Shown here: piece by piece, positions 1 to 64,000 of the stretch
How positions within the stretch are numbered: position 1 is the first letter of the stretch
Layout: the number at the start of each line of letters is the position of its first letter
From: Candidatus Eisenbacteria bacterium
GTDB taxonomy: Bacteria > Eisenbacteria > RBG-16-71-46 > JAFGJU01
Assembly (NCBI GenBank): GCA_026388185.1
Contig: JAPLKG010000008.1
Location: forward strand, 461,149-525,148
Length of the DNA: 64,000 nucleotides
Direction: 5' to 3'
Translations under genes and position numbers: made by a program
Notes under the pieces: generated by a model
Databases searched by the model: none
Told to the model about the DNA's origin: nothing
The model's input: the letters and a program-made list of their open reading frames with translations, nothing else

Positions 1-2
1 AC

Positions 3-104
3 TCCGAAGCCTTGACGGCAAATGCAGCCCCCGCCTCCGCGGGAAGCGGCGGGCAGGAGACCGGAGGGCGTCGCGAACACAGTGGTGACTTGGTCCGGAG
101 GTAG
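3..104 (+). CDS. C-terminal tail of the gene upstream of mcsB (possibly mcsA)
   Basis: A reading frame is open from base 3 to a TAG at 102-104, two bases before the mcsB start. The visible 33 residues are Ala/Gly-rich then basic and carry no recognisable domain. In the known mcsA-mcsB-clpC arrangement the gene just before mcsB is mcsA, the zinc-finger/UVR activator of the arginine kinase. That identity rests on position only. The gene is cut by the window edge, so its domains cannot be checked here. Confidence 0.4.
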   Translation, partial: SEALTANAAPASAGSGGQETGGRREHSGDLVRR

Positions 105-106
105 AC

Positions 107-1165
107 GTGGCTTCTTTTCAGGAAATGGTCAGGCGACCGGGTAGCTGGCTTGATGGAAGCGGTCCTCACGCCGACAAGATTCTGAGCACGCGGCTCAGGC
201 TTGCAAGAAATCTGAGGAGCGTTCCGTTCCCGGGCAGAGCCAGGCCGGAGCAACTTTCTCAGGTGCTTCCGTCGGTCGTGGCCGCGGCCAAGAAGAGCCC
301 TTCGTTTTCTGAGCTCACGGTCTTGAGGTCTTCCGAGATGACGAAAGCAGACAAGCAGTTTCTTGTCGAAAGGCATCTTATAAGCCATGACTTCGCGGAG
401 GACTCGAAAGTCGGGGCTCTGATAATAGGTGCAGACGAAAGCAGCAGCGTCATGGTCAACGAAGAGGATCATCTGCGGATCCAGGTGTTGTGCTCCGGGC
501 TTCAGTTGGGCGGGGCCCTCAAGTCGGCCGACAAGATTGACGAGGAGTTGGACGCGTCCCTCGAATACGCCTTTTCGGATGAGCTAGGCTATCTGACTTC
601 TTGTCCCACTAACGTCGGGACCGGAATGCGCGCCTCGGTTCTGATTCATTTTCCGTCACTCGTTCTCACGAGACAGATTTCGAAGGTTCTACAGGGCATC
701 ACTCAAGTGGGGCTCGCCGTGAGGGGTTTCTACGGTGAGGGAAGCGAGATCATGGGGAACTTCTTTCAGATCTCCAACCAGACGACGCTTGGTCTCACCG
801 AAAAGGAAACCATCATGAGTCTCGAGCGAGTCACAAATCAAATCATGGAGTACGAGACAAAGGCCATGGACGTTCTTCTCAAGGACGCCAAGGCGCAGAT
901 AGAGGATAAAGTCTGGAGGGCTTACGGAACTCTGAAGCACTGCAAGATCCTTACGTCGCGCGAGTTGATCTCTCTGGTTTCCGCCGTGAGATTCGGCGTC
1001 TCTCTCGGTCTGACCGGACTGTGCGATATCGCCGCGGTCAACGAGCTTCTCATTCTCACGCAACCAGCGCACATCCAAAAACTGGCAGGGAGGGAGATGG
1101 CCGCCGCAGAGAGAAACGTCATGCGCGCCGAGATGGTTCACGAGAGATTGAAGGCGAAGCAATAG
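107..1165 (+). CDS. mcsB: Protein-arginine kinase McsB
   Basis: McsB phosphorylates arginine side chains of damaged proteins and marks them for ClpC-ClpP degradation in the cytoplasm. The 352-residue product has the normal family length. It shows the ATP:guanido phosphotransferase core: an early STRLRLARN segment, NEEDHLRIQ in the middle, and the nucleotide-binding loop SCPTNVGTGMRAS. Near the C terminus RNVMRA resembles the phospho-arginine pocket motif (RDxxRA in Bacillus), with Asn for Asp. The start is GTG, preceded by a GGAGGT ribosome site at about 97-102. It lies 85 bases before clpC, so kinase and unfoldase are probably co-transcribed. The system is best known from Firmicutes, so its place beside outer-membrane genes is notable. 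Confidence 0.95.
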   Translation: MASFQEMVRRPGSWLDGSGPHADKILSTRLRLARNLRSVPFPGRARPEQLSQVLPSVVAAAKKSPSFSELTVLRSSEMTKADKQFLVERHLISHDFAEDSKVGALIIGADESSSVMVNEEDHLRIQVLCSGLQLGGALKSADKIDEELDASLEYAFSDELGYLTSCPTNVGTGMRASVLIHFPSLVLTRQISKVLQGITQVGLAVRGFYGEGSEIMGNFFQISNQTTLGLTEKETIMSLERVTNQIMEYETKAMDVLLKDAKAQIEDKVWRAYGTLKHCKILTSRELISLVSAVRFGVSLGLTGLCDIAAVNELLILTQPAHIQKLAGREMAAAERNVMRAEMVHERLKAKQ

Positions 1166-1250
1166 TCCGGTCTGACTTGACCCGATTTCGTCCAGTCTGC
1201 TTTGTTCGGAAGGCTTTGGTTCTTGTTTCCAGAAACGAGGTGGATCTCTG

Positions 1251-3677
1251 ATGCAGGACAAATTCACTGAGAGAGTGCGAAAGGTGATGTACTTGGCGCG
1301 GGAAGAGGCGGCAAGACTTCACCACGATTACATAGGGACGGAGCATCTGCTGCTGGGGATTCTCCGCGAGGGAGAAGGAATCGCCGCGACGGTGCTCAAC
1401 AACCTGGGACTTGACCTCGACGCCATCAGACAGGCCGTTGAAAGCATGGTTTCTGCCAGCGGCGGGACGATGACAATCGGCGAGATCCCCTTTACTCCAA
1501 GAGCCAAGCGCGTGCTCGAGCTCTCGGTGGACGAAGCCAGGCAATTGGGCCACAACTACGTGGGCACGGAGCACCTGCTCCTCGGCCTGATAAGGGAAGG
1601 GGAGGGTGTCGCGGCGAGGGTTCTTCTTGAGTTGGGGGTCGACAGAAAGAAAGTCCGTGACGAGACCTTGCGCCTCCTCGGTGGGTCAGCTCCGACCGGC
1701 CAGGCGAAGGAGGAAGAGAAGACCGAAACGCCTGCCCTGAACCAGTTCAGTCGTGACCTCACTCAGCTTGCGAGAGAAGCGAAGCTGGATCCCGTCATCG
1801 GCCGCGAGAAGGAAATCGAGAGAGTCGTGCAGGTACTCAGTCGCAGGAAGAAAAACAATCCCGTCCTGATCGGCGAACCCGGTGTCGGGAAGACGGCCAT
1901 CGTCGAGGGACTTGCTCAGAGGATCGTCGAGAACAAAGTGCCGGAGACGCTCCGCAACAGGAGACTTGTGATCATAGACCTGGCGTCCGTGGTCGCAGGC
2001 ACCAAGTATCGAGGGCAATTCGAGGAGCGCCTCAAGGCCGTCATGAACGAGATACGTGATTCCAAGGACACCATCTGTTTCCTCGATGAACTGCACACCA
2101 TAGTGGGCGCGGGCGGCGCCGAAGGAGCGATAGACGCATCCAACATGCTCAAGCCTGCCCTCGCGAGGGGCGAGATACAGTGTATCGGCGCGACCACGCT
2201 CGACGAGTACAGAAAGCACATCGAGAAAGACGGAGCGCTGGAGCGCAGGTTCCAGCCGATAATGGTTGACCCGCCCTCGGTCGAACTGACGATTCGGATT
2301 CTCAACGGACTCCGCGACAAGTACGAGGCGCACCACGGCGTGAAGTTCACCGACGACGCGGTGGTCGCCGCCGTGGAGCTGTCTGACAGATACATCGCCG
2401 ACCGCTTTCTTCCTGACAAGGCGATAGACGTCATCGACGAGTCTGGAGCCAGGGCGAGGCTCTCCGTCTCGACGATTCCGAACGAATTGAGGGAGATCGA
2501 AAAGAAGATAGAGGAGGCCGCGAAGGAGAAGGAAGCAGCGATCCTGGCTCAGGAATTCGAGAAGGCCGCCCGACTTCGCGACAAGGAACGAGAGTTGAGA
2601 CGAGAGATCAAGGACATGAAGAAGGACTGGAGCGAATCGAGATCAGAGCGAGCGACCACAGTGGAGGCGGACGACATCGCCGAGGTGATTTCGAAGATGA
2701 CGGGAATACCTGTGGCGAAACTCGAGGAGAAGGAGTCCGAGAAGCTCTTGCGCATGGAAGATGAGCTGAGGAAATCGATAGTGGGTCAGGATGAGGCGGT
2801 CAGGGCCATCGCAAAGGCCGTCCGGCGAAACAGGGCCGGCCTGAGAGATCCCAGGCGTCCGATAGGCTCTTTTATATTTCTAGGACCCACCGGAGTTGGG
2901 AAGACAGAGCTCGCGCGCGTGTTGGCCAAGTTTCTTTTCGACGACGAGGACGCGTTGATCCGAATCGACATGTCGGAGTTCATGGAGAAGTTCAACGTCT
3001 CCAGGCTCGTCGGGGCTCCTCCGGGTTACGTGGGATACGAAGAAGGAGGGCAGCTTACCGAGAAGGTGAGACGCAAACCCTACTCCGTGGTCCTGCTGGA
3101 CGAGATTGAGAAGGCGCACCCCGACGTGTTCAACATACTACTCCAGGTGCTGGATGATGGGCAGTTGACCGACAGCATGCGGAGGAAAGTGAACTTCAAG
3201 AACACAGTTATGATAATGACTTCGAACCTTGGGGCCAGGCAGATCAGGGGCACGGGTACCCTCGGTTTTCAGAAGGCCGACGAGGCAAGCACACACGACA
3301 GGATGAGAACCGTGGTGCTTGACGAAGTGAAGAAGACTTTCAACCCGGAGTTCCTCAATCGAGTAGATGAAATCGTCGTTTTTAGGGCTCTCGACGTGGA
3401 AGACATGCACAAGATAATCATGATCTTGCTCGATCAGGTTGAGGCCAGACTCAAGAGAAGGAACATTCGGCTCAAGTTCACGCCCGAGGCCCTGGAGTTG
3501 CTCATCGAAAAGGGTTTTGATCCCTCGCTGGGCGCGCGTCCGCTGAGGAGAACCATCCAGCGCTTCGTCGAGGACCCCCTTGCGGAACTCGTCTTGAGGG
3601 GAGCCCTACGTGAAGGGGTCGAGACGGAAGTGGGTAGAAAGGGAGACGAGATTTTTTTCAGGGAGTATGAGGGATGA
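1251..3677 (+). CDS. clpC: ClpC-type AAA+ unfoldase
   Basis: This is an ATP-dependent unfoldase that feeds substrates to ClpP. Order of domains: two Clp N-domain repeats (residues 1-145, with the repeated TEHLLLG pattern), the first AAA+ module with Walker A GEPGVGKT at 208-215, a middle domain with a UVR-like helix pair at about 425-455, the second AAA+ module with Walker A GPTGVGKT at 545-552, and the small C-terminal domain. The UVR-containing middle domain separates ClpC from ClpA and ClpB. At 808 residues it has family length. The stop overlaps the bamA start by four bases (ATGA), which couples a cytoplasmic protease gene to an outer-membrane assembly gene. No ctsR or clpP is visible in the window. 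Confidence 0.95.
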
Positions 3678-6001
3678 AGAAGACCTGCCTGGCGCTGCTT
3701 GTTGTGTTCTTCTTTCTCTGTGTTCTTGGCGCACCCGCGTCCGGCCAGCTCACGTCCGGGCAATTCGTGCCCGACCAGCTCGCGTCCGGTGCGGGAGAAG
3801 TGAAGGTCCCGCCGATTTTGGAAATAAGACTGTCCGGGCTTGACCAAGTGGACTCGAGCGTGGTCCTCAACAGCTTCGGCATTGCGCCGGGAGCTGTTTT
3901 CAATTTTGAGATTGTCCGAAAGGGAGTGCGAAGCCTCTATTCTCTTGGCTATTTCGCAGACATCTGGGTCGAGGCAGAGCAGACGGCTGCAGGAATTGTG
4001 CTCACGCTCGTGCTGACTGAGAATCCCAGGGTCGTGGGCATAGAGCTTGAGGGAGTCAAGGGTATTGACGAGAAAACCCTCAAAGAGAAGCTCACACTGA
4101 AGGAGAATGATTTCCTTAACCAGCGCGCAATCTCCGCGCAGAAGGATACCATCGTCACCGCATATCAGGACGAGGGGTATCCGATGGCCACCGTGTCCGC
4201 CGTCACCACGCAGGAGAAGGAGAAGGGGAGGGTTGTCGTCACTTTCGGGGTGGACGAGGGCAAGAAGGTCAGGGTGAAGCGCGTTGACTTTAGCGGCAAT
4301 CGATCCATAGGGTCCGTGAAGCTGAGAAAGCAAATGGACACGAAGATCAAGTCCTGGTGGAGAGGGGGCAAGTTTAAGCAAGAGACTTTGGACAGGGATC
4401 TTGAGCAGATTGTGAAGTACTATCAAAGCCAGGGCTTCCGTGACGCAAAAATCCTCGACCATCAGCTCAGTTACAGCAAGGACAAGAGGGACCTGGTCAT
4501 CGGAATAGGCATTGAAGAAGGGCCGCCATACCTGGTCGGGAATACGGAGTGGAGCGGGAACAGTGTGGTGAGCACGGAGGACCTGAAAAGACTGCCCACG
4601 TACAAGAACGGTGACCGCTACGACATTGAGAAGATCGAAAAGACACTGTCAGACGTTTACTCCGTCTACGCAGAGCACGGCTACATCTTTGTGAACGTGG
4701 ACAAGCAGGAGAGTGTCGATGGCGCCGCGGTCAACATACGTTTTTCGATTGAGGAGAACGAGCCTTCCTTTGTCAGACACGTCCTCGTCGAAGGAAACGA
4801 CAGGACCAAAGAGAAGGTGATAAGGAGGGAGTTGACTGTCAAGCCGGGGCAGCCGTTCAAGAGATCGGTTCTCATGAGAAGCCAGCGCGACGTATACTCC
4901 CTCGGTTACTTCGAAGACGTGATCGTGGACTACCAGGTGAATCAGCCTCCCGACATAGACCTGATCTTCAAGATCAAGGAAAAGCAGACGGGGACAGCCA
5001 CCGCAGGTGTCGGCTTCACGAGCGATGCCGGCCTGACGGGATATGTAGAGCTTGGTCACAACAATCTCTTCGGTAACGGCCAGAGCGTCACGCTGCACCT
5101 TGAAAAAGGTGCGAAGCGCACGAATCTCAACTTGAGTTTTACCGAACCCTGGTTCAGGGACACGCACACGAGCCTTGGCGCAGACATCTATAATCTCCAA
5201 ACCAACCGGGACCTCTACGACGAATATAGAAAGGGCTGCGGGGTGCGCGTTGGGAGGCCGATCCCCTGGATCGATTACTCGGCGGGCTACGTCTCGTATA
5301 CACTCGAAGACATCACCCTCGATGATTTCTCGAGCAGTTACACCGGTGACCTGGACGAGGTCGACTGGCCTCAGCGCACCAGCATGATAGAGACGGCGTT
5401 TATCAGGAACAGTACGGACAGTCCCTTCTATCCTTCGAAGGGTTCGAAATTCACGCTCAATTCGGAATTTACGGGTGGACCGCTCGGCGGTGATCAGGAC
5501 TTCCACAAGCATACGATAGACTTGAAATGGTATCACAAGGTCTATTGGAAGACAGCGCTTCTCGTGCGTCCGCGTCTCGGCGTGATGGATTCTTACAGGC
5601 GCAGTCAGAAGGTGCCTTCGTACGACAGATTCAGGCTCGGCGGCACGACCGTGGACTTCCTGCGCGGGTACTCCGACTACGAAGTCGTTCCGGACAAGAA
5701 TGTGAGGTACGTGGACGGGACGATCGTGAGATGGCCTGGAGGTCGGTTGATGAGCGCGCTTACGCTCGAATACCAGTTCCCGGTGGCGGACCCGTTGCAC
5801 GCCCTATTCTTCCTGGACGTCGGCGCCACATGGAACAACGAGAAGGAAATAGATTTCTCGGGGTTCAAGAAGGGCGCGGGATTCGGCGTGAGGATCGACA
5901 TTCCGATGCTGGGCCAGGTAGGCTTCGACTATGGTTACGGCTTCGATCGGATAGGAGGGGGTAAGTGGGAGCCCCACTTTATCATGGGTAGGCTTTTCTA
6001 G
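3674..6001 (+). CDS. bamA: Outer-membrane protein assembly factor BamA
   Basis: BamA is the core of the machine that folds beta-barrels into the outer membrane. The 775-residue chain starts with a signal peptide (MKKT, then a hydrophobic stretch ending near ASGQ at residue 25). About five POTRA repeats follow (residues 40-410, e.g. VVGIELEGVKGI and VRHVLVEGNDRT). The C-terminal half is the 16-strand barrel domain, containing GFGVRIDIPMLGQ and ending in an aromatic residue (GRLF). The ATG overlaps the clpC stop. skp, lpxD and lpxC follow, the same neighbour set seen around bamA in many diderms. Confidence 0.95.
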   Translation: MKKTCLALLVVFFFLCVLGAPASGQLTSGQFVPDQLASGAGEVKVPPILEIRLSGLDQVDSSVVLNSFGIAPGAVFNFEIVRKGVRSLYSLGYFADIWVEAEQTAAGIVLTLVLTENPRVVGIELEGVKGIDEKTLKEKLTLKENDFLNQRAISAQKDTIVTAYQDEGYPMATVSAVTTQEKEKGRVVVTFGVDEGKKVRVKRVDFSGNRSIGSVKLRKQMDTKIKSWWRGGKFKQETLDRDLEQIVKYYQSQGFRDAKILDHQLSYSKDKRDLVIGIGIEEGPPYLVGNTEWSGNSVVSTEDLKRLPTYKNGDRYDIEKIEKTLSDVYSVYAEHGYIFVNVDKQESVDGAAVNIRFSIEENEPSFVRHVLVEGNDRTKEKVIRRELTVKPGQPFKRSVLMRSQRDVYSLGYFEDVIVDYQVNQPPDIDLIFKIKEKQTGTATAGVGFTSDAGLTGYVELGHNNLFGNGQSVTLHLEKGAKRTNLNLSFTEPWFRDTHTSLGADIYNLQTNRDLYDEYRKGCGVRVGRPIPWIDYSAGYVSYTLEDITLDDFSSSYTGDLDEVDWPQRTSMIETAFIRNSTDSPFYPSKGSKFTLNSEFTGGPLGGDQDFHKHTIDLKWYHKVYWKTALLVRPRLGVMDSYRRSQKVPSYDRFRLGGTTVDFLRGYSDYEVVPDKNVRYVDGTIVRWPGGRLMSALTLEYQFPVADPLHALFFLDVGATWNNEKEIDFSGFKKGAGFGVRIDIPMLGQVGFDYGYGFDRIGGGKWEPHFIMGRLF

Positions 6002-6049
6002 AGAACGGTATCGTTCCACTGTTTACGACTGAAAAGAGGTGAATTCTCG

Positions 6050-6583
6050 ATGCGAACGGCGACCAGTCTCGTTCTCGTTGGCGTCTTTTTTTTGTGTCTT
6101 GTCTCGGCCGGAGTCGCTCTCGGAGCCGACTTGAAGGTTGGTTTCATTGACTCGGAACGAATCTTTGCGGAATTCAAGGGAGTTCAGGAGGCACAGACGC
6201 AATTCGATCGGGAGATCCAGACTTGGAAGGCGCAGGCGACCCAGATGAAGGGCGAGAACGACAAGTTGAGAGGAGAGATTGACTCTCAAAAACTGATGTT
6301 GAGTGAGGCCAAACTCCAGGAGAAGGAGACCGAACTGCAGGGAAAGGTTCGGGCGTACGAAGAATTCGTTCAACGAATCTGGGGACCCAACGGAGAATTG
6401 GAGCAGAAAAACGAACAGTTGACCAAGCCTATCGTTGCGAAGATCAGGACCGTCGTTGACAAGATAGGCATGGACGAGAACTTCTCTTTCATTCTGGATG
6501 CTGCTGACGGCAACATCGTTTTCGGCAGCAAGGCCCTGGATCTCACTGACAGAGTTCTTGAAGAGCTGGGCAAAATGGAATAG
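6050..6583 (+). CDS. skp: Periplasmic chaperone Skp/OmpH
   Basis: Skp is a periplasmic chaperone that holds unfolded outer-membrane proteins on their way to BamA. The 177-residue product has a signal peptide (cleavage near GVALGA, residue 26), the typical first strand [13 protein letters not shown], and a long charged coiled coil (about residues 45-125) forming the jellyfish-like tentacles. It ends with the second strand segment [14 protein letters not shown]. The gene sits 48 bases after bamA, with a weak purine-rich site (AAAAGAGG) before the ATG. Confidence 0.9.
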
Positions 6584-6633
6584 TATTCTTTGACTGTGGC
6601 GGCCCCGTATGCGTAAAACGTAAAGGGAAGAAA

Positions 6634-7683
6634 ATGCGTCTGGACAAGCTCGCAGAGCTTCTGAATGGAGTGGCTGTTGGCGACGGTTCCGTAGAGATTA
6701 CCGGCGTCGCGGGAATCAAGGAAGCGAAGGAAGGCGACATCACCTTCCTGGTCAATCCTAAGTACGAATCCTACGTGGCCACCACGGAGGCCTCGGCCGT
6801 GATCGTGGCAAACGGCCACAAGGAGATTTCCAAGCCGATCATTCAGATTGAAAACCCATATCTGGCCTTTCTGAAGGCCGTGCGTCTGTTCAGAACCGAC
6901 ACGCAGAAGGTCGCTTGGGGCGTCCATTCGACCGCCGTGATCGGTAAGAACGTGAAGCTGGGCCAGCGGATTTCGATCGGACCGTTTGTCGTTATCGACG
7001 ACGATGCCGAACTGGGCGACGACGTCGTCGTGATGGCTCTGACGTATGTCGGGGCTCGATGCAAGCTAGGCAAGGGGACCTTCGTGTATCCCAACGTCAC
7101 TCTTCGCGAAGACATCGCCGTCGGGGAAAGAGTAATCATTCACAGCGGGGCGGTGGTCGGAAGCGACGGCTTTGGTTTCGCCCGGGAGGGCGAGGCTTAC
7201 CACAAGATTCCGCAAGTCGGTAACGTAGAAGTAGGCGACGACGTGGAGATCGGAGCCAACGTGACGATCGACAGAGCCACGACGGGCACTACCTCGATTG
7301 GGCGAGGCACCAAGATCGACAATCTGGTGCAGATAGCGCACAACGTCGTGATTGGAGAAAACTGCATCATAGTCGCGCAAGTCGGAATATCCGGCAGCAC
7401 GGAAATAGGGAAAGGTGTGACACTCGCGGGCCAGGTTGGAATAGTGGGGCACATAAAGATAGGCGACAACGCAATGGTGGGCTCTCAGGCAGGTGTTACC
7501 AAGTCTGTTCCGGCAGGAGCAAGGGTGAGCGGTTATCCGGCTGCACCTCACGACACTGCAAAGCGGTTGCATGCGAGCCTGAAGAGACTTCCTCAGCTCA
7601 TGAAGCAATTCAAGGAGCTTGAGAGGCGGGTCGACGACTTGGAGAAGGAGGGGGAGGATGCTGAAACAGCAAACGACGATTAA
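6634..7683 (+). CDS. lpxD: UDP-3-O-acylglucosamine N-acyltransferase LpxD
   Basis: LpxD adds the second, amide-linked acyl chain in lipid A synthesis (third committed step). The N-terminal LpxD domain covers residues 1-100. A left-handed beta helix of hexapeptide repeats follows from about 105 to 300 ([23 protein letters not shown] and many more). The acyl-transfer histidine probably lies in the IAHNVVIG turn. The last 40 residues form a charged helix. The 3' end overlaps the N-terminal coding region of lpxC by 26 bases, so the two are translationally coupled. Confidence 0.93.
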
Positions 7684-8980
7684 ACACTCCGTCCGGTACG
7701 AGGGCATAGGACTTCACACGGGGAGGAAGTCCGTGGCCGTGTTCAAACCGGCCCCCGTGGGGCACGGCATCAGGTTTGTGAGGGTGGACGTTCCCGGACG
7801 GCCGGAGATAGTCGTGAGCCCAAAGAACGCCAAGTACGACCACATAGCGGGCAGGAGAACAATACTCACGGACGGGACCGTCGAGGTGCACACGGTAGAG
7901 CACATCCTCGCGACGCTGGCCGGCCTCGGGATTGACAACGTGGTCATCGAGTTGGATTCCGTTGAGGCTGCCGAGGCCTCGGACGGAAGCGCCGCTCCGT
8001 TTGTGGAACTCCTGCGAGGCGCGGGACTGGTCAAGCAGAGTGCGCCGAAGAGATATTTCAGGATAACGAGGCCGATCTCGTTCAACGAAGAGGGTGTCGA
8101 GATCGTTGCTGTTCCCCACAACGGCCTCAAGATAAGTTTCACGATCGAATACGAGAATCCCTGGGTGGGAACTCAGTATGCCTCCTTCGAAGTGGACGAG
8201 CAGACGTTTGCCAGTCAAATCGCTCCCGCCAGAACTTTCGTGCTCTTCAAGGACGTGGACGGTCTGAGAGAAAGGGGCATGATAAAGGGAGGAAATCCCG
8301 AGAACGCCATCGTGGTTGAGGACGACGGCATAATGAACGACGTTCCGTTGCGCTTCAAGGACGAGTTTGTGCGTCACAAAATCCTTGATTTTCTCGGAGA
8401 CCTGTTCTTGGTCGGGCTCCCCCTGCTGGGTCACTTCATTGCGGTCAGGTCCGGTCACGCGAGTAACGTGAAGTTCGTCAAGAAACTGAGCGCGGAACTG
8501 AGGTCCGACGGGTTTCTTCGCGCCCAGACCACGGAGGCGGGCAAGGGCTATCTGGACATCAATGCGATCCTTCAGATAATGCCGCACAGATATCCGTTCA
8601 TGCTCGTCGACAGAATCCTCGAGTTGGAAGACAGGAAGCGAGTCGTCGGCATTAAGAACGTCACGATGAACGAACCCTTTTTTGCGGGGCACTTCCCGAA
8701 TCACCCCATCATGCCGGCCGTTCTGATCATAGAAGCAATGGCCCAGGTGGGCGGCGTGCTCCTCCTGAGCACCGTCGATAATCCTGAAGAGAAGCTTGTC
8801 TACTTCATGGCAATCGACAACGCGAAGTTCAGAAAACCAGTCATGCCGGGGGACCAGCTAAGATTCGAACTCGAGCTGGTGAGACTCAGAAACAGGATCT
8901 GCAAGATGAGCGGGAAAGCCTTCGTCGACGGAGAGCTTGTCGCAGAAGCTGACCTTCTCTCCACGATAGTTGACCGGTAG
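7658..8980 (+). CDS. lpxC-fabZ: Bifunctional LpxC-FabZ: lipid A deacetylase fused to hydroxyacyl-ACP dehydratase
   Basis: Residues 1-285 are LpxC, the zinc deacetylase that commits UDP-acyl-GlcNAc to lipid A. Residues 298-440 are FabZ, the (3R)-hydroxyacyl-ACP dehydratase. The LpxC part keeps the catalytic Glu81 and zinc ligand His82 in HTVEH, and His240 and Asp244 in [10 protein letters not shown]. The FabZ part keeps His310 in MPHRYPF and Glu359 in [11 protein letters not shown] chose the ATG at 7658 over an upstream start at 7619. It has a GGAGAAGGAGGGG ribosome site, and family alignment begins at [10 protein letters not shown]. Such fusions are known from Bacteroidetes and some other diderms. 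The fusion ties two enzymes that compete for the same hydroxyacyl-ACP pool. Confidence 0.94.
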
Positions 8981-9004
8981 GGCCCGCGCTAGCGAGAAAA
9001 CGTT

Positions 9005-9778
9005 ATGCCTCAGGTTCATCCCACCGCGTTGGTAGATTCGAGGGCCAGACTTGCGGAAGACGTTGTCGTCGGCCCACATTGCATAATCTCGGACGAGGTC
9101 GTTATAGGTTCCGGCACGGTCTTGGGAAGCAACGTGGTGATAGAGGGGTTCACCAGGGTCGGCAGGAACTGTCGAATTCTACATTTCGCCGTCTTGGGCG
9201 GCCCGCCTCAAGACCTCAAATACAAGGGTGCACGCAGCCTTGTGGAGATAGGCGACTCATGCACCATAAGAGAATTCGTGACCATAAACAGAGCCACGGG
9301 TGAGGGAGAGAAGACGGTAGTCGGCAACAATAATCTGCTCATGGCCTACGTACACCTGGCTCACAATTGCGTAATCGGCGACAATGTAGTGCTTGCAAAC
9401 GCGGTGAACCTTGCCGGGCATGTGAGGATCGACGACTACGCGGCAATTGGAGGGATGACCCCCATCCACCAATTCGTAAGGATCGGCCGCCATGCCTTCG
9501 TAGGGGGAGGCTCCAGGGTTCCAAAAGATGTGCCCCCGTTCATCAGGGCCGCGGGGAACCCGCTGAGGGTGGTCGGACTTAACTCGGTCGGGCTCCAAAG
9601 AAGGGAGTTTCCGGCCGACGTTCGGCTCGAGTTGAAAAGGCTGTATCGGCTCTTCTATCGTTCGAACCTGAACGTGAGTCAAGCGATCGCCAAGAGCAAG
9701 GCAGAATTGCGCGACATCCCCGAGGTGAGGGAGTTCTTGAACTTCGTAGAACAGTCCGAGAGGGGAATCTCCGGCTGA
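9005..9778 (+). CDS. lpxA: Acyl-ACP:UDP-N-acetylglucosamine O-acyltransferase LpxA
   Basis: LpxA catalyses the first acylation of lipid A synthesis. The 257-residue protein has family length. Hexapeptide repeats fill residues 1-185, including [16 protein letters not shown]. The characteristic LpxA segment [11 protein letters not shown] follows, then [15 protein letters not shown] with the catalytic-base histidine. The C-terminal helical cap begins near [10 protein letters not shown]. It starts 24 bases after lpxC-fabZ. Confidence 0.94.
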
Positions 9779-9922
9779 GGAGAAACACTCCACGAGACCC
9801 CGGAACCTCTCTGTCGCTGAGAATGTGATGCCAGCCGAGAAGGGCCTTTGGTGCTTCACGGACGCGCCATTGGCCTTTTGTTCCAACCGACACTCGCTCG
9901 AGCTTGAAGAGGACCGAGAAAC

Positions 9923-10936
9923 ATGAACGAAAGAGCGCGCCTGAGAGTCGGAGTAGTGGGGGTGGGACACCTTGGTAAGGAGCACGCCCGCGTAATGGCT
10001 TCTTTGCCCGGCGCCGAACTGGTCGGCGTGTACGACACCAGGCTCGACGTCGGACGCAAGGTGGCAAACGAACTCGGCACACGGGCGCTCGATTCGCTTG
10101 ACCAGTTGCTCTCTTGTGTCGAGGCCGTCAGCGTCGCCGTTCCCACGACTGCGCATTTCGAGGTTGCCTCGGCGTGCATAGCACGCGGGATCCACGTCAT
10201 GGTCGAGAAGCCACTCGCGGCGACGATCGAAGAAGCGCGCGCGTTGGTGGATGCCTCTCGGACTCACTCGGTAATCGTGCAGACCGGTCACATCGAGAGA
10301 TTCAACCCCATAGTCCGGGCCGCCCTCTCCGTCGTCAAAGAGCCAAGATTCATCGAAAGCCACAGACTCTCGTCGTTCGTAGGTCGCAGCACCGACGTGG
10401 ACGTGGTCCTGGATCTCATGATACACGACATCGATCTTGCACTGGCCACCGTTCAAAGCGAGATTCGATCGGTGGAGGCCACCGGCGTACCGATTCTCTC
10501 CCCGAACGTGGACATAGCAAATGCCAGACTCCTTTTCGCGAACGGCGCGGTGGCAAACCTGACCGCCAGCAGAGTGTCGAAGGAGAGGGTTCGTAAGATA
10601 CGATTCTTTGCGAGAGACTCCTACGTCTCCGTGGATTGTCTTGCGGGAAAGGCCGAGCTGTACAAGAAGGGCTTCGAGGCGAAGCGCGCCGGCGAAGAGC
10701 TGCCGTGGGAAGAAAGCCAGATAGCGCCGGGCATCGTCAGGCGCACGATTGTTGTGAGCGGGCAGGAGCCTCTGAGGCTCGAACTGGAGCACTTTGTAAA
10801 GTGTGTGTTGCACGGCGAGAGGCCGGCAGTTGACGGGGTGGCGGGCTTGAAAGCAATGGAGGCCGCTCTCAAGGTCAGCGAGAAGATAGCCGAGGGAATC
10901 GAGAGGTATCGCTTGCCGTCCGAGCGTCAGGAGTAG
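9923..10936 (+). CDS. Gfo/Idh/MocA-family oxidoreductase inside the lipid A operon
   Basis: This is an NAD(P)-dependent sugar oxidoreductase. The N-terminal Rossmann fold has VGVVGVGHLGKEHA, and the family EKP signature is at MVEKPLAATIEEA. A GHIERFNP motif follows, and the C-terminal half is the alpha/beta substrate domain. Its position between lpxA and lpxB suggests a sugar-nucleotide substrate. GnnA, which oxidises UDP-GlcNAc for 3-amino lipid A, belongs to this superfamily and can sit near lpxA. The partner aminotransferase GnnB is not in the window, so the role is open. A 144-base gap separates it from lpxA, with no other feature seen. Confidence 0.8.
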   Translation: MNERARLRVGVVGVGHLGKEHARVMASLPGAELVGVYDTRLDVGRKVANELGTRALDSLDQLLSCVEAVSVAVPTTAHFEVASACIARGIHVMVEKPLAATIEEARALVDASRTHSVIVQTGHIERFNPIVRAALSVVKEPRFIESHRLSSFVGRSTDVDVVLDLMIHDIDLALATVQSEIRSVEATGVPILSPNVDIANARLLFANGAVANLTASRVSKERVRKIRFFARDSYVSVDCLAGKAELYKKGFEAKRAGEELPWEESQIAPGIVRRTIVVSGQEPLRLELEHFVKCVLHGERPAVDGVAGLKAMEAALKVSEKIAEGIERYRLPSERQE

Positions 10937-10944
10937 CGAGAGCG

Positions 10945-12081
10945 TTGAGAGAATCCAAGATCCTAATCGTGGCGGGAGACGTCTCGGGAGATCTTCATGC
11001 CTCGCGTCTGATTCAAGCGCTGAGGAAAGCGGCGCCGAACGTCCGGGTCTTCGCGGCGGGCGGCCCGATGATGCGTGCCGCGGGCGCCAACATGGTGGCG
11101 TCCCTCGAAGGGCTCAGTGTCATGGGGTTCACTGAAGTCCTCTCGAAATTGCCCGCCTTCTACAGCCTGATGCAACAGTTGAAGCGATTTATGCAACACG
11201 AGCAACCTCAGTTGGTTATAGCGATTGATTTTCCGGGTTTCAATCTCAGGCTCTGCAAAGAAGCGAAGAAGTTGGGGATTTCTGTGTTGTACTACATCGC
11301 ACCGCAGATATGGGCCTGGGGCAAGAACAGGATCAATCTGATGGCCAAGGTCGTGGACAAGGTGGCCGTCGTGTTTCCCTTTGAGTTGGACATCTACAGG
11401 AAACGCGGGCTTGACGCTTCGTTCGTGGGGCATCCGCTCTTGGAAGCGGTTTCGGTCGGAGGAGACAAGGGGGTCGTGAGACGGAGGTTGGGTCTCCCGA
11501 CCGGCTTGCCGCTGGTGGCGCTTCTACCGGGGAGCAGGATTCATGAAGTGCGGCGGCTTCTGCCGCGGATGCTTGAGTCGGCGGATCTTCTGGCACAGAG
11601 AACAAGAATCACACTGGCAGTAGGCGCGGCGAGTAGCGTTCCGGGAAGCGAGTTCGAAAGGATGACGAGAGGGTTCCGGCTGCCTGTGCGCGTTCTGCGG
11701 GGAGTCACTTCAGAGCTTCTTTACGTCTCTGACGTTGCGGTCGTTGCCTCCGGTTCGGCCACCCTGGAGGCCGCCATCGTCGGAACTCCGATGGTGATTC
11801 TGTATGGTGTTTCTCCGGTGTCGTGGTTCATCGCGCGGAAGCTAGTGGCGCTTGACTACGTGGGCATGGTAAACATTGTTGCGGGCCGGAAGATTGTTTC
11901 TGAATATCTCCAGAACGAGATCGAGCCGGGAAAAATCTCGACTGAGCTTCACGAGCTAATCTTCAACGAGCGGAAACGCTCTGACTTGATCGCTCGACTT
12001 GCGTCGGTCAGAGACTCACTGGGGGGTTCTGGCGCCTCTGAAAAGGTGGCAGCGATCGCCCTCGGCATGTTGCCCGGATAG
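10945..12081 (+). CDS. lpxB: Lipid A disaccharide synthase LpxB
   Basis: LpxB is a family-19 glycosyltransferase that joins UDP-diacylglucosamine and lipid X into the lipid A disaccharide at the inner membrane. It has the N-terminal AGDVSGDLHASRL motif, the central PQIWAWGKNRI segment, the LLPGSRIHEVRRLLP loop and a C-terminal ASGSATLEAAIVGTPMV nucleotide site. At 378 residues it has family length. The start is TTG, 8 bases after the oxidoreductase stop, with AGGAG at 10929-10933. No LpxH or LpxI, which would supply lipid X, is visible here. Confidence 0.93.
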   Translation: MRESKILIVAGDVSGDLHASRLIQALRKAAPNVRVFAAGGPMMRAAGANMVASLEGLSVMGFTEVLSKLPAFYSLMQQLKRFMQHEQPQLVIAIDFPGFNLRLCKEAKKLGISVLYYIAPQIWAWGKNRINLMAKVVDKVAVVFPFELDIYRKRGLDASFVGHPLLEAVSVGGDKGVVRRRLGLPTGLPLVALLPGSRIHEVRRLLPRMLESADLLAQRTRITLAVGAASSVPGSEFERMTRGFRLPVRVLRGVTSELLYVSDVAVVASGSATLEAAIVGTPMVILYGVSPVSWFIARKLVALDYVGMVNIVAGRKIVSEYLQNEIEPGKISTELHELIFNERKRSDLIARLASVRDSLGGSGASEKVAAIALGMLPG

Positions 12082-12154
12082 AGGAAGTCATGTCGTGTGG
12101 GCGAGGCCGCCTGATCTGCTCACCGGGCATTCTCGTACTGGATGAAGTATCGCG

Positions 12155-12865
12155 GTGGGAAAGCTCTCCTTCATAGACCGGTTCGCAGCCACGTTGGTAG
12201 GTGCGGTTGGGTACTTGATCATAGCGCTGGTATGGCGCACGTTGCGAATCGAGCAAATTGATACCGGCGACATCGAGCGATGCCCTGGAGAGACGAAGAG
12301 ACGGATATTTGTGTTCTGGCACGGAGAGCTTCTGACCCTGGCATACGCTCACAGGAACGCGGGAATATGTGTCCTGGTGAGCCGGCACAGAGACGGCGAA
12401 TCCATTGCGAAGGCTCTCCAGCGGCTTGGATTTCGTGTGGTTCGAGGCTCCTCCACCGGTGGGGGTCTCGAAGGGCTTTTCGAGATGTGTACGAGTGTGA
12501 GGGAGGGGCGGGATCTTGCCATCGCGCCTGACGGACCCAGGGGGCCCAGGCACATGGTCCAGCCCGGGGTTCTCTACCTTGCACAGCGCGCGGGGGTCGT
12601 CGTCGTTCCTACGGCCTGTGCGACAGCGCGTCGGATAGTGCTAAATACTTGGGACAGATTCGAGATCCCTCTGCCGTTCTCCAGAGTGGTCGTTGCTCAC
12701 GGCCGACCTCTGGAGGTTCCTCGCGACCTGGGCGTTTCGGCCACGGAGGAGCACACGCGACGGTTGGAGGAAGCTCTTGCGAAAGTGGGTGAGGAAGCCC
12801 GGACCCGCGTGCTGTCAACGGGGCGAGGAAGAGTCTCGAGGTCCCGAGCAAAGAGGCCGAGTTGA
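12155..12865 (+). CDS. DUF374-family lysophospholipid acyltransferase-like protein
   Basis: The 236-residue protein belongs to the DUF374 branch of acyltransferases, often found in LPS clusters. An N-terminal hydrophobic helix (residues 10-28) anchors it. FVFWHGELL supplies the conserved histidine, followed by SRHRDGE, then APDGPRGPRHMVQPG and a C-terminal AHGRPLEVP motif. The likely role is acyl transfer to a lipid A or Kdo-lipid intermediate, inferred from its place between lpxB and waaA. The start is GTG. The TGA overlaps the TTG of waaA. Confidence 0.85.
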   Translation: MGKLSFIDRFAATLVGAVGYLIIALVWRTLRIEQIDTGDIERCPGETKRRIFVFWHGELLTLAYAHRNAGICVLVSRHRDGESIAKALQRLGFRVVRGSSTGGGLEGLFEMCTSVREGRDLAIAPDGPRGPRHMVQPGVLYLAQRAGVVVVPTACATARRIVLNTWDRFEIPLPFSRVVVAHGRPLEVPRDLGVSATEEHTRRLEEALAKVGEEARTRVLSTGRGRVSRSRAKRPS

Positions 12866-14190
12866 AGTTGCCCAGAATTCCCCTCGTCATACGGCTCTAT
12901 GGCTTGGCGGTGAGTCTTATGTTTGTGATTGGCTCGCCCGTCTGGCTTGCCGGGCTGATCGCACGCCCGGAACGTTGGCGAAACAGGATAGGGTTTCTGC
13001 CCGGCGTCCCTGCGAGGGATTCTCGTGTCAGAGCCAGAGTGTGGGTTCATGCTTCTTCCGTGGGAGAAGTCAAGGCCGCGACCAGACTCGTCAGAGAGAT
13101 GTCGAGTAGACTGGGTGTGGAGGTGGTCTTTTCCACAATGACTGCCGCGGGGCTTTCCGTCGCGAAGGCGGAGTTGTCTGAGCCGGTCTGTTTCTTTTAC
13201 GTTCCTATCGACGTCCCGTTCATTCAGCGAAGAGCGGGCAGGCGGATCAAGGCCGACGTTCTGCTCCTGGTTGAGACCGAGCTCTGGCCCTCTCTCATTC
13301 TCGAGGCCAAGGCCAGAGGGACAAGAGTTGCCGTGGTGAACGGAAGGATCAGCGCAAGGGGATTCGATAGATACAAGAGGTTCGGGTGGCTTTTTGCGCC
13401 GACCTTGCGCCTTCTTGACGCAGTGGTCGCGCAAAGCGAGGTGCATGCCGGGCGCTACGAGGAACTCGGAGTGCCCGCCGAGAGAGTGATGATCGGTGGC
13501 AACACAAAACAGGATTTGCAGATTGCTCTCGCCGAAGGAATCGGTCTCAGGGAGAGAGTCGGCTGGTCCTCATCCGACGTCGTCCTGGCGGCGGGGAGCA
13601 CGAGGCCTGAAGAGGAGAAGATAATCTGCGAGGGTTTCGTTCGTGCAAGAGCTTCTTCCCGGGCGTTGAGACTTGTGCTGGCTCCCAGGCACCTGAGACG
13701 CGCGGCGGGCGTGGTAAAGATCGTCTCCTCATTCAATCTTAGGGCAGCGAGGTGGAGTGAGCTCAATGCCGGGGCTCTGTCCGGCGCAATACTGGGCGGC
13801 GGTCCGGTTCAGTCTGCGCAGGTCGATGTCTTGGTGTTGGACACGATAGGGGAACTGGTGGCCGCGTATCAGGAGTCGGACGTTGCCTTCATCGGCGGTA
13901 CGCTGTCCGGGCACGGCGGGCACAACGTGCTGGAGCCTGCCGCGGCAGGGTTGCCCATAATTGCGGGACCGTCGAGAGAGAATATTCATGACGATTGTGA
14001 TGCTCTTGCGAGAAGGGGAGCCCTTCTGAGCGTCGACTGTGCGCGTGACGTTTCAGAGACGCTCACGGTGCTTGCAGCCTCGCGAGACGAAAGACTGCGG
14101 CGCGGGAAGGAAGCCCTGGCTTTTTACGATTCGAGACCTGTGGCCTCGCTCCTCACTTTGGAGTATCTGCGAAAGGCGTGCCTGCTGTGA
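12862..14190 (+). CDS. waaA: Kdo transferase WaaA (KdtA)
   Basis: WaaA transfers Kdo from CMP-Kdo to lipid IVA at the inner membrane. An N-terminal membrane helix is followed by HASSVGEVKAATRL, a family-30 glycosyltransferase hallmark. VVAQSEVHAGRY, GGNTKQD and the nucleotide-binding SGHGGHNVLEPAA come later. At 442 residues it is close to the usual 420-430. It begins at a TTG that overlaps the previous stop, so translation is probably coupled. No Kdo synthesis genes (kdsA, kdsB, kdsD) are visible. Confidence 0.92.
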   Translation: MKLPRIPLVIRLYGLAVSLMFVIGSPVWLAGLIARPERWRNRIGFLPGVPARDSRVRARVWVHASSVGEVKAATRLVREMSSRLGVEVVFSTMTAAGLSVAKAELSEPVCFFYVPIDVPFIQRRAGRRIKADVLLLVETELWPSLILEAKARGTRVAVVNGRISARGFDRYKRFGWLFAPTLRLLDAVVAQSEVHAGRYEELGVPAERVMIGGNTKQDLQIALAEGIGLRERVGWSSSDVVLAAGSTRPEEEKIICEGFVRARASSRALRLVLAPRHLRRAAGVVKIVSSFNLRAARWSELNAGALSGAILGGGPVQSAQVDVLVLDTIGELVAAYQESDVAFIGGTLSGHGGHNVLEPAAAGLPIIAGPSRENIHDDCDALARRGALLSVDCARDVSETLTVLAASRDERLRRGKEALAFYDSRPVASLLTLEYLRKACLL

Positions 14191-14210
14191 GAGATTCTCT
14201 GCAAGGGATT

Positions 14211-15290
14211 ATGCAATACATTGAACAACACGAGCGTCACGCCTGGTTGAGGGTTGCGGCTTCTCCACTTCTTGCGCTTTCGTGGGTGTACGAAGTCGGA
14301 CTCAATCTGAGATGGATTCTCCAGGAATTGAGGAACAAGGCGAGCGTCCCTTGCCCGGTCGTGTCTGTAGGAAACATGACAGTGGGGGGTACCGGCAAGA
14401 CCCCCACCGTGGCCTGGGTCGCCGAGTTCTTGGTTCGAAACGGAATCAGGATCGCGATCGTGAGTCACGGATATGGCGGAGGCGGACGCTTCGTCTTGTT
14501 GAGGGATCAGGTGCCGCGCGCCGACATCGCCGCCATGGCGGGAGACGAAGCGGTGCTGCTCTCGCACACGTTGCCGGGCGTGCCGGTTGCTTCCGGGAGA
14601 AGAAAAGCGAGGGTGCTCTTGAGAGCTTGGAGACGACTCAGGCCGGACGTGATTGTTATTGACGACGGCTTTCAGTCCATCTCGATCCGAAGAGATCTCG
14701 ACGTGGTTGCCGTGGACGCCACAAACCCCTGGGGCAGCGGACATCTTCTTCCCAGGGGGCGCCTCAGGGAGAAGAGGGAGAATCTTTCGCGAGCCGACGT
14801 GGTCGTTCTGACCCGGTGTAATCAGTGCGGTGATTTCTCGCTGCTTGTTGAAGAGATCAAGACACTGACCGATGCTCCGATCGTCAAGGCCGATCACGTC
14901 GTCAGGGGAGTGCGGAAGCTTGATACCGATGCGCAGGCCGAACCCAAGGTCTTGGCCGGCGCCGGCGTTTACGCTTTCTCGGCCATTGCCAATCCCGCTT
15001 CCTTTGAGCGAACACTGCAGGACGCAGGCGCTTCCCTGGTAGGCGTCAGGAGATTTTCCGATCACCATTTCTTCTCCGCAGAGGACTTGGCGGAAGTTGA
15101 GAGCGAGGCAGTGTTCGCGAGGGCCAAGTTCCTGGTCACCACTGAGAAGGACGCGATGAGGCTGCCTTCAGCGTGGACTCTGAATCGCGGCATCCCACTC
15201 CTGGCGGTGGGGATTTCGCTCAGCGTCACCGAAGGAAGGGAGATTCTCGAGAGTCTCCTCCTCGGCTTGTTCTCAAGGCGCGCCAATTGA
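14211..15290 (+). CDS. lpxK: Tetraacyldisaccharide 4'-kinase LpxK
   Basis: LpxK phosphorylates the 4' position of the lipid A disaccharide. It has the P-loop GNMTVGGTGKTPT, then SHGYGGGGRF, MAGDEAVLL, DDGFQ and a C-terminal TTEKDAMRL motif, all typical. I chose the ATG at 14211. It has AAGGGA upstream and leaves about 18 residues before the hydrophobic helix that starts the family alignment. In-frame GTG codons at 14178 and 14187 (the latter overlapping the waaA stop) are alternatives. This gene closes the run of LPS genes before a new promoter. Confidence 0.92.
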   Translation: MQYIEQHERHAWLRVAASPLLALSWVYEVGLNLRWILQELRNKASVPCPVVSVGNMTVGGTGKTPTVAWVAEFLVRNGIRIAIVSHGYGGGGRFVLLRDQVPRADIAAMAGDEAVLLSHTLPGVPVASGRRKARVLLRAWRRLRPDVIVIDDGFQSISIRRDLDVVAVDATNPWGSGHLLPRGRLREKRENLSRADVVVLTRCNQCGDFSLLVEEIKTLTDAPIVKADHVVRGVRKLDTDAQAEPKVLAGAGVYAFSAIANPASFERTLQDAGASLVGVRRFSDHHFFSAEDLAEVESEAVFARAKFLVTTEKDAMRLPSAWTLNRGIPLLAVGISLSVTEGREILESLLLGLFSRRAN

Positions 15291-15291
15291 A

Positions 15292-15320
15292 TTGAAGTAT
15301 TGCGCGGGCGGTCATATAGT
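15292..15320 (+). promoter_or_regulatory. Sigma70-type promoter before nadB
   Basis: TTGAAG (15292-15297) and TATAGT (15315-15320) are separated by exactly 17 bases. They match the consensus at 4 of 6 and 5 of 6 positions. The site begins two bases after the lpxK stop and about 110 bases before the nadB ATG. Confidence 0.6.
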
Positions 15321-15431
15321 GGGAAGTGAGACGGCCCCTTGCGCGAGTCGAGTGCGTGACGATTTAGGCGGCGAGAGACACAGCTCTGTGCCCGGCATCG
15401 CGGGACGAGAGCGACCTGATGAGAAGAAATC

Positions 15432-17078
15432 ATGGCGACAACGACTAAGAGAAGCGACTTTCTCGTTCTAGGCAGCGGGATAGCCGGGCTGAGTTTCGCT
15501 CTGAAAGTGGCTGACAGAGGCACCGTGACCATCGTCACGAAAAAGGAGAACTATGAGTCCAACACCAACTACGCTCAAGGTGGCATGGCGTGTGTGCTCT
15601 CTGACGATGACAGCTTTGATCTCCACGTGAAGGACACACTGCGTTGTGGCGTCGGTCTGAGCAAGAGGGAGGCCGTGGAACTACTGGCCAGTGAAGGCCC
15701 GAGACTTGTGAGGGAGCTGCTTGAACTCGGCGTCAAGTTCTCCACGGACGAACGAGTGCCGTGGGGGCTGGCGTTGGGCATGGAGGGAGGTCACTCGCGG
15801 CGGAGGATAGTACACTCCAACGACCTCACGGGACGCGAGATCGAGAGGGCCCTGCTTGCGGCCGTACTTCGACACCCCGGAATCACTCTGATCGAACATT
15901 GCATCGGCGTGGAGCTCATAACTGAAGAATCGCGGCTGCCCGGCGGGAAGGGAAAGGCACCCGTCTGTTGGGGAGCTCGCGTTCTGAACACGCAGAGCGG
16001 CAAGTTCGCGTCTCTCACCGCGAGTCACACCCTGCTTGCGACCGGTGGTTGCGGAAAGGTTTATCTTTACACGTCCAATCCTGACATCGCGACGGGCGAC
16101 GGGCTGGCCATGGCCTATCGGGCAGGGGCGGCCGTCGCCAATCTCGAATTCGTGCAATTTCACCCGACGTGTTTGTTTCACCCCGAGGCCAAGTCGTTTC
16201 TCATCTCGGAGGCCGTGCGCGGTGAAGGCGCCGTCGTCACGACCACGGACGGAAAGCCGTTTCTGGAGAGATACCACGAGCTTGGCAACCTCGCGCCACG
16301 CGATGTCGTTGCCAGGGCGATAGACAGAGAGATGAAACTCAGGGGGGACCAGCACGTCTTCTTGGACATGAGGCCGATCGGAAAGGAGAGAATCCCCGAG
16401 CGTTTCCCTCACATTTATTCGAAACTCAAATCGTTGGGAATGGATCCCACCGAGGAACCCATTCCCGTCGTGCCTGCCGCCCACTACATGTGCGGCGGGG
16501 TGGTCACAGACCTGTCGGGGAGAACGACGGTAGGGAGGCTCTATGCGTGCGGAGAGGTAGCGTGCACGGGCGTTCACGGAGCCAACAGGCTGGCCAGCAA
16601 CTCGCTTCCCGAGGCGTTGGTCTTCGCCGAAAGGGCGGCTCAATCGGCGCTTGCGCGCGCCTCCGCAGTGCCGCCCGAGGTACCTCCTTCGGATGCCGGT
16701 GCGGCCAAGAGGGTCGGTGAAGTCGTGGCGATAAAGCACGACTGGCAGGCGTTGAGAAAACTTATGTGGGATTACGTGGGAATCGTTCGGACCGACGAAC
16801 GCCTGCGCGTGGCGTCCCGGCGACTCGCCGTGATGCGCGAGACGTTTGAGGACCACTGCACAGGATCGGGTCTCCACGCCGACCTCATCGAACTCAGAAA
16901 CATAGGGCTGGTGGCGGAACTGATAGTCAGTTCCGCCATGTCGCGAAAAGAAAGCAGAGGCCTGCACTACAATCTTGACCATCCGAGGAGAAATGATAGA
17001 GAATGGAAGAAGGACACGGTCATGTCCAGAGACGAAGGTCTCTCCTGCGTGCCTTCCTTCCTCGCGTGGGGAAGCTGA
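15432..17078 (+). CDS. nadB: L-aspartate oxidase NadB
   Basis: NadB oxidises L-aspartate to iminoaspartate, the first step of NAD synthesis. It is a flavoprotein of the succinate dehydrogenase/fumarate reductase family. The N terminus has the dinucleotide fold LGSGIAGLSFALK. NTNYAQGGMA, EFVQFHPT, the active-site region PAAHYMCGGV and GANRLASNSLPEALVF follow. A C-terminal helical domain ends with a RGLHYNLDHP motif. At 548 residues it is slightly longer than average, with about 25 extra C-terminal residues. nadA and nadC are not in the window. Confidence 0.93.
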   Translation: MATTTKRSDFLVLGSGIAGLSFALKVADRGTVTIVTKKENYESNTNYAQGGMACVLSDDDSFDLHVKDTLRCGVGLSKREAVELLASEGPRLVRELLELGVKFSTDERVPWGLALGMEGGHSRRRIVHSNDLTGREIERALLAAVLRHPGITLIEHCIGVELITEESRLPGGKGKAPVCWGARVLNTQSGKFASLTASHTLLATGGCGKVYLYTSNPDIATGDGLAMAYRAGAAVANLEFVQFHPTCLFHPEAKSFLISEAVRGEGAVVTTTDGKPFLERYHELGNLAPRDVVARAIDREMKLRGDQHVFLDMRPIGKERIPERFPHIYSKLKSLGMDPTEEPIPVVPAAHYMCGGVVTDLSGRTTVGRLYACGEVACTGVHGANRLASNSLPEALVFAERAAQSALARASAVPPEVPPSDAGAAKRVGEVVAIKHDWQALRKLMWDYVGIVRTDERLRVASRRLAVMRETFEDHCTGSGLHADLIELRNIGLVAELIVSSAMSRKESRGLHYNLDHPRRNDREWKKDTVMSRDEGLSCVPSFLAWGS

Positions 17079-17138
17079 AGGCGAAACGTGCAGGGAAGTT
17101 CTGCCCCGGCGTCGTCGCCGAGCGACTGGTGAGAGAAA

Positions 17139-17507
17139 ATGGAACGCGATTCAGATTTTTACGAAAGAGTGGAGAGGATAGTCGAGAAGGACCCGCGCTA
17201 CAAGGTCGCGGCCTACGCTTTTGTCATGCTGGCGCTCAACTATACTCTTTCCAAGCTGGACAAACCGAGGCACGTCACGGGCAGGGAATTGCTCGCCGGC
17301 ATAAGAGAGTTTAGCCTGACTCAGTATGGACCGATGACAAAGACGGTCTTCGACTACTGGGGAATTCGAGCCACGCGTGACTTTGGCGAGATCGTGTTCA
17401 ATCTTGTCGAAAACAAGCTCTTGGGCAAGACGGAAGAGGACAGAGTGGAGGATTTCGAGAACGTCTACGACTTCGAAGAGGAATTCGTTACTAAGTATCC
17501 CTGGTGA
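17139..17507 (+). CDS. Minf_1886-family conserved protein
   Basis: This is a 122-residue soluble protein of unknown function. The whole length matches what I recall of the Minf_1886 family: DPRYKVAAYAFVMLALNYT, HVTGRELLAGIREF, QYGPMTKTVFDYWGI, DFGEIVFNLVENKLL, and a Tyr/Asp/Glu-rich end (VYDFEEEF). No catalytic motif is evident. It lies 60 bases after nadB and 21 before the ABC exporter, so it is probably in the same operon. I know of no assigned function. Confidence 0.8.
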   Translation: MERDSDFYERVERIVEKDPRYKVAAYAFVMLALNYTLSKLDKPRHVTGRELLAGIREFSLTQYGPMTKTVFDYWGIRATRDFGEIVFNLVENKLLGKTEEDRVEDFENVYDFEEEFVTKYPW

Positions 17508-17528
17508 CGTTCGGGAGGAGCGAGGAGC

Positions 17529-19409
17529 ATGGGGGTTTTCTTCAGACTTCTTGGGTACGTAAGACCGTATTGGCGCAAGCTCACTTTGGCGCTTGCATGC
17601 ATGGTGATGTTCGCCTTCTTCAGCGGGTTCTCGATAGGCATGATCTCACCCTTCATTGAGGTTCTCTTCGAGCAGCCCACAGAACAGCAGAGGGCGGAAC
17701 TGAGAGAGAACGTCTCTGTGAATAGTGTGACCCCGGGCGACCTCGCGCAGATCAAAGAATACATCAAGGTCCAGACTCAAAAATACCTCCTGTCGTCCAG
17801 ACCTCTGGTCTCTCTGGAGCGAATTTGTTTCGTGATTCTGATAGTGATGCTTCTCAAGAATATCTTCAACTACTGCCAGACCTTTCTCATCGCCGCCGTT
17901 GAACAGAGGGTCATAAAGGATCTGAGGGACCGTCTCTATTCTCATCTCTACAGGCTGCCGCTGTCCTTCTTTCATTCACAGATGACCGGGCGCCTCATAT
18001 CGAGGATCACCAATGACGTGAGCATGATAAGGGGAACCATTACCGGCGTTTTTAGCAACGTCGTGCGCGACTTGCTGCTTCTCTGTGTCTGCATATTCTG
18101 GGTTTTTTGGGCGAGCTGGAGATTGGCCTTCGTGTCGCTCATAGTGCTTCCCCCGAGCATGTTCCTCATCGTGACAATCAGTAAGAAGCTGAGAAGAGAC
18201 AGCACTCTCATTCAGGAGAGGATGGGCGACATCACTTCCGTGCTCCAGGAGACGATATCGGGAATGAGGGTCGTAAAATCGTTCAGAATGGAGGAGTTCG
18301 AGAAGAACAAGTTCTTTCGTTTCACGAGGGCCCATCTTGCTTCTTTTCTGAGACTGACGAGGATTGGCGCCCTGGCATCGCCTCTGTCCGAATATCTTGG
18401 CGTGATGGTAGGAACGGTGGTGCTCTGGTTTGGCGGCAGGCAGATTCTTCAAGAGCGCACGCTCGAGCCCAAGGCGTTCTGCGTGTTTCTGTTTGCCATG
18501 TTTTCCATCATGGCGCCGCTAAAGAGCCTCAGTCAGGTCAACACGAAAATCCAGGAAGGGCTGGCGGCGGCAAAGAGGGTGTTCAAGCTTCTGGATACCG
18601 AGCCTCCGATAGCGGACAGACCGAACGCCACGAGGATTCAGTGGCTCCGAGATTCGATCGAGTTTCGAAACGTGAGCTTCAGTTACGACGACGTGAAGGA
18701 CGTTCTTGAGGACATCAGTTTCAGCGTCAAGGTCGGCCAGGTGCTCGCGATAGTGGGACCCAGCGGGGCAGGGAAGTCCACCCTGGTCGATCTGCTGCCG
18801 AAATTCTACATCCCGACGTCGGGTGTCATCTGCTTTGATGGAAGAGACGCGCTTGACATTACCACGGATTCCTTGAGGGCACTCATGGGAATCGTGACCC
18901 AGGAAACGATTCTGTTCAACGACACGGTCAGGAACAACATCGCGTACGGTCTGCAAGACACCCCTGAAGAGGACGTCGTGCGGGCGGCGAAGACCGCCAA
19001 CGCGCATCAGTTCATAGAGACGATGCCTTCAGGTTATCAGACCGTGATCGGCGACAGGGGCGTGCGCCTCTCCGGAGGGCAGAGGCAGAGGATCGCGATC
19101 GCAAGGGCAATCCTCAAGAATCCTCCCGTGCTGATTTTCGATGAGGCCACTTCTGCCCTCGACACTGAATCCGAGCTTCTCGTCCAACAGGCCATAGAGA
19201 GGCTCATGGAGAACAGAACCACCTTCGTCATCGCTCATAGACTTTCGACGATTCAGCGTGCGGATTTGATAGTAGTGCTGGACAGGGGCAGGATAGTCCA
19301 GCGGGGCACTCATGAGAGCTTGCTCTCGGAGGAAGGGTTGTACAAGAGGCTTTACGAGCTTCAGTTCGCATTCTCGGATTCCGTGCGAACGACCGAGGCC
19401 GTGCAGTGA
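17529..19409 (+). CDS. msbA: MsbA-like ABC exporter (half transporter)
   Basis: This is a homodimeric-type ABC exporter with six membrane helices (about residues 15-310) and a C-terminal ATPase (about 375-610). The ATPase shows Walker A GPSGAGKST, Q-loop VTQETILFND, signature LSGGQRQR, Walker B VLIFDEATSALD and H-loop IAHRLST. Given the LPS genes on both sides, flipping of lipid A-core across the inner membrane is the likely job. Sequence alone cannot exclude another lipid or drug substrate. An insert after the first helix (residues 50-85) is hydrophilic and probably periplasmic. At 626 residues it is longer than E. coli MsbA (582). Confidence 0.85.
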   Translation: MGVFFRLLGYVRPYWRKLTLALACMVMFAFFSGFSIGMISPFIEVLFEQPTEQQRAELRENVSVNSVTPGDLAQIKEYIKVQTQKYLLSSRPLVSLERICFVILIVMLLKNIFNYCQTFLIAAVEQRVIKDLRDRLYSHLYRLPLSFFHSQMTGRLISRITNDVSMIRGTITGVFSNVVRDLLLLCVCIFWVFWASWRLAFVSLIVLPPSMFLIVTISKKLRRDSTLIQERMGDITSVLQETISGMRVVKSFRMEEFEKNKFFRFTRAHLASFLRLTRIGALASPLSEYLGVMVGTVVLWFGGRQILQERTLEPKAFCVFLFAMFSIMAPLKSLSQVNTKIQEGLAAAKRVFKLLDTEPPIADRPNATRIQWLRDSIEFRNVSFSYDDVKDVLEDISFSVKVGQVLAIVGPSGAGKSTLVDLLPKFYIPTSGVICFDGRDALDITTDSLRALMGIVTQETILFNDTVRNNIAYGLQDTPEEDVVRAAKTANAHQFIETMPSGYQTVIGDRGVRLSGGQRQRIAIARAILKNPPVLIFDEATSALDTESELLVQQAIERLMENRTTFVIAHRLSTIQRADLIVVLDRGRIVQRGTHESLLSEEGLYKRLYELQFAFSDSVRTTEAVQ

Positions 19410-19472
19410 CTCTTGCCGGTCTCGAGCGAAAGGTTCCCCTTGACCTTACACACGTCCCGGCGTTCCTGTGAA

Positions 19473-21680
19473 ATGGGTGCCTCTCCCAGGATACTCGTGA
19501 TCAGGCTTAGCTCGCTCGGAGACGTTGTTCTTGCCACCTCTGTGCCCGCTGTTCTCAAGAGCGAGTTTCCCGGCGCCCGCGTCGCCTTTCTCACAAAAGA
19601 CGCCTTCGCTGAAGTCCTGGGCAACAACCCGAACATAGACCAGACGATTCCACTCACGGCGAGTGAGAGTTCTTTCTCCGGCCTTTTCAGAATCGCACGG
19701 AGGCTCAAGGTCGAACGTTTTGACCTTGTGATTGATCTGCAGGCGAACCCGCGCACTATTCTCCTTTGCGCCCTCATCTCGCCCCGAAGATGCGTGAGAG
19801 CGGACAGAGATTCACTCGTCAGGCACGGCGCCGTCAGGTTCAAGAGTCTATTACCCCGCCGCGGCAGGCACGTCGTTCAACGTTATCTTGCCCCCGTCCA
19901 GAAATTGCTCGGCCCGGTGCCCGCACTCAAGCCGCAGATGTTCGTCGCGGAGGGCGAGAAGGAATCCGCAAGGCAGTTTCTCCGCTGCGTCCAGGGCCCG
20001 TCGGCGCGCTCGGCTGACGGCCCGACTGTGGCCATTTGCCCCGGGGCGAGGTGGAAGACGAAGGTTTGGGGTGCCGGCAGCATGAGTCTTCTTGCCAAGG
20101 CACTCGTAAGAGCCGGCTACGGAGTACTGGTCCTCGGCGGCGAGGCTGACGAGGCAATTCTCCGGGAGATGAAGTCGCTCTGCGAGAACGAGAAGGCCGT
20201 GAGATTCCACACCGGCGGCCTCAGAACCATTGCGGCGTTGATGTCGCAGTGCGATTGCGTCGTCTCGAACGATTCCGGCCTCATGCACATGGCCTACGCG
20301 GTGGGGACGCCGGTCGTTGCGATCTTTGGTTCCACAACTCCCGAGTTCGGGTTCTACCCGCCTGATTCCAGGTCTACGGTCATATCGAAGTCTTTTCAAT
20401 GTAAGCCGTGCGACGTCCACGGCAAGAACGAATGTCCGAAGGGCGATTTTAGATGCATGAACTCGGTGGAAGTTTCGGAAGTCATGGACGTTGTCGACGC
20501 GACTCTCAAACGAGCGAGTGGACGTGGCGAGCGGACTCCACGGGGAGTCGTCTCTCGAGAGGCGCGTTCTCTCAGGATCGAGTCGCCTCGTTTTGTCCTC
20601 GGCGAAGGCGAACCCGCACCCTCCGGCAATGCCTGGGGCGGCGGCGGCGTGCCCTCCCAGGGTTCCATCGTTGTGCGGGTGCCGAACTGGGTGGGCGACG
20701 TCGTGATGGCGTATCCGGCGCTCGGTGCACTGAGAAATTGCACTCGAGGGCTGAGAATAGTGGCAGTTGCGCACGAGCGTGTCGCGAGCCTTCTCGAGAG
20801 CGCGCCGTTCATGGACGAGGTCCTTGTGATCAAGGGCAAAGGCGTGGTTGGTCCGGTCAGGACCGCCCGAGCACTCAGGGCCGGCAGGTTCGCTCTCGGA
20901 ATCGTGATGCCGGATTCGTTTTCTTCGGCTTTTCTTTTCCGGCTCGGCGGAGTGAAGAGGATTGTCGGATTCAGGGGCGAGATGAGGAACGCGTTTCTGC
21001 GCACCGGCGTGTCAAAGAAGAACTGGTGTCACCTCTCCGAGCAATACGCTCAGCTTCTCCCCAGAGGGTGCGAGATCGACCGCAAGGTAGGTTTGCAGGT
21101 GAGTCACGACGGCGTGAGTCGCGCCAGGAAAATCCTCGAGGAGGCAGGAGTCTGGGAGAACACGAAACTGGCGATCGTTGCCCCCGGCGCAAGCTACGGC
21201 GAGACGAAAAGGTGGCCGGAGGAGAGATACACCGATCTCGTCAGGCTGCTCGTGGAGAAGGCGCAGTTTCAGGTGATTTTGGTCGGAAACCTTGCGGACG
21301 AGGAGCTCTGCGCCAGGATCGCCCGGAAAGCCGGTCGTTCTACAGTGAACCTTTCCGGCCAAACTACTCTGCCTGACTTGGCGGCCATTGCTTCGATTGC
21401 ATCCGTGTTCGTAGGGAACGACTCCGGTGCCGCTCACGTCGCGGCCGCCTCCGGCTGTCCCGTGGTGGTCGTCGTCGGCTCGTCGGATCCCTCGTGGACG
21501 GCTCCCAACGGTGATATTGTCGACGTCATCTACGAGAGAGTGTCGTGTTCGCCTTGCTTTCTCAAAAAGTGCCCTTACGACTTGCGGTGTCTCTCACAAA
21601 TCGATGCAGAGAGAGTATATCGTGCGGCGATCGGCGCCAGTAGAGAGAGGCGCTCAGACAGATATGGAGGAAACAGTTGA
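19473..21680 (+). CDS. Fused double heptosyltransferase (two GT9 domains)
   Basis: Two complete family-9 glycosyltransferases lie in one chain. Domain 1 (residues 1-350) begins RILVIRLSSLGDVVLATS and carries VVSNDSGLMHMAYAVGTPVVAIFG. Domain 2 (residues 406-730) begins IVVRVPNWVGDVVMAYPALG and carries VFVGNDSGAAHVAAASGCPVVV. Each domain has its own Cys-rich segment (CKPCDVHGKNECP; CSPCFLKKCPYDLRC). A low-complexity linker of about 55 residues joins them. They probably add consecutive inner-core heptoses (WaaC- and WaaF-like). The ATG at 19473 leaves a normal start before the first GT9 strand. A TTG at 19413 would add 20 residues. Confidence 0.88.
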   Translation: MGASPRILVIRLSSLGDVVLATSVPAVLKSEFPGARVAFLTKDAFAEVLGNNPNIDQTIPLTASESSFSGLFRIARRLKVERFDLVIDLQANPRTILLCALISPRRCVRADRDSLVRHGAVRFKSLLPRRGRHVVQRYLAPVQKLLGPVPALKPQMFVAEGEKESARQFLRCVQGPSARSADGPTVAICPGARWKTKVWGAGSMSLLAKALVRAGYGVLVLGGEADEAILREMKSLCENEKAVRFHTGGLRTIAALMSQCDCVVSNDSGLMHMAYAVGTPVVAIFGSTTPEFGFYPPDSRSTVISKSFQCKPCDVHGKNECPKGDFRCMNSVEVSEVMDVVDATLKRASGRGERTPRGVVSREARSLRIESPRFVLGEGEPAPSGNAWGGGGVPSQGSIVVRVPNWVGDVVMAYPALGALRNCTRGLRIVAVAHERVASLLESAPFMDEVLVIKGKGVVGPVRTARALRAGRFALGIVMPDSFSSAFLFRLGGVKRIVGFRGEMRNAFLRTGVSKKNWCHLSEQYAQLLPRGCEIDRKVGLQVSHDGVSRARKILEEAGVWENTKLAIVAPGASYGETKRWPEERYTDLVRLLVEKAQFQVILVGNLADEELCARIARKAGRSTVNLSGQTTLPDLAAIASIASVFVGNDSGAAHVAAASGCPVVVVVGSSDPSWTAPNGDIVDVIYERVSCSPCFLKKCPYDLRCLSQIDAERVYRAAIGASRERRSDRYGGNS

Positions 21681-22285
21681 ACGCAGGAAGATCGTCGAGT
21701 AAGGAGCAATCGATTGAGTCGCGGTGGGCGGTCTTCGTGGATAGAGACGGGACGATAATAGACGAGACCGGTTATCTCTCCGATCCTGACGGGGTCAGAA
21801 TTTTGCCGCATGCCTCCTCGGGCCTCAGAAAACTCAACCGGATTGGCATTCCGGTCATAGTTGTTTCAAATCAGTCCGGAATCGCGAGACGAATGTTCAC
21901 GGCCGAAGACGTGGAGAGGGTAAACCAGAGGATGCGGGACTTGCTTGCGGCCGATGGCGCCCGCGTGGATGCAATCTATTTTTGTCCCCATCATCCCGAC
22001 TACGACGTCGAATGCGATTGCAGAAAGCCTCGGCCCGGACTCCTTGTTGCGGCATCCAAGGAACGGGGAATATCGCTCAAGGAGAGTTTCATGGTCGGCG
22101 ACAAGCTCATAGATATGCAGGCTGGAAGGGCGGCAGAGACGTCGACCGTTTTTGTGCGCACGGGTGATGGGCAAAAGGAGTTGCAGGCCGCCGGGGCCGA
22201 GATATCAGCGGTCGCGGACGCGGTTTGCGAGGATCTTTCCGAGGCCGTCGAATGGATACTGGAGCAGAGAAACCTCCGTCGCTAG
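21677..22285 (+). CDS. gmhB: D-glycero-D-manno-heptose 1,7-bisphosphate phosphatase GmhB
   Basis: GmhB is a HAD-superfamily phosphatase supplying ADP-heptose for the LPS core. It has the nucleophile motif VFVDRDGTIID, VVSNQSGIARRMF, the zinc-loop cysteines and histidine in CPHHPDYDVECDCRKP, and MVGDKLIDMQAGR. The TTG start overlaps the stop of the heptosyltransferase gene and has a strong GGAGGAA site at about 21665-21671, which decides this start. Adjacent heptosyltransferases fit the pathway; hldE and gmhA are not in the window. Confidence 0.9.
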   Translation: MNAGRSSSKEQSIESRWAVFVDRDGTIIDETGYLSDPDGVRILPHASSGLRKLNRIGIPVIVVSNQSGIARRMFTAEDVERVNQRMRDLLAADGARVDAIYFCPHHPDYDVECDCRKPRPGLLVAASKERGISLKESFMVGDKLIDMQAGRAAETSTVFVRTGDGQKELQAAGAEISAVADAVCEDLSEAVEWILEQRNLRR

Positions 22286-22334
22286 TCCGGATTCGAAAGA
22301 TCTCTCGCGAGTCTTTTTGGGAATGGGGTGATTT

Positions 22335-23267
22335 GTGAGCACGATCAGACGGATCGTCGTCGTTGTTGCGGACCGGTTCTTTCTCCTGAGACCACTTGTG
22401 ATGATGCCTGCGGTCACGTTCTTTCTTCTCGGGTATGGTGGGGCACGCGCGGGGCATGCGCGAGGCGACGGAAGGTTCTGGCTTGCCGTCATTGCGTACG
22501 CGATTCTCATGGGTTCCGTCTACGTCGTGAATCAGCTCACTGACGTGGAGAGCGACAGGGCGAACGACAAACTCTTTCTTCTGCCCGACGGGATCATCAA
22601 GAAGTCCGAAGCGCTTGCCCTGGCGGTTCTACTGGCTCTCTTCTCGATGGCCGCGGCTTTGAAAGTCGGGGGGACGACCCCGTGGCTCTTCGGGCTTTCC
22701 CTGGGAATGGGAATTGCCTATTCTGTTCCTCCCCTCGCTCTGAAGAGACTCTTTCCGCTCGACATTGTTTGGAACGCCGTAGGCTATGGAGTCGTGGCCT
22801 ACGCGACTGGGTGGTCCGTAGTGAGGACGCCCGGTCTGCCCGATCTCACGAACGCCTTGCCCTTCGCTCTCTGTGTGGCCGGAGTGTTCGTGCTGACGGC
22901 GTTGGTTGACAGGGAAGGGGACGAGCGCAGTGGTTTCAAATCCACCGGGGTGGCGCTCAGCTTGAAGCAGGGCGTGTGGCTTGCCCTCGTCCTCGTCGTT
23001 ATGGCCCTGGTTCTCGCGGTTCTGGTAGAGAATCGCCTGGCCACTATCGGCTCCGCGTTGTCCCTGCCGCTCTTCGCAGGCGCGGCCCTCAGAGGAAACT
23101 CTCGATCCGCCAAGATCGCTTACAGGTGTAGCTCGGCCGTATTCGTGTTAATGGTGGGAGTGATCAACCCTCTGTTTCTTGCGGTGGTGCTGGTGCTGTT
23201 GGGCCTGTCCAGGGTCTACTACTCAAAGAGGTTTTCGCTGGGATATCCATCGGTGCGGGGAAGGTAG
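22335..23267 (+). CDS. UbiA-family prenyltransferase
   Basis: This is an integral membrane prenyltransferase with about eight or nine hydrophobic helices. The first aspartate-rich motif is NQLTDVESDRAND near residues 66-78. A weaker second motif, ALVDREGDE, lies near residue 193. The family moves a polyprenyl chain onto an aromatic or polar acceptor. The acceptor cannot be told from sequence: quinone, polyprenyl-phosphate sugar and glycerol phosphate are all possible. Start GTG, 50 bases after gmhB. Its stop lies 6 bases before the convergent DUF4388 gene, with no obvious terminator between them. Confidence 0.8.
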   Translation: MSTIRRIVVVVADRFFLLRPLVMMPAVTFFLLGYGGARAGHARGDGRFWLAVIAYAILMGSVYVVNQLTDVESDRANDKLFLLPDGIIKKSEALALAVLLALFSMAAALKVGGTTPWLFGLSLGMGIAYSVPPLALKRLFPLDIVWNAVGYGVVAYATGWSVVRTPGLPDLTNALPFALCVAGVFVLTALVDREGDERSGFKSTGVALSLKQGVWLALVLVVMALVLAVLVENRLATIGSALSLPLFAGAALRGNSRSAKIAYRCSSAVFVLMVGVINPLFLAVVLVLLGLSRVYYSKRFSLGYPSVRGR

Positions 23268-23272
23268 GAGGA

Positions 23273-24325
23273 TCACTTTCCGTGCAGAATGTAACCTTCG
23301 CCGGACGTTGCGTACTTGAAGCCTTCGATGCTTTTCGAGTCCACGAAGCCTCCTTCCACGAGATCGATCAGTCTCTCGGGGTACGCCGCACGCGTCGCCT
23401 TGTAGACTTCGAGGGCAAAACGCAGATTCTCGATGTTAGTGTTCTGTGATGGCTGCGAAACAGCCGCGGCAGAAGCCGGGGGCTCTGTTTTCGTGATGGC
23501 CCACCTCACGCCAAACGAGGCCAACGCTATCAGTATGACGACGAAGACGATCCCGAAGGCCGGGACCAGATCCTTTCCTGTCGCGACGGGCTCCTGCGGC
23601 AGCGCCTCGACCGGCTCGGCAGGCCATTCTGCCACCTCGGCAAGGCCCGCGTCGATCAGATCGCTGATTACCTCGTAGGTTTCGAACTCGCCCATTCTGG
23701 ATTTGGCAAGTATCTCGCGGATGGGCCTGCGTCCGTCCATGAGACCGAATACCCATCTTTCTTCCTCAGGAAGCTCCGGTTTCTGTGAAGACTCCTTGTG
23801 GCGAAGTATGAGCGACGGAGAATAGAGTTGCTTGATTCTGGCGCTCTCGTCGAGCCTCCTCATACTCCCTATAAGAAGCGCTTCGGTCCTCATGGGCACT
23901 TTGAAGAAGAGCCTCGCGACGGTCTTGTCGTCACCGGAGAAGTGGTACTCTCCCTTCTTCCAGGCGAGGAGTTCGGGTAGCACTTCCTTGGCGTGCGCTT
24001 CCACGGCTTCGGACAATTGCTTGGCGGCCATGTAGCCGCCGGTAAGGATGATTTCCAGAGAATCCTTCTTGCTCTGGGCGCGGATCGCACAGATTTGCTC
24101 TACCTGTTCGGCAGTGAGCCGCTCCGTACTGACGAAGAACTCGAGCAGGGGATCGCTTCTCTTCTCGCGCCTGTCGGTCACGGCGACGATGTTGCCCTTC
24201 TCAAAGAAAATGACGGCGTTCGTCGTTTCGCCCGTCAACTTGAGGACGCCGGATTTTCTTTGCAGAGCGATCAGCTGGAGGATTTCGGCCAGGCTGAAAT
24301 CCTCAAGGCTTCCCTGTAGTGCCAT
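23273..24325 (-). CDS. DUF4388 (PATAN-like) protein with one membrane helix and pseudopilin-like tail
   Basis: Residues 1-110 match the DUF4388 pattern (MALQGSLEDFSLAEILQLI, KSGVLKLTG, IFFEKGNIVAV), a domain common in two-component and gliding-type regulators. A region with many charged residues follows (about 110-235). A single membrane helix lies at about 252-272. The last 55 residues, LRFALEVYKATRAAYPERL to GYILHGK, look like the periplasmic tail of a type II pseudopilin. The gene overlaps the upstream TPR gene by 23 bases, so the two are coupled. Function unknown; a cytoplasm-to-envelope signalling role is only a guess. Confidence 0.75.
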   Translation of the reverse strand: MALQGSLEDFSLAEILQLIALQRKSGVLKLTGETTNAVIFFEKGNIVAVTDRREKRSDPLLEFFVSTERLTAEQVEQICAIRAQSKKDSLEIILTGGYMAAKQLSEAVEAHAKEVLPELLAWKKGEYHFSGDDKTVARLFFKVPMRTEALLIGSMRRLDESARIKQLYSPSLILRHKESSQKPELPEEERWVFGLMDGRRPIREILAKSRMGEFETYEVISDLIDAGLAEVAEWPAEPVEALPQEPVATGKDLVPAFGIVFVVILIALASFGVRWAITKTEPPASAAAVSQPSQNTNIENLRFALEVYKATRAAYPERLIDLVEGGFVDSKSIEGFKYATSGEGYILHGK

Positions 24326-26207
24326 CTTTCACCATCGTCTTCGCAGGTTGAGTCTTCACGAGTGTCAGCAAAACCGGTTGCGGCTCGGCCTTACGCGAGA
24401 GTCTGAACAGGGCCAGCGCGTGGAGGAGAGCCAGCGGAACAATCACCAAAACGTACTTGAGAAGATGCTCCTGTTGATATCTCAAAGAGGGAACAACGTC
24501 GATCAGGTAACCCGCGCCGTAGAGATAGACGGCGCCGAACGAAGAGAGGAGAAGGAATAGGAAACCCTTGACTGTGTCACCCTTTTGGACGAGCCTGAAG
24601 CCGGGCACGACGATCCCCAAGAAAAGCGATGTCGATTTCGTCCTTCGAGCCTCAAGCCTTAGCTGATTGTTCAGCAGTAGCTGCGTGAACTCCTCGGACT
24701 TGAGCGCGCTGGCTGCCGCACCGCACTTGAGGCAAAACAGCTTCCGATGCACTCTGGTCAGGCACTTTCGGCAGACTATCCTGCCGCAATTACTGCAACT
24801 GTACGTGTAGAGATTCCTGAAGGCAAGGAGGCCCCCGATCATGCTCAGAGCGAAGAAGAGCAAGATTGCGGCAATTCTTCGTCCCGTCCCGATTCCGAGG
24901 AGACGCAAGAGGGCGGGAGAAAGGACGAAAGGACTCGCACTCGCCCGCTCCTGCGTTCGTTCTTGAAGGAGGCTCTTCCAGAAAGTGGAAGCAACGGGAT
25001 CCATGTCAATCACACTTCTATTGAGCTGCTCCCGGCTGTTGAGGGAGAATCCATTCGTCAGGCGGGGGTTCGTCTCGTTTGCCGTCTTGAATTGCTCGTT
25101 CGCTTCCGCGAACATCAGTTTCTTGGTGAAGACCTGGCCGAGATTGTAGTGAGGTTGAGCCAGGGAAGGATCCGCCGCCATTGCCCGCCGGTAGAGGTCC
25201 TCCGCGGCGGCAAGATTGCTGAGGTTGAAATACACGTTGGCCAGATTGTTCAGAGACGCGGCGTCGTTTGGAGACAGCCGGACGGCCGCCTCGAGCTCCG
25301 CCCGTGCGATGCCGAGCTTGCCGGCCCTTCGTGCCACGGTGCCGTACGCAAAACGAACGAAAGGATTCTGTGAATCCGACTCCGTGTACCGTACCAGGGC
25401 GTTCTCGAGTTCCGGACTCCATCCGTTCCGGAGCGCCTCATAGGACACGTAGGTTGGCGACTGATCACCAAGGGGTGGAAACTTGGCAGGCATCTCGCGG
25501 GAGAGAAAAGGTGTGGCCGCGGCGATCGCCAGGAAAAGCAATCCGAAGAACCTCTCCCTTCGGTTCATGCACTTCCAGAGAGAGGCGCTGTAGCAGAGGA
25601 TTGTCCCCGTCACTCCCAGACTCCAGATGATGGGCTGCAAGAGCACAAATAATCCCAGCCATCCTGCCGAGCTCGACGTCATCTCGGAGGCGAGGCGTTC
25701 CGAGATCGCGTGTTTCAGTCTGGCAATGTGCCTCACGGAAGCAAAGACCGTAAACAGTGCGAGGGCGATGAACAGCGTCAGGTAGCCCATAAAGGCAGCG
25801 TTCTTGAGCAGCATGTACTGCGCGAAAAAATCCTCTCGGACTATTCGGACGACGGCGGAAAGTTCCGCCAGGGCCCTCACCGGGTCGTGAAAAAGATAGG
25901 CCCTGAAGAGGGAAAAGTGCGGATCAGGAAAATACGGATCGAGCTCGATGGCGGCCTTGAAGGCCTGGACGGCGCTCCGCGAGTCGCCGGCTCTTCTCTT
26001 TTCCACTCCGATCTTGTAGTAGGCATGGGCGTAGGAAGACAAGGATGTGATGCCGCTGTTCAGCCTCAGCTCCTTGAGGGCGGAGAGAGATTGTCCCGAG
26101 AGCGCGTCGGGCGTTCTCGCTACGTCAGATTGTCCGCCTGCCTGTGCCGCAATTGACACGAGCAACAGCGCCGTAAAAAAAAGGGCAACGACGCTCCCTT
26201 TTCTCAT
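24303..26207 (-). CDS. TPR membrane protein with zinc-finger-like module
   Basis: The 634-residue protein has a signal peptide (residues 1-24) and a short TPR unit (55-110). Several membrane helices lie between about 130 and 245, and a TPR block (NDAASLNNLANVYFNLSNLA and the next repeat) is near 310-375. After another helix (about 432-452) comes a Cys cluster, CSNCGRIVCRKCLTRVHRKL then FCLKCG (about 455-485), spaced like a treble-clef zinc site. Two further helices close the chain. I do not recognise a named family. Its neighbour is the coupled DUF4388 gene. A TTGACA-containing promoter and an AAGGAG ribosome site precede the ATG. Confidence 0.7.
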   Translation of the reverse strand: MRKGSVVALFFTALLLVSIAAQAGGQSDVARTPDALSGQSLSALKELRLNSGITSLSSYAHAYYKIGVEKRRAGDSRSAVQAFKAAIELDPYFPDPHFSLFRAYLFHDPVRALAELSAVVRIVREDFFAQYMLLKNAAFMGYLTLFIALALFTVFASVRHIARLKHAISERLASEMTSSSAGWLGLFVLLQPIIWSLGVTGTILCYSASLWKCMNRRERFFGLLFLAIAAATPFLSREMPAKFPPLGDQSPTYVSYEALRNGWSPELENALVRYTESDSQNPFVRFAYGTVARRAGKLGIARAELEAAVRLSPNDAASLNNLANVYFNLSNLAAAEDLYRRAMAADPSLAQPHYNLGQVFTKKLMFAEANEQFKTANETNPRLTNGFSLNSREQLNRSVIDMDPVASTFWKSLLQERTQERASASPFVLSPALLRLLGIGTGRRIAAILLFFALSMIGGLLAFRNLYTYSCSNCGRIVCRKCLTRVHRKLFCLKCGAAASALKSEEFTQLLLNNQLRLEARRTKSTSLFLGIVVPGFRLVQKGDTVKGFLFLLLSSFGAVYLYGAGYLIDVVPSLRYQQEHLLKYVLVIVPLALLHALALFRLSRKAEPQPVLLTLVKTQPAKTMVKDGTTGKP

Positions 26208-26240
26208 GGCACTCCTTTTGTTAACTTTGAGGGCAACACC

Positions 26241-26269
26241 AAGTTATGTTGTCGAAACCCTCGTGTCAA
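26241..26269 (-). promoter_or_regulatory. Promoter for the TPR/DUF4388 minus-strand operon
   Basis: On the minus strand a perfect TTGACA (plus-strand 26264-26269) is followed after 17 bases by TAACTT (26241-26246). The start codon of the TPR gene is 34 bases further on, preceded by an AAGGAG site. The -35 is exact and the -10 weak. Confidence 0.5.
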
Positions 26270-26279
26270 GAGGAAATGT

Positions 26280-26297
26280 GGGACGTTGAGACGTCCC
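26280..26297. repeat. Perfect 7-bp inverted repeat between divergent promoters
   Basis: GGGACGT, a TGAG loop and ACGTCCC form a perfect hairpin or operator-like palindrome. It lies between the promoter of the minus-strand TPR operon and the one for asnS. No U-tract follows, so a terminator is unlikely. It could bind a dimeric regulator, but none is identified. Confidence 0.4.
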
Positions 26298-26319
26298 GGA
26301 CCCTGTGCTCACTTTTCGA

Positions 26320-26348
26320 TTGACGGAATGGAGCCCCGAAAGTACTCT
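26320..26348 (+). promoter_or_regulatory. Candidate promoter for asnS
   Basis: TTGACG (26320-26325) is followed after 17 bases by TACTCT (26343-26348). The -35 matches 5 of 6 positions, the -10 only 3 of 6. It lies 51 bases before the asnS ATG. Confidence 0.4.
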
Positions 26349-26398
26349 CTTGAGAATCCGCGAATTCGTTCCGAGTCAATTAACGAGAGTGAGTAATC

Positions 26399-27688
26399 AT
26401 GCGAACTTACGTGAGCGAAATACCCAAGTTCGAGTCCCAGGACGTCGAGATACGAGGTTGGCTCTACAACAAGAGGTCGAGCGGGAAGGTCCATTTCCTT
26501 CTCGTGAGAGACGGGACAGGCATAATCCAGGTCATCGCGGAGCAGACGTCGGTCGGGCCGGAGACGTTTGCGCTTTGTGACCAGTTGACGCAGGAAAGCT
26601 CTCTCGTTGTGAGGGGCAAGGTGGGCAAGGAGGAGCGGGCCCTGGGCGGCTACGAAATCAGGCTTTCGAGCATCGAAGTGATCCAGCTTGCCAAGGACTA
26701 TCCGCTCACTCCCAAGGAACACGGCGTCTCTTTCCTGATGGACAGACGGCATCTCTGGCTCCGCTCTTCGCGGCAGCACGCCATTCTTGCCGTGAGGGGC
26801 ACGGTGGTGAAGGCCTGCAGGGATTTTTTCGATTCCAGGGGTTTTGTCGTGGTTGACGCGCCCATCCTCACGCCTGCCGCGTGCGAGGGCACCTCGACTT
26901 TGTTCGAGACCGACTACTTCGGCACAAAGGCCTATCTCAGCCAGAGCGGCCAGCTCTACAACGAGGCCGCAGCGATGGCGTTCGGGAAGGTCTATTGCTT
27001 CGGTCCCACGTTCAGAGCAGAGAAGTCAAAAACCAGGCGACACCTGCTTGAATTCTGGATGATAGAGCCGGAGGTTGCTTTCGCAACTCTCGAGGACATC
27101 GTGTTGCTTGCCGAGGGCCTGGTCGCTTTCATCGTGGAGAGGGTTCTGGCAGAGAGAAGGCCTCAGTTGGAGAAGCTCGGCCGCTCCGTCGACGCGCTGG
27201 AGAAGGTTGTGCCTCCGTTTCCGAGACTCAAGTATGACGATGCGATCGAGATGCTGAAGGCCAAGGGTTCCGAGATCAAGTGGGGCGATGATTTCGGGGC
27301 GGTGGAGGAGACCGAACTTTCGCAGGCGTTCGACAAGCCGATTTTCGTCTGGGGATACCCTTCGCAGTGCAAGGCCTTCTACATGAAGGGTTCTTCCGAA
27401 GACCCGAGAATCACTCTTTCGGCAGACCTGCTGGCGCCGGAGGGTTACGGAGAGATCGTGGGGGGTGGGCAGAGGGAAGACAGCCTGGAAGTGCTGGAAA
27501 GGAAGATAGACGAGATGGGACTCCCGCGAGAGGCGTTCGAATGGTATCTCGACTTGAGAAGATATGGTACCGTCGAACACGGAGGGTTCGGCTTGGGTCT
27601 TGAGAGGACCGTTGCCTGGATATGCGGCATCGAGCACATCCGGGAGACAATTCCTTTTCCCAGAATGCTCAACAGATTTACGCCATAG
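26399..27688 (+). CDS. asnS: Asparaginyl-tRNA synthetase
   Basis: A class IIb synthetase that charges tRNA-Asn. The N-terminal OB-fold anticodon domain (residues 1-105) shows [18 protein letters not shown]. The catalytic core has [60 protein letters not shown] (motif 2), and the C-terminal [16 protein letters not shown] (motif 3). The EFWMIEPE sequence and the rest of the core favour AsnRS over AspRS. At 429 residues the length is normal. Monocistronic from its spacing. Confidence 0.92.
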
Positions 27689-27752
27689 TGTTGCCTGGTC
27701 GCCGGGGCATTCATGAGTCGGGTAACCTCTTCGAAGGCTTGAGAAACAAGCA

Positions 27753-27781
27753 TTGACAAGGCGTTTGGGGCAACTTAGACT
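27753..27781 (+). promoter_or_regulatory. Sigma70-type promoter for the exbB-tonB operon
   Basis: A perfect TTGACA at 27753-27758 and TAGACT at 27776-27781 are spaced by 17 bases. A 172-base leader follows to the exbB ATG. The leader contains no structure that I recognise. Confidence 0.65.
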
Positions 27782-27953
27782 ACAAAGTTGCTGCCGCCGT
27801 TGTGCTATTTCCCAAGAGACGAGACTGCCCTGCGGCGCAATTTTTTTGACTTACCAGAAGGGGCGAGGCCTAGCCGGCTGTCGGCATTGCTCGAGTCGTT
27901 AGGATACTCTGAACGTTCTGGGTGTTGAGCTTTGGAAGGAAGGCGCCAGTACC

Positions 27954-28712
27954 ATGTCAAGTATGAGGGTTGCGCTTCTGCTGCTCGTGTGCGTCAGCGT
28001 TTTGACCGTGGCATTTCCTTCATTCGCCGCCGGGGCCGCCGCAGGTACTGAGCCACAAGCGTGGTTGGATCATTTCAAGAGAAGCGGCCTCGTTGATTAC
28101 TACGTCAGGGGCGGTGTGTTCATGCACCCCATCCTTCTCTGCTCCATTCTGGCACTGGCCGTCATAATAGAGAGACTCTACGTTCTGTCCAAGGCCCGGA
28201 CTGACACCAGGGCCTTGATGAGCAAGCTTCTCTCCACCTACGAAACGAAGGGGATTGAAGCAGCCCGGGCGCAGCTCGAGATCACAAAGGGGCCCGTCGC
28301 CGCAGTGCTCCATGCAGGGCTCCTGAGGGTAGACAGGGGTACGGACGCGGTCGAGAAGTCTATCGTGAGCGCCGCCGCCATCGAGGTCACATTTCTTGAG
28401 AGAGGTCTTGTCTGGCTGTCCAGTGTCGCCAACATTGCGCCGTTGCTCGGATTCCTGGGAACTGTTTCCGGAATGATTCACGCTTTCGAGGCCATCGCCG
28501 CCGCCGAATACGTGAGCGCAAAGCTGGTGTCCGCGGGCATTGCTGAGGCGTTGATTACCACTGCCGCGGGCCTCATGGTCGCCATACCGGTGCAACTGGC
28601 TTATAACTATTTCGTGCAGACGATCGATAGATTCGTCGTCGAGATGGAAGAGTCGGCCGCAGATCTTCTCGATGCTCTCGCCCGTACCGTAGGTACCAAG
28701 GCGACCTCGTAG
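27954..28712 (+). CDS. exbB: ExbB/TolQ/MotA-family proton channel protein
   Basis: ExbB forms the proton-driven motor with ExbD that energises TonB. A hydrophobic N-terminal segment (residues 5-25) is probably a signal peptide or helix. Three family helices follow: HPILLCSILALAVIIERLYV near residue 55, ANIAPLLGFLGTVSGMIHAF near 160, and the last near 195-215. The GFLGTVSGM motif is the classic ExbB/TolQ signature. It heads a tight exbB-exbD-exbD-tonB set. Confidence 0.92.
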   Translation: MSSMRVALLLLVCVSVLTVAFPSFAAGAAAGTEPQAWLDHFKRSGLVDYYVRGGVFMHPILLCSILALAVIIERLYVLSKARTDTRALMSKLLSTYETKGIEAARAQLEITKGPVAAVLHAGLLRVDRGTDAVEKSIVSAAAIEVTFLERGLVWLSSVANIAPLLGFLGTVSGMIHAFEAIAAAEYVSAKLVSAGIAEALITTAAGLMVAIPVQLAYNYFVQTIDRFVVEMEESAADLLDALARTVGTKATS

Positions 28713-28735
28713 AGCGGACAGAAAGGTGAGTTGCA

Positions 28736-29152
28736 ATGCAGTTTAGGAAAAGAGTGAAGGCCCCGCCGGACATTCCACAGGCTTCGACCGCCGACGTGGC
28801 ATTCCTCCTTCTCATATTTTTTATCTCGACGACCGTGTTTGACGTGAACCAGGCCTTGACGTTGATTCTGCCTGCCAAGGGCAAGGAACCCGTGAAGATC
28901 TCCGTGAGGAATGTGGCGAGGATTGTGGTGCACGATAAGGGGAGCATCACAATAGACGGGCAGCCCATTGCCCTCGATAAACTCAAACAAGAGGTGGCGG
29001 CAAGAATCGCCGCAAACGACAAGCTGATAGTGTCTCTCGAGACGGCTCCCAAGGCCCCTTACGGAAAGATGGTGAGTGCGTTGGACAAGATCAAGCTCGC
29101 GCAGGCCACCAGAATCTCACTCGGGTTGTATACCGGGCAGGAGACGCCGTAG
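28736..29152 (+). CDS. exbD: ExbD/TolR-family protein (first copy)
   Basis: The 138-residue protein has one membrane helix (residues 20-40, ADVAFLLLIFFISTTVF) with the Asp that takes part in proton transfer in ExbD. The periplasmic domain (50-130) is typical. It lies 23 bases after exbB with an AGGTGAG site. A second, different ExbD follows; Gram-negative TonB systems with two exbD genes are known. Confidence 0.88.
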   Translation: MQFRKRVKAPPDIPQASTADVAFLLLIFFISTTVFDVNQALTLILPAKGKEPVKISVRNVARIVVHDKGSITIDGQPIALDKLKQEVAARIAANDKLIVSLETAPKAPYGKMVSALDKIKLAQATRISLGLYTGQETP

Positions 29153-29165
29153 CACCGAGAGGAAT

Positions 29166-29609
29166 GTGATCGAAGTGGAACAATGGTTGGGGAAAATAGG
29201 CGGGCCGAGGCTGAAGGTTTCCCCGTCTATTCCGACTTCTTCGACCGGCGACATTGCCATGCTTCTCATGATCTTCTTCATGTCGACGGTCATCTTCCGG
29301 GTGGAGCAGGGCATACCCATTGCGTTTCCTCGCGCGGAAGCGGGGCAAACGGTTCCCAGAGAGAACTCCGTCCGCATATGGATTGATGCCGGAGGCCGAG
29401 TGTCCATAGACGACAACATGGTTTCCGTGTCGGACATCGAGCCGATAATCTCGCGGAAACTGCAAAGGAACCCCGCGCTCATCGTTCAGTTCAACGTGGA
29501 CAGGAGAGCCAGGTACGACCTTGTTTCTGAGGCGATTGACCGCCTCAAGAGTGCCAACGCGCTGCGGGTCGCTTTCACTGCTCCGCGCAGGGAGACAGAG
29601 GAGGAGTAG
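29166..29609 (+). CDS. ExbD/TolR-family protein (second copy)
   Basis: The 147-residue product has the ExbD helix STGDIAMLLMIFFMSTVIF with the conserved Asp, and a periplasmic domain containing VWIDAGG-like strands. I chose GTG at 29166, near a GAGAGGA site; GTG at 29175 is also possible. A longer frame from 29076 would overlap the first exbD by 77 bases with unrelated residues. The TAG overlaps the GTG start of tonB. Confidence 0.85.
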   Translation: MIEVEQWLGKIGGPRLKVSPSIPTSSTGDIAMLLMIFFMSTVIFRVEQGIPIAFPRAEAGQTVPRENSVRIWIDAGGRVSIDDNMVSVSDIEPIISRKLQRNPALIVQFNVDRRARYDLVSEAIDRLKSANALRVAFTAPRRETEEE

Positions 29610-30256
29610 TGGGAGCAATAGCATTGCCTGAACTGAAGAGAAGAACGGCGTTCTTTCGAGTGAAGAAGAACTACGCCAAGGTTCTCGAAATCGGTTTTGT
29701 CGGCGCTGCGATCATCCACGCCATGATTTTCTATTTCAGTCCGCCGTACGTGCCGCACCCTTACGTTTTGCCCGAGAAGAGGATCGAGGTTCTGAACCTT
29801 CCCGAGGACATTGGAGAGGTTCCGCCCCTTCCGGAAGAGATCGAACGACCGGTGGTGCCTGCCCAGGCCGAAATATCCGACGATGTGAGTTCGGACGCCA
29901 CAATTGCACCTACGGAGTTCAATCCATTTTCGCCGCTGGCGATCCCTTCGAGCCCCGAGGCGTCCGAGGCTTTCTACGGTTACGACTCACCGCCCGAGGT
30001 CATCAGGAGTGTGAAGCCTGCGTACCCGGAGATTGCCAGGGAGACCGAGGCCGAGGGGCTGGTGCAAGTGGAGGTGACGATCGACGAGACGGGCCGAGTG
30101 ATTGACGCCAAAGTCGTTGAGAGTGACACCATTCAGATCTTGAACAACGCGGCGCTCAAGGCCGCCAGGGAGTTTCTGTTCAGACCTGCGAAACAGATGA
30201 ACGTCCCCGTGAAGTGCAGGATAGTCATTCCGTTCCGCTTCAGCCTGGGTGGCTAG
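29609..30256 (+). CDS. tonB: TonB-family energy transducer
   Basis: TonB spans from the inner membrane to outer-membrane receptors and passes on the ExbBD motor energy. An N-terminal cytoplasmic stretch is followed by a helix (residues 27-45), a Pro/Glu-rich linker (50-100), and the C-terminal TonB domain (130-215) with VKPAYPEIARETEAEGLVQV, VVESDTIQILNNAALKAA and FRPAKQMNVPV. The start is a GTG overlapping the previous stop. No TonB-dependent receptor is in the window. Confidence 0.9.
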   Translation: MGAIALPELKRRTAFFRVKKNYAKVLEIGFVGAAIIHAMIFYFSPPYVPHPYVLPEKRIEVLNLPEDIGEVPPLPEEIERPVVPAQAEISDDVSSDATIAPTEFNPFSPLAIPSSPEASEAFYGYDSPPEVIRSVKPAYPEIARETEAEGLVQVEVTIDETGRVIDAKVVESDTIQILNNAALKAAREFLFRPAKQMNVPVKCRIVIPFRFSLGG

Positions 30257-30409
30257 GCGGACAGGCGCGCCGGCTGCCTCATGCCGGAGGCGCTGAGGGA
30301 ACTTGTTTGAGGCACGTTTCGATCCAGGAAGCTTGAGAGGCGATGTGCGCGCCGCACTGCCTGCTTGAGTTTAACTGATGGTGGTATAACTGCAAAGAAG
30401 GAGGCCATG

Positions 30410-31162
30410 ATGAGTGACTTGACCACGCCGAGCGTTGAAACCACAGAAAGGACCGGCTGGATGAACTCCCTTCGCAGGGTTGTTCGCGTTGTCTACGGCC
30501 CGGCTCAGGTTTTCGGGGAATTGGATCGCCGGCCGGACTGGCTCGTTCCTCTTATCATCTGTGTGCTGGTGGCCGCGATTGGCTCGTGGATTCTTCTTCC
30601 CACCGTAATCCTCCCCGCGCAGCGCGAAGTACTGGAAAGCCGCGGCCTGACCGAGGAACAGCTCGAGGCGGCTCGACCCTGGCTCGAGGGGAGCAGGCCG
30701 TTGTACGTCGGGCTCGCGACGGCGGTTGTATTCACGGCGCTCGGGCTCGTTGTGGTGGCCGGGATTCTTTATTTGATTTGCGCCATGCTTCTGGGCGGTG
30801 ACGCCAACTTCGTCAGAACCTTTGCCGTGATAGTTTACTCTTCGGTCATCGTGGTGCCGGAGAGCCTGGTGAAGATCCCCATTCAGTTGATCACCAAGAG
30901 TGCGGAAGCCCACACGAGCCTTGCTCTCATTCTGAGTTCGCCGGGCGCTTCCAGTGTCTTTGCGTATCGCTTCCTGTATCGTTTCCTCGACCAGGTAAGT
31001 GACATGTTCGCAATCTGGAAGTTTATCCTGGTAGCTGTGGGGATCTCGGTGATGTTCAAGTTTCCGCGCCGGAAATCCTACTACGTGGTAGGCGCTCTCT
31101 GGCTGATTTGGGCTCTGGGTGTGGCAGTTGTTTCGGGACTAACGCACAGGCCTACCGGCTAG
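30410..31162 (+). CDS. Yip1-family membrane protein
   Basis: The 250-residue protein has five membrane helices in the Yip1 arrangement. Helices lie near residues 40-60, 95-120, 135-155, 195-215 and 225-245. Its N-terminal segment VRVVYGPAQVFGELDRRPDW is the family hallmark. Function in bacteria is unknown. ATG at 30410 has an AAGGAGG site five bases upstream; an ATG at 30407 is too close to it. A TGGTATAAC sequence at 30382-30390 resembles an extended -10 element. Confidence 0.75.
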   Translation: MSDLTTPSVETTERTGWMNSLRRVVRVVYGPAQVFGELDRRPDWLVPLIICVLVAAIGSWILLPTVILPAQREVLESRGLTEEQLEAARPWLEGSRPLYVGLATAVVFTALGLVVVAGILYLICAMLLGGDANFVRTFAVIVYSSVIVVPESLVKIPIQLITKSAEAHTSLALILSSPGASSVFAYRFLYRFLDQVSDMFAIWKFILVAVGISVMFKFPRRKSYYVVGALWLIWALGVAVVSGLTHRPTG

Positions 31163-31270
31163 AGGCGCTCCGGAATAAGCTGGAACCACTTGGGCCGAAA
31201 ATACGTATCTAGAGGCTGGAGGTGTAACCTGCGCAGAAGTCTCGCGCGAATGCTTCCAGGAGGGAGTTTG

Positions 31271-32635
31271 ATGTATTGGAAATTGCGTCGGTGCCTGTCT
31301 CTTGTGCTGTTCCTTGCCGTTTGTGGGATTGCGACCTTGCCGCTCCAGAGCGCTGCATCGCGTGCCAACCTTCCGGTCCTGCCGGAAGGGGCGCTCACTG
31401 TTTCCAAGTGCGTTGAGATTGCCATCGCGAGAAACTTCTCCGTTGTCAGCGCAAGCGAGAATGTGAACGAATCCATCGGCGCCCAGATCGCTGCAATAGG
31501 CGGACTCGCCCCGTCCGTCACGGCCGGTGCGGGCTTCGGCAGGCGTATCCAGGGGCCCACGGAGAGCTACTACCCGGAATATGACATCACGGTCTTGAGC
31601 TCCGGTAGCACCTCCGATTCCTACTACTACACCTTTCAGGCGACTCAGAACCTTATCAGCGTTCCTGACTGGGCACGATTTTCGAGCGCATCCCATTCCG
31701 TGCGTGCCTCGCGACATTCGCTAGACGCTGCGAAGCAGAGCGCGGTCTACCAGGTCAAGTTACAGTTTTATGAGCTCCTCAAGTCCATGAAGCTCGCGGA
31801 GGTCAGCAAGACCGCGATGCAGTTGAGCCGTGACGAATTGGATCGGGCAAAGGCGCTGTACGAAGTGGGATCCGTCGCCAAGAGCGACGTGCTCAAGGCC
31901 GAGGTCAGGGTCTCACAGAGCGAACTCTCACTCATCGCCGCAGACAACAAGGTGAAACTTGAGCGCTCGAGATTGGCTAAATTGCTGGGTCTACCCGTGG
32001 ACAGTCCCATCAACATAGACGAGAACCTTGGGGAAGAGACACCGCAGGTGCAGGTTGAAGATTCGGTCCGCAAGGCGCTCGAACGGAGACCGGACCTCCT
32101 TGCGGTGAGGGAGAACTTGAAGGGGGCCAAGGCGTCAGTCCTCGCTTCAAAGGCGGGCAGACTTCCGACTGCTTACACCAGCTTCTCGTACAATTGGTCT
32201 GATAACGAGTTTCCGAGGACCGAAGCGGCACGAGACAAGAATTACTACTGGTCCGTACGACTTGGTATCAGCGTGCCCTTGTTCGACGGCCTGGCGACGA
32301 CGGCGAGCGTTCGACAGGCGAGAGCTCGCGCAGCAATTGCAGACAACAACGTGCGTGACAGCGAGCTTCAGACTGCCCTTGACGTGAAAGAGGCAATGCT
32401 GGGACTCGATCAGGCGACGCAAACGATAAAGGCATCCAAGACCGGATTGGCCAGCGCGGAAGAAGACTACAGGCTTTCGCGCGAGAGGTACGACGTGGGA
32501 TCGGGAACAATGCTGGAACTGCTGAACGCCGAGGTGAGCCTCTCCCAGGCGAGAAGCTCCTACGTCGAAGCTGTGGCAAGTTTGAGGGAAGCCGAGGCTC
32601 TATTTGAAAAGGCAACGGGTCAGCCGGTGAAGTAA
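31271..32635 (+). CDS. tolC: TolC-family outer-membrane efflux protein
   Basis: TolC-type proteins form the outer-membrane exit duct of tripartite exporters. The 454-residue product has a signal peptide (residues 1-27). Two TolC repeats follow, each with long alpha-helical stretches (e.g. LYEVGSVAKSDVLKAEVRVS and RYDVGSGTMLELLNAEVSLS), the duplicated helix-turn typical of the family. I chose the ATG at 31271 because an AGGAGGGAG site precedes it and the signal peptide starts there. An upstream frame from 31190 adds an unlikely basic leader. It is first in an export operon. Confidence 0.88.
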   Translation: MYWKLRRCLSLVLFLAVCGIATLPLQSAASRANLPVLPEGALTVSKCVEIAIARNFSVVSASENVNESIGAQIAAIGGLAPSVTAGAGFGRRIQGPTESYYPEYDITVLSSGSTSDSYYYTFQATQNLISVPDWARFSSASHSVRASRHSLDAAKQSAVYQVKLQFYELLKSMKLAEVSKTAMQLSRDELDRAKALYEVGSVAKSDVLKAEVRVSQSELSLIAADNKVKLERSRLAKLLGLPVDSPINIDENLGEETPQVQVEDSVRKALERRPDLLAVRENLKGAKASVLASKAGRLPTAYTSFSYNWSDNEFPRTEAARDKNYYWSVRLGISVPLFDGLATTASVRQARARAAIADNNVRDSELQTALDVKEAMLGLDQATQTIKASKTGLASAEEDYRLSRERYDVGSGTMLELLNAEVSLSQARSSYVEAVASLREAEALFEKATGQPVK

Positions 32636-32663
32636 TACCCGCGGCCACGGAGGAACAAAGCGA

Positions 32664-34133
32664 ATGAAGCTGGGACGAAAGAGAGTATTGATCGGGGCGG
32701 CCGTCGTGCTGGTGATTTTGTTCATCATCGTCGGCAATCTGAGGCGCAGCTCGGAGAAGGCTCTCGGAGTACAAATCTCAAAGGTCACAAAAGGCACCAT
32801 AACGTCTACCGTGAGAGCGCCCGGAAAAATAAGGCCCGAGACCAAGGTTGAGATTAGCGCGAGCTTGCCCGGTCAGATTGTGAATTTGCCGGTGCATGAG
32901 GGGCAGTGGGTTGAACAGGGTCAGTTGCTTCTCCAGTTGGACAGGTCGGAGTACGTCGCCCAGGTGGAGCAGAGCAAGGCGGCGCTCGGGAACGCCAAGG
33001 CGAGTCTGAGCCTCGCTCAGGCGTCGCTTGCCCAGGCAAAGTCAGTGTACGAGAGAAAGAAGGTCCTCTCGGAGAAGAATCTTTCTTCTCCCGAGGAGCT
33101 CGAGAGTGCAAGAACGCAGTACGACGTGCAGGGGGCCCAAGTTGAAGCAGCGAGACAGATGGTGGCCCAGGCGGCCGCCGCTCTCAATATCGCGCAGGAC
33201 AATCTGAAGAAGACGACGTTTCTTGCACCCCAGGCGGGCGTGGTGTCCGAACTCAACGTGGAAAAGGGTGAGATAGTCGTTGTCGGCACCATGAACATGG
33301 CGGGCACGGTGATAATGACCGTGGCAGACCTTGCCCACATGCAGGTCGAGTGCGACGTGGACGAGACCGACGTCGTGAGCATAGAAAAGGGTCAACGGGC
33401 GAAGGTGTTCGTTGACGCGTTTCCCGATACGGTGCTCGAGGGGACAGTTGTGGAAATAGGGAGCTCCGGACAGAAGGCGTCTGCCGCGTCCGACGCCTCC
33501 GCCACAGACTTCACGGTGAAGTTGAGTCTGGAGCCTGGCTCCATGGGTCTTAAGCCGGACATGACCGCGGACGCAGAGATAACTACTGCGACCCACACCG
33601 ATGCCTTGAGGCTTCCCATTCAGGCCATAGTCGTGCGCGACAAGAAGACCGTGGACAAATGGACGTCCAAGCGCAGCGAAGAGTCCAAGAAGGGCGTGAA
33701 AGGCAAAACCGCCACGGTGAAGGGGCCGAAGAAGGAGAAGGGCGGGCAGAAAGCGGAGGAAACAACCAAAGTGGCAAGCGCAGCGAAGCCGGAGGGGAAG
33801 GTTGAGAAGGCGAGCGCAGCGAAGGCCGACAGCGCTGCACAGCGTGACACGTCCGCGTCGCCCGGCGCCTCGGGCACAGGCAAACCTGCCTCCGACGAAG
33901 TGACGGGTGTCTTTGTGGTGGACGGCCAGACTGTTAAGTTTGTGCCTGTAGAAACCGGCATCATGAGCGAAACCGACGTAGAAATCTTGAAGGGAATCTC
34001 TCAGGATGCGCGCATCGTTACTGGGCCGTTCAGGGTCTTGAGGGACCTCAAGGACGGACAGAAAGTGAAAGAGGAGAAGAAGGAGAAGGAAGACGCGAAC
34101 AGCAAGGGGAAGAAGCAGAAAGTGGCCGACTAG
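32664..34133 (+). CDS. macA: MacA/HlyD-family periplasmic adaptor with a Lys/Ala-rich insertion
   Basis: The adaptor links the inner-membrane ABC complex to TolC. An N-terminal helix (residues 7-25), the biotinyl-lipoyl half GQIVNLPVHEGQWVEQGQLL, a coiled-coil hairpin (90-185), the second lipoyl half and a beta-barrel domain (205-320) are in order. Residues 330-410 are a Lys/Ala/Ser-rich low-complexity insert that splits the barrel from the last domain (VFVVDGQTVKFVPV onward). The C-terminal tail is again Lys/Glu-rich. At 489 residues it is about 100 longer than E. coli MacA (371), mostly from this insert. Confidence 0.88.
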   Translation: MKLGRKRVLIGAAVVLVILFIIVGNLRRSSEKALGVQISKVTKGTITSTVRAPGKIRPETKVEISASLPGQIVNLPVHEGQWVEQGQLLLQLDRSEYVAQVEQSKAALGNAKASLSLAQASLAQAKSVYERKKVLSEKNLSSPEELESARTQYDVQGAQVEAARQMVAQAAAALNIAQDNLKKTTFLAPQAGVVSELNVEKGEIVVVGTMNMAGTVIMTVADLAHMQVECDVDETDVVSIEKGQRAKVFVDAFPDTVLEGTVVEIGSSGQKASAASDASATDFTVKLSLEPGSMGLKPDMTADAEITTATHTDALRLPIQAIVVRDKKTVDKWTSKRSEESKKGVKGKTATVKGPKKEKGGQKAEETTKVASAAKPEGKVEKASAAKADSAAQRDTSASPGASGTGKPASDEVTGVFVVDGQTVKFVPVETGIMSETDVEILKGISQDARIVTGPFRVLRDLKDGQKVKEEKKEKEDANSKGKKQKVAD

Positions 34134-34200
34134 CTTCCTCCGATATGACGTAGCAGGTCTGGCTGTGTGTCAGGCCCGCCGGTGCGACAGAGGAGAATGA

Positions 34201-34884
34201 ATGCCCAATCTGATCGAGCTAAAACAGGTCAAGAAGGTGTACAACGTGGGCGCAGAAGACGTTCATGCGCTCGACGGGATCGACCTTGACATCGGTACGA
34301 ACGACTACGTCGCCATAATGGGGCCCTCCGGCTCCGGCAAGTCGACGTTGATGAACATCATAGGTTGTCTGGATACCCCCACGAGCGGCTCGTACCTGTT
34401 CGGCGGCCAGGAGGTCAAGGATCTCTCAGACGACGAGCTCGCGCGCATAAGAAATCGAAAGATAGGTTTTGTGTTCCAGACCTTCAATCTGCTTCCGCGC
34501 GCCGACACCACTCACAACGTCGAGCTTCCTCTGATCTACGCGGGTGTTCAGCGGGCAGAACGGAAACGGCGGGTCGAAATGGCCCTCGAAGCCGTCGGAC
34601 TTGTTGAGAGAGCCAAGCATCGCCCGGCAGAACTCTCCGGAGGTCAGCGCCAGCGTGCGGCCATAGCGCGTGCGCTCGTGAACGAGCCTTCCGTAATACT
34701 TGCGGACGAACCTACAGGAAACCTGGACAGCAAAACGGGCGAGGAAATAATGCAGGCCTTCGAGAAGATCCACAAGGCCGGTAACGCCATCATTCTCGTC
34801 ACACACGAAGAATACATAGCAGAACACGCAGGACGTATCGTCAGGCTGAGGGACGGCCTGATCGAGTCCGACAAACTGCTCTGA
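34201..34884 (+). CDS. macB: MacB/LolD-type ABC ATPase
   Basis: The cytoplasmic ATPase of a mechanotransmission-type ABC system. Walker [10 protein letters not shown], the LolD/MacB motif at [22 protein letters not shown], signature LSGGQRQR, Walker [13 protein letters not shown] and H-loop LVTHE are all intact. At 227 residues it is a stand-alone ATPase, unlike E. coli MacB, which is fused to its permease. Adjacent genes supply two separate permeases. Confidence 0.9.
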
Positions 34885-34901
34885 CGGAGCGGGGGTACCT
34901 C

Positions 34902-36119
34902 TTGCAGGTTTCTGAGAGCTTCCGCATAGCGGTTTCGACCCTCAGGGCTCACAAGGTCAGATCCTTGTTGACTGTCCTGGGAACAGTGATAGGCGTCCTC
35001 TCCGTTGTGACCATAGTGTCCATCATAGAGGGCATGAACAAGTACGTCTCCGAAAAGCTCGTGTCGGAGGGGTCCAACACCTTCTACGTGGACCAGTTCG
35101 GCATGATTACGAACTATGAAGATTACCTGGAAGCCCTGAAGAGAAAGCCGCTCACGCTCGACGACGCCCGCGCGCTGGAGCGCCTTTCGCCGTCCGTAGA
35201 GGCCGCCGGGGCAGTTTCGACCAGCGTGAAGGAGGTTCGGTACAGATCCAAGACCGCCGCCGGAGTCAGCGTGCTCGGTGTCGACGAGAGCTACGAGTCC
35301 GTTCAGGAGGTCGACGTGGAGTCGGGCAGGCTTCTCTCGCGCGAGGACGTCCTGCGAAGACGGCCTACTTGCGTTGTCGGTGCGGACGTCGTGAAGAAAC
35401 TCTTCAGTGGCGTAGACCCGCTCGGCAAGGAAGTGCGCGTCGGCCGTCACACTTACAGAATCGTCGGGGTCGGCGAGAAGAAGGGTAGCCTTCTCGGCCA
35501 AAGCCAGGATAGCTACGTTATGATGCCCATCACGTCGTTTCAGAAGGCGTTTGGCTCGAGGTCGCCCGTCACAATTGTGGCAAAGGCCAGAGATCAGGCC
35601 AGCCTGGAACTCGCGCAGGACGAGGCGAGGTCGATCATGAGGGCCAGAAGAAAAGTGCCTTTCTCCAAGCCGGACGACTTCAGCATCATGAGCGCCGAGA
35701 CGTTCATGGAAATCTACAGGAAATTCACGTCCACGGCTTACCTGGTGACGGTGGGGATTGCGGCCATTTCCCTCGTGGTGGGTGGAATCGTGATCATGAA
35801 CATAATGCTTGTCTCCGTGACGGAGAGGACGAAGGAGATAGGGATAAGAAAGGCGGTCGGAGGGACGAGCGGCGACATAATGGTACAGTTCCTCATAGAA
35901 TCTCTGCTTCTTTCGGGCTCGGGTGGTGCGATAGGTGTTCTGTTCGGCGTTGCCATTGCCTTGCTGATATCCCACGTGACGCCTCTGCCGGCGACGATTC
36001 GTGCCTGGGCGATCATCATGGGGCTCGTGGTCGCGTGCGGCGTCGGTGTCTTTTTCGGAATATACCCGGCTGCTCGGGCCGCAAAGCAGGATCCCATAGT
36101 CGCGCTACGGTATGAGTAG
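34902..36119 (+). CDS. FtsX/MacB-type permease, first copy
   Basis: The 405-residue permease has the family layout. One N-terminal helix (RSLLTVLGTVIGVLSVVTIV, residues 18-40) is followed by a large periplasmic MacB domain (50-270) and three C-terminal helices. VTERTKEIGIRKAVG lies between the second and third of these four helices. The C terminus ends PAARAAKQDPIVALRYE, as usual. The start is TTG at 34902, 17 bases after the ATPase stop. It differs clearly from the second permease. Confidence 0.88.
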   Translation: MQVSESFRIAVSTLRAHKVRSLLTVLGTVIGVLSVVTIVSIIEGMNKYVSEKLVSEGSNTFYVDQFGMITNYEDYLEALKRKPLTLDDARALERLSPSVEAAGAVSTSVKEVRYRSKTAAGVSVLGVDESYESVQEVDVESGRLLSREDVLRRRPTCVVGADVVKKLFSGVDPLGKEVRVGRHTYRIVGVGEKKGSLLGQSQDSYVMMPITSFQKAFGSRSPVTIVAKARDQASLELAQDEARSIMRARRKVPFSKPDDFSIMSAETFMEIYRKFTSTAYLVTVGIAAISLVVGGIVIMNIMLVSVTERTKEIGIRKAVGGTSGDIMVQFLIESLLLSGSGGAIGVLFGVAIALLISHVTPLPATIRAWAIIMGLVVACGVGVFFGIYPAARAAKQDPIVALRYE

Positions 36120-36199
36120 TCGCGGGAGGCGCGTACCGCGGTAGGCGTGGACGCGAGTGGGCGACACCCAGCGGCTTCTGCAAGTTGATCGGAGTCACG

Positions 36200-37435
36200 A
36201 TGCCTATCAGAACCGGATTGTTGAAAGAGACCGTGGGGATGGCGCTCTCTTCGCTGCGAACTCACAAACTTAGGGCCGGGCTCACGGTTCTGGGCGTCGT
36301 CATCGGCATCACCTCCCTCGTCGGGATGGTTTCCCTCGTTCAGGGCCTCAACCGCAGCATGGCACAACAAATCAGGTCTCTCGGCACCTCGGTCATATAC
36401 GTCAGGAAATTCGAACCCGGTCTCTTCGTCGGTGAGCTGCCGGATAGTCTCAGACACAGGCGGGACTTCAAAGTCGAGGACGCGGCGGCAATCCAGGCCC
36501 TGTGCCCGTCCGTGGTGGCGGCCGTGCCGTTGACATACACCATGGCCAAGCTCAAGTACAGGAACGCCGAGACCAACCTTGCCGAGATAGTGGGGAGCGA
36601 CCCCGGCTATCTCGAAATTCATGAACTGGGAATCTCCGCGGGGAGATGTTTCACGCAGGAGGAACTGCTGCACAAGGCCGACGTTTGTCTTCTGGGCCAG
36701 AGCCTCCTCGAAACGCTGTTCCCGAGCGGTCTGGCTCTGGGGCACTGGGTCTTGATAGGAGGAAAGCGTTTTCTCGTCGTGGGCGAACTCGAGAAGCGGG
36801 GGAATTTTCTCGGGCAGAATCAGGACAACTACGTGCTCATGCCGCACTCCACCTTGAAGAAAAGGTTCGGGAGCGAACTCGAAACATACATTGACGCAAA
36901 ATCGGTGAGCGTCGAGGCGACCGATCAGGCGATCGACGAAATCACGGATCTGCTCAGGCGAAGGCGCGGCATCCCGGCCAACGGTTTCTCGGATTTCGGT
37001 GTGTTCACTGAAGACGTGCTCATGGATCTCTATCACAAGATAACCGGAACCTTCTACATAGTCATGATAGCCATCTCTTCTATAGCCTTGATGGTCGGAG
37101 GCGTCGGAGTCACAAACATAATGTTCGTGTCGGTGACGGAGAGGACCCGAGAGATAGGACTGCGGATGGCCGTCGGTGCGCGCAGAAAGGACGTTCTGAT
37201 TCAGTTCCTCACGGAGGCGGTCTTTCTTACGGCCACGGGAGGGGCGGTGGGGATTGCGCTCGGAGTGAGTGTGGGCTGGCTGGTTGAGAAGCTGGTACAC
37301 ATTCCGTCTGCGGCGCCGTTCTGGGCGCTCGCGCTGGGCTTTGCGTTCTCTTCGGCCGTGGGTCTCTTCTTCGGGATATATCCCGCTGTGAAGGCTGCAA
37401 GAATGGATCCCGTGGCGGCACTGCGGTACGAATAG
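36200..37435 (+). CDS. FtsX/MacB-type permease, second copy
   Basis: The 411-residue permease has the same layout as the gene before it: helix 1 near residues 20-42 (RAGLTVLGVVIGITSLVGMV), the periplasmic domain, three C-terminal helices, VTERTREIGLRMAVGARRKDV and the end PAVKAARMDPVAALRYE. The periplasmic domains of the two copies share little apparent sequence, so a heterodimer is plausible. ATG at 36200 has GGAG five bases upstream and is preferred to a TTG at 36185. Confidence 0.88.
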   Translation: MPIRTGLLKETVGMALSSLRTHKLRAGLTVLGVVIGITSLVGMVSLVQGLNRSMAQQIRSLGTSVIYVRKFEPGLFVGELPDSLRHRRDFKVEDAAAIQALCPSVVAAVPLTYTMAKLKYRNAETNLAEIVGSDPGYLEIHELGISAGRCFTQEELLHKADVCLLGQSLLETLFPSGLALGHWVLIGGKRFLVVGELEKRGNFLGQNQDNYVLMPHSTLKKRFGSELETYIDAKSVSVEATDQAIDEITDLLRRRRGIPANGFSDFGVFTEDVLMDLYHKITGTFYIVMIAISSIALMVGGVGVTNIMFVSVTERTREIGLRMAVGARRKDVLIQFLTEAVFLTATGGAVGIALGVSVGWLVEKLVHIPSAAPFWALALGFAFSSAVGLFFGIYPAVKAARMDPVAALRYE

Positions 37436-37451
37436 GGACTCTAGAAACAAG

Positions 37452-40400
37452 ATGAAGAAACCTACCTTACGGCTTGATATTGTGTTAGTTGTGGCGGCGC
37501 TGGTGGTCTTTGGACTGACAAGTGGCGCTCCGGTCTTGAGCTACGGAGCGTTGGTAGATGAGGGGCCTGCTCTCGGGGGCGGGGGCACGGGTGCCAGCTT
37601 CCAGGCTGGCGGCGCGACCTTCTCGAACGAGGCCGCCACGGGTTCGACGGGGAAGGATGCGGGGATTCCTGGGGGCAAGGCGGCAGGCGGTTCCGGGAGT
37701 GCGGCTCTTGATTACGCTGAGAAGCTGATACGCGAGGGCATGCTGGACGTCGGGGAGAATGAGCTACTGAGGTTCATGGAGACCGAACCCTCGCCGGCGT
37801 TGCGCCAGCGCGGCGCGCTTCTCCTCGGAGACATAAAGTTCTCCCAATCGAAGCTTGTTGAAGCCGCTACTCGCTACCTGCGCGCTTACGAGGCCAACCC
37901 GCAGGGTGAAGGCGCCTGCGACGCGCTCTACAAGGCCGGCCAATGTAGCTTACTCTCGTACAACTACGAGCAGGCGATCCTGATCTTTCGGAAGGTCGTC
38001 AAGCTCTTTCCGGACTGTGCGCAGTCTTGCCCGGCCATGACGGCTCTTGGTAGAGCGTTCTTGGGATCGGGTGATTACGAAGAGGCGGCGAGGACGTTCG
38101 AGCAGGCGCTGGTCGCTTGCGGAGGCGCGGAGAAGAACGCGGAACTCCTCTATTGGCTGGGAAAAGCGGAGACGCAGATCAATCGCGACAGGGCGAGGGA
38201 GATTTTTCAAGACCTGCGACGTGCCCATCCGGGGACTGAGCCCGCCTTCAACGCTTCGCTGGAGCTCTCGAAGATTCTGTTCGACGACGGCGACACTCAG
38301 GGTTCCCTCGACGTTTTGGAGGACGCGCTTTCCTACAAGGTTGACAAGACGCTTCTGGCCAGGGCGTCCGCGAGGCGGGGGGAGCTGTTCGACCTGACGG
38401 GTAGGCCCAAGGACGCTGCCAGAGAGTTTGCCGAATGTTTCAGCGCGTCACAGGATTCCGCACTCTGTGAGGCGTGCAACGTGAACGCGCAGACGGCGTA
38501 TCTTTCGTGCGGCGATTATCGCCAGGCAGACTCGATCGCGCAGAAACTATTGTCAGGCAAGTTCGCCGCGAGGGCGCGGCGCATGTCGCTTCTCACGCGG
38601 GCGCGGGCGAGCAGAGCCCAGGGGAAGAATCAAGACGCTCTCGATTTCATTTCCAGGTTGGGTTGCGGTACGGAGATTGACTCTCTATGTTGCTCCGCGA
38701 GCCTGGAAGAAGGTGAGATAAAGGAAGCGCTCACTCAATTTGGAGGCGCAACCGTATCGTACCTTCGAGCATTGACTCTCCCAGGCCCGGACAGTCTCCA
38801 CGCCGCCGCACTCATGCACCTCGGAGATTTGTGTGCCAAGCGCACGGGAGAGCCGGACAAGGCACTGGGATATTACAGTCTTCTTCTAGACCGCTACGCC
38901 GGTGATGAGACGAGCAGCCGCGCGCTCAATGAAATGGCGAGACTCTACGAGACGAAGGGTGAGTTCGCCAGGGCTTCGGACGTATATCGTAAGCTTGCCA
39001 AGGATTACCCGCTCGGCCCCTATGCGGACGAGGCACTGGAGCGAGCGGAATCGCTTGACTCTCTCTTCCCGAGCAAGATCGGAGAGCGTGAGCTCAAGAA
39101 AGTGACGACCCTCCTTCTTTCGGCGGCGTCAGGCTCCGCAGGTGGCGACACCCTGCTTGAACGGGCGGCGTCCCTCTTCGCCGGACAGTATCACTCGTTC
39201 GACGAGGCGAGAATCATGCTGGAGCAAGCACTCGCCGTCGCGACTCCGGACAGAAGGCCCGTCTTGCTTCTACGCCTCAGTGACGTCCATTCGCGCCTTT
39301 CGAAAAAACTCGAGTTCGAGGGAAAGACAAGCGAGGCCTCCGCAGAGAAGAGTGCCGCCCTCAAATGCTTGACCAATCTTATCTCTCAGTACCCGGACGC
39401 CCCGGTCGCGGACGAAGCAGCGTTTCTCCTGATCCGGGACAGGTTGGAGGGACTCTCCTCGCCGGAGATGGAACGTACTGCCGCGTCGCTCTACACCGAG
39501 TTTCTCGGCCGCTATCCGGAGACGCAGAGATTTGCCGACGCGCTCCTGGGAAGGGCCGAGGCGCTCACAAAACTCTCGCGAGCTCCCGGAGACGATTCCT
39601 ACAACGAGGCCCTCGCCACTTACGACAAGCTCGTCGGCGAGATTCCGCAGAGCCCTCTCATCGCCCAGGCGCACTACTGGAAGGGGAGGGCGCTGGCCGG
39701 CGCCGGAAACGTGGACGCGGCGGAGCAGGAATTTGGAATCGTGTTGGCGAGCTACCCTGCGAGTGCCGTGGCTGCCGACGCGGCGTACGAACTCGCGGAG
39801 TGTAAGCTCGCGAAAAGACAGCTCGACGAAGCGATCGCCCTATACGAATCGGCGTATGAGAAGACAAGAAACAGAAACCTCAGAGAGAGAGCCCTCGCGA
39901 GAAAGGGAGATTGCCTGCTCGTGCAGGGGAAGTTCGACGAGGCCATTCACGAGTACGAGTACATACTTGAGCGCGACCCCGGTGGAGCGTTCTCGGACGA
40001 CTTGCTCGTCAAGGAGGCCGACGCTTACCTGGACCGCGGCATGCTGAAGAAGGCGTCCGAGAGCTTCGAGCGATTGGCCGCCCGGTTCCCCAAGAGCCCA
40101 CTTCTTTCTGAATCACTAAAGAGGAAGGCGGAGGCCGAGGCAGGAGCGGGTGATTTCAAGAAGGCCAGGGCCACGTACGAGCAGATTGTGGAGAGATTCC
40201 CCGAGTCCCGCTCGGACACAACTGTGATGATCGGCCTTGCGCGCGCGAGCTTCGAGGCCGGCGATTACAAGTCCAGCCTCGGGGCCTACGAGCAGGTGCT
40301 CAGACTCGACATGAGCGATGGCGGGCGGGCGGAAGCCGCTCGCGGGCAAATCCTCTCCCTGGCAAGAATGGGAGACGACGGGAAGGTTCAGAAGAGGCTC

Positions 40401-41258
40401 TCGTGGTACGGGAAGAATTTCCCGGGCGATACGACACTCGCCTCCGAAATCGACTTCGAGAGGGGCTTGAGCCTCTTCGACAAGAACCAATTTGAAGCAG
40501 CGTACGCAAGTCTCTCGCAGGCACAGGCGAAGTTGCCCGCGCAGTCGAGGATCAGAGCGCTCATCACGATGGGCATGTGCAAGCTCAAACTCCAAGACTT
40601 TCCGCAGGCATCGAGCCATTTTGAGGAGGCGCTCGCGCTCGGGCCCGCTGACGGCACTTTGGCGTTCACCGCGTACTTCAAGCTCGGCACCTCGCTCTAT
40701 GCTCAGGCGAAGTACGACGAAGCTTCGCGCGCTTATCTGAGCGCGGGGGCGGTGTCGCCGGACTCCTCTTCACGGTGCGAAGCGTGGTACAATGCTGGTC
40801 TGTGCATGGAGAGGACCGAGAACTGGACGGAGGCCGCCTCCGTCTATGAAAAGGTTGCCGCCGCGTGCAAGGGCAAGCTGAGCCAGGACGCGGTCTTCAA
40901 GAGCGGCTACGCCTATCTCAACGCCGGCCAGCGGCCGAAGGCGCTGGAGCGGCTCAAGGCTGCGTTGGAGAGCGGCGCCGATGACGAGAAGCCGGAGATC
41001 CAGTACTGGATAGGCGAAACGTACGCGGCGATGGGAGAGTTCGAAAGAGCCGCCTCTGAATTCTTGAAGGTGCCCCTCGTCTACGGCGAAGGCTCTCTCT
41101 GGGCAGTGACCGCTCGCTACAAAGCGGGTCTCGCATTTGAAGAGACCGGAAACGTCGAGGCCGCCGCCAAGCAATACAGACTCTTACTGGAAAGAGAAGG
41201 TGAAAACTCGGAGTGGGGAAGCATGGCAAAAGAGAGGCTGCAGAAGCTTTCCAAGTGA
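37452..41258 (+). CDS. Very large TPR-repeat envelope protein
   Basis: The 1268-residue protein has an N-terminal hydrophobic segment (residues 9-35, possibly a signal peptide), then a Gly-rich stretch (38-80) and helical repeats to the end. Repeats such as [45 protein letters not shown]-like units and [12 protein letters not shown] match the TPR/YbgF-type pattern of 34 residues. I see no catalytic motif. It begins 16 bases after the permease and its stop overlaps the likely uvrA start. Position suggests a scaffold in the export system, but a link is not proven. Confidence 0.8.
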
Positions 41259-44197
41259 AGGTTCCCTCCGGTCTCCAAGTGGAGGGTTCCTCCGGGTCGA
41301 CGCCTGGTTTCATTTCGGTGAGAGGGGCGAGGGAGCACAACCTCAAGAACATAGACGTCGACATCCCGAGGAACTCGCTCATCGTTGTGACGGGCGTGAG
41401 CGGCTCCGGAAAAAGCTCACTCGCTTTCGACACGATCTACGCCGAGGGCCAGAGGCGCTACGTCGAGTCCCTCTCCGCCTACGCGCGGCAATTCCTGGGC
41501 CAGATGGAAAAGCCCGACGTGGATTCCATCGAGGGGCTCTCTCCCGCAATCTCCATCGAACAGCGCACCGCAGGCGCAAACCCCCGTTCCACCGTGGCCA
41601 CGGTCACGGAGCTATACGACTACCTGAGGCTCATCTTCTCCAGACTGGGAGTGCAGCACTGTCACAAATGTGGCGCCCTGATAGGCGCCCAGACGCCTTC
41701 TCAAATCGTCGACTCGCTCATCGAGGTGGCGAACGGCAAAACCGTCCAGGTGATGGCTCCCATCGTGAGGGGCCGCAAGGGCGAATACAAAAAGGAACTG
41801 GACGCGGCGAGGAGACAAGGGTTCCTGCGAGCGCGAATAGACGGAGAACTGGTCGAACTCGAGAAAGTCGAGGCTCTCAAGAAAACCAAGAAACACACGA
41901 TTGACATTCTCGTGGACAGGCTCACGGCGGATGCAAAGAACCAGTCGAGACTGGTGGACTCCGTCGAAACGGCGCTAAAGGCGGCCGGGGGAGTTGTGAG
42001 TGTTCTGGTGGGTGGGGGCGGTGGAGCCGGCGGGGTGGGCGGAAGCGGCAAGGAAGGTTCGGGTGCCACAGCTGGTCGCGGCGGTCCCGCGAAGGAACTG
42101 CTGTTCAGCGAGAAGAGGGCGTGCGTTCGGTGCGGAATCGGCTTCGACGACTTAAAGCCCCGCAATTTCTCTTTCAACAATCCCTACGGCGCATGCTCCA
42201 CGTGCGACGGCCTCGGCACGCGGCTTGAGATAGACCCGTCACTGGTCGTTCCGAACCCGACGCTCTCCATCTCGAAGGGCGCAGTCGCGGCCTGGGGAGC
42301 CTCCAGCTCCGTGTGGTTCAACAGCCAGATGCGGGCCCTGGCGAAGCACTACGATTTCGACTTGGACATGCCGTTTCAGGAGCTGCCCGAGCGCGTAAAG
42401 GAAATCATCCTCTTTGGAGCCGGGCACGACGAAGTCGAGTTCACCTACAAGAGCAAGAACTTCACGATGAAAGGGAAGAGGAAATTCCCGGGAATCGTCC
42501 ACGATCTGGCGAGAAGATACAGGGCCACGACCTCGGGGGCCGTGAGAGACTGGTTGGACGGCTTCATGGCTCGGGGGCAATGCCCGGTGTGTGAGGGGAA
42601 GCGGCTTAAGCCCGAGAGCCTCGCCGTCACACTCAAGGGGCGAAACATCGCCGAGTACGCGTCTCTCTCCGTCAAGGAAGCCAAAGCACTCTTCGAGAAA
42701 ATGGAGTTCCGAGGAAGCGAAATCCCCATTGCCGAACCCATACTCAAAGAAATCGTACAGAGACTCAAGTTCCTCTGTGACGTCGGCCTCGACTACCTCA
42801 CGCTCGACAGAAACGCTGCCACGCTTGCAGGAGGCGAGGCACAGAGATTGAGGCTCGCCACGCAGATAGGATCTAGGCTCAGCGGAGTGCTCTACGTTCT
42901 CGACGAACCGAGCATAGGACTCCACCATCGTGACCAAAGGAGACTCCTCGGCACACTCTGCGAACTGAGAGACATGGGCAACACCGTTCTCGTCGTCGAG
43001 CACGACAGGGACACGATTCTCTCAGCCGACCATGTGGTCGACCTCGGCCCGGGCGCCGGAGAGAGAGGCGGCTGGCTCGTCGCCACCGGAAAGCCGGCGG
43101 AGATTGCACAAAACAGCGCGTCGCTCACGGGCCTCTACCTTTCGGGCAAGAAAGACGTTGAAGTACCTCGGACGAGGAGACGCCCGCAGGGCGCGTGCCT
43201 CACCGTGAAGGGCGCCGCCGCAAACAACCTGAAATCAATCGACGTGTCCTTCCCGCTCGGACTCTTCGTGTGTGTGACCGGCGTCTCGGGCTCGGGCAAG
43301 AGCACGCTAATAAACGACATCCTATACAGAGCGCTCGCGCGTCATTTCTATTCGTCCCCGGAATCGCCCGGAAAACACAGGGCAATAGAAGGACTCCAGC
43401 ACATCGACAAAGTCGTGGACATAGACCAGTCGCCGATAGGGAGAACCCCTCGATCAAACGCAGCCACGTACGTGGGCGCCTTCGGCTTCATGAGGTCACT
43501 TTTCGCTCAATTGCCCGAGGCCAAAGTGCGGGGATACTTGCCGGGGAGATTCAGCTTCAACGTGCACGGCGGCCGCTGCGAGGCGTGCCAGGGCGACGGC
43601 GTCGTCAAGATAGAGATGCACTTTCTCCCCGACGTTTACGTGACATGCGACACGTGCAGGGGCAAGCGATACAACCGCGACACCCTCGAAGTCCTCTACA
43701 AGGGGAAAAGCATAGCCGACGTCCTGGACATGACCGTCGACGCGGCGCACCAGTTCTTCCTCCAGATACCGCCCGTTCGGCGAAAGCTCGAGGCGCTCAA
43801 CAACGTGGGCCTGGGCTATCTCCGGCTCGGACAGCCCGCCACGAGACTCTCCGGAGGCGAGGCCCAGAGAGTGAAGCTCGCGACCGAGCTTTCCAAGGTC
43901 GCCACCGGGAAGACGCTCTACATCCTCGACGAACCCACGACAGGCCTCCATTTTGATGACGTGAGACTGCTGCTCCACGTCCTGACCCGACTCGTGGCCG
44001 CAGGCAACACCGTAATCGTGATCGAACACAACCTTGACGTCGTGAAAGCGGCGGATCACATCATTGACCTCGGCCCCGAAGGCGGAGATGACGGCGGCCG
44101 CGTGGTTGCCCTCGGCACGCCCGAAGAGCTGGCCTCTTGTGCCGCCTCGCATACGGGGAAGGCCCTGAGGGATGTGGTGGGGGTGGGGGGAAAGTAG
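41255..44197 (+). CDS. uvrA: Excinuclease ABC subunit UvrA
   Basis: UvrA recognises DNA damage in nucleotide excision repair. Both ABC modules are present: Walker [10 protein letters not shown] near residue 47 and GVSGSGKST near 675. Zinc modules CVRC/CSTC and CEAC/CDTC are intact, and each module has its Walker B ([24 protein letters not shown]). The first ABC signature reads LAGGEAQR where the family has LSGGEAQR; the second is normal. Residues about 250-280 are a Gly-rich insert not seen in E. coli UvrA. I chose GTG at 41255, which overlaps the TPR stop by four bases; GTG at 41213 is possible. Confidence 0.93.
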
Positions 44198-44520
44198 GGT
44201 GTCGGCGTGGTGGTGACGTCAGTGGGGACGTGTGGGGTGAGGTGTACCGGAAGGGGTTTCACAGGTCTCTCATGAGACCAGGCGACATAGGCTGAGAAGC
44301 ATTCTCGCTCACAAGGTTCACTCCCCGGTCAGGTGTACCCAGAGGACATTTCTCGCACAGTCCTCTCTGCCAAACGACCGAGCTCAGCCGCGGTTGGGCG
44401 GGTTTCTGATTCACTTATGATAACTATCGGTCCAAACGGGGCCTGGAGCGAATGGTTATGTGGGGCTACACGTGGACTAGTTGGGCCAGCATATGTACCA
44501 ATTGATTGGCTGGGGAGCTG
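44198..44520. other. Intergenic region between uvrA and the accessory island
   Basis: No gene was found in this 323-base stretch. It contains a 6-bp hairpin GGTCTC-TCAT-GAGACC at 44264-44279 without a T-tract, and the octamer GGTGTACC twice (44241-44248, 44332-44339). The stretch is the boundary between the housekeeping operons and the minus-strand accessory island. I did not find a tRNA or clear att duplication at this edge. Confidence 0.6.
44264..44279. repeat. Short inverted repeat after uvrA
   Basis: GGTCTC and GAGACC flank a TCAT loop. No U-tract follows, so it is only a weak terminator candidate for the uvrA operon. Confidence 0.3.
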
Positions 44521-44852
44521 CTAGCCCTTCCCGTATCGCCAACGTATGCCTCCGCACTGGCACTGAACCAACTCGGAGCCTTCGGCGTCGGCGAACCAGA
44601 TTCCTTTACCACACGATGGGCATTTGAAAGACTCGAGGGCCTTCTCACAAGCATCTATGAGCTTGGTGGCCTCAGAGCAAACGACGTCGAAGGTGTGGGA
44701 GGCACGGTTGGCCCATGACATGAGTAGCTTGTCCGCTTTGTCCAGGGCATCGATCGCCTCTGTGTGAGTGACGTAGTGATTGTCCTCTTTCTTCTGGAAG
44801 GAGGATCTCTTGCCATTCGCTAACAAGCGCTCCAAGAAGTCATGGGCCATCC
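44521..44852 (-). pseudogene. 3' fragment of the Rad50-like ATPase gene, cut off by an IS element
   Basis: The 109-residue open frame starts at an ATG that is really an internal codon of the disrupted ATPase gene. It holds a helical stretch (ALDKADKLLMSWANRASHTF) and a C-terminal zinc ribbon, CPSCGKGIWF then CQCGG, ending RWRYGKG. The other part of the gene is at 46072-48104. Joining plus-strand 44848 directly to 46072, with one copy of ATCC removed, puts both parts in one frame: the codon at the joint is ATG. The pieces would give about 786 residues. Confidence 0.88.
44849..44852. repeat. Target-site duplication, left copy (ATCC)
   Basis: ATCC immediately before the left inverted repeat. 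The same four bases follow the right end at 46072-46075. Confidence 0.85.
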
Positions 44853-44879
44853 TGACCTTCCCCCCGAAAACTGGTCCAG
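44853..44879. repeat. IS left terminal inverted repeat
   Basis: 27 bases that pair with the right end at 46046-46071, with one extra T and a four-base mismatched centre. Confidence 0.85.
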
Positions 44880-44927
44880 TTGAGGCCTCGATTTTGGGGT
44901 AGTATTACCCTTAAGGAGGGACTGGAC

Positions 44928-45194
44928 ATGAAGGGTTCCCGGTACAGCGAGGAGCAGATAATCGGGATCTTGAAGGAGGTGGAGGCGGGACTGAAGGTGA
45001 CGGAGGCGTGCCGGAAGTACGGGATGAGTGAGTGGACGTTTTACACGTGGCGGAAGAGGTATCGGGGATTGACGGTACCTGATGTCAGGCGTTTGAAGGG
45101 GTTGGAGGAGGAGAATCGTCGTTTGAAGACATTGCTGGCGGAGACGGTGTTGGATAATCGGGCGTTGAAGGATGTTTTGTCAAAAAAATGGTGA
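44928..45194 (+). CDS. IS3-family transposase OrfA
   Basis: The 88-residue DNA-binding subunit has a helix-turn-helix (YSEEQIIGILKEVEAGLKV, CRKYGMSEWTFYTWRKRY) followed by a leucine-zipper-like helix (LEEENRRLKTLLAETV). The ATG at 44928 is preceded by an AAGGAGG site. The frame ends at TGA 45192-45194, just after a run of seven A at 45182-45188, where ribosomes can slip back one base into orfB. Confidence 0.92.
   Translation: MKGSRYSEEQIIGILKEVEAGLKVTEACRKYGMSEWTFYTWRKRYRGLTVPDVRRLKGLEEENRRLKTLLAETVLDNRALKDVLSKKW
45182..45188 (+). promoter_or_regulatory. A-AAA-AAA slippery heptamer for -1 frameshifting (OrfAB)
   Basis: The heptamer lies in the zero frame of orfA as A AAA AAA. A one-base slip back reads AAA AAA ATG, straight into the orfB frame. 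IS3-family elements make their active OrfAB transposase this way. The orfB ATG itself (45188) is made of the last A of the run. Confidence 0.8.
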
Positions 45195-46057
45195 GGCCCG
45201 CCGCGAGACGTGACGTGGTGGGCTATTTGCGGGGTGGGTATGGGATGAGCGAGCGGCGAGCGTGTAACTTGATGGAAGTGCATCGGTCGACGTGTCGTTA
45301 TCGAGTGAGAGCGGATCGTAACCGGGAACTTCGGGAGGTACTGAGAAGGTTGGCTGAAGAGCGTTTGCGCTGGGGGCAGGATCGGTTACACGTGCTGCTG
45401 CGTCGGCTGGGGTATGTGGTGAACCACAAGAGGACGGAGCGGTTATATCGTGAGCTCGGGTTGTCGTTGCGGCTTCGCAGGCGGCCCAAGCGAGTCAGCA
45501 GGGTGAGAGTGGTCTCGGCCTTGCCGGCGCGGCCGAACGAGCGGTGGAGCATGGATGTCATTCATGATCAGTTTGTGGCGGGACGTCGGTTCAAATGTTT
45601 GACGTTGGTGGATGACTGCACACGTGAGTCGCCGGCCATCTCGGTAAGCTTATCGATCACTGGAGAAGGGGTTGCGGAGGCACTGGATCGGGTCGGGACT
45701 GAACGGCCGTTGCCTGGAGAGATCGTATGTGACAACGCGCCTGAGTTCAATAGTGCTGCTCTTGATCGCTGGGCCTATGAGCACGGCGTCAAGCTCAGTT
45801 TTATCGAACCGGGCAAGCCTGTTCAGAATGCTTTCATTGAATCGTTCAACGGGAAGTTCCGGGACGAGTGTTTGAGTCAGCAGTTGTTCTTTGACCTGAC
45901 TGATGCGAGGGAGAAGATCGAAGCGTGGAGGAGAGACTATAACGAGGTCCGACCGCATCAGTCGTTGAAGAACCAAACGCCGAGAGAGTTTGCGAAGAAG
46001 TACGACGAGCAGCTGTCTAAAGAGGGAGAAACCGTGAGGTCACCCCTGGATCAGTAA
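45188..46057 (+). CDS. IS3-family transposase OrfB (DDE integrase core)
   Basis: The 289-residue catalytic subunit has an HTH-21-like start, then the rve integrase core. The DDE residues appear to be Asp in RWSMDVIHDQF, Asp in IVCDNAPEF and Glu in NAFIESFNGKFRDECL. The C-terminal YNEVRPHQSLKNQTPREF is typical. There is no internal stop. It ends 14 bases before the right end of the element. Confidence 0.93.
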   Translation: MVRPAARRDVVGYLRGGYGMSERRACNLMEVHRSTCRYRVRADRNRELREVLRRLAEERLRWGQDRLHVLLRRLGYVVNHKRTERLYRELGLSLRLRRRPKRVSRVRVVSALPARPNERWSMDVIHDQFVAGRRFKCLTLVDDCTRESPAISVSLSITGEGVAEALDRVGTERPLPGEIVCDNAPEFNSAALDRWAYEHGVKLSFIEPGKPVQNAFIESFNGKFRDECLSQQLFFDLTDAREKIEAWRRDYNEVRPHQSLKNQTPREFAKKYDEQLSKEGETVRSPLDQ

Positions 46058-46071
46058 GAGGGGGGAGGTCA
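46046..46071. repeat. IS right terminal inverted repeat
   Basis: The last 26 bases of the element, the inverse of the left repeat at 44853-44879. Confidence 0.85.
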
Positions 46072-46075
46072 ATCC
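46072..46075. repeat. Target-site duplication, right copy (ATCC)
   Basis: ATCC directly after the right inverted repeat, identical to 44849-44852. Confidence 0.85.
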
Positions 46076-48100
46076 TCCTGTCATTCTTGTCGGCGCGCAG
46101 GAAGGGTAGCCTGATGTGGAGGCGCTCTGCGATGAGTGATAGTTCGATGTCCATGATCTTCCGCGCGTCATTTCCTGCTGAGTCTGGGCGCTTTTTGAGG
46201 TGGGCGCGGGCATCACCGAAGGTCGTAGTCTTGTGCGACCAGCGGATACCGATATCCGGGGTCTCGTAAGGCAAGAGCGCTCTAAAGGTCCAGTTCTTAC
46301 TGTCAAGCTGCTGGCGGAGTTCAGCGTACCACTCCCGGTCATGGGTTAGAAGTAGCACCTGCCTCCCGCTGAATTCCTTGTCCAGTACCTCCGCGATCAT
46401 GCCTCGGTGGTTCCGGTCGAGGCTGACGACCACGTCGTCGAGTATGAGTGGCCGATCCTTGTCCGCTTCTCGCTTGGCCATGGCCAGGAAAATGCAGAGA
46501 CCAAGACTGTTACGGTAGCCTTCGGAGAGCGTCAGTCTTGGGGAATTCTGCTTGACGCCGTAGAACTTAAGCCCTATGTCGATCGCTTTTTCAGCGTCTT
46601 TCGGGACGTAGAGACAGACGGCCTCAATTGACTCTCCCGGGTGCAGGATTGCCCACAACGCCTGTATGTCTGTCGAGATTTCGTCGATCACGGTCTGCGA
46701 GCGCAACCTGATTTCGTCCCGGACACCCTGTTCAAGGGAGCTGAGGAACGACGTGAGGGCATGGGCGCGCGCCGCAGAAAGAGCCAGTTCTTTGGCCTCA
46801 ATCACGGCCTCAGCAACCTCGGCTATCCGCTTGTCCGCCGATAGCTGCTCGACATCAGGAGGGGCGTGCTTTGAGGCGACATCGGCAGCGGTGGTCAGTG
46901 GAAGGAGCTTCTTCTCGATTGTTCTTAGCTTCTCTTCCCCACATGACGTGCGAAGTGCCTCGCCGTTGATCTGATCGAGGTATGCTGAGTTCTTAGCCAG
47001 GGGGCCTTTGGAAAGTTCATCCCGCCACGACTTGACATCGGCCTTGGCAAGGAGGGTCTTGAGGGACTTAACGCTGTCGCACAGAGCTGCGATAGCCCCC
47101 TTGCGGGTGTTGAATGTGTCAATGACATCTTGGAGCCGTCTCCGCTCGGCCTCAATATGCGCCCTAAAGTCGTCGACTGGAATGGACTGCCCGCAGGCTG
47201 GGCACTCCACCTCTTCCTCGTCTCCTAGTTTCTCGACGAATTCGTCTGTCGATTGCAGCACCTCTAACTTCTCGGCGATCAACGGCTCGACCGCCTCGGC
47301 GAGTTTGGCATTGGCCGCGCGTACAGCGCCGACATGGCCTTTCAGGCCAACGTCGGCTGCATCCCGAAGAGCAAAATATCGCTTCTGCTCTTTAGAGAAC
47401 CGTTTGACCAGTGTGTCGATAGCTGTCTCCAATTGCTTGCAGTAGGACATGTGGTCTCGTGTGGCAGCCTTGTCCGGGCAATACCTCGAGTGGAGTTCTT
47501 CAATCTTTTTGAGTATCTGCTCGTCGCCGTCGGCGCCGAAAGTGAGCCTCCGCTTTCTTTCCACTTCCTGGAGAACGCCCTTGATTTCCTTGAGCTTCGC
47601 CTGCTGCTCGACGGATTTAACGAGTTGCCGCAAGTTCTCTGCTGCCACCTCCATTTTGTGCAGCCCCAGAAGAGGAAGTAGAGCGGAGTACTTTCCTCCC
47701 TTTGTATCGTGAACGAATGCCGCGACCTCGTCTTGGCGCAGGACGAGGCGCTGGTAGTCCCAGGTACCCATCGCGATTGTCTCAGCTCCTGAACAGATGG
47801 AGGACCCATCTGGCTTGATCTCGATTCGTAGTGTCACGTCATCCTTGAATATGATTCTTAGCTCAGTCTTTCTATTCTTGGGCTTGTGGGTGTTGGGGAT
47901 TGCCCTCTCCTGGTGCTTGCCGCTGTACTCGTGGGCGAGATGTCCGATTCTGCCGCTGTTGAGCACATACTCAATGGCATCCACAAAGCATGATTTTCCT
48001 GAACCATTCTCCCCATAAACGACTATGGATTTGCAGTTCGTTTCCAGCAAGACAGGATCGGCTGCGCCGCGAAACCACGCCAGTTGGATGCTCTTTATCC

Positions 48101-48313
48101 TCATTGCTTCGGCTCCGTCTTGGGTGGGGTGGGGACCATGTCAGCGATGAGTGCCTTCGCGATGCTTGTCAGCTTTGTCAGAGACAGCGGCTGCTCGCTG
48201 AGCCCACCACTGAGCAACTTCTCCATTCTTGAGGCGACAGCCTCGATCACAGATGCATGACCTTTGCGTGCTTCGGCGATACGGGACCTAATCCAACGAA
48301 CCTCATTTGGCAT
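48101..48313 (-). CDS. Small 70-residue protein coupled to the Rad50-like ATPase
   Basis: A short, mainly helical protein (MPNEVRWIRSRIAEARKGHA) with a Pro-rich, Lys-rich tail. I do not recognise a family. The ATG at 48313 has a GAGGAG site at proper distance, and its TGA overlaps the ATPase start, so the pair is translationally coupled. That makes it a probable partner subunit of the ATPase. The length is too short for a known Lamassu or Rad50 partner that I can name. Confidence 0.7.
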   Translation of the reverse strand: MPNEVRWIRSRIAEARKGHASVIEAVASRMEKLLSGGLSEQPLSLTKLTSIAKALIADMVPTPPKTEPKQ

Positions 48314-48387
48314 TGGTTTCTCCTCAGGGAACGCCTAGGAATGCTGGATGTGGTTGAAAGTACTCCCATGCTAGGTAACGGTGTGGC

Positions 48388-49179
48388 TCAACGACGCGAA
48401 ATCCCACCGCGGATTTTGCGTACAGTGGAGCCGCTTGTTCGCCGTTCCTGTTTCTTGATTACTTTCACCGCGTCATCAAAGAATGCGATGGTGTTGTAAT
48501 ACTTGCACTCTGTCTCTCGGGGGACTTGGTGCATTGCAAGAAACTCTAGGAGTTTTTCTCTTGGTCTTTCCCCATCGCGGCACGGTGATATTGATGGCAC
48601 GAAGAATACCTTGGGCCAATTCACAGCCTTGACGCGAACTATCTTGACGTTCTTAAGGGGGATGTCGTAATCCGGCATGACGTTGCCCTTTGTCGCGGAG
48701 TCATGCTCTAACCATCGCTGGATCATGATTGTTGCATGTGGTGTCGCATGGACTCCGCCGATCCACTCCGCTTTGTCGTACCAAGCTGCTGCGTCCGTGA
48801 CGGCTTGTCCCATGACGGTGTTTGTTGGATCGTCTACATAGAAGGAGCCGATGGAGATCGAGCCTCTCAGAAGTATCCGGTGCTGCATGGAGTCGACGAG
48901 AAACTTCCTGAGGATTGCGAAAAAGGAAGTGATGTCATTGAGTTCTGGCGCTCGTGATCCGCACTTGAGTATAACAAGAATCGTATCGTTGAACGTGAAT
49001 GTCGTGACGCGGTCGGAAGCGATCCTGCCAAGCACACCTTCGGTTTTCTGGTTGAGGAGTCTGAGGACATAGGATCGTGATTACAAAAAGCGTTCGACCT
49101 CGGCATCGTTGTAAGTGGCCGCGCCGAGCGCATCGAGTATTGCTACGATCCCGTTTTGCTGTTCGATTGGAGTTTTCAT
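48388..49179 (-). pseudogene. Nucleotidyl-cyclase-like gene interrupted by an in-frame TAA
   Basis: Read from ATG 49179, the frame gives GIVAILDALGAATYNDAEVERFL, then TAA, then SRSYVLRLLNQKTEGVLGRIASDRV without a frame change, and continues to 48388. The chain has the pattern of class III cyclase-like proteins: an Asp in ILDALG, an Asp in FNDTILVIL, then LLRGSISIGSFY and a WIG motif. Without the stop the product would be 263 residues. A shorter frame can start at GTG 49035 but lacks the first Asp. Either the gene is dead, or the base is a sequencing or assembly error. The cyclase assignment rests on these motifs alone. Confidence 0.7.
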
Positions 49180-49193
49180 CTGTTCATCTTCTC

Positions 49194-49261
49194 GGCGAAC
49201 ATCAACATGAGCCGTTCTGCGGAGCACAGTGAGCAGAATCGGCTCCATGTGATGGTTCGGT
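49194..49261 (-). other. attC-like recombination site 1
   Basis: Read on the plus strand, outer boxes GGCGAAC (49194-49200) and GTTCGGT (49255-49261) pair at most positions. The next four bases on each side do not pair. Then ACATGAGCCGTTCTGC pairs with GCAGAATCGGCTCCATGT, leaving one unpaired T and one unpaired C on one arm. This unpaired-spacer and extrahelical-base layout is the mark of integron attC sites. The site starts just after the stop of the J-domain gene, as expected for its cassette. Confidence 0.75.
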
Positions 49262-49266
49262 CTTTG

Positions 49267-50235
49267 TCATGGTCTCCAGTAATATTTCGCATCTTTTACT
49301 GTAAATGTTCTGTTCAAATCTTCTGCATTGGAGATTTCAATTAGTTGTTTCTGTATGAGATAACCTATGAAACAATTCTTGAGCAATTCATATGTACTTG
49401 TCCGAAATAGTGGGAATCCTATATGGGCCAGTAAAGATTTCCATTTAGCTCTATTGCCAGCGATGAAATCAAAAGCATGAGATTCAGTAAATTTTCCTCG
49501 TTTGCAATCTTCCCATGTGTAAACATAGGAAAGGTGATTCATGAAGTCGATGGAAAAGCGAGTCGAACAAACCTCTTGTACCCGTCTCCGGAGAAGGAGG
49601 TTTTCAATATATTGTTTTAGGGTTAAGAACAACATCGTCACGAAAAGTACAAAAAGAGTCATCTTGATGGTGGCTGGAGAAAAAGGCGAATACTGAGAGA
49701 TGAAATCTGATGTCTCCTTGACCTTGTTCATCGCAGGCATAAGTGCACCGAGCATGAAGACGAGCCCGAGAGAAGCTAAGCTTCCTGGTGTCGGCTTATA
49801 CAGCTTTTCGAGATTTCGGCGCTCTTCTTGAAAGCGAGCATCTTCCTTTCTCTTGAGTTCATCTTTCAGTTGCTCGATCTCAAACTCACCGCATTCAATG
49901 CGGTGCTTAAGGCGCTCAATCTCCTTATTTGCCTCGTCAAGCTCGTGTTGTGTGAACACGTTGTCATAGATGGGCCTGTATAGCATTAATTCTGCGGGTG
50001 TTCTGCGAATTGCCTCATCTTGAATGAATCGGAACAGTTCTGGCATCAGTTCCTGCGCAGCCTTGAAGCGTGCTTCAGCGGTTTTCTTTGACTCCGCGTC
50101 AACAAACCTATCTGGATGAATGTGATGACAATATTCCCGGAGCCGCGAATGAAGTTCGATGGGGCTACATTCATCCCGCATGTTTAAGAGATCACGCACC
50201 CGTTGGATAATGCTCTTTTGAATGGAATTGTTCAT
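49267..50235 (-). CDS. Membrane J-domain-like cassette protein
   Basis: The 322-residue protein begins with a J-domain-like helix pair holding an HPD motif (HHIHPDRF), which in DnaJ stimulates Hsp70. A coiled coil follows (about 95-150, HELDEANKEIERLKHRI), then two membrane helices (about 160-180 and 195-215), and a C-terminal soluble part of unknown fold. I chose ATG at 50235, with GGGAGA upstream, over GTG at 50259, which lies at the edge of the recombination site. No function is known. It lies between two attC-like sites and so looks like one gene cassette. Confidence 0.65.
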   Translation of the reverse strand: MNNSIQKSIIQRVRDLLNMRDECSPIELHSRLREYCHHIHPDRFVDAESKKTAEARFKAAQELMPELFRFIQDEAIRRTPAELMLYRPIYDNVFTQHELDEANKEIERLKHRIECGEFEIEQLKDELKRKEDARFQEERRNLEKLYKPTPGSLASLGLVFMLGALMPAMNKVKETSDFISQYSPFSPATIKMTLFVLFVTMLFLTLKQYIENLLLRRRVQEVCSTRFSIDFMNHLSYVYTWEDCKRGKFTESHAFDFIAGNRAKWKSLLAHIGFPLFRTSTYELLKNCFIGYLIQKQLIEISNAEDLNRTFTVKDAKYYWRP

Positions 50236-50247
50236 TCTTTCTCTCCC

Positions 50248-50304
50248 GCCGAACGTCACGGGCGAGCGGCAAGACTTTCCGTCCGCTCCAGCCGGAGATT
50301 CGGT
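50248..50304 (-). other. attC-like recombination site 2
   Basis: Plus-strand boxes GCCGAAC (50248-50254) and ATTCGGT (50298-50304) pair at five bases. Inner arms GAGCGG and CCGCTC pair, as do CGG/CCG with unpaired bases between. The R box next to the stop of the 3-helix membrane protein is degenerate (ACCGAAT on the cassette strand). Confidence 0.55.
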
Positions 50305-50307
50305 AGT

Positions 50308-51006
50308 TCATTTCTCTTTTGGTTGATCACCCTGTCTTGTCACCACATTGGGTGGAAACTGGGGTTTCTTAGTTGGCTCAGCGGGTTTCGTAGGTTGCTG
50401 TGGCACCTTTGGCTGATCTTCAGACATATTTCCTCCCGGGGGTTTCTCTGTTTGAGTGAAATTGACGGTCTCAATCCGTTGCACATCTCGGGGACGTCGC
50501 GCCTCGCTCACAGTGAATGGGACCGCGCTCAGAGCCATGAATATGACTCCAAGTACTAGACCTATATTTGCCCTGTACAGGAAGGCAGCTCTGGAGATGT
50601 TGTTCTCCATGTTGACGCTTGCGGCTTCCGCATAACTTCGTTCGAGTTCATCTTCAAACTCTTTCTCAGCTTCTGACTCTGACCTGTTCAAAGCACGGTA
50701 ATACGCCTTGTTGTTTGTGGAATACGCTAGCAGGTCGTTACAGGATGGTAGGACCAAATACTTGTAACGGTGCATGACTCGTACAATGTAGTAGAACGCT
50801 GCGATTAGGGCAAGAAAAGCTGCGAGCACACAGACAAGAAAGATGTAGGTCAAGTAGCCTGAAGAGTAGGCGAACAGTTTCACAAACGAAAAAGCTACCC
50901 CAGTGAGGCCAGTTAGCACCGCTATGGGTAGCGTAACTGCACCTTCGATCTGTTGTCTGCGGTTGAGCTCAAAGTAATATTGCTCTTTCATCAAATCAAC
51001 GCTCAT
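50308..51006 (-). CDS. Cassette membrane protein of unknown function (three helices)
   Basis: The 232-residue protein has an acidic/aromatic start (MKEQYYFELNRRQQIEGA), two closely spaced membrane helices (about residues 20-45 and 50-75), a charged helical middle with KEFEDELERSYAEA, and a third helix (about 145-165). The tail is Pro/Lys-rich. The layout resembles SLATT-type or other small membrane effectors in defence loci, but I cannot assign it to one. The start ATG 51006 is preferred to GTG 51030, which lies in the recombination-site edge. Confidence 0.6.
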   Translation of the reverse strand: MSVDLMKEQYYFELNRRQQIEGAVTLPIAVLTGLTGVAFSFVKLFAYSSGYLTYIFLVCVLAAFLALIAAFYYIVRVMHRYKYLVLPSCNDLLAYSTNNKAYYRALNRSESEAEKEFEDELERSYAEAASVNMENNISRAAFLYRANIGLVLGVIFMALSAVPFTVSEARRPRDVQRIETVNFTQTEKPPGGNMSEDQPKVPQQPTKPAEPTKKPQFPPNVVTRQGDQPKEK

Positions 51007-51028
51007 GGGATTTCGACCGCTTAGAATC

Positions 51029-51078
51029 ACCGAACGCCAGCAATAACCTGGCGCCGCGCAGCGACGCTCAGGTTATTG
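51029..51078 (-). other. attC-like recombination site 3 (unusual core)
   Basis: An inverted repeat runs from 51041 to 51078: CAATAACCTG..GCG pairs with CGC..TCAGGTTATTG with one unpaired base, and a GC-rich loop of about 11 bases lies between. An ACCGAAC box (51029-51035) sits at the start of the next cassette. The stop codon of the nuclease-like gene (51073-51075) lies inside the repeat, as in many integron cassettes. The core is not the usual one, so it could also be a terminator hairpin. Confidence 0.4.
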
Positions 51079-51933
51079 TCTTGTCCGCCCTTTTTCTCTC
51101 GATGAATCAAGAGACTCGATCATCTTCGTGATCAACCTTGCCGTACAGGCGAGTTGTGCGCATGCCACTTTGGCCGAGAAATCTTGCCAGGTCGCAAGAT
51201 TTCTGAAAACCCCACCCTGATTCAGCGGAGAGTCTTGAACAAGAGAATAGAAAGTCTTAAGAATTCCCGCGTGTTCGCCGTTGATCACAGGGACTACCAC
51301 GGGCTGTTTCCTCAGCGCATCAGCCATTCGTGTCGCATACACGTACTGGCGGATGAGTTGGTATGTGTCTTCCCAGTCTTTGAGGCTCTCCAGTTCTACG
51401 AACCCTGACACCTTCGCGTAGGATCTCATTCGGCGCATAGCACCGCTTTCCTTGCCGTTAGATCTATTTGTTTGTGCCTTCCAAGGTGATTGGCCGCCGT
51501 TGAGGTTTAGTTTGCACTCGACGAAAGCGACCTCGCCCTCGGTCACAAGCACAAGATCGGGCTCAGTCATAGTGCCCCTGAGTTGCCCGTCAACGGTTCT
51601 GATGAGGATGCTTAGGAGTTGCTGGATCTCACTATGCTTCTCAACATCACATCCCCAGAACAGGACGGATTCGACAGCTGAAAGACCGAGCACCTCAGAT
51701 ACCACTTGAAGGCCCCTTGGGCCTTCAATCTGGAGGCTGCGGAAGACGTTCCATGTCATGGCGTCTTCACTGTTGGCCACACCGAGGTAAGCCTTGCCTC
51801 CATCCTTTCCCGGCTTCCAGAGGCTCTCGCCTGCGAAGTGGTCACGCCATGCCTTCTGGATAAGTACGGGATTGTGCGGGTCGGCGATGAGATTTGTTCG
51901 AAAGTCATACTGCGCGAGGTGTTCCGGTATCAT
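51073..51933 (-). CDS. PD-(D/E)XK nuclease-like cassette protein
   Basis: The 286-residue protein contains TEPDLVLVTEGEVAFVECKLN near residues 122-142, with an Asp and a downstream E-C-K. That is the spacing of the PD-(D/E)XK nuclease core. The rest, including WNVFRSLQIEGPRGL and ESLKDWEDTYQLIRQYVYATRM, is not familiar. I chose ATG 51933, just after the box of recombination site 4, with GAGAGAAG upstream; GTG 51969 would start inside that site. It may be a defence or restriction-like enzyme. Confidence 0.65.
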   Translation of the reverse strand: MIPEHLAQYDFRTNLIADPHNPVLIQKAWRDHFAGESLWKPGKDGGKAYLGVANSEDAMTWNVFRSLQIEGPRGLQVVSEVLGLSAVESVLFWGCDVEKHSEIQQLLSILIRTVDGQLRGTMTEPDLVLVTEGEVAFVECKLNLNGGQSPWKAQTNRSNGKESGAMRRMRSYAKVSGFVELESLKDWEDTYQLIRQYVYATRMADALRKQPVVVPVINGEHAGILKTFYSLVQDSPLNQGGVFRNLATWQDFSAKVACAQLACTARLITKMIESLDSSREKGRTRQ

Positions 51934-51950
51934 TTCTTTGTCTTCTCTCT

Positions 51951-52014
51951 GGTGAACGGTGGGGCTCACCCTCGGGATGCACAGCGGACTGGCGGGTGGA
52001 GCGGCTGGTTATGG
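51951..52014 (-). other. attC-like recombination site 4 (degenerate)
   Basis: Boxes GGTGAAC (51951-51957) and GTTATGG (52008-52014) pair only in part. The inner arms GCTCACCC and GGGTGGAGC pair with one unpaired base. The site lies 8-70 bases after the kinase stop, where a cassette boundary is expected. Confidence 0.4.
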
Positions 52015-52041
52015 CTCGTGACATAGATGCCCAATGCTGAC

Positions 52042-53232
52042 TCACCTCCGCCACCGAAAAGCGGCGAGCCTACGTACTTGTTTCGCACCATCCGGGCCAG
52101 TGATTGAAAGCGCCTGTCTCTGGGCATCGAGGAGCCACCTGGACATGGATGGGCGTATGACCTGTTTCCGGCTGGGGCGAGCAGCGACTCCCTGAATGAG
52201 AAACGAAAGAAGCGGTGCGGCCTGGCGGTCCAGGGCGAGACGAGATATCAGAGAAGTCAGCCACTGATAATCAAGCAAGAGCGGTTCGCGAAACTTAAAC
52301 AAGAGACTATCCGCTACGATCCGCGTGAGATCATCCGTGGCTATGGAAGTCAGGGCCCTAGGATTCTGTGTCGTCCTGCGGAAGAAGGCTCGCTTGTGCG
52401 TCCTAGCATAGTCCCCTAGGGCGCGACCCCGACTTAAAGGGACGAGCAGGCGACCGACTGCCCGCATTGACTCGGGGCGTCGATCTCTCTCCAGCTGTGT
52501 CATCCGACCGATGACATAATCCCACGGCTTGAGGTGACGCCGGGAGCCCCGCGAGCCGCCGGAGGATGAGGGCATGGATGTGCCGACGGGGGAACCAACC
52601 AACATGTGCCTGACCGTCCTGCCCAAGGCAAAGATGTCACCCCTAGCATCGACAGATTGCGGATCCTGGGCTTGCTCGGGCGGGAGGTAGTATAGCGTGC
52701 CCAGCATGGAGTCCTCACCGCAAGTGAAAGTATGCCAATCCGCGATTCGGCACATCCCAAAGTCTGCGAGCTTGGGATGGCCATTGGTGGCAAAGAGGAT
52801 GTTGGCAGGCTTGATATCGCGGTGCACTATGCCTGTGTTGTGGGCATATTGCAGGGCCGAACATATGGGCCACAGTATATCCAGTACGGCTTGCTGTCTC
52901 ATGGGCCCATTCTCAATCATCTTCTCGAGGGATCCGCCCCCGCAGAACTCCATGACATAATACGGATTGTCTGCGTTGACGTTGCAGTCGTATATGGGCA
53001 CGATGCTCGGGTGGTTCAGCCTGATCATCGCCTGAACTTCGCGAATGAAGCGTTGCTTGTGTCGGTCCAACGACGCCTTGGCTGCAGGAGCTTCCTCGCG
53101 AAGTGGCCTGAGAGACTTCAGTACGAGTCTCTGGCCAGACAGCCGATCGAGAACGAGGAACGTGACCGCTACCGAGCCCGATTCAACTTGCCGTATCACC
53201 TGATAGTGCTCGTCAATGAGTCTCTCTGCCAT
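52042..53232 (-). CDS. Hanks-type Ser/Thr protein kinase
   Basis: The N-terminal 280 residues form a protein kinase domain. The ATP-binding Lys is in LVLKS (residue 39). The glycine loop is degenerate (VESGSVAV). The catalytic loop HRDIKPAN is at 137-144, DFG at 157-159 and PPEQ at 184-187. Residues 280-396 carry no domain I know. No membrane helix is evident. Only 90 bases without a clear recombination site separate it from the macro-TIR gene upstream, so the two may form one two-gene cassette. Confidence 0.85.
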   Translation of the reverse strand: MAERLIDEHYQVIRQVESGSVAVTFLVLDRLSGQRLVLKSLRPLREEAPAAKASLDRHKQRFIREVQAMIRLNHPSIVPIYDCNVNADNPYYVMEFCGGGSLEKMIENGPMRQQAVLDILWPICSALQYAHNTGIVHRDIKPANILFATNGHPKLADFGMCRIADWHTFTCGEDSMLGTLYYLPPEQAQDPQSVDARGDIFALGRTVRHMLVGSPVGTSMPSSSGGSRGSRRHLKPWDYVIGRMTQLERDRRPESMRAVGRLLVPLSRGRALGDYARTHKRAFFRRTTQNPRALTSIATDDLTRIVADSLLFKFREPLLLDYQWLTSLISRLALDRQAAPLLSFLIQGVAARPSRKQVIRPSMSRWLLDAQRQALSITGPDGAKQVRRLAAFRWRR

Positions 53233-53322
53233 CCTGATGTTCCCCCCTAGAGTGCTGCGAGGCGGCTCCGCATGCCCACTGGACCGTGCCGAAGCTCACC
53301 AGAGTAGCTGTAACGTCGCAAA

Positions 53323-54357
53323 TCAGCGGCGCGGTTTACCGCGTACGCTGGATCTGTCTGGCTCGGCCGTTCCGTTCTTGTGGATCTTCTGCTTCACATA
53401 CGTAGGTACCTCTCCTAGCTCCGGTTCCGTGTCGCAATCGAAAATGCACAGCACAAGTTCTTTGAGCCTTTCAGGATCTATGTCTGACTCTTTGCCCCAG
53501 TCAAAGGCGTACTTTGACTTCATATAAATTGGAAGGGCTTCATCGGCAGCATCTTCACGGATGATGGCAATGTACTTCCGTTTGTTATCGCCTTGAGCAA
53601 GCATGTCGCCTTGAATGACCATTGTCTCCCAGCCCACCCCCCCTTTTCGGAAATCCGCCTTCTCCATGTAGTACTTGTCGCAGACAAGTAGCACCTTCTC
53701 CGCCATGATGACCTCATTTGCCATCCATTGTGGAAGGTCAAATCCGGGTTTCAAGTGAAATGCATCAAGACGTGCGTCCACCCCGTGTTCGCGTAACGCT
53801 GTGGCCAGCAACTTGACCCAAGATGCGTTGTTCTTGTTGGTTCCAGTGTAACTAATGAATACCCTTGGGTGAGGAATTGGCTTCTCTTCCGACGCGACCT
53901 TACGGGCGGCAGAGAGGTTCCGATATGCCTCACGCGTGAAGCAGAACACGTTGAAGATGATGTCCTTTTCTGCGGCAAGAATGGACCGGAGGGCCTCAAA
54001 GGAATCCACAGGTGTCATTCCTCCGGCACCCGATCCAAGGAGAGGGATATTGACTATTCTAATCTGATTCGCGGTCGCATAGCGGACAATTTCCCCTGCG
54101 ATTTGGCTGATTGCCTCCGCTTCAGACGTGATCGTGTTCGCGTTGACCGATGCAGCGTATCCAATCGTACTGGCGAACTCATACCTTGACTCTCGGAAGT
54201 GAACCTTTCCATATGGAATGTGGCCGACCATCGTGGGCAGACCGCGTTCGTGAAGGTTCGTGTATACCGAGTGAGTCACCCCCCCACCGCTGTCACACGG
54301 AACGATCAGGAGGTCGCATTTTGAGTCAAAGATGCTGCCATGAATGAGATGTATCAT
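53323..54357 (-). CDS. Macro-TIR fusion protein (putative NAD-linked immune effector)
   Basis: Residues 1-150 resemble a macro domain, the fold that binds ADP-ribose: GSIFDSKCDLLIVPCDSGGG at the start and a glycine-rich loop PLLGSGAGG at 105-113. Residues 164-290 are a TIR-like domain: RVFISYTG at 165-172, a VLLVCDKYY strand, and KGGVGWETMVIQ, with Glu244 in the position of the NADase glutamate. TIR enzymes make or consume NAD-derived signals in bacterial immunity, and macro domains are sensors of such signals in some Thoeris systems. This chain carries both. That link is inference. Confidence 0.75.
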   Translation of the reverse strand: MIHLIHGSIFDSKCDLLIVPCDSGGGVTHSVYTNLHERGLPTMVGHIPYGKVHFRESRYEFASTIGYAASVNANTITSEAEAISQIAGEIVRYATANQIRIVNIPLLGSGAGGMTPVDSFEALRSILAAEKDIIFNVFCFTREAYRNLSAARKVASEEKPIPHPRVFISYTGTNKNNASWVKLLATALREHGVDARLDAFHLKPGFDLPQWMANEVIMAEKVLLVCDKYYMEKADFRKGGVGWETMVIQGDMLAQGDNKRKYIAIIREDAADEALPIYMKSKYAFDWGKESDIDPERLKELVLCIFDCDTEPELGEVPTYVKQKIHKNGTAEPDRSSVRGKPRR

Positions 54358-54369
54358 CGATTTCCTCTT

Positions 54370-54430
54370 GCCGAACGTCGCCGTTCACCGGCTCGGCGAA
54401 GCCGAGTCCGTGTGCAGCGGCTGGTTCGGC
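54370..54430 (-). other. attC-like recombination site 5 (best example)
   Basis: Perfectly paired outer boxes GCCGAAC (54370-54376) and GTTCGGC (54424-54430). Next to them GTCGCCGTTCACCGG pairs with CCGTGTGCAGCGGCTG, leaving two unpaired bases. The centre is a perfect hairpin, CTCGGC-GAA-GCCGAG, like the variable terminal structure of class 1 integron cassettes. It follows the stop of the 54454-55458 gene and precedes the macro-TIR gene. Confidence 0.8.
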
Positions 54431-54453
54431 ATGATGACTAGCTCATCCCGTGA

Positions 54454-55458
54454 TTAGTCTTCACTCCCAATGTCCATATGTAGCAACAGCACGGCAATAT
54501 CGCCCTCGAAACTCATCTCGACACTTCGTTCATCAACCGGGAAGTCAATCGCCCGTCCTAGGTTAGCGGTGCGAATCAAGCGAGTGGCGAAGGAGTCGAC
54601 CTCTGGATTTGCGGTCGCCCCACGCCAACAAGTGAATTCCCCTATGTTGATCTGAGTCCACCCTCGGATGAAATCGTAGAGGTCGCGAGCGAAGTGGAGG
54701 TTGCCCAAGAAGGGGATGCCAAGCCCGACGCCTGGCCATGGAACGGGTCCGATTCTACGCATAACATCGCGAAGGATGAAGTAATACTCATCTGGGTCAA
54801 GACCCGGAAATGGAACAGGTCCACTCGCGAAGCTTGACTGCAGTCCACCCTGCTGAAGAACACTTGGGAAACTCACGTCTGCCGGCTCCAGCGTCGAGCT
54901 CTGTGCCAAGAACTCTGCAAGGAGTGGTGCTGATGCGAAGATCATCTCGCCTGGTTCAGAGAGGAGCCCGAATGCTCCAAGACAACCAGTGGAATTCCGG
55001 AACACGACATCATCCATGCCGCGGAATATACCGCGATTGCCGGTGAAAGGCGGGAAGTTCTTGAGCAGGAACAATTGCTCTGCGTCTATGCCCCAATTCT
55101 GGTTCTTCGCCTTTTTGTTTTGGATAATACACACACGCTCAACAAGCCGGCGCTTTCCCGCCGTCACAATGGAGATCGCAACCATATCTCCTAGTTCTCT
55201 AGTAGTGGGCTTGTCGCGAAAGTTGAACTCGACGTACGAGCGCGGGCCATGGATCTTGTTTGCCGCTATGTGGATCAGTCTGCCATACGACTTCTCGTTA
55301 ATCGCGGTGACGAGTCTCGTGATGATCGAAACTTCATTCTCAGCGGATGCATATGCTTGGCTGAGGGCATCGTAGGCGGCACGGACAACCCCGTTCTGGA
55401 AGTTGACAAAGTCGGTGTCATGGGCCAACTGTGCGGCAATTTCAAAGAACCTACGCAT
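54454..55458 (-). CDS. Cassette protein of unknown function, possible nuclease-like core
   Basis: The 334-residue protein has an ELGDMVAISIV strand followed by ERVCIIQNKK. That Asp then Gln-x-Lys spacing occurs in divergent PD-(D/E)XK nucleases. A QLFLLKNFPPFTG motif follows. I know no named family. The ATG at 55458 has AGGGA upstream; an earlier ATG at 55482 is possible and lies in the recombination-site flank. A defence role is a guess from its neighbours. Confidence 0.6.
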   Translation of the reverse strand: MRRFFEIAAQLAHDTDFVNFQNGVVRAAYDALSQAYASAENEVSIITRLVTAINEKSYGRLIHIAANKIHGPRSYVEFNFRDKPTTRELGDMVAISIVTAGKRRLVERVCIIQNKKAKNQNWGIDAEQLFLLKNFPPFTGNRGIFRGMDDVVFRNSTGCLGAFGLLSEPGEMIFASAPLLAEFLAQSSTLEPADVSFPSVLQQGGLQSSFASGPVPFPGLDPDEYYFILRDVMRRIGPVPWPGVGLGIPFLGNLHFARDLYDFIRGWTQINIGEFTCWRGATANPEVDSFATRLIRTANLGRAIDFPVDERSVEMSFEGDIAVLLLHMDIGSED

Positions 55459-55490
55459 ACTCGGTTTCCCTATTCTTCTCATTCTGTCGT

Positions 55491-55578
55491 GCCGAACGCG
55501 CGGGGTCAGCTGCGGCGCGGCTCGCGCCAGACGTTGTTATTGCCTCGGCGCCCCGGCCGCTGGAGCCCGAAGTTAGGC
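55491..55578 (-). other. attC-like recombination site 6
   Basis: Boxes GCCGAAC (55491-55497) and GTTAGGC (55572-55578) pair at six of seven bases. The second is the standard GTTRRRY core. Arms CGGGGTCAGC and GCTGGAGCCCG pair with extra unpaired bases. The central 45-base part is GC-rich and could fold further. It lies 8 bases after the stop of the 55586 gene. Confidence 0.7.
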
Positions 55579-55585
55579 TTCAATC

Positions 55586-56017
55586 TCATACGTTACCTAT
55601 GAGGGCCAAGGATAAGAACCAGAACACCATGAACATGATGTAGAGGCCCTTGGTCGCACGAAACATGAGGTTCGATCTAGGTCTCTCCTCCATGGTGTTG
55701 TACTGGAGGAGCCTCTCCAGCTCCCGGGCCTTCTCCTGATAGTAACGAATGAGCTGTTCGAGGCGCCGCTCGTAGCCGAAGAAGACGAAGGTAACGCCCA
55801 GCCCGATCACTCTGAATGCGATGAGCACGGAGTGCGTGACACCCTTCTCCGGCGAAATAAGTCCGAAGGCCGCTGAAACCGCGGCCGCTGAGACGGCAAA
55901 GTAAACAGAGACCATGACAAAGCGAAGAGAACTGTAGTGGCGAAGATAGAGATTCGCTTCCGTGTACTCTTGATCCCGATGAGGTTGGATGGGTGTGTTC
56001 TGGAGAGTGCCCGACAT
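55586..56017 (-). CDS. Small cassette membrane protein
   Basis: The 143-residue protein has a polar start, two membrane helices (about residues 32-52 and 63-82), a charged helix (YYQEKARELERLLQYN), and a third helix near the C terminus (LYIMFMVFWFLSLALI). No family is recognised. I chose ATG 56017, which has GGGAGAAACC upstream; ATG 56056 adds 13 unlikely residues. It is the first gene of the cassette array. Confidence 0.6.
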   Translation of the reverse strand: MSGTLQNTPIQPHRDQEYTEANLYLRHYSSLRFVMVSVYFAVSAAAVSAAFGLISPEKGVTHSVLIAFRVIGLGVTFVFFGYERRLEQLIRYYQEKARELERLLQYNTMEERPRSNLMFRATKGLYIMFMVFWFLSLALIGNV

Positions 56018-56056
56018 GGTTTCTCCCGAGTCTGATGAAGCCCAACTACTGGTCAT

Positions 56057-56664
56057 GCCGTTTCGAGATAAGTACCTTTAGAACGTCTTCTCTTCCGGAT
56101 AACACTCACGGTTTAGTGGTCTCTATCTATCTCGGCCTTATGCACCTATGCTCAATTGTGAGAACTGCCTCGGTCTTATGCGGGTTCCGTCCATAACCGG
56201 GTGTTTTGTCGTAGAATTCAATCCGTGACGGTCCTGCCCGTTGCCTTTTCATTCTCGGTACACTCGCCGGTGAAGACGTGTATTTTGCCTGAGCGCGCAA
56301 CTGTTGGTTCTGCCGCTGCCGATGGAGCAGTCGCGTTCAACCTTTGAAAGATATCACACAATGTACATCATGTCAATCGTTTAATCAGCCTTCATGTTGG
56401 CATGTCACGTACATGGTTTGGTCACTGTTTTCTCGCGTCACAGGCACAAAATAACAAGTTGATTTGTAGAGGCGCCGTAGCTATATTGTCGTTCTGGTAG
56501 AGCCACGCTTCCAACGGGACGAGTGCAAGAACTTGAAGAAAATGATGGCTCGGACGCTCAGCGCCTTACCGCTAGGCGGAAGCGTCAATCTTCTTGTCTG
56601 AGAACGCAGGTGGGGATCTGTGCGGCGGTCCGGCTGACGCACCAGGATTGGGGTATTACAGGAA
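56057..56664. other. Gene-free region, AT-richer than its surroundings
   Basis: About 600 bases hold no credible gene. A stretch at 56340-56420 is clearly richer in A and T. An imperfect hairpin, GACGCT...AGCGTC with an inner CGCCT/AGGCG stem, lies at 56553-56586. A TTAGAAC box at 56078-56084 could be the last remnant of an attachment site. No integrase frame or remnant was found. The stretch is the right edge of the island, before the L,D-transpeptidase gene. Confidence 0.5.
56553..56586. repeat. Imperfect hairpin in the island edge
   Basis: Outer stem GACGCT/AGCGTC and inner stem CGCCT/AGGCG with a TACCGCT loop. It could be a terminator or a relic of a recombination site. Confidence 0.35.
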
Positions 56665-56673
56665 TTGACTAGT

Positions 56674-57807
56674 GTGATTGAACGGCGTCAACGGCTGGGG
56701 TTTCTGATTCTCACCGTTTTCCTTGCCTTGAACCTGTTATCTATTGGCATGGCTGCAGCGCCGGTCCCTCCAGCGGAGGCCGAACCGCCTGCATCGGTGG
56801 CGTCGCGACCACCGGCAGAGTCTCTACGGGGAGCGCCATCCTTCTCATGCACCAGCGCGACTGCAGTGTCACCTGAACCCGCAACGTCCCCAGCATCGCC
56901 GTCGTCGCCACCTCCTGAAAAGCCGCTTCGGCTGGTGCCACCCTCACCTCCTGCAACCCCGCCTTCCCCGGAGCTGTCCCCATGGGGAGCGCCGTCCTTC
57001 GTGCCATCGCCTCGCATTGCCGGTGAGGCGCAAACGTGCACCCTCGCGGTTGGGGAGGGGCTGTACGCCGTGTGTCGGCAGCGCGGGCTCTCGCACTCGG
57101 CTGTTGCCCGCGCCAACCGCATCGCCGATCCCAATATTGTGCAGTTGGGCAAGGTGCTGATCCTCCCCACTCGATACATCTTACCTGCGGTGCGAGACGA
57201 AGGGGTGGTCGTCAATATCCCCGAGTACCGCCTTTACCTGTTCCGTGGGGGAGCGCTTCGCGCAGTCTATCCAATCGCAGTCGGCCTGCCGACGTGGCAG
57301 ACGCCGTTGGGTTCCTTTACCGTGACTTGCAAGGTGAAAAACCCGGCCTGGTACATGCCGCCGGAGTTGGCGGAGCGCGAGCACGTCAAGCGTGAAATCA
57401 TACCGGCTGGACCGGAGAATCCTCTGGGAGACTTCTGGATCGGGATTTCCTTGAAACACGTCGGAATCCACAGCACGAACTCTCCCATGACGGTGGGGCG
57501 CGCGCTGAGTCACGGGTGCATGCGCCTGTACCCCGAGCACCTCGATGTGCTGAGCACGGAGGTCACGGTTGGCGAATCAGGCGAGATTCTCTACTTGCCT
57601 GTGAAAGTCGCCCTTGAGGGAGACGATGTGTTGGTGGAGGTTCATCCCGACGTTTATGGTCTTGTGCCTAACCTTGGCAAGGCAGCCCAGGAACGTCTCA
57701 AGGCTCTCGGTGTGTGGGAAAGGGTGGACATTGCACTTCTCCGTCGCGCAATCTTCGAGGCCCGAGGCATCCCCGTTGCTGTCAACGTTTCCGCCAACAC
57801 GCAGTAG
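56674..57807 (+). CDS. LysM and L,D-transpeptidase (YkuD) protein
   Basis: The enzyme cross-links or anchors peptidoglycan stem peptides in the periplasm. A signal peptide-like helix (residues 7-28) and a Pro/Ser-rich stretch (30-115) precede a LysM domain (120-170, CTLAVGEGLYAVCRQRGLS). The YkuD domain (180-310) has VGIHSTNSP and SHGCMRLYPEH, with the catalytic Cys282. Start GTG 56674 has an AGGA at about ten bases; TTG 56665 is too close to it. It is near the accessory island but looks like a cell-wall gene. Confidence 0.85.
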   Translation: MIERRQRLGFLILTVFLALNLLSIGMAAAPVPPAEAEPPASVASRPPAESLRGAPSFSCTSATAVSPEPATSPASPSSPPPEKPLRLVPPSPPATPPSPELSPWGAPSFVPSPRIAGEAQTCTLAVGEGLYAVCRQRGLSHSAVARANRIADPNIVQLGKVLILPTRYILPAVRDEGVVVNIPEYRLYLFRGGALRAVYPIAVGLPTWQTPLGSFTVTCKVKNPAWYMPPELAEREHVKREIIPAGPENPLGDFWIGISLKHVGIHSTNSPMTVGRALSHGCMRLYPEHLDVLSTEVTVGESGEILYLPVKVALEGDDVLVEVHPDVYGLVPNLGKAAQERLKALGVWERVDIALLRRAIFEARGIPVAVNVSANTQ

Positions 57808-57951
57808 CTGATCTGCAGGGCGAGGTTGACAGTTCTGAATCTTCGCCTCTGCATCATCCACTTTCAGCGGACCCCGCCAGTGCGAGATTGGCGCGTCTCA
57901 TTCCGACTCAAGATGGCGCCGGCTAGCGGCACTCTTCTGTTGTTCGCTTCC

Positions 57952-57980
57952 TTGCAGACCAGATGCGCGTGTGCTATTAT
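57952..57980 (+). promoter_or_regulatory. Sigma70-type promoter for the gcv operon
   Basis: TTGCAG (57952-57957) and TATTAT (57975-57980) are 17 bases apart. A TG lies one base before the -10 (TGCTATTAT), making it an extended -10. A 94-base leader to the gcvT ATG follows. I saw no glycine riboswitch fold in it. Confidence 0.65.
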
Positions 57981-58074
57981 GCTACGCGTGTTTTTGGTCG
58001 CCTACGCTAGGTCGCATGGCCGAGGTCAGGTAGTAATAACGGGTGCAGACGCAGGGCAATAACAGAGGACTTTC

Positions 58075-59172
58075 ATGGTTAAAGAGATTCCTCTCGTTCA
58101 GACGCACCGCGAGCTTGGGGCACGCCTCGTCGAGTTCGCCGGCTGGCTCATGCCGATACAGTACGCGGGGCTCGTGGAAGAGCACAAGGCCGTAAGGGAG
58201 GCCGTCGGCCTTTTCGACGTCTCCCTCATGGGGGAGATATGGTTTCGGGGCCCGAGCGGCGTAGAGGCTGCAGACCGGCTTGTCACAAATGACGTTTCCT
58301 CGCTCGAGCCAGGCGCTTCTCTTTACTCGCCGATGTGCAATGAGCGCGGCGGGATCGTCGACGACGTCCTCGTCTACAGGGTGGGGGAAGACGTTCTCTT
58401 TGTCGTGAACGCCTCCAACACGGACAAGGATTTCGAGTGGATCCGTTCCCACTGCGATAAAGCCGTGCGGATCGAGAATCTCTCCGCCGAGACCGTTCAA
58501 TTGGCCTTGCAGGGGCCCAAGACGGAGGAGGTTCTTGCGACGGTGGGGCTCGGCGGACTGGCGTCTGTCGGACACAACAGGCTCACGAACGTGAACTTCC
58601 AGGGGAAGGACGTGCTTGTTGCGAGGACAGGCTACACCGGCGAGGATGGATTCGAGTTCTATTACAAGAGAAATGGCGCTGACAGGATTTGGAAGGCGCT
58701 CTTCGATGCCGGGAGCCCCCTCGGGTTAAAGCCGATTGGATTGGGCGCGAGAGATACGCTCAGGCTCGAGATGGGATACTGTCTCTACGGGAATGATATT
58801 GATGATGCTACCACTCCTCTCGAAGCAGGACTGGGGTGGACGGTCAAGCTTGGCAAGGCGGGCTTCATCGGAAAGGAAGCTCTTGTCGGGGAGAAGGCGA
58901 GCGGCCTCAAGAGAAAGCTCGTGGGGATGGAGATGCTGGAGAATGCGATTCCGCGCAAGGGCTGCCCCGTGGCAACCGATCCCGGGGCCAGAGAGATAGG
59001 CGTCGTGACGAGCGGGACATTCTCGCCGTCTCTCCACAAGGGACTTGCGATGGGATACGTACCGCCGGAGAAGTCCATCGTTGGAACGGAGCTATCCATT
59101 CTTGTGCGCGGAAAGGAATGCAAGGCGCGCGTCACGAAGCTGCCTTTCTACAAGTGTGGCAGTCGGAAATAA
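58075..59172 (+). CDS. gcvT: Glycine cleavage T protein (aminomethyltransferase)
   Basis: GcvT moves the methylene group from the H-protein-bound intermediate to tetrahydrofolate and releases ammonia. The 365-residue protein has the normal length. Typical segments are EFAGWLMPIQYAG, GLFDVSLMGEI, LALQGPK, VARTGYTGEDGFEFY and, at the end, GVVTSGTFSPSLHKGLAMGYV. It leads gcvT-gcvH-gcvPA-gcvPB, the usual order. Confidence 0.95.
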   Translation: MVKEIPLVQTHRELGARLVEFAGWLMPIQYAGLVEEHKAVREAVGLFDVSLMGEIWFRGPSGVEAADRLVTNDVSSLEPGASLYSPMCNERGGIVDDVLVYRVGEDVLFVVNASNTDKDFEWIRSHCDKAVRIENLSAETVQLALQGPKTEEVLATVGLGGLASVGHNRLTNVNFQGKDVLVARTGYTGEDGFEFYYKRNGADRIWKALFDAGSPLGLKPIGLGARDTLRLEMGYCLYGNDIDDATTPLEAGLGWTVKLGKAGFIGKEALVGEKASGLKRKLVGMEMLENAIPRKGCPVATDPGAREIGVVTSGTFSPSLHKGLAMGYVPPEKSIVGTELSILVRGKECKARVTKLPFYKCGSRK

Positions 59173-59196
59173 CAACAGATAAGAGCGAGGAGAGAA

Positions 59197-59577
59197 ATGG
59201 TACCGGAGAACCTCAAATACACTGACCAGCATGAGTGGGTGCGCGTTGAAGGTGATACGGCGGTGGTCGGCATCACCGATTACGCGCAAGGCGAGCTCGG
59301 AGACATCGTGTACGTGGAGCTTCCGCTAGTGGGTTCATCCACCGCGGTCAAGAAGGCCTTCGGCGTCGTCGAGGCCGTGAAGACGGTCAGCGATCTTTAC
59401 GCTCCTGTCTCGGGCCAAGTGACGGCCGTCAATGAAGGGCTCGCGACCGATGCTGTGGTAGTGAACAAGAGCCCTTACGACGAGGGCTGGATGATAAAGA
59501 TCAAGATGTCTAATCCTTCCGACGTTGATTCTCTCTTGAGCCCCGCCGAGTATAAGAAGCTTATAGGGAAGGAATAG
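59197..59577 (+). CDS. gcvH: Glycine cleavage H protein (lipoyl carrier)
   Basis: GcvH carries the aminomethyl group on lipoyl-lysine between the P, T and L proteins. The 126-residue protein has the lipoyl domain with the modification site Lys62 in VEAVKTVSDLYAPVSG. The ATG is 24 bases after gcvT with GAGGAGA upstream. Confidence 0.95.
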   Translation: MVPENLKYTDQHEWVRVEGDTAVVGITDYAQGELGDIVYVELPLVGSSTAVKKAFGVVEAVKTVSDLYAPVSGQVTAVNEGLATDAVVVNKSPYDEGWMIKIKMSNPSDVDSLLSPAEYKKLIGKE

Positions 59578-59668
59578 ACAAATAGGAGCCGAGTACTGGC
59601 GGGCAGGCGGGGAAGTACAAATAGTTGGAACGGGCCCGGAATAGGTGACGAACGGGCGAGGATTCGTG

Positions 59669-61135
59669 ATGGCGACTTACGTGGGCCGAAGCGAGAACGA
59701 AAGACAGGAGATGTTGCGCACCGTCGGAGTGCGGGCGCTCGAGGATCTCTTGAGCTCTGTGCCTCCTGCTATCAGAGGGAAGGCACGAATTGCCCTTGAG
59801 GACGGCCTTTCCGAATTCGACATGGCGGCGTCCATGTCGGAGCTTGCTTCAGAGAACGCTTCTTCGCGCGGCGCGGTCTGTTTTGCGGGCGCGGGCGTGT
59901 ACGATCATTTTGTCCCGGCCGCGGTCCGGCAGTTGCTTCTGAGAAGTGAATTCTACACGTGCTACACGCCGTATCAGGCCGAGGTGAGCCAGGGCACGCT
60001 TCAGGCGATATTCGAGTTTCAGTCGTTGATGTGCAGGCTCACGGGAATGGACGTGTGCAACGCGTCCATGTACGACGCGGCGACTGCTCTGGCCGAAGCC
60101 GCCCTCCTCGCAGTCAACGCGACGGAAAAGAGGAGAGTCCTCGTTTCTGCGGGTGTTCACCCGAACTACAGAAAGGTGCTCAGCACTTATTGCGCTGCCG
60201 CCAAGATTGAAGTCGAGGAAATCCCTTTGGACGGCGGTACTACTGATGTCACTAAATTGGCGGCGGCCCTGGAAGAGGTCGCACCGAGAGGAGCCGCCCT
60301 CGAAGGAGGAGCAGCCCCGAAACAGGGAGCACCCCCAACACACGGAGCGGCTCTGAAAGGTGGAGTCGCCTGCTTCATACATCAGCAGCCAAATTTCTAC
60401 GGCGTGGTGGAGGACACGAGCCGGTTGGGGGAAGTGCTATCCGGAAATCCTGCCTTGCTTGTGTCCTGCGTGGATCCGCTTTCGCTTTCGGTCCTGGAGC
60501 CGCCTGGGAGCTACGGTGCTGACGTGGTCGTGGGGGAGGGGCAGGCGTTAGGGAGCGCGATGAATTTCGGGGGGCCTCTGGTTGGCTTTTTTGCGTCGCG
60601 CAGTGAATACGTGAGGCGCCTACCTGGGCGCATCGTGGGAATGACGACCGACAATTCCGGAAGGCGCGGCTTCGTTCTCACACTTCAGACGAGAGAGCAA
60701 CACATAAGACGTGCCAAGGCGACGTCCAACATCTGTACTAACGAAGCTCTGGTAGCGCTCACCGCCACCATCTACTTGGCTCTGGTGGGCGAGAGAGGAC
60801 TCAAGGAATTGGCGTCGCAATGCCTGGCAAAGAGTCACTACGCGGCGGAGAAACTAGCGGGCCTTGACGGATTCTCTCTCGCGTTCGAACAGCCGTTCTT
60901 CAAAGAGTTTGTTCTGAGGTGCCCGGTTCCGGCGGAGGCTCTGGTCGAGGGGGTTCTCTCGAAGGGTATGCTGGCCGGCGTGCCGCTTTCTCGTTTTTCG
61001 GATAACGAGAAGCTTCTTCTCGTGGCAGTGACCGAGAAGAGAACAAAGAAGGAGATCGATGGTCTCTGCACAGCCGTGGATGAAGTAGCGAAGGGGCTCC
61101 GGCTGAGTGGGGGGAGTAAGTCCAAACATGGATAA
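59669..61135 (+). CDS. gcvPA: Glycine dehydrogenase subunit 1 (GcvPA)
   Basis: The N-terminal half of the split P protein, which decarboxylates glycine with pyridoxal phosphate. It has the family start EMLRTVGVRALEDLLSSVP, then CFAGAGVYDHFVPA, YTPYQAEVSQGTLQ and the middle segment EGQALGSAMNFGGPLVG. Residues 204-232 are a Gly/Ala/Pro-rich insert with two GAAL-x-GG units, not usual in the family. I chose ATG 59669, with GAGGA upstream, over the GTG at 59645. The 488-residue product is slightly longer than average because of the insert. Confidence 0.92.
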   Translation: MATYVGRSENERQEMLRTVGVRALEDLLSSVPPAIRGKARIALEDGLSEFDMAASMSELASENASSRGAVCFAGAGVYDHFVPAAVRQLLLRSEFYTCYTPYQAEVSQGTLQAIFEFQSLMCRLTGMDVCNASMYDAATALAEAALLAVNATEKRRVLVSAGVHPNYRKVLSTYCAAAKIEVEEIPLDGGTTDVTKLAAALEEVAPRGAALEGGAAPKQGAPPTHGAALKGGVACFIHQQPNFYGVVEDTSRLGEVLSGNPALLVSCVDPLSLSVLEPPGSYGADVVVGEGQALGSAMNFGGPLVGFFASRSEYVRRLPGRIVGMTTDNSGRRGFVLTLQTREQHIRRAKATSNICTNEALVALTATIYLALVGERGLKELASQCLAKSHYAAEKLAGLDGFSLAFEQPFFKEFVLRCPVPAEALVEGVLSKGMLAGVPLSRFSDNEKLLLVAVTEKRTKKEIDGLCTAVDEVAKGLRLSGGSKSKHG

Positions 61136-62609
61136 AGACAAGTGTTGCGAAACCGCTGCACAGCCGCGCGTCGTGGAGCCTCTCGTTTTTGAGCTTCACT
61201 GCGAGGGGCACAACTCGTTCTCGCCTCCGCGGCTTGATGTGCCGAGTGCCGCCATTGCAGATTTGATACCTCACCATCTCCTGCGCAATAAGGGTGCCGA
61301 ACTGCCCGAAGTCAGCGAGCCTGAGGTCGTGAGACATTTCACGAGGCTCTCCTCACTGAACTACCACGTGGACAAGGGCATGTATCCTCTCGGTTCGTGC
61401 ACGATGAAATACAATCCGAAGGTGAACGAGGAAGTCGCTGCTCTGCCTGGGTTCAAGGACCTCCATCCGCTCTGTCCTCCGGCGGCAGCGCAGGGAGCGC
61501 TACGGCTCATGCATCTTCTTGCGGACGCTCTTTGCAGGATAACCGGCATGAGAGAGTTCTGTCTCCACCCTGCCGCAGGAGCGCACGGCGAGCTTACCGG
61601 AATGATGATCGCGGCGGCCTATCATCGCGACAAGAAAAACCGGAAGGACACGGTCCTCATACCCGACTCCGCGCACGGCACCAACCCGGCCAGCGTCAAT
61701 CTCGCCGGATTCAAGGTCGTGGAGGTGAAATCCGGTAAGAATGGCTGCGTAAACGCCGAATCCCTGAAAGCGGTCATGGGTGACAACGTGGCCGCCTTGA
61801 TGCTCACAAATCCGAACACGCTGGGTCTTTTCGAAGAAGACGTGCTTGAGCTGGCGCAGATTGTTCACTCCGTGGACGGCCTCATGTATCTTGACGGCGC
61901 AAACATGAATGCTCTGATGGGCGTGGCGAAGCCGGCGGACATGGGCTTTGACATAATGCACTTGAACCTCCACAAGACTTTTTCCACGCCTCACGGTGGT
62001 GGAGGGCCTGGCTCCGGGCCGGTCGGCGTGAGCGAGAAGTTGCGAGCGTTTCTCCCCGTGCCTCGGATAGTAGGGGAAGAGACCAGCTTTACCCTCGACT
62101 ACGACGCGCCGAAGAGCATCGGGATGATACACAGCTTCTACGGGAATTTCGCCGTGATGGTCAAGGCCTACGCGTACATACTTTCGCTGGGCGGAAAGGG
62201 GCTCGAGGAAGTGTCGAGGGAAGCGATCCTCAACGCAAACTATCTTAAGGCGCTTCTTTCGCCGTACTTGGACGTTCCATACGACAAACCCTGCATGCAC
62301 GAATTCGTGCTGTCCGGGAAGAGGCAGAAGGCGTTGGGCGTGAGGACTCTCGACATTGCGAAGAGGCTCCTGGACCTTGGGTTTCACGCTCCTACCGTCT
62401 ATTTCCCGCTCATCGTCGAAGAAGCCCTGATGATAGAGCCGACGGAGACCGAGACCAAGCGAGAGCTGGATAGGTTCGCTGGCGCCATGAGGACGATCGT
62501 CGAGGAGGTGGAAAAGAATCCCGACCTGGTGAAACAGGCGCCTTCCACCACGCCTGTCGGCAGACTCGATGAGGGTAAGGCGGCGCGCGAGCTGAGGCTC
62601 AAGTGGTGA
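61128..62609 (+). CDS. gcvPB: Glycine dehydrogenase subunit 2 (GcvPB)
   Basis: The C-terminal half of the split P protein, carrying the PLP lysine (Lys283 in NLHKTFSTPHGGGGPG). Family segments include HFTRLSSLNYHVDKGMYPLGS, CTMKYNPKVNEEVA, HPAAGAHGELTG and IPDSAHGTNPASV. ATG 61128 overlaps the gcvPA end by eight bases, so the two halves are translated together. 493 residues, normal. Confidence 0.94.
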   Translation: MDKDKCCETAAQPRVVEPLVFELHCEGHNSFSPPRLDVPSAAIADLIPHHLLRNKGAELPEVSEPEVVRHFTRLSSLNYHVDKGMYPLGSCTMKYNPKVNEEVAALPGFKDLHPLCPPAAAQGALRLMHLLADALCRITGMREFCLHPAAGAHGELTGMMIAAAYHRDKKNRKDTVLIPDSAHGTNPASVNLAGFKVVEVKSGKNGCVNAESLKAVMGDNVAALMLTNPNTLGLFEEDVLELAQIVHSVDGLMYLDGANMNALMGVAKPADMGFDIMHLNLHKTFSTPHGGGGPGSGPVGVSEKLRAFLPVPRIVGEETSFTLDYDAPKSIGMIHSFYGNFAVMVKAYAYILSLGGKGLEEVSREAILNANYLKALLSPYLDVPYDKPCMHEFVLSGKRQKALGVRTLDIAKRLLDLGFHAPTVYFPLIVEEALMIEPTETETKRELDRFAGAMRTIVEEVEKNPDLVKQAPSTTPVGRLDEGKAARELRLKW

Positions 62610-63067
62610 CGGAATCCCCTGGTGCTTTCCCTGAGAAGTTGACCTGGTCCGTGAGACCGTGTACAATGGACCGAAAACGATGCGCGTGGGTGATAGCAGT
62701 CATCGTGCTGTTCGGTATCGGGGTCGTTCTTGTTCTGGGCGACCTCTTTGTTGCGGCGCTGTCAGTCGTCGTGCTCTTTGGCTCTCTGCACAGCTACTTC
62801 TTCACGGCATCGTATTCGCTCAGCAATGAAGGCGTAGAAATAAAAGGTCCCTTCGGTACGCAGAAAAGGGAATGGGGCCGCTTCAAGAGCTTCTGGGTCG
62901 ACGCCAACGGCCTAAGTTTGAGCCCGTTCACCAAGCGTTCGTGGCTCGAGCACTACAGGGGGATGAGGTTACTTTTCGGCCCTAACAGGGACGAAGTGGT
63001 GGAGTTCGTGACCAGGATAATGGGGAAGGAAGCTCGTCGTGGACAAAGGGTTACACCAGTTCCTTAA
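62603..63067 (+). CDS. Small membrane protein with a PH-like soluble part
   Basis: The 154-residue frame starts with GTG overlapping the gcvPB stop. Two membrane helices lie near residues 28-62 and the rest (70-150) looks like a bacterial PH-like or DUF fold (YSLSNEGVEIKGPFGTQKREWGRFKSFWVD). An ATG at 62666 would give a 133-residue protein that begins at the first helix. GTG 62606 is a third choice. Function unknown; co-transcribed with the gcv genes. Confidence 0.6.
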   Translation: MVTESPGAFPEKLTWSVRPCTMDRKRCAWVIAVIVLFGIGVVLVLGDLFVAALSVVVLFGSLHSYFFTASYSLSNEGVEIKGPFGTQKREWGRFKSFWVDANGLSLSPFTKRSWLEHYRGMRLLFGPNRDEVVEFVTRIMGKEARRGQRVTPVP

Positions 63068-63434
63068 AGAAGACCTTAAAGGAGATTTCAAGGACGACGA
63101 GGCAATACTCGACACCGTAGCCACCAAGATCACCCGAAGGGGGTTGGGCGTGGCCGCGATATTCTTTCTTGAATCCTCGAAGCCTTTGAGCTTTCTGGGG
63201 AGTCAGGTTCTGGTGTTCTTTGAGCCGTTCGTTAAGACTTTTTTCCAGGTCAAGAACTACGAACGATTCTGTCTTCTCCTGGAAAACAGGGAGAACGTCG
63301 AGAAGCTCATTCAGAAAATCGAGGATCAGGAAGAGAAGTTGAGCGAGGAGAAGAGGGAGGAGAAGAGGGTGAAGAAGGAGCAGAAAAGGGAGAAGACGAG
63401 GGAGAAGAAAGAGCATGAGCATTCCAAGTCCTGA
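63039..63434 (+). CDS. Small conserved protein with a Lys/Glu-rich tail, before MutL/GlmL
   Basis: The 131-residue protein has a helical core (EAILDTVATKITRRGLGVAAIFFLESSKPL and a SQVLVFFEPFVKTFF helix), then YERFCLLLENRENVEKLIQKIED. The last 40 residues are almost only Lys, Glu and Arg. I recall related short proteins in clusters with MutL/GlmL-type and mutase genes, but know no function. The GTG start lies within the end of the previous gene, and its stop is beyond the start of the next, so the three overlap. Confidence 0.7.
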   Translation: MDKGLHQFLKEDLKGDFKDDEAILDTVATKITRRGLGVAAIFFLESSKPLSFLGSQVLVFFEPFVKTFFQVKNYERFCLLLENRENVEKLIQKIEDQEEKLSEEKREEKRVKKEQKREKTREKKEHEHSKS

Positions 63435-64000
63435 TGGTGTGAATACGATTCTTGCGACCGATTGTGGAAGCACCACCACAAAGGCCATTTTCATAGAGAG
63501 AAAGGGAGACGAGTACAGGCTCATAGTGCGTGGCGAAGCTCCCACGACCGTCGAGGCGCCGTTCGAGGACGTGACCAAGGGGGTCCTCAACGCCGTGAGG
63601 GAGGTTGAGGAACTCGCGGGCCGAAAGATCCTGGACGACGAGACCATCATGACTCCCGCCAGGAACGGAGAAGGTGTTGACCTTTACGTTTCCACTTCGA
63701 GCGCCGGCGGCGGCCTGCAAATGATGGTGTTTGGCGTTGTGAAGACGATGACGGCCGAGAGCGCGCAGAGAGCGGCCCTGGGCGCGGGCGCCATCGTGAT
63801 GGACGTGATAGCTTCGAACGACGGAAGGCTCCCTTACCAGAAGATAAAGCGCATCAGGCAACTTAGGCCCGACATGATCCTTCTCTCGGGAGGCATTGAC
63901 GGCGGCACGACCGCGCACGTTGCGGAGCTTGCCGAGCTTCTTTCCGCCGCCGATCCCAAGGCCAGACTCGGCGCCGGTTATCTTCTGCCCGTCATATACG
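63415..64000 (+). CDS. MutL/GlmL-family protein, N-terminal part (cut by the window edge)
   Basis: The ATG at 63415 opens a frame that runs past base 64000 without a stop. The first 195 residues show the ASKHA-type phosphate loop LATDCGSTTTKAIFIERKG, then STSSAGGGLQMMVFGVV and MILLSGGIDGGTTAHVAELAELL. That is the GlmL/MutL family, named in glutamate mutase operons and not the DNA-repair MutL. Members sit near B12-dependent mutases. No mutase gene is in the window, but the gene continues beyond the edge. Confidence 0.82.
   Translation, partial: MSIPSPDGVNTILATDCGSTTTKAIFIERKGDEYRLIVRGEAPTTVEAPFEDVTKGVLNAVREVEELAGRKILDDETIMTPARNGEGVDLYVSTSSAGGGLQMMVFGVVKTMTAESAQRAALGAGAIVMDVIASNDGRLPYQKIKRIRQLRPDMILLSGGIDGGTTAHVAELAELLSAADPKARLGAGYLLPVIY

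Follow-up and report, generated by a model that had tools for sequence, protein, structure and literature searches.

Can two heptosyltransferases work within one polypeptide, and would such a chain perform two consecutive steps of lipopolysaccharide (LPS) core assembly? This question is raised by a gene in a 64,000-nucleotide stretch of DNA from a Candidatus Eisenbacteria bacterium (contig JAPLKG010000008.1), the whole of which is referred to here as the window. The gene encodes two GT9 domains in one frame, each with its own donor loop and cysteine cluster.

A single gene for two GT9 domains

The gene is a single frame on the forward strand, running from an ATG at 19473 to a stop at 21680 and encoding 735 amino acids; the boundaries drawn in the first-pass annotation of this DNA were right. 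An alternative TTG start at 19413 is possible and would lengthen the product to 755 amino acids. The G+C content of the gene is ordinary for the window. The Pfam GT9 model PF01075 matches the protein twice. Taken on their own, the N-terminal stretch scores 127.0 bits (E = 7.8e-37) and the C-terminal stretch 141.3 bits (E = 3.5e-41) against this model, the cut-off being 22. Both domains are intact, and the early description of two GT9 domains in one polypeptide is confirmed: the chain contains two full GT9 halves. The separate enzymes of model bacteria, to which the annotation had also referred, are exemplified by Escherichia coli, in which waaC and waaF are distinct, adjoining genes. Recent duplication of one gene was rejected as the source of the two halves, as they share 27% identity and fall into different clades of the tree described below.

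The fusion lies within a lipid A and core block (Table 1), in the order lpxB, a DUF374 gene, a Kdo transferase gene, lpxK, nadB, a Minf_1886 gene, an msbA-like gene, the fusion, a gmhB-like gene and a UbiA gene. The name nadB was read from the translation and not from a model match. The same neighbours, namely lpxB, kdtA, lpxK, nadB, the Minf_1886 gene, msbA, gmhB and the UbiA gene, surround the fusion in all three family genomes, i.e., the genome studied here, G001 and G002; the DUF374 gene found no match at the G002 locus. Regarding the supply of ADP-heptose, the hldE kinase domain scores above its cut-off in the own genome, and the adenylyltransferase domain does so in all three family genomes. 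A gmhA-like gene reaches 186-192 bits in each of the three, below its cut-off of 209.45.

A second heptose cluster is located at G000:C11:374506-378051 (L118, L125). It contains kinase and adenylyltransferase domains whose scores stay under the curated cut-offs. Behind them come two neighbouring GT9 genes with a slight overlap, both matching the HepIII model best. Adenylyltransferase-like and GT9 matches are also present in G001:C214 and in G002:C1 near 1377000-1380000.

Table 1. Features of the fusion gene and its neighbourhood, in positions of the window.
Feature	Coordinates	Strand	Evidence
lpxB, lipid A disaccharide synthase	10945..12081	+	TIGR00215, 304.7 bits (cut-off 190.25)
kdtA/waaA-type Kdo transferase	12862..14190	+	PF04413, 177.1 bits; below NCBIfam equivalog cut-offs
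lpxK	14178..15290	+	TIGR00682, 188.2 bits (cut-off 91.95)
msbA-like lipid A exporter	17529..19409	+	TIGR02203, 575.7 bits, just below cut-off of 602
Fused double GT9 heptosyltransferase, 735 aa	19473..21680	+	Pfam; same fusion in family genomes G001 and G002
N half, residues 1-349: GT9 of msbA-adjacent clade, putative heptosyltransferase I role	19473..20519	+	Pfam, curated models, tree, fold
D17, equivalent of WaaC D13 (putative catalytic)	19521..19523	+	Alignment
K197, equivalent of WaaC K192	20061..20063	+	Alignment
N-half donor loop DSGLMH, D267-H272	20271..20288	+	Alignment; consensus D(T/S)(G/A)XXH
N-half four-Cys cluster C310-C313-C321-C328	20400..20456	+	Invariant in 22 aligned rows and three fusions
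Linker, residues 350-396	20520..20660	+	Low identity; partly low pLDDT
C half, residues 397-720: WaaF-type (heptosyltransferase II) GT9 by sequence	20661..21632	+	TIGR02195; tree
D409, equivalent of WaaC D13	20697..20699	+	Alignment
K579, equivalent of WaaC K192	21207..21209	+	Alignment
C-half donor loop DSGAAH, D650-H655	21420..21437	+	Alignment
C-half four-Cys cluster C692-C695-C700-C706	21546..21590	+	Invariant in 25 aligned rows
gmhB-like heptose bisphosphate phosphatase, overlaps fusion stop	21677..22285	+	NF006506, 174.9 bits, just below cut-off of 178

Proposed assignment of the two halves to core steps

The C half scores 174.7 bits against TIGR02195 (heptosyltransferase II, WaaF), above the cut-off of 134.6, and a 51-row tree unites the C halves and E. 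coli WaaF in one clade of 24 (support 100/99). Judged by model and tree, the C half is of the WaaF type (heptosyltransferase II). It shares the GT9 family, the catalytic and donor residues and the clade with E. coli WaaF (RfaF, PDB 1psw). It differs in being fused and in carrying four cysteines, whereas WaaF is a separate protein without this pattern.

For the N half, the best curated model is again the heptosyltransferase II model TIGR02195, whose cut-off it passes narrowly with 137.5 bits. Its score against TIGR02193 (heptosyltransferase I, WaaC) is 104.4 bits, below the cut-off of 185.3. Neither half reaches the cut-off of 200 for TIGR04414 (TibC family), with 28.1 bits for the N half and 18.2 bits for the C half. 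In the same tree, a clade of 20 (support 100/94) unites the three N halves with class enzymes encoded by single genes and with four rows from beyond the class. Neither this clade nor that of the C halves includes E. coli WaaC, WaaQ or WaaU, whose long branches have an uncertain position. Compared with E. coli WaaC (RfaC, heptosyltransferase I; PDB 2h1h, 2gt1 and 6dfe), the N half has the same fold (2h1h: Z 27.9, 294 residues, rmsd 2.8) and the same key residues, and it presumably performs the same step. However, the two belong to different sequence clades, the N half stays below the HepI cut-off, and WaaC does not contain the four cysteines.

The gene context is informative about the N half. 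A single N-like gene directly follows msbA in all four class loci with wide flanks, and the end of msbA was matched beside the N-like gene in 10 of 26 stretches cut just outside that gene. Five GT9 matches are present in the own genome, two of them in the fusion. The other three proteins (C3:108227, C11:376190 and C11:377260) match the HepIII model best, all below its cut-off, and the tree joins them to E. coli WaaQ and WaaU with weak support (66/32). Because of the position after msbA, the WaaF-type partner and the affinity of the other GT9 proteins for the HepIII model, we infer that the N half catalyses the heptosyltransferase I step, the acceptor being deduced from gene context.

The reading that we consider probable combines these points: the fusion would consist of two active, ADP-heptose-dependent transferases for the heptosyltransferase I and II steps, would have arisen once, and would carry metal sites. 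Kdo-lipid A would receive its first heptose from the N half, and the C half would attach the second heptose to the first. Both steps would take place at the cytoplasmic face of the inner membrane, prior to export of the product by MsbA. Tethering may hold the enzymes at a one-to-one ratio and keep the intermediate that carries one heptose close to the second site. Counted against this reading are the TIGR02193 score of the N half, the place of WaaC outside the N-half clade, which is itself unsure given the long branch, and the presence of three further GT9 matches elsewhere in the genome, which could share the work.

The same observations lend some weight to another explanation, in which two active halves are again assumed, with the N half transferring a third heptose or a different sugar and HepI being encoded by another GT9 gene. 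The shortfall against the WaaC model and the preference for the HepII model would fit such a role, and the three further GT9 matches are candidates for HepI. However, these candidates lean towards the HepIII model and towards WaaQ and WaaU, and the N-like gene keeps its place after msbA in the loci described above. This explanation is considered unlikely. Under the preferred assignment to the HepI and HepII steps, the protein represents a natural one-chain form of probably two consecutive LPS core steps that are performed by separate proteins in E. coli, and it is useful for asking whether core enzymes operate as a chain. That the N half is joined to a WaaF-type partner also offers a clue to the function of its GT9 clade, which curated models place poorly.

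According to PMC3559599, the key residues of WaaC are D13, K192, E222, D261 and H266, and the signature is D(T/S)(G/A)XXH. D13 is described as the putative catalytic residue in PMC9068772. Alignment equates WaaC D13, K192, D261 and H266 with D17, K197, D267 and H272 in the N half and with D409, K579, D650 and H655 in the C half, and these four residues of both halves are invariant across the three fusions. The N alignment of 22 rows contains 20 of 31 N-like single-domain proteins and two N halves, and the C alignment of 25 rows contains 22 of 113 C-like single-domain proteins and three C halves, both taken mainly best-scoring first. D17, K197, D267 and H272 are invariant in the former. In the latter, D409, D650 and H655 are invariant, and K579 is lysine in 23 rows and arginine in two. 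WaaC E222 corresponds to D226 in the N half and D609 in the C half, at a loosely aligned place where a pairwise alignment gives E227. The WaaF residue at the E222 position is aspartate here, at odds with a table in PMC3559599.

The Asp-Ser-Gly donor loop noticed early in each domain is present at D267-H272 and D650-H655, both of the form D-S-G-x-x-H. Loss of donor-site residues from one domain had been named as an objection to the two-enzyme idea, and both domains keep them. Since both halves retain the catalytic and donor residues, two transfers by the one polypeptide are likely, and the sequence is best read as a chain with two working transferases. Fused pairs with one dead half occur in other enzyme families. 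That one half has lost its catalytic role here and now acts as a scaffold or as a partner in a dimer is nevertheless very improbable: the four key residues are present in both halves of all three fusions, and conservation is equal, each half being 0.53 and 0.52 identical to the other two fusions. The candidate of one dead half thus found no support.

An AlphaFold2 model of the N half (residues 1-362, 22 rows) has a mean pLDDT of 91.5. Its best fold matches are GT9 structures, with 3tov (Z 34.8, 320 residues, rmsd 2.5) and 1psw (Z 32.8) ahead of WaaC 2h1h, and the match to 3tov indicates a GT-B fold for the modelled half. The model of the whole protein, built from three rows, has a pLDDT of 69.1 and a pTM of 0.52, which is too weak to place the halves relative to each other, and residues 351-360 and 371-387 of the linker have pLDDT values below 50. 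The best Foldseek match of this low-confidence model is 1psw (E = 2.6e-20), a match that could be to either half. Structure prediction, which had been proposed as a check, bears out the GT9 fold for the N half and is weak for the whole protein.

Four-cysteine clusters in both halves

The first-pass annotation also described a cysteine cluster in each domain, and each half does contain four conserved cysteines after the donor loop, as in a TibC-type iron finger. They are C310, C313, C321 and C328 in the N half and C692, C695, C700 and C706 in the C half. The possibility that the clusters are special to the fusion was rejected, as the C-x2-C ... C ... C pattern is shared by 140 of 144 unique single-domain relatives. 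The 80 relative loci, partly found with peptides from the Cys motif, are a biased set; among relatives from genome searches, a set not chosen by motif, the pattern occurs in 45 of 47. One of the four relatives missing the pattern contains four cysteines with a longer gap. The own genome encodes one N-like protein that lacks the pattern (L003); it is not part of the N alignment. The invariance of the cysteines in the 22- and 25-row alignments leaves out the pattern misses. E. coli WaaC, WaaF, WaaQ and WaaU do not contain the four-Cys pattern.

TibC is an autotransporter heptosyltransferase of the GT-B type (PDB 4rap and 4rb4). According to PMC4358343, its cysteines 339, 342, 358 and 370 hold a ferric ion that is needed for assembly and activity. 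The halves share with TibC the C-x2-C start of the cluster, which appears to lie at roughly the same place in the C-lobe. TibC differs in glycosylating an autotransporter protein and in having a beta-barrel, a thumb and a wider Cys spacing, according to the same paper. Fold searches retrieve TibC, for the N half with a Z of 21.7 (271 residues, rmsd 3.2), and positions 181-290 of the N-clade profile align weakly (E 0.033) to TibC 215-324. The first cysteine follows the aligned block by 15 residues in TibC and by 19 here, and the later spacings are shorter here. Because the clusters are close to the place of the TibC iron finger, the four-Cys cluster is, by analogy, a likely candidate metal site. 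Each half probably holds one metal ion at this site, which would keep the C-lobe in shape. A literature search on iron-finger and heptosyltransferase returned two papers, on TibC and on BimA and BimC respectively, and a search on the cysteines gave nothing useful among the top-ranked results.

A more far-reaching proposal can be formulated, which we regard as doubtful in its full form. A serial enzyme would pass once-heptosylated Kdo-lipid A from the N to the C site, and two TibC-like iron fingers (1Fe-0S) would pack the halves like the back-to-back TibC dimer. The finger would then be common and so far unnoticed in core heptosyltransferases of many phyla, and missing from the E. coli enzymes. 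In any case, the shared four-Cys site is a more general lead than the fusion itself. Its presence in nearly all relatives examined suggests that common heptosyltransferases contain a metal, one that would be invisible in E. coli structures.

Reality, spread and origin of the join

Among the matches listed from a search of 59 genomes (own included), one-frame relatives of the fusion were found in G001 and G002, the other two family members examined. Both align to the window protein over its full length, with 51% and 52% identity. The join is in frame at the same place, with differing linkers, in three separate assemblies, one of which is a single contig. In G001, the fusion (L117:6074-8356) carries about 34 extra residues in its N half, inserted behind the position that corresponds to residue 236 in the window protein.

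The two halves are equally constrained among the fusions and the linker is less so, with identities of 0.39 and 0.34. Such a poorly conserved linker, modelled in part with low confidence, would accommodate one frame that yields two proteins, either by linker cleavage or by a restart at an in-frame GTG at 20649 (residue 393). No AGGAGG-like site was seen by eye before this GTG, and the separation into two proteins is judged highly improbable. An assembly or sequencing error that joined two genes, suspected at the linker from the outset, is practically ruled out because the in-frame linker recurs in three separate genomes (all three of the family) with fusions as divergent as stated above, and nothing was found in its favour.

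A profile built from the three fusions was used to search 352 genomes of six phyla, the search for other fusions having been suggested in the first-pass annotation. Among the matches listed, full-length matches were obtained in three of 47 genomes of the own phylum, which are exactly the three family members. In the five other phyla, no full-length fusion match was obtained in 132, 77, 40, 39 and 17 genomes, respectively; the searches of the 40, 39 and 17 genomes (96 in total) were run at E <= 1e-75 and gave zero matches of any kind, with no positive control. No fusions were present among 80 loci, the best 80 of 245 relatives. When 160 loci were scanned by script, each of the 10 long double-GT9 frames detected came from one of the three family genomes. 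These searches could overlook a fusion in reversed order or one that is very divergent. Among the open-licence papers listed, no titles or abstract openings name a fused or bifunctional heptosyltransferase. The join is thus a genuine, conserved and lineage-specific fusion of known enzymes, found in a small group of related bacteria only. As it unites enzymes of one known family, for what are presumably consecutive steps, in a narrow lineage, it is neat rather than startling.

The origin of the fusion was approached by comparison with 26 of 44 class genomes outside the family, namely those with both genes on one contig among the matches listed. In all 26, the hepN-like and hepC-like genes are separate, with 1.57-4.5 kb between them. 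A prolyl-tRNA synthetase gene (proS) was matched between the two genes in 17 of the 26 (16 of family f8 and one of f11). No proS match was found between the genes in the remaining nine, eight of which belong to family f4 and one to f2, where the C-like gene is on the opposite strand. Two of the intervening synthetases were scanned and scored 613 and 554.1 bits against the family I model (cut-off 437). This family I synthetase is missing from the three fusion genomes, which gave only partial matches of 27-33% identity to the family I proS of the relatives. The partly matching proS frames in the fusion family (L170, L171 and L172) encode 576-585 amino acids (28-33% identity).

These weak matches fit a loss of proS from between the two genes. 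Most likely, the fusion arose once, in the ancestor of the family, through loss of the intervening DNA between hepN and hepC. The two flanking genes would then have run together via a short, poorly conserved linker. The proS-loss step is partly a guess, because of the nine relatives in which no proS was matched between the genes.

Other fused or possibly fused frames involving heptose enzymes were observed as well. Within the same class, L011:42-1664 and L015:883-2571 (G031 and G009) encode HepII-GmhB fusions. These resemble the fusion described here in that a heptose core-pathway enzyme is fused, but they join a HepII-type transferase to a GmhB-like phosphatase and not to a second transferase. 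In the phylum of G055, many N-like GT9 stretches (e.g., G107:C113:9493-10488) lie in frames of approximately 520-590 amino acids, and an extra domain may be fused to the N-like GT9 in these bacteria.

Follow-up and report, generated by a model that had tools for sequence, protein, structure and literature searches.

A small-protein/Rad50-like ATPase gene pair and a cyclase-like gene lie side by side in a Candidatus Eisenbacteria genome

RloC is a Rad50-like ATPase with a C-terminal HEPN RNase, which is kept inactive by the ATPase and freed on DNA damage (PMC3710099). The ATPase LmuB of Lamassu has a length of about 650 amino acids (PMC10586767). The locus studied here lies in a window of 64,000 nucleotides (the whole stretch of DNA that was analysed) and carries a further Rad50-like ATPase gene, directly preceded by a gene of 70 codons and, upstream of it, by a class III nucleotidyl-cyclase-like gene. 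According to the original prediction, these three genes may form one undescribed, now broken, system. The analysis split them into two units.

Layout of the array and lesions of its genes

The three genes are the last of an array of genes on the same strand (Table 1). Translation and alignment with homologues confirmed their predicted anatomy, both lesions included, as well as the ATGA overlap between the stop codon of the 70-codon gene and the start codon of the ATPase gene. The lesion of the ATPase gene is one insertion with ATCC duplicated at both sides. The inserted element has the characteristics of the IS3 family, namely an OrfA/OrfB transposase, terminal inverted repeats and a short target duplication. 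The two pieces of the ATPase align to residues 1-678 and 678-785, respectively, of a single intact homologue of 785 amino acids (L072), to which they are 64% identical. In the cyclase-like coding sequence (49179-48388), an in-frame TAA is found at 49081-49083, where the homologues have a residue. The window copy ends after the first metal-ligand Asp, and a product from a restart would be without that Asp. Of the two disabling lesions that had been predicted, the split of the ATPase gene by IS3 therefore stands, while that of the cyclase-like gene comes down to a single stop codon, and this codon might stem from a sequencing error in the metagenome-assembled genome (MAG).

Table 1. Features of the array in the window (positions are those of the window)
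Feature	Position	Strand	Evidence or remark
Same-strand gene array	between uvrA (41213-44197) and LysM/YkuD-like gene (56665 on)	-	the three studied genes are the last of the array
attC recombination site, directly upstream of cyclase-like gene	49194-49261	-	R and L boxes pair; shuffles
Class III nucleotidyl-cyclase-like gene, 263 codons	48388-49179	-	translation, homologues, fold of homologue L055
Gap, cyclase-like gene to 70-codon gene	48326-48387	-	sequence and attC scan
70-codon gene, partner of ATPase	48101-48313	-	short gene likewise placed in 16/19 other ATPase loci
Rad50-like ATPase, residues 1-678	46072-48104	-	Pfam SMC_N 4.5e-16; 64% identity to L072 protein
IS3-family insertion sequence, 1219 bp	44853-46071	+	NCBIfam transpos_IS3 6.9e-66; ends TGACC...GGTCA
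IS3 OrfA; OrfB	44880-45194; 45188-46057	+	
Target-site duplication ATCC, left copy	44849-44852		
Target-site duplication ATCC, right copy	46072-46075		
ATPase C-terminal piece: helical domain, NxxxH motif, zinc ribbon	44521-44852	-	64% identity to L072 residues 678-785
attC-like sequence downstream of ATPase	44431-44486	-	90/200 shuffles as good

The attC site upstream of the cyclase-like gene has pairing R and L boxes, with a 10-bp L stem carrying one extrahelical base, and its score was reached by 0/300 and 0/200 shuffles. This site is the cassette boundary with a DnaJ-like/TM gene. The attC-like sequence downstream of the ATPase gene is at chance level. As a control, 44 kb were scanned, yielding zero matches at score 11 and five at score 10. 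Between the cyclase-like and the 70-codon gene, no attC passed the scan. A match of score 12 at 48386-48431 was rejected, being 46 nt long and overlapping the stop of the cyclase-like gene. An R'-like GTTC box at 48329-48332 precedes the ATG of the 70-codon gene by 19 nt, and the gap also contains a CCTAG/CTAGG arm pair. The distance from GTTC to the start codon equals that at the SEFIR gene, a neighbouring cassette boundary, and this spacing suggests that the gap possibly holds an eroded attC, that is, a cassette boundary.

The rest of the array (49267-56056) is defence-like. Encoded are DnaJ-like/TM, SLATT/PycTM-like TM, REase-ARP, Ser/Thr kinase and 8xMP-like TM proteins, a Macro+SEFIR fusion and a 342-aa protein without assignment. 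Additional attC sites are located at 54370-54430 and 55491-55578. For integron integrase, TIGR02249 stayed below cut-off across the whole genome, so that the array resembles an attC cluster lacking an integrase.

The small-protein/ATPase gene pair

The 70-codon gene and the ATPase gene form a conserved pair. Relatives of the ATPase were collected from plasmids, genomes and one prophage (20 loci). A gene of 57-103 codons precedes the ATPase gene, with an overlap of 4-35 nt, in 16 of the 19 other ATPase loci, a count that leaves out L073, a mere fragment. The exceptions are the copies of Streptomyces, Sinorhizobium and Methylobacterium, the last of which contains internal transposase genes. The pair occurs in Bacteroidota, Alphaproteobacteria and haloarchaea, among other hosts, as well as in a prophage and on plasmids; sequence conservation among the small proteins is low. 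The pair is not covered by a family of its own in Pfam, NCBIfam or PADLOC, and a literature search, in which subscription journals were thinly covered, returned no description of either the pair or the cyclase-like cassette. The pair is thus apparently unnamed.

The ATPase of the window matches the SMC_N, AAA_13 and AAA_23 profiles and keeps all ABC motifs (Walker A, Q-loop, signature, Walker B LDD and H-loop), as well as a CPAC hook in the coiled coil and a zinc ribbon at the C terminus. Its best relatives of solved structure are Rad50 and SMC heads. In the family alignment, the C-terminal helical domain is marked by an invariant His and the zinc ribbon. This domain matched no Pfam or PDB family; its single-sequence model was poor (pLDDT 48.6) and was kept out of the fold search.

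Given the RloC-like layout of the ATPase, the pair is most likely, by analogy, a self-contained defence module that senses DNA and carries its own effector; the mechanism as such we put somewhat below an even chance. The ABC head and the zinc-hook coiled coil would sense foreign or damaged DNA, and the small protein would regulate the ATPase or help its assembly. The C-terminal helical domain, with its invariant His and zinc ribbon, would serve as the effector, like the HEPN RNase domain in RloC. This last assignment is weak, since the domain matches no profile or structure and the HEPN Rx4-6H motif occurs in the Bacteroidota copies only.

Alternatively, small protein and ATPase could be a Rad50/RecF-type factor for DNA repair or plasmid maintenance, outside defence, as might be expected from the Rad50 and SMC heads being the closest solved relatives and from the many plasmid-borne copies. 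This is unlikely in view of the distribution of the family, which is very patchy (6/385 genomes), of copies that lie in a prophage and next to genes for toxin-antitoxin or restriction systems, of repeated inactivation (the IS in the window, transposase genes inside the L084 copy, the L073 fragment) and of the lack of a recurring Mre11/SbcD partner. The mobile and defence-like surroundings also speak for the defence module: besides the plasmid-borne copies and the GIY-YIG-like neighbours described below, AbiE genes accompany the pair in L015, and L093 is situated at a prophage end beside ParD/ParE-like genes; searches of IMG/VR for relatives of the ATPase gave mostly nothing, L093 being the one relative. 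The family seems to be often lost, judging from the L073 fragment and from L084 (1557-5541), where the copy on a Methylobacterium plasmid is interrupted by transposase genes.

In three unrelated hosts, related GIY-YIG-like genes adjoin the pair (L014 1827-2520, L075 9148-9839 and L076 8585-9234). A KTSC-domain gene is also present in L075 and a gene of similar size in L076.

The cyclase-like gene and its separation from the pair

The fold of the cyclase-like family was assessed on a relative. The L055 homologue, 48% identical, was modelled with 25 sequences (pLDDT 90.5) and compared to the PDB using Foldseek; all 50 matches listed were class III adenylyl or guanylyl cyclases. On the strength of this model, the family is predicted to have the class III nucleotidyl cyclase fold. 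Throughout the family, both metal-ligand Asp residues are kept (in LDxLG and F[NS]DT), and the protein may therefore make a cyclic nucleotide. Its activity is uncertain because the Asn/Arg transition-state pair usual in class III cyclases is not evident in the family alignment (VTDAAAW).

The cyclase-like gene is most likely an orphan cassette, separate from the ATPase pair and mobile by itself. In L051 (Acidobacteria MAG), L054 (a Deltaproteobacterium) and L060 (Syntrophaceae MAG), the close homologue is a lone gene with an attC site at either end. No more than 2/200 shuffles scored as high as five of these six sites, against 13/200 for the weaker site downstream in L060. Single-protein searches in plasmids, phages and IMG/VR gave no credible match. 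A second cyclase-like subfamily (LDVLGWKGIWQR) was encountered in L048 (7303-8681), L057 (6907-8648), L062 (7330-8708) and L071 (262-1724). There, the gene lies in a tight operon behind that of a protein with a C-terminal M1E1E6-like integron-cassette domain (PF21648), and the two may constitute a separate two-gene signalling or defence system.

A more far-reaching reading is also conceivable: the pair would be an undescribed stand-alone immune system of bacteria and archaea in which a single chain is both sensor and effector, and, independently of it, the cyclase cassette would be the signal maker of a Pycsar-like system assembled from separate integron cassettes, with the PycTM/SLATT-like cassette at 50308-51030 of the same array as its effector. 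We regard this reading as quite improbable.

Co-occurrence of the two families was analysed from both sides. The cyclase-like set consisted of 33 loci, obtained from whole genomes and a genome-contig scan (L035 is from the same genome as L053). Using the ATPase-family profile, no member was found in these 33 loci. The single match (4e-9, in L065) was to a generic AAA_13 protein with an attC-like site just before its gene, and was rejected as evidence for the ATPase family. Conversely, the cyclase profile detected nothing in 19 ATPase loci, and the prophage copy has no cyclase beside it. Among 385 genomes searched with both proteins, only that of the window holds both. The closest intact ATPase pair (L072) has no cyclase nearby.

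In short, whether homologues are ever neighbours was checked starting from either family, and no co-located case was found beyond the window. The predicted three-gene system fails because the families are never adjacent (33 cyclase and 20 ATPase loci outside the window), because no other genome among the 385 searched has both, and because in three further lineages the cyclase-like gene forms a cassette by itself. What holds of the prediction is an undescribed unit, now broken, as far as the 70-codon gene and the ATPase gene are concerned: a conserved pair, split by an IS and unnamed in the libraries searched. It is likely that the window contains two independent units side by side in a cassette array, a cyclase-like cassette and a small-protein/ATPase pair, a putative defence module. 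A single system specific to this lineage, with the cyclase as signal maker or effector and the ATPase and small protein as sensors of invaders, would be in line with the contiguous genes on one strand and with lesions in both large genes; as no attC is detectable between the cyclase-like and the 70-codon gene, one cassette of all three is a formal possibility. In light of the co-occurrence data, of the single-gene cassettes and of the nearest intact pair, this reading is very improbable. Unless more cases emerge from a wider search, the three-gene proposal is best abandoned.

One further array, in an Oceanospirillales MAG (L065, 7989-15054), comprises both a cyclase-like gene and a Rad50-like AAA_13 gene. 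Between the two genes, attC-like sites are present, one after the cyclase-like gene and one before the AAA_13 gene.

A tempting but false three-gene system is thereby removed, and two testable objects take its place. The first is a conserved two-gene SMC-like module of bacteria and haloarchaea, unnamed in the defence libraries searched. The second is a cyclase-like gene carried singly by integrons, which prompts one to ask what would read its product.

Comparison with described systems

Like Lamassu, the pair has an SMC-like ATPase with a short coiled coil and hook, and a small protein encoded just before it. It differs from Lamassu in the lack of an LmuA effector gene, the longer ATPase, the Walker B sequence LDD and the lack of an LmuC match. 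That the locus is a Lamassu variant, with an LmuB-like ATPase, an LmuC-like small protein and the cyclase as LmuA effector, is very improbable: PADLOC LmuB profiles do match most ATPase members (1e-21 to 1e-28, partial matches) and the small gene is placed immediately before the ATPase gene, but the ATPases measure 785-827 amino acids with a C-terminal extension, against the length of LmuB given above (PMC10586767), their Walker B is LDD against the E-to-Q form reported for LmuB, the small genes match no PADLOC model (LmuC included, a component that some Lamassu systems lack), and the neighbours of the pair show no recurrent LmuA-like gene, the GIY-YIG-like gene occurring in three loci only.

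With the PycC cyclases of Pycsar, the cyclase-like family shares the predicted class III cyclase fold and the two metal-ligand Asp positions. In contrast to class III PycC, the family is without evident Asn/Arg transition-state residues. Its operon is without a CNB/TIR or PycTM gene, the PycTM-like gene two genes upstream being a weak match (E 0.001), and, unlike in Pycsar, the gene occurs as a lone cassette.

Compared to integron cassettes with defence genes, the host phylum is sparsely sampled and the genome is without an integrase above cut-off, whereas the organization is alike: single genes are each bounded by attC (seen on the upstream side for the cyclase-like gene of the window), and several defence-like cassettes are found per array.

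RloC and PrrC resemble the pair in the Rad50-like head, the zinc-hook CPxC and the C-terminal helical domain with its invariant His, and also in mobility, patchy distribution and location next to defence genes. The C-terminal domain of the pair, however, has no HEPN profile match and a zinc ribbon at its end, and Rx4-6H (RNEVGAH) is restricted to the ATPase copies of Bacteroidota. The pair also differs from RloC and PrrC in the small partner gene ahead of its ATPase gene.
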